Positions 1 to 7,490 of a stretch of DNA of 7,490 nt are shown piece by piece. The notes under the pieces are model-generated. The model made no database searches and was not told the DNA's origin. It saw nothing but the letters and a program-made list of their open reading frames with translations. Positions within the stretch are counted from its first letter, which is position 1. Each line of letters begins with the position of its first letter. Source of the stretch: Deltaproteobacteria bacterium (GTDB lineage: Bacteria; Desulfobacterota; BSN033; UBA1163); contig VGSD01000140.1 of NCBI GenBank assembly GCA_016875155.1, positions 1-7,490 on the forward strand, in the 5' to 3' direction. The position numbers and the translations under genes are program-made.

Positions 1-99
1 GATCAGAACACGCGGATCTCTCGATTCAACCCTGATCCGATAATCCCGTCCCTCCACTTCACCGTTTTCAAGCTCGTTAAAATTGGTATAAGAAATCAT
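1..99 (-). CDS. Poly-gamma-glutamate hydrolase-like protein, N-terminal fragment
   Basis: The minus strand from an ATG at 99 stays open to the window edge and gives 33 residues: MISYTNFNELENGEVEGRDY, then RIRVESRDPRVLI. The pattern Y-x-NF-x-EL, then E-G-x-DY-R-I-x-V, then R-x-x-x-V-L-I matches, from memory, the start of the phage-type poly-gamma-glutamate hydrolase family (DUF867/PF05908). In that family an APHGG-type zinc-binding motif comes next; here that would lie beyond the window. Members cut the gamma-linked glutamate polymer that some bacteria use as capsule, and many are carried by phages. An in-frame stop lies upstream, so the start must be at or near 99; GTG at 102 is the alternative, and neither has a clear Shine-Dalgarno sequence. 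The gene begins about 40 bp beyond repeat R1 and would be the next unit of the array. The family call rests on a short stretch and is tentative. Confidence 0.55.
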   Translation of the reverse strand, partial: MISYTNFNELENGEVEGRDYRIRVESRDPRVLI

Positions 100-139
100 C
101 ACCGGCAGAAAGAAAAAACAGGATGTTCACACAGAATAT

Positions 140-189
140 AATGAGGGTCAGGTCAATTTTCTTAGCATTAACCTTTCCCACCAAATTCA
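140..189 (-). repeat. Dispersed array repeat, copy R1
   Basis: This copy contains CTTAGCATTAACCTTTCCCA, aligning to the core CTTAGCGTTCACCTTTCC found in R2-R4 and, with changes, in R5 and R6. It lies between the nuclease gene stop (359) and the start of the hydrolase-like gene (99). The right-hand half seen in R2 and R6 is replaced here by a different motif at 212-235. It is assigned to the minus strand because all neighbouring genes read that way. Confidence 0.8.
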
Positions 190-211
190 GCCAACGATTG
201 CTTTTAGGCGA

Positions 212-235
212 AATGTCCCATGTCAAGGGCTGATC
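212..235 (-). repeat. Second repeat motif, copy a (inverted relative to 3943-3966)
   Basis: The reverse complement, containing TCAGCCCTTGACATGGGACA, matches 3943-3966 on the plus strand at 21 of 24 positions by hand count. It lies just beyond R1 in the gap between the hydrolase-like and nuclease genes. The form resembles extragenic repeats mobilised by REP-associated transposases, but no such transposase is in the window, so the class is a guess. Nothing else recognisable was seen in 236-358. Confidence 0.6.
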
Positions 236-358
236 ACTTTCTGCGAAGCCCCATTAAATTTTCTGAAGATGACTGAACGTATTCTCTGAATGCGCCATCA
301 ACACCTCACTCTGCGTTCCTATTTATGAAACTTTCAGGCTCATCTATAATATCTATAT

Positions 359-1324
359 CTACTTGCAAACGAGAAGCTCTGTGAACGGAACTAGGACACG
401 TCCTTCCTCTGCCAATAACCTTTGTCGTTGACGAAGATAATATGTAAGTTCCATATTATCCTCCAAAAGCATTGTGACATCGTAACCATCCATGATAAAG
501 AAACTTGGCTGTTTGCCCTGAGTAATAGCAACAGAGGCCTCCTTGCTAATACCGTTTATGGCAATAAAAACCCCTCGAGTATATTTCGACTTGCCTTCGA
601 TCTTGCCTCTGAAAACTAAGAGGTCAGATTCGGGACACGGATCTTGACACCATTTTGCTTCAAGCAGATAGATTTCATGGTCTAACTCAAACGAACCATC
701 AATCTGCTCCCCAGTGACCTTGAAGGATTCGCGAGGTGCCAGACTATTTAATTCGAACAAACGGTTTAAAACCTTCTCCAGACCAAACCCTGCCCTCTGG
801 CGGTCGTCATCTTCATGTAATGCGAAGAACTGGCGCTTTAATTCTTCGAGTTCGTGACTGCGTTGGGACCGTTTCGTAGCACGCAGCTTTTCTTCACCTA
901 ATGCCCTTTCCACGTGCTCTCTGGCCCGGACGCTAGCATTCGCCTGCAAAGAGGCCTTAAAATCGGCGTCCCAGAGGTCAGGGAACTTAAACCCAAGTTC
1001 AAGAATGAGACCATTGAGTTTATCTATTTCTTCCGGCTTCACAGAACTACCTTGCTTTTGACGATAGGTGAGACCAGCTCTAACTGTTTCTAATAAGAGT
1101 GGCTCAAAGCGCCCCCGACGAAATTCAAGTGTTCGTGCCAGTAGTGCAGTTATCATCGGGATTTTGCTTCCAGGTTGCCAGAAGTCGCCAACGCCTATTT
1201 TCTCGGCGACCGTTTTGAAAGAAACATGCCCTTTCCACTGCGGATTACCAGACCCAGGAAGGAAATCGTATAGCAATTCTGCCATCTCAGCAATTGTTCG
1301 GGATTCCTTGAGCGAAAGTGCCAC
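359..1324 (-). CDS. PD-(D/E)xK (Mrr-like) restriction endonuclease-fold protein
   Basis: This is a 321-residue protein predicted to cut DNA or RNA through a PD-(D/E)xK nuclease fold in its C-terminal half. The signature is visible: a helix GFGLEKVLNRLFELN (179-193) with an acidic residue E183, then QIDGSF with D209, then LLEAKW with E222 and K224, followed by a beta strand GVFIAING (251-258). The N-terminal ~150 residues are not recognised; a charged, helical, probably coiled stretch (about 133-178) links the two parts. The start is GTG at 1324, chosen because GGAG (1331-1334, read on the minus strand) lies 6 nt upstream; the stop is TAG. It is a single-gene unit between repeats R1 and R2. 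No methyltransferase or helicase is adjacent, so it is not a classical restriction-modification system. A stand-alone defence or Mrr-like modification-dependent nuclease is plausible but unproven. The fold call is fairly firm; the target is unknown. Confidence 0.75.
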   Translation of the reverse strand: MALSLKESRTIAEMAELLYDFLPGSGNPQWKGHVSFKTVAEKIGVGDFWQPGSKIPMITALLARTLEFRRGRFEPLLLETVRAGLTYRQKQGSSVKPEEIDKLNGLILELGFKFPDLWDADFKASLQANASVRAREHVERALGEEKLRATKRSQRSHELEELKRQFFALHEDDDRQRAGFGLEKVLNRLFELNSLAPRESFKVTGEQIDGSFELDHEIYLLEAKWCQDPCPESDLLVFRGKIEGKSKYTRGVFIAINGISKEASVAITQGKQPSFFIMDGYDVTMLLEDNMELTYYLRQRQRLLAEEGRVLVPFTELLVCK

Positions 1325-1407
1325 TTCTCACTCCATTGTCCATTGGTAATGCAAGCAGGTCTATGTTGTTAGGCTGAAGCTCCATAGCCCGGTCGAATAT
1401 AAAGAGT

Positions 1408-1493
1408 AATGAGGATCAATTCCGTTTTCTTAGCGTTCACCTTTTCCATCCAATTCCCTCAATATTGAGGGCTTGATCCTGCATTCGTTTCAC
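1408..1493 (-). repeat. Dispersed array repeat, copy R2 (full length)
   Basis: This is the best-structured copy. It has the core TTTTCTTAGCGTTCACCTTT, then a perfect 16-bp palindrome CCCTCAATATTGAGGG (1456-1471), all enclosed by AGGATCAA (1412-1419) and its exact inverse TTGATCCT (1473-1480). From 1421 to 1493 it matches R6 (3990-4062) without gaps at about 55 of 73 positions by hand count, so the unit is at least 73 bp, not just the core. It sits between the stop of the 186-residue gene (1587) and the start of the nuclease gene (1324). Confidence 0.85.
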
Positions 1494-1586
1494 ACTTCAA
1501 TAAAACCTTCTGTCATATTTGAAGGCCAGGCACCAATTATACCTTCCTCAAAAATATGCCAAAATACAAGGTCTGACCTCAATCCG

Positions 1587-2147
1587 TTAAATATTTTTGA
1601 TTTCCAAACTATCAAATTTGCCTGCAGTGTATTCTACGATGAATTCTTTCTCAACATCCTCTGCATTGTCACCTTTAACCCTAATTTTGATTTTATATTC
1701 ACCTGGCGGGAAATCTGTCTGATTGCCACTTGGGTATTTTTCAGTAAAAAAATGTAAAGTGTCATATCCTTGATGAACGTAGCAGACATCTAATCGCCTA
1801 GGAACATCGGTCTCAATGTCTTTTGGAGAAAAATCTTTCTCATGAGCCCACTTTAACCTCATTATATTTCTATACCCTTGGGCATTTTGAAATTTATTAT
1901 TCTCCATTACCTCAATGCTTCTTAATTCTCCTATAGAATTCTTTGCTGTATTTTTGCCATTATTCCTCACCATAACATGAGCAAATTTTCCTATTATACC
2001 GTTAAAGCTCATATCTCTTGCTTTATGATAGGTTTCGTTGGGATCATAATAAATATCGAGTTGGGGTCGATTAAAGTGGTTGATCAGTATTTTAATCAGA
2101 TTAACGGGGTTTAAAACCCCCAAGATTGTTGAAATCATTTCTATCAT
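1587..2147 (-). CDS. Hypothetical protein with hydrophobic N-terminus, 186 aa
   Basis: I do not recognise the family. Residues 1-25 (MIEMISTILGVLNPVNLIKI and on) are hydrophobic and could be a membrane anchor or amphipathic helix. The rest is strand-rich: KFAHVMVRNNGKNTAKN (54-70) and, near the C-terminus, PPGEYKIKIRVKGDN (137-151) followed by KEFIVEY have the alternating pattern of an immunoglobulin-like beta sandwich. ATG at 2147 is used; a second ATG at 2138 is possible, and neither has a good Shine-Dalgarno sequence. The DNA is clearly richer in A+T than kdsB or the transposase (near 30% G+C in places), which suggests a separate origin. It is a single-gene unit between R2 and R3. A GGGG...CCCC inverted repeat (about 2106-2120) falls near the start of the coding region and could fold in the mRNA. 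Function unknown. Confidence 0.7.
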   Translation of the reverse strand: MIEMISTILGVLNPVNLIKILINHFNRPQLDIYYDPNETYHKARDMSFNGIIGKFAHVMVRNNGKNTAKNSIGELRSIEVMENNKFQNAQGYRNIMRLKWAHEKDFSPKDIETDVPRRLDVCYVHQGYDTLHFFTEKYPSGNQTDFPPGEYKIKIRVKGDNAEDVEKEFIVEYTAGKFDSLEIKNI

Positions 2148-2232
2148 ATTTTTGCTTTAATTAAACCAAAGGCTTCAGACCTTGAAATGCGAATTAAGCT
2201 TCTTATTTCAATTGTCGAGGCCTCACATCCAT

Positions 2233-2282
2233 AATGTAAGTCAAGTCTATTTTCTTAGCGTTCACCTTTCCTGCCAAATTCC
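2233..2282 (-). repeat. Dispersed array repeat, copy R3
   Basis: This copy contains TTTTCTTAGCGTTCACCTTT, identical to R2 over this stretch apart from flanking bases, followed by CCAAATTCC. The right half has mostly diverged, although GCTCCTGCATT near 2305 recalls the right end of R2. It lies between the stop of the 185-residue gene (2382) and the start of the 186-residue gene (2147). Confidence 0.85.
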
Positions 2283-2381
2283 GGGCGGTCACTAATAACA
2301 AGCTCCTGCATTGGGACTAAAGAAATCTGTCGATAGTGTGCACCTGACATCACAGCCTTACCCATCTGCCTGCAAACCGTA

Positions 2382-2939
2382 TTAGATGTCTTCTTCTTCC
2401 AAGTAAATCCAATCGATGTCAGGTGGTTCCACTGAGTTAATTGTGTACTGAATTTTCCTGCGGGTCGTATGAGTACCCTTTCCCGGAACACCATGGTACT
2501 CGACCGTGTATTCCGCGTTTCCACTTTTGGGGAACGAGGAGATGTCTACGTTTTGAATAACCCCATACCAAAACACCGTTGTATCATTTGGATAGATGGG
2601 GCCTCCCATTCGTTCGAAATGGGGGTTATTTATTGTGGTTCCAGAGAAGGTTACTCGGATCGATTTGACTTGGTAATGCACAAGCACCTTGCCGGGGTTT
2701 CCGAATATCAGTCCTACTTTTAGATGCCCTTTTGTGGGATGGGGCGCGTCTTTATCAGACTTTTCGACAAGGAATTTGAATATAAAGCTCTTAAACCCAA
2801 AATAAGCCCGGCTTTCGAGATCGAATGCCTTCTTTGTTATAGAAGCCATGCGCCAAGTTGCAAACGCGAGCCACACAGTTGCAATTGCCAATACAAATGT
2901 AAAAACCGCTAAAACCGTATTTATAATATTCGCATTCAT
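2382..2939 (-). CDS. Hypothetical single-pass membrane protein, 185 aa
   Basis: The family is not recognised. Residues 5-28 (IINTVLAVFTFVLAIATVWL and on) form one clear transmembrane helix. It is followed by basic residues R30, K36 and K37, so the N-terminus probably faces outward and the bulk stays in the cytoplasm by the positive-inside rule. The remaining ~150 residues look like a beta-rich domain, for example HLKVGLIFGNPGKVLVHYQV (72-91) and NAEYTVEYHG (131-140), with an acidic tail EEEDI. Start ATG at 2939 has a weak AGGG about 5 nt upstream. It is a single-gene unit between R3 and R4. Architecture (N-terminal hydrophobic helix plus a beta-rich domain with an 'N-x-GK' turn) recalls its neighbour at 1587-2147, though I see no alignable sequence similarity. 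Function unknown. Confidence 0.75.
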   Translation of the reverse strand: MNANIINTVLAVFTFVLAIATVWLAFATWRMASITKKAFDLESRAYFGFKSFIFKFLVEKSDKDAPHPTKGHLKVGLIFGNPGKVLVHYQVKSIRVTFSGTTINNPHFERMGGPIYPNDTTVFWYGVIQNVDISSFPKSGNAEYTVEYHGVPGKGTHTTRRKIQYTINSVEPPDIDWIYLEEEDI

Positions 2940-2977
2940 TGAGTCCCTAAACTAAAGATACGGGGCACGGGTCAGAT

Positions 2978-3027
2978 ATGGGGATCAAGTCCATTTTCTT
3001 AGCGTTCACCTCTTTCACCGGATTCCT
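2978..3027 (-). repeat. Dispersed array repeat, copy R4
   Basis: This copy contains CCATTTTCTTAGCGTTCACC and then diverges. It comes within 17 bp of the stop codon of the antitoxin gene (3044), closer than any other copy is to its upstream gene. The usual right half of the repeat is absent. A 10-bp palindrome GGCTTAAGCC (3041-3050) spans the antitoxin stop codon. Confidence 0.8.
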
Positions 3028-3043
3028 CATATTCACTTTGGGC

Positions 3044-3370
3044 TTAAGCCGCCTTCTTCATCCCTTGTTTTCTATAAAAATCGTTTCTTTTCTTCTGAGC
3101 TTTTGGGGTAACCTGAAGGCTAACCTCGCCTCCTGCAGCCCTTACTAAACGCACCATTGAATCAAGGGTAAAATTGACATTGCCACGAAGCACCTTGGTA
3201 ACATAAGCAGGGCTGACTCCAAGGCGACGTGCAAGCTCGCTCCTTGAGACTCCGTTTACCTCCATCATTCTATGAAGCCCCTCTGTAAAATCGAGGATGA
3301 GAGAGGCAACCCAATAAGTATCCCGTTCCTTTGCCTGATCGAATAACTCTCTAAAGGATTTTTTCTTCAT
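3044..3370 (-). CDS. higA: HigA-type antitoxin, XRE-family helix-turn-helix
   Basis: This 108-residue protein should neutralise the toxin encoded just upstream and repress their shared promoter. An XRE/Cro helix-turn-helix spans about residues 31-83: SRSELARRLGVSPAYVTKVL holds helices 2 and 3, with SPAYVTKVLRG (53-63) as the likely recognition helix, followed by NFTLDSMVRLVRAAGGEV typical of HigA-like antitoxins. The tail is basic (KKRNDFYRKQGMKKAA) and may be flexible. The ATG directly abuts the toxin stop (TAA then ATG, zero gap), with AAGGTG inside the end of the toxin gene as ribosome site, so translation is probably coupled. Gene order toxin-first is that of higBA rather than relBE. Family assignment is firm; the in vivo partner is inferred from position. 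Confidence 0.88.
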   Translation of the reverse strand: MKKKSFRELFDQAKERDTYWVASLILDFTEGLHRMMEVNGVSRSELARRLGVSPAYVTKVLRGNVNFTLDSMVRLVRAAGGEVSLQVTPKAQKKRNDFYRKQGMKKAA

Positions 3371-3775
3371 TTAGACACCTTCTTCCCCGTATATCTGTAT
3401 TTGTGCCTTTTTCTTCTTCTCAAAATAGGCGTCCATCAGTTGAATCGCATGGTCAATCTCACGCCGAGGGGTTTTTTGCCCTTTCTTAACAAAACCACTT
3501 GTACAAATAATCAGCCTTCCTTCGTCATAGAACCAGAAAACCCTTAACCTCCCCTGAATGAATTCAAATAATTTCCCCTTAATTTGATGGGAAATCTCCG
3601 TGATCCTCGGTGGCCCTTCAATGGCTACCCTTTCTAAAAGGGCCAGTATCCGATCAGAATCTTTTTGAAGGGTTTGGCCAAGTCCTCCGAGAAATTCAAG
3701 CAGCTCACAATATTCTCTGCTCTTCGCTATGGCATAAACAGTATAGAGACCTTTAGAGATGAGTTGTAAATCCAT
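3371..3775 (-). CDS. higB: HigB-type toxin (RelE superfamily, phage Gp49-like)
   Basis: This 134-residue protein belongs to the RelE/HigB superfamily of ribosome-dependent mRNA endonucleases. The Gp49-like (PF05973) pattern is clear: GKLFEFIQGRLRVFWFYDEG (67-86) matches the 'LWELR...YRV.YF' strands, and TSGFVKKGQKTPRREIDHAI (92-111) is the diagnostic 'GF-x-KK-x-x-x-TP-x-x-E-I-x-x-A' block with its basic residues. The N-terminus is longer than in many members (about 35 residues before the first conserved helix), and the C-terminus is lysine-rich (EKKKKAQ). The gene is intact and in frame, so it could be active. ATG at 3775 is preceded directly by an 18-bp palindrome, leaving only a weak TAGG as ribosome site. 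It forms a two-gene operon with the antitoxin, between repeats R4 and R5. Confidence 0.85.
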   Translation of the reverse strand: MDLQLISKGLYTVYAIAKSREYCELLEFLGGLGQTLQKDSDRILALLERVAIEGPPRITEISHQIKGKLFEFIQGRLRVFWFYDEGRLIICTSGFVKKGQKTPRREIDHAIQLMDAYFEKKKKAQIQIYGEEGV

Positions 3776-3793
3776 TTTAACCTATAGGTTAAA
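3776..3793 (-). promoter_or_regulatory. Perfect 18-bp palindrome, likely toxin-antitoxin operator
   Basis: TTTAACCTATAGGTTAAA is a perfect palindrome touching the toxin start codon. The AACCT/AGGTT half-sites resemble operators bound by HTH antitoxins of HigA/MqsA type. A TTGACT (3796-3801, read on the minus strand) lies just upstream and could be a -35 box, but I see no -10 at the right spacing. Binding here would block transcription and might also mask the ribosome site. The role is inferred from position and symmetry. Confidence 0.6.
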
Positions 3794-3831
3794 TAAGTCA
3801 AGCAAACTATTTGGCCCCTTTTTGTTTAGGC

Positions 3832-3882
3832 CATGAAAGCCAACTCTATCCTCTTAGCGACCACCTTCTCCAACAAATTTCA
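3832..3882 (-). repeat. Dispersed array repeat, copy R5 (degenerate)
   Basis: This copy contains CTCTTAGCGACCACCTTCTC, followed by CAACAAATTTC, aligning to the core with several substitutions. It lies about 57 bp from the toxin start. It is the most diverged copy, but order and spacing of the conserved blocks agree with the others. Confidence 0.65.
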
Positions 3883-3942
3883 AAAAAAGGACTGGATGAC
3901 GAAGTGCCGAAATGCTCCAATCTACCCAAATGGGGGAAATGG

Positions 3943-3966
3943 GGTCAGCCTTTGACACGGGACATT
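3943..3966 (+). repeat. Second repeat motif, copy b
   Basis: GGTCAGCCTTTGACACGGGA followed by CATT matches the reverse complement of 212-235 at 21 of 24 positions. The two copies lie in opposite orientation near the two ends of the array region, one next to R1 and one next to R6. Confidence 0.6.
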
Positions 3967-3975
3967 ATCCATGTT

Positions 3976-4062
3976 TGTAATTGACTAAATCTATTTTCGT
4001 AGCGTTCACCTTTCCCGATAAATTCCGCCAATATCGAAGGCCTGATCCTTTGTTCGCTTCAG
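3976..4062 (-). repeat. Dispersed array repeat, copy R6 (full length)
   Basis: This copy contains CTATTTTCGTAGCGTTCACC, then CCAATATCGAAGG and CCTGATCCT. From 3990 to 4062 it aligns with R2 without gaps at about 55 of 73 positions. Only 145 bp separate its core from that of R5 and no gene lies between them, unlike all other neighbouring copies. It is the copy nearest to kdsB and marks the edge of the array. Confidence 0.82.
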
Positions 4063-4098
4063 ATATTTTTAGAAAGATAGAGGACTTTAAAGGGAAGC

Positions 4099-4135
4099 GC
4101 TCTAAGAGGATAAACCAATCCCCCTTAGAGCTTTT
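4099..4135 (+). terminator. Hairpin with T-run, terminator-like
   Basis: GCTCTAAG (4099-4106) pairs perfectly with CTTAGAGC (4124-4131), with a further GGAT/ATCC pairing inside and a loop of about six bases, followed by TTTT. No plus-strand gene lies upstream, so it may be a relic, or it may shield the array from kdsB transcription. The T-run is short. Confidence 0.35.
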
Positions 4136-4434
4136 GTAGGGGCATCTTTTGAAAACCCTTTCTCATCTTTCCCCCTGAAAGGTCTGAGAGAAATTTCCAA
4201 AGGCAGGGACATTTCGAAAATTGATAGTTTATTTAGCAAATTCTTTGCCAAATGTCTATTGTTTTGTTGGGTCTCATAATCAATCGAAATCATACGGTAT
4301 TTTATTTATTATAAATTCTCCATACGCAGAAATTTGGACTCTAGGGTGTAATCAATTTAATAATTGTCAACTATTGTTTACAACCGGAACTTCTCACCGA
4401 AAAACCAAAGAAAACACACCAAAGAAAACGAAGA

Positions 4435-4463
4435 TTGACAGTCCTCCCTGAATCTGATTTAAT
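4435..4463 (+). promoter_or_regulatory. Strong sigma-70-type promoter for kdsB
   Basis: A consensus -35 box TTGACA (4435-4440) is followed after exactly 17 bp by TTTAAT (4458-4463), one base off the -10 consensus. A TG at 4455-4456 gives the extended -10 form. The A-rich stretch 4401-4434 could act as an UP element. The expected transcription start is 4469-4471, at the kdsB start codon. The TTG inside the -35 box is in frame with kdsB but is not a sensible start. Confidence 0.75.
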
Positions 4464-4470
4464 GTTATCG

Positions 4471-5238
4471 ATGAAGATCACTGCCATTATTCCTGCGCGG
4501 TATGGTTCGACACGATTCGAGGGAAAACCCCTTGTTGATATCCTCGGCAAGCCGATGATCCAAAGGGTCTACGAAGGGGTGCAGCAATCGAAATTGATAG
4601 AGGAAGTCATCGTCGCCACCGATGACCAGAGAATTCTGGAAGCCGTTCAGGGATTTGGAGGGAGAGTGGTGCTGACGTCGGCGGATCATCCCACAGGCAC
4701 CGACCGGGTGGCGGAGGTGGCACGAAAACTGAAGTCCGAGATTATTGTCAATGTCCAGGGAGATGAACCTCTTATCAAAGGAACGATCATTGACAAGGCC
4801 ATCCGACCCCTCTTAAAAGATGAAACCCTTCAGATGTCCTCTTTGATGACAAGGATCAAAGACATAAAGGACTGGTTGAATCCCAATCAGGGAAAGGTGG
4901 TGGTGGATGGAAAGGGTTTTGCTCTTTATTTTTCAAGGTCACCCATTCCATTTCCAAGGGATCTCACCATCGAGCAGATCCTGTCCAATCCTGAAATGAA
5001 AGGGAAACTCTTATCCAAAAAACTTTTTAAGACCATCGGTCTCTATGTCTATCGCCGGGACTTTCTGTTAAAACTTGCAAAGATGAAACCGACTCCGCTG
5101 GAAAAACTGGAAAAATTGGAACAGCTCCGCGTTCTGGAAAATGGTTATAAGATCAAAGTGGTTCCTGTGGATTACGAACCCATTGGCGTGGACATCCCCT
5201 CAGATCTTCAGAAGGTCATCGCCTCCCTCACCCAATAA
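4471..5238 (+). CDS. kdsB: 3-deoxy-manno-octulosonate cytidylyltransferase
   Basis: KdsB couples Kdo to CMP from CTP in the cytoplasm, activating it for transfer to lipid A in lipopolysaccharide synthesis. The 255-residue product has normal family length and motifs: [16 protein letters not shown] (6-21, nucleotide loop), ATDD (49-52), HPTGTDR (73-79), NVQGDEPL (94-101, with metal-binding D98), [14 protein letters not shown] (151-164), IGLYVYRR (189-196), LEKLEQLR (213-220) and GVDIPSDL (239-246). The position before IGLYVYR is T188, where most KdsB proteins have His. ATG at 4471 ([10 protein letters not shown]) is chosen because it matches family N-termini; upstream in-frame codons fall inside the promoter. 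There is no Shine-Dalgarno sequence, and the mRNA is probably leaderless. The gene is complete, and an IS begins 4 bp after its stop, so genes once downstream may have been separated from it. Confidence 0.95.
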
Positions 5239-5242
5239 CGGG

Positions 5243-5283
5243 GGTAGTGTCAATTGTTTTGTGTCAGCAAAAGAAATGGAGTA
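5243..5283 (+). repeat. Left terminal inverted repeat of the IS
   Basis: The outer part ends in TTTTGTGTCAG and is followed after one base by AAAAGAAATGGAGTA. It pairs with the inverse of 6481-6534. It overlaps the last codons and stop of the transposase gene. Confidence 0.65.
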
Positions 5284-6434
5284 GCTGACCGTTGTTTAAG
5301 ATTTTCGTAAGTAAAGACCGAAAACAGGATTCGTTCCATACTCGTTCGATCACTAAAGGTTCCCATCGGTCGGGTTCTTCTTCGTACCTCCACGAATCGT
5401 CGTTCAATTGCATTGGTGGTGCGTATGACCGATGGAGCCAGTTGTGTTTTGATTTGAAGGAAACTGAGCAGTTCGGGTAAATCTTTTTGGAGGCAATCAA
5501 CAGCTTTGGGATAGTTTAGTGTCCAACGGGCGACAAATCGCTGAGCGGCTCTTTGAGCTTCCCGGAGGTTTCGGGCATGACTGATGCGATGCAGGGACCG
5601 TTTGACTCTGTCTTGGTCCGCCCGTTTAACATAATTGAGGACGTTTCGACTTTTATGGGTCCAACACCGCTGCATGGGCACATGGCCATAAACCAGAGGC
5701 AGAGCAGCCAGAAGCCCTTTGCCTCCATCGACGACGATGAGCTTAAGGGCACGTCCTTCAAGGCCCCGATGGTGCAGGTCATTCAAGAACCCTTCCCAGG
5801 CCGATTGCGACTCTCCCGTAGCCTGGCGAAAATCGATAATCTCTTTCTTTCCATCGGGTTTGATCCCCAGGGCGACCAACATGGTCCGTCTCTGAGCTCC
5901 CACGCCTGTCTTACGCCTCATGACGATACCATCCAGAACGAGGATCTCATACTGCTCAGACAGAGCCCGTTGATGATAGGCCTGGACCGATTGATCCAAT
6001 TGTTTGGCAATGTGACTGACCGTAGAGGGGCTAATCGGTTCGCCCAGGATGGAGAGCAGGGCCGGTCCGACTTTGCGGGTGGAAAGCCCCAACAGGAAGG
6101 CCATCAGGATCGTTCGCTCGATGGAAGCGCTCCGACGGGCGAAGCGTCTCAGAAGGACGTGGGCGCTGAAGGTGCGAGTTCGGGGGATCTGAAGCTCCAG
6201 ATCCCCAACTTCCGTCAACAGATGAGACGAAAACGAGCCATTTCGACGATCCGCCAGACCCGCCACTCTCATCTGCTCAAGGTGGATATCGATGCTGTTA
6301 TGCATTCGGGTCTCGATCACTTCCTTCATGGCCCGACGAGCGGCGAGACGACATTCTTCCTGCCAGGTGTCAATCGCCATATGCTTGATCTCTTTAAAAG
6401 CTTGGTGTATGTTTGTAATCGCTGCCGGCAGCAT
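5250..6434 (-). CDS. IS256-family (mutator-like) transposase
   Basis: The 394-residue DDE transposase catalyses movement of the surrounding IS. The catalytic triad is visible: D168 in ILVLDGIVMRR, D236 in LIVVDGGKGLLAALP, and E344 in RTTNAIERRFVEVRRRTRPM, the diagnostic IS256 C-terminal block. CWTHKSRNVLNYV (257-269) contains the conserved C-x2-H before the helical insertion domain. Length is typical of the family. The start is ATG at 6434 because AGGAGG (6441-6446, read on the minus strand) lies 6 nt upstream; the frame is open back to 6536, but that extension is the inverted-repeat end. No frameshift or internal stop is seen, so it is probably active. It reads towards kdsB, opposite to it. 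Confidence 0.95.
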   Translation of the reverse strand: MLPAAITNIHQAFKEIKHMAIDTWQEECRLAARRAMKEVIETRMHNSIDIHLEQMRVAGLADRRNGSFSSHLLTEVGDLELQIPRTRTFSAHVLLRRFARRSASIERTILMAFLLGLSTRKVGPALLSILGEPISPSTVSHIAKQLDQSVQAYHQRALSEQYEILVLDGIVMRRKTGVGAQRRTMLVALGIKPDGKKEIIDFRQATGESQSAWEGFLNDLHHRGLEGRALKLIVVDGGKGLLAALPLVYGHVPMQRCWTHKSRNVLNYVKRADQDRVKRSLHRISHARNLREAQRAAQRFVARWTLNYPKAVDCLQKDLPELLSFLQIKTQLAPSVIRTTNAIERRFVEVRRRTRPMGTFSDRTSMERILFSVFTYENLKQRSATPFLLLTQNN

Positions 6435-6480
6435 GGGGTACCTCCTATCGGTTGTTCTTGACGTGAATGACTTGATAACG

Positions 6481-6534
6481 TACCCCATTTCTTTTTCTCT
6501 AACCAGGAACCTGACACACAAATGATATACCACC
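6481..6534 (-). repeat. Right terminal inverted repeat of the IS
   Basis: The inverse starts GGTGGTATATCATTTGTGTG and contains AAAAGAAATGGGGTA at the inner side. It carries about 13 more bases between the two matching blocks than the left end does. Confidence 0.65.
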
Positions 6535-6638
6535 ATTAGCCCCTTTCTCTACAAAAGGAATCGAAGTTGTGGTAAGATAAGATACGTACGGATCCATTAC
6601 ACCACTTAACTCTTTTGTTGAAAGGGAAAGGAGAAGAT

Positions 6639-6977
6639 ATGGAATATCTACCGATTTCTTATGAACGTTTCAGAAAAGAGTTTCCTGAGATCGAGAAGGC
6701 CTATGAAAAGCTCGCCAACCTCTGTCATGCCTCTGGCCCTCTCGATGAGAAGATGCGAAGGCTGATTAAATTAGGAATTGCCATTGGCTCCGAGTCTCAG
6801 GGGGCTATCAAGTCCCATACCCGTAGAGCAATCGACTTGGGAATCTCTCCGGAGGAGATTTATCACGTCCTTCTCCTAAGCCTGACGACGATTGGCTTTC
6901 CCAAGATGATCGCCGCATTGAACTGGATCAACGAAGCTTTTGAGGAGGGGCCAACAAAACATTTCAGCGGCGATTGA
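6639..6977 (+). CDS. Carboxymuconolactone decarboxylase / AhpD-like family protein
   Basis: This 112-residue helical protein belongs to the CMD/AhpD superfamily. The core is clear: LDEKMRRLIKLGIAIGSESQ (35-54), then GAIKSHTRRAIDLGISPEEI (55-74) and YHVLLLSLTTIGFPKMIAAL (75-94), close to the PF02627 pattern. The peroxidase-type C-x2-C-x3-H of AhpD is missing: counting back from H60, the cysteine positions are S53 and A56. So it should not act as a thiol peroxidase reductase, and a decarboxylase or unknown role is more likely. The start is ATG at 6639 with AAAGGAG (6627-6633) 5 nt upstream; an earlier in-frame TTG at 6615 is rejected because it would precede this ribosome site. It is a stand-alone gene about 100 bp beyond the IS, convergent with the ATPase gene. 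The real substrate cannot be told from sequence. Confidence 0.85.
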   Translation: MEYLPISYERFRKEFPEIEKAYEKLANLCHASGPLDEKMRRLIKLGIAIGSESQGAIKSHTRRAIDLGISPEEIYHVLLLSLTTIGFPKMIAALNWINEAFEEGPTKHFSGD

Positions 6978-7170
6978 TCACATCGCTTTCCCTTATCACC
7001 CTTAGCATTGGGATAATCGGAGTGAGCGTATTCGTTGACGCAACCAGAGCGCATTCTGATTGATATCTCTGGAAAGACCCGGGGCCATCACAAAAGTCGC
7101 TTTTAGGCTTCGTTTTTTATTAGGCCGTGAGGGAAATTTATTCTCTTTTCCTTAATCCCTGTGGCACAAC

Positions 7171-7185
7171 CATGAGGTACTCATG
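7171..7185. repeat. Short inverted repeat between convergent genes
   Basis: CATGAGGTACTCATG has 6-bp perfectly pairing arms around three bases. It lies in the 230-bp gap between the CMD-family gene and the ATPase gene. There is no T-run, so a terminator is not supported. Nothing else recognisable was found in 6978-7207. Confidence 0.3.
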
Positions 7186-7207
7186 CACAAACCTTTTCCT
7201 CCCTTAG

Positions 7208-7490
7208 TTAAGCTGGAATCCTCCTGCCCACCATCATCCTCTTTCTCAGGATCACTTTTGTGACTTCAATAATCACAAAGATAAGCAGTCCAAAGCCAAT
7301 GATAATGGCCATGTCGGAGACCGAAGGTTTCATGATACCAAACGCCTCACGGACAGACGGAATCTGGATGAGCACCGCAATCATTACGATTTCCCAGGCG
7401 AGAGCCAGAATCAGCCATTTATGGGGAGGGGCTTTGAAGATGCTATAAACCAGGGAGCGGCAGTTCAGGGCGACGACCAGCTCGATAATA
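7208..7490 (-). CDS. Cation-transporting P-type ATPase (type II, Ca2+-like), C-terminal fragment
   Basis: The minus strand from the window edge to a TAA at 7208 gives the last 93 residues of a P-type ATPase, an ion pump in the cytoplasmic membrane. The visible part is the C-terminal transmembrane bundle (Cation_ATPase_C): ELVVALNCRSLVYSIFKAPP (3-22), with the typical 'E..ALN-x-RS...S-x-F' pattern, then transmembrane helices at about 25-44 (WLILALAWEIVMIAVLIQIP) and 60-77 (MAIIIGFGLLIFVIIEVT), a connecting IPSVREAFGIMKPS loop, and a basic tail KVILRKRMMVGRRIPA. This tail pattern is that of type II pumps of the calcium/SERCA-PMR1 group. The ion cannot be settled, because the ion-binding helices M4-M6 and the phosphorylation site lie outside the window. 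The gene continues beyond 7490. Confidence 0.85.
   Translation of the reverse strand, partial: IIELVVALNCRSLVYSIFKAPPHKWLILALAWEIVMIAVLIQIPSVREAFGIMKPSVSDMAIIIGFGLLIFVIIEVTKVILRKRMMVGRRIPA

Follow-up and report, generated by a model that had tools for sequence, protein, structure and literature searches.

Co-oriented, repeat-separated gene arrays beside a kdsB-like gene in one deltaproteobacterial order: a possible integron-like cassette platform with sites not recognisable as attC

The window analyzed here, a whole stretch of 7,490 nucleotides, contains one repeat family whose copies separate genes and gene pairs in a single orientation. We read this arrangement, with a probability of roughly 45%, as a chromosomal cassette platform that is integron-like and uses a separate family of sites that cannot be recognised as attC. 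The initial annotation had likened the region to an integron cassette array, and that likeness holds because the repeat occurs almost exclusively in arrays, because the repeats and most open reading frames (ORFs) are co-oriented, and because units recur elsewhere. Active site-specific recombination, however, is unsupported, since three of seven informative unit ends lie off the repeat 3' end, some homology ends off repeats, only 12 of 24 inter-repeat intervals hold exactly one ORF of at least 90 aa, and no recombinase was identified.

The window carries six direct copies of 51 nt, which start at 138, 1406, 2231, 2975, 3830, and 3975 and show 63 to 82% identity to the reference copy. An HMM built from these copies (R1 to R6) matches relatives down to an E value of 2.9e-22, which places the family beyond chance. 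Core coordinates were taken from an 82-position core model (Table 1). R1, R4, and R5 match this model only from position 21 to 28, and their 5' ends are therefore extrapolated. The 5' half of R4 is not repeat-like and is common to the antitoxin flanks of relatives; its extrapolated core overlaps the end of the antitoxin gene by 14 bp. The full 5' part is present within the window in R2 only, where it reaches about position 1539. The distance from core end to the next gene start equals 84 bp for R2, 86 bp for R3, 38 bp for R4, and 57 bp for R5, and about 41 bp separate R1 from the ATG at 99 (read off the sequence). The preceding stop lies 138, 101, and 69 bp from the core start of R1, R2, and R3, respectively, and R6 lies 47 bp past the 63-aa ORF. 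These values come close to the ranges first reported, 39 to 86 bp from repeat to gene and 17 to 170 bp from stop to repeat. An Rfam scan of the window, with E values up to 1, matched nothing. A putative short-ORF reading of the repeat was also noticed.

Table 1. Repeats and genes of the window, with the basis of each assignment
Feature	Position	Strand	Basis or remark
Repeat R1 core	140..221	-	core model; 5' end extrapolated
Repeat R2	1408..1539	-	core 1408-1486 + 5' module
Repeat R3 core	2233..2313	-	core model
Repeat R4 core	2977..3058	-	core model; 5' end extrapolated, 5' half not repeat-like
Repeat R5 core	3832..3913	-	core model; 5' end extrapolated
Repeat R6 core	3977..4055	-	core model
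Poly-gamma-glutamate hydrolase-like gene start, cut by window edge	1..99	-	homologous to L038:4680-5258
Mrr-like restriction nuclease gene, 321 aa	359..1324	-	PF04471, 21.6 bits (cut-off 21)
186-aa protein of unknown function	1587..2147	-	no Pfam family above its cut-off
185-aa protein of unknown function	2382..2939	-	no Pfam match, E up to 1
HTH antitoxin-like gene	3044..3370	-	PF13560, PF01381 and others; relatives in L037, L071
Gp49-like toxin gene	3371..3775	-	PF05973, E 3.6e-16
Unit with 63-aa ORF (4102-4293)	4094..4378	-	also in G008:C17, G001:C7
kdsB-like cytidylyltransferase gene	4465..5238	+	PF02348, E 9.5e-61; chromosomal anchor of array

As first described, the six copies lie on the same strand between units, but the 64-bp interval between R6 and R5 holds no gene. 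The units listed at that stage (a hydrolase-like gene, a nuclease, two hypothetical genes, and a toxin-antitoxin pair) were incomplete. A further unit, for which Pfam gave no match, lies to the right of R6 and recurs in two relatives (75.9% over 286 bp in G008:C17 and 78.5% over 288 bp in G001:C7). The hydrolase assignment is backed by the homologue in a relative (PF05908, E value of 1.4e-55), although the window itself contains only a fragment at its edge. Toxin-antitoxin and nuclease cargo is usual for cassettes according to the section of PMC8618304 that deals with it. The name kdsB for the anchoring gene, a housekeeping gene, is our reading.

The repeat is present in six of 17 genomes examined from one deltaproteobacterial order. 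A search of 395 genomes sampled across the phylum gave six hits, all of them in that same order. Across ten array loci, every repeat (34/34) and 52 of the 58 ORFs agree with the array strand, and all repeats remain co-oriented (32/32) when only the eight loci holding at least two copies are counted. The search of related genomes proposed in the initial annotation found copies nearly confined to arrays, and a scatter of the repeat through genomes was rejected on the basis of this confinement and the one-strand orientation. That annotation had also offered insertion of repeats between genes by a mobile system. Such a mobile repeat (a REP, a MITE, or an insertion-sequence end) would suit the solitary or partial copies in G008:C133, G013, and G010, as well as the tyrosine-integrase N-terminal fragment (PF13495) that abuts one copy in G016. 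It is nevertheless highly improbable: orientation is uniform in every array counted, all 12 matches of the 5' module fall on array contigs, no inverted repeat is reported at copy ends, and units travel with their own repeat in two cases. A plasmid collection returned nothing for positions 4080 to 7490 (megablast) or for R2 (blastn). Viral contigs gave a single 18-mer match, set aside as it lies in a 1430-bp contig without repeat context, and three of the eight matching stretches in genome contigs (L003, L005, and L009), also without repeat context, were dropped as chance.

Inspection by eye revealed a promoter-like leader motif in five array loci, followed in G008 by a half-repeat. An integron has attI with promoter Pc adjacent to its first cassette, and this leader may be a counterpart. 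Neither the window nor G001:C44 showed the motif. An aminotransferase immediately precedes kdsB in G009 and G011, and these two kdsB loci show the empty site. Against the reading as a cassette platform, besides these two loci without a visible leader motif, G015 has the hydrolase gene next to kdsB with no repeat detected there, and long repeat-free stretches occur in the loci of G001:C44 and G006.

Several gene units are found again elsewhere beside other neighbors, and four informative unit ends coincide with a repeat 3' end, the position expected for attC. For an antitoxin unit (G003 and G006) and an Ada-like unit (G003 and G016), the gene, its 3' flank, and the whole repeat are common to both genomes, followed by an abrupt break at the repeat 3' end. 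For the hydrolase (window and G003) and a Phd-like unit (G002 and the G001 leader), the common part starts at a repeat 3' end. In addition, the kdsB array of G008 and the G001:C7 array have one unit in common (90 to 93%), and repeat conservation drops to about 0.1 bit immediately past ATT. Other junctions speak against the cassette platform: three ends, of the Phd-like, hydrolase, and G008/G001:C7 units, stop at or before the core 5' edge, some homology ends inside units or away from repeats, and a nucleotidyltransferase gene common to G003 and G013 ends away from repeats. Short matches of 131 to 274 bp between cassettes and intI loci, among the matches listed, were taken for dispersed repeats.

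Breaks inside repeats or near the core 5' edge would fit a hot spot for accessory genes that has no recombinase of its own, in which the repeat serves as a regulatory or structural spacer and homologous recombination swaps units. So would a repeat that stays near-identical behind two distinct genes (0.90 in one half, 0.98 in the other), a further point against the cassette platform, along with array contigs free of PF00589 or PF00239 matches and the whole multi-gene stretches that the locus also holds. We consider this explanation unlikely, as in two units the gene, its flank, and the entire repeat stay together up to a break at the repeat 3' end, and conservation stops sharply at ATT. Moreover, mean repeat identity between genomes is 68%, which is poor material for homologous recombination, and a hot spot alone leaves the first acquisition of the repeat by unrelated genes unexplained.

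The repeats were compared with attC sites using a home-made model derived from the order's own integrons. This model identifies 35 sites, 10 of which are its training sites, at nine of 16 intI or remnant loci. It finds none in the window and matches no repeat copy; across 15 array sources, it yields one marginal match (E value of 0.33), located in the G001:C7 array at its argC end, and no second site even at an E value of 1. An R-box finder reported two hits in arrays, compared to 0 to 3 in shuffles. These results bear out the earlier view that the repeats differ from canonical attC sites (RYYYAAC...GTTRRRY). Conversely, scanning the intI loci with the repeat model gave no match. The usual repeat core is AAT/ATT rather than AAC/GTT, with GTT in a few copies of G001:C7 and G003, and canonical attC sites are present elsewhere in G003 and G008.

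When folded with RNA parameters, the repeat consensus forms a hairpin with AATG/CATT ends (z of -3.1), and single copies average a z of -0.3. Folding with DNA parameters gives the consensus a z of -0.02 on one strand and -0.21 on the other, in contrast to two attC controls, which range from -2.8 to -5.0 across both strands; R2 of the window scores -1.8. No covariation beyond shuffles was detected in the repeat. Pairing was found in 74% of cells versus 33 to 47% when slid, which is expected because the structure was taken from the consensus. An attC-type palindrome was not supported, with arm swapping at p 0.47 (22 copies) and p 0.106 (16 copies) and mixed folding. Because the attC model is near-silent on the arrays and their contigs in six genomes have no PF00589 or PF00239 recombinase, the array is not a recognisable integron. 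A CALIN, as delimited in the relevant lines of PMC9024848, has two or more attC sites by covariance model and no integrase near; the 15 array sources yielded no such set of sites.

It is unlikely that the array is a decayed ordinary integron of the CALIN type, its repeats being drifted attC sites and its integrase lost or located elsewhere. Integron integrases abound in the order (TIGR02249 above cut-off in 9 of 17 genomes), and the RNA-parameter hairpin, the score of R2, and the marginal argC-end match are in keeping with such an origin. So are intI loss and off-target insertion, the CALIN origins proposed in the part of PMC8618304 on this subject. The near-zero DNA-parameter z of the consensus, unlike the attC controls, argues otherwise, as do the lack of covariation and of site-specific arm pairing, the mutual silence of the two models, the canonical attC kept elsewhere by G003 and G008, and the usual core, despite the few GTT copies.

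On the array contigs of the six genomes (all drafts), neither PF00589 nor PF00239 found a match. This extends the first observation that no integrase lies nearby. No serine recombinase was detected at an E value of 1e-5 in the six genomes, while 10 of 14 control genomes were positive. Among array genomes, TIGR02249 occurs only in G008, on contigs other than the array's (all drafts). The rarity of intI in array genomes (1/6 versus 8/11, Fisher p 0.0498) was not used, as the draft state of the genomes makes this test too weak. In our grouping, the six array genomes appear to have no tyrosine recombinases in common other than Xer-like proteins. Cassette building independent of integrons, by a dedicated system with asymmetric double-stranded sites, a conserved 3' half of ~45 nt, and platforms beside kdsB/rpsI, is unlikely. 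Its enzyme would perhaps be Xer acting in trans, and it would coexist with ordinary integrons in some genomes of one order.

In the favored integron-like platform, a unit would comprise a gene, a toxin-antitoxin pair, or no gene, together with an ~80- to 130-nt repeat downstream. Units would be joined at the repeat 3' end (...GACTTGACCC.A|TT...). The attC crossover takes place at G|TT, to which this joining place would correspond. New units may have been added next to the leader with its promoter-like motif beside kdsB, and would read away from kdsB. A site-specific recombinase presumably made the array and may since have been lost or act in trans. The array is probably now mostly in decay.

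An array of cassettes is commonly read as the signature of an integron integrase. The arrays described here follow the same logic in several genomes of one order from a little-known bacterial group, with sites unseen by the attC model, and attC-based surveys would therefore miss both the arrays and the toxin-antitoxin and nuclease genes they carry. A separate recombinase behind these arrays would mean that cassette collecting had more than one origin; as decayed integrons, they would illustrate the fate of arrays after integrase loss.

Among known systems, REP and MITE elements are likewise short, non-coding repeat families between genes, whereas the present repeat is co-oriented, near-confined to arrays, and has no terminal inverted repeats reported. 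The dif/pdif modules moved by XerC/XerD offer another parallel, in that related sites flank small modules, which often carry toxin-antitoxin genes, and the recombinase is encoded elsewhere; Xer-like proteins also seem common to all six array genomes. However, pdif sites are short, with neighboring sites in opposite orientations, unlike the ~80- to 130-nt, direct (34/34), and apparently chromosomal array sites. Like an integron, the array is a one-way tandem of small unrelated genes, each with a related downstream site, carries toxin-antitoxin cargo and ORF-less units, and sits at a constant chromosomal position with a leader that resembles a promoter in five loci; in two clean cases, against three other unit ends, the site accompanies the gene that precedes it. 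It differs from an integron in that its contigs have no integrase, its repeats are invisible to an attC model of the same order, its core is AAT/ATT without a stable single-strand DNA fold, and canonical attC sites coexist elsewhere in array genomes G003 and G008.

Six copies of one repeat family (R1 to R6) lie in the window in a single orientation, as the initial annotation had claimed; all are on the minus strand. Read along the minus strand, the array comprises a 63-aa ORF, R6, an empty 64-bp interval, R5, a toxin and antitoxin, R4, a 185-aa protein, R3, a 186-aa protein, R2, an Mrr-like protein, R1, and a poly-gamma-glutamate hydrolase-like gene. To the right of the array are the divergent kdsB gene, genes for a Mutator-family transposase (PF00872) and a carboxymuconolactone decarboxylase-family protein, and the end of a gene for a cation ATPase. 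The transposase is part of a Mutator/IS256-type element lying between kdsB and the decarboxylase-family gene.

Repeat copies and the Mutator/IS256-type element in the window
Feature	Positions	Length (nt)	Description
R1	138-188	51	repeat copy, minus strand
R2	1406-1456	51	repeat copy, minus strand
R3	2231-2281	51	repeat copy, minus strand
R4	2975-3025	51	repeat copy, minus strand
R5	3830-3880	51	repeat copy, minus strand
R6	3975-4025	51	repeat copy, minus strand
Mutator/IS256-type element	5247-6536		PF00872 transposase
First terminal inverted repeat	5247-5283		imperfect
Second terminal inverted repeat	6481-6517		imperfect

In gene orientation, the full repeat unit measures about 130 nt and consists of a 5' module, starting GGTGCCTGGCCTTGAAATTTGACAG, and a core, GAATGCAGGATCAGG...GGAATTTGGTGGAAAAGGTGAACGCTAAGAAAATAGACTTGACCC.CATTA. 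Conservation is greatest in the 3' half; information content is ~1 bit at columns 92-93 (the AT of ATT), 0.4 at columns 94-95, and 0.02-0.23 from column 96. The 5' module has 12 matches in 5 of the 17 genomes of the order (G001 to G017; contigs are given as C numbers). The core is present on those contigs on the same strand, and at least 2 of the 12 matches (G001:C148 2825 and G001:C7 40446) are not followed by a recognisable core. Mean repeat identity is no higher within genomes (0.645) than between them (0.678), and partial copies are many, so an old, shared, decaying site family fits the repeat better than uniformity maintained by an active enzyme.

The exact 18-mer TTTTCTTAGCGTTCACCT matched eight stretches in a species-level genome collection, five of them in repeat context, from three MAGs titled Deltaproteobacteria or Syntrophaceae. 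A 37-mer search allowing up to 3 mismatches places the repeat in 6 of the order's 17 genomes. Of 23 genomes in the class, eight match a 22-copy sequence model, G010 and G013 weakly or in part, and all eight belong to the order. A phylum sample, scanned under stricter filters than the class, gave matches in 6 of 395 genomes, again all in the order, with G002 absent among the matches listed. Of the 12 pattern matches in G001, 11 lie on one strand, and eight of the 12 fall inside 13 kb of a single contig.

Across ten array loci, two of which hold one repeat each, all 34 repeats lie on the strand of their own array, as do 52 of the 58 ORFs with at least 90 aa; G008 supplies three of the six ORFs on the opposite strand, and copies in G016:C29, G008:C133, G003:C10, G010, and G013 stand outside this count. 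The 24 between-repeat intervals contain no ORF of at least 90 aa (5 intervals), one (12), two (4), three (2), or four (1).

In the window, G001 (C44 and C148), G003:C19, G006, G008:C17, and G016:C177, the array lies 5' of kdsB and diverges from that gene. An aminotransferase gene stands at the far array end in G001:C44, G002:C175, and G003:C22, and such a gene lies 1.9 kb from a repeat copy in G008:C133. The aminotransferase gene immediately precedes kdsB in G009 and G011, forming an empty site; in G017 the two are separated by 4.6 kb with no repeat. A second array occupies 25.6-41.5 kb of G001:C7, between argC and rpsI/rplM (names from our reading of the translations). A dispersed element of ~280 bp, partly its own inverted repeat, occurs in the extracted locus stretches L033 (4524-4802), L032 (G001:C7:42766-43044), and L085 (9416-9688); the neighbours of its copies are an array, rplM, and an integron-integrase (intI) gene.

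Five kdsB loci (G001:C148, G003, G006, G008, and G016) have in common a promoter-like leader (TTGACAACACAAAAT and variants) that faces the array. Inspection by eye did not show this motif in eight array-free kdsB loci, the window, or G001:C44. A large gene directly follows the leader in G006; in G008 it is followed by a half-repeat (L072 4896-4930), which resembles the attI site of integrons in position only.

Several gene units recur between genomes. A Phd-like antitoxin unit is shared by G001:C148 and G002:C175 (94.7% over 1127 bp), an alpha/beta hydrolase unit by G001:C148 and G003:C22 (94.8% over 979 bp), and an Ada-like Zn-binding unit by G003 and G016. The window antitoxin is also found in G003 (89.6%, 364 bp) and G006 (88.5%, 355 bp), and the start of the window hydrolase in G003 (85.4%, 192 bp including the repeat). 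The 63-aa unit is present in the window, G008, and G001:C7 (76-78%), and the G001:C7 array also carries a unit found in the kdsB array of G008 (89.6% over 856 bp plus 93.2% over 280 bp). The chromosomal genes are somewhat less alike than these units, with aminotransferase identities of 82.5% (G001:C44/G003), 84.0% (G001:C44/G002), and 89.8% (G002/G003) and a kdsB identity of 90.0% (G001:C148/G003). This hints at transfer, with the caveat that the G001 bin may be mixed, since this MAG contains two different kdsB genes. These share ~76% DNA identity (G001:C44:19533, L034/L074; G001:C148:4891, L033) and may be paralogues or reflect a mixed bin.

Integron-like movement would keep each repeat with its upstream gene, and homology would stop at the repeat's 3' end. 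Four junctions have this form, and three do not. The antitoxin unit of G003 and G006 is shared through ...AAAATAGACTT, and the Ada-like unit of G003 and G016 through ...TGACCCCAAT, each with unlike DNA beyond; the shared part starts at the 3' end of a repeat for the hydrolase start (window and G003) and for the Phd-like unit (G002 and the G001 leader). The Phd-like, alpha/beta hydrolase, and G008/G001:C7 units differ: where they end downstream, homology fades at or before the 5' edge of the core. Further observations run counter to integron-like movement: one repeat is nearly identical behind two different genes, R4's modelled 5' half overlaps the flank of the window antitoxin, and relatives of this antitoxin start inside the toxin-antitoxin unit. 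Likewise, in G015 the alpha/beta hydrolase gene neighbours kdsB with no repeat present, and a nucleotidyltransferase gene of G003 and G013 has its ends away from repeats. Both 3'-end joining and exchange within repeats thus seem to have happened.

Array contigs of the six array genomes gave no match to PF00589 (E 1e-5), and the six genomes gave none to PF00239; as these are drafts, both absences are weak evidence. The tyrosine recombinases common to all six are seemingly two Xer-like groups only (our grouping). A repeat copy in G016:C29 abuts an N-terminal piece of an integrase (PF13495, E 4.7e-13; L073:1884-2159). In the full-text literature, no title or abstract opening among the matches listed describes such an array, and the listed papers combining kdsB, integron, and cassette have titles on other subjects.

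Integron integrases (TIGR02249, above cut-off) are encoded in 9 of the 17 genomes, and attC sites of the GCCTAAC...GTTAGGC kind adjoin some of these intI genes. Ordinary chromosomal integrons with canonical attC occur in the same order (L075, L077, L078, L079, L080, L082, L085, L086, and L090). Canonical attC sites are present elsewhere in G003 and G008; close to those of G003 is what looks like a broken intI, two integrase fragments in different pieces (L075:6708-7075) that are 45-56% identical to one of the order's IntI proteins. A covariance model built from 10 attC of the intI loci found 35 sites at E up to 0.1, the 10 training sites included, and these fall at 9 of 16 intI or intI-remnant loci. 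It found none in the window, in agreement with the earlier view that the repeats are not canonical attC. Across 15 array sources, scanned without loci L035, L039, L074, L127, and L129, it gave one marginal match (E 0.33; G001:C7 24510-24576). The G001:C7 array has this borderline site (L031:8510-8576), with ACCTAAC/GTTAGGC-type ends, at its far end close to argC. Conversely, the repeat model had no match at the 16 intI or intI-remnant loci.

With RNA parameters, the repeat consensus folds with z of -3.1 on the gene strand and -1.2 on the other, and single copies have a mean z of -0.3. DNA parameters give -0.02 and -0.21 for the consensus and -1.8 and -1.7 for R2, compared with -2.8 to -5.0 for two attC controls. 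The repeat family has no covariation beyond that of shuffles, and no site-specific arm pairing was found. Based on the attC-model, folding, covariation, and arm-pairing results, the array is not filed as an integron or as a CALIN (an attC cluster without an integrase nearby), though it works like one.
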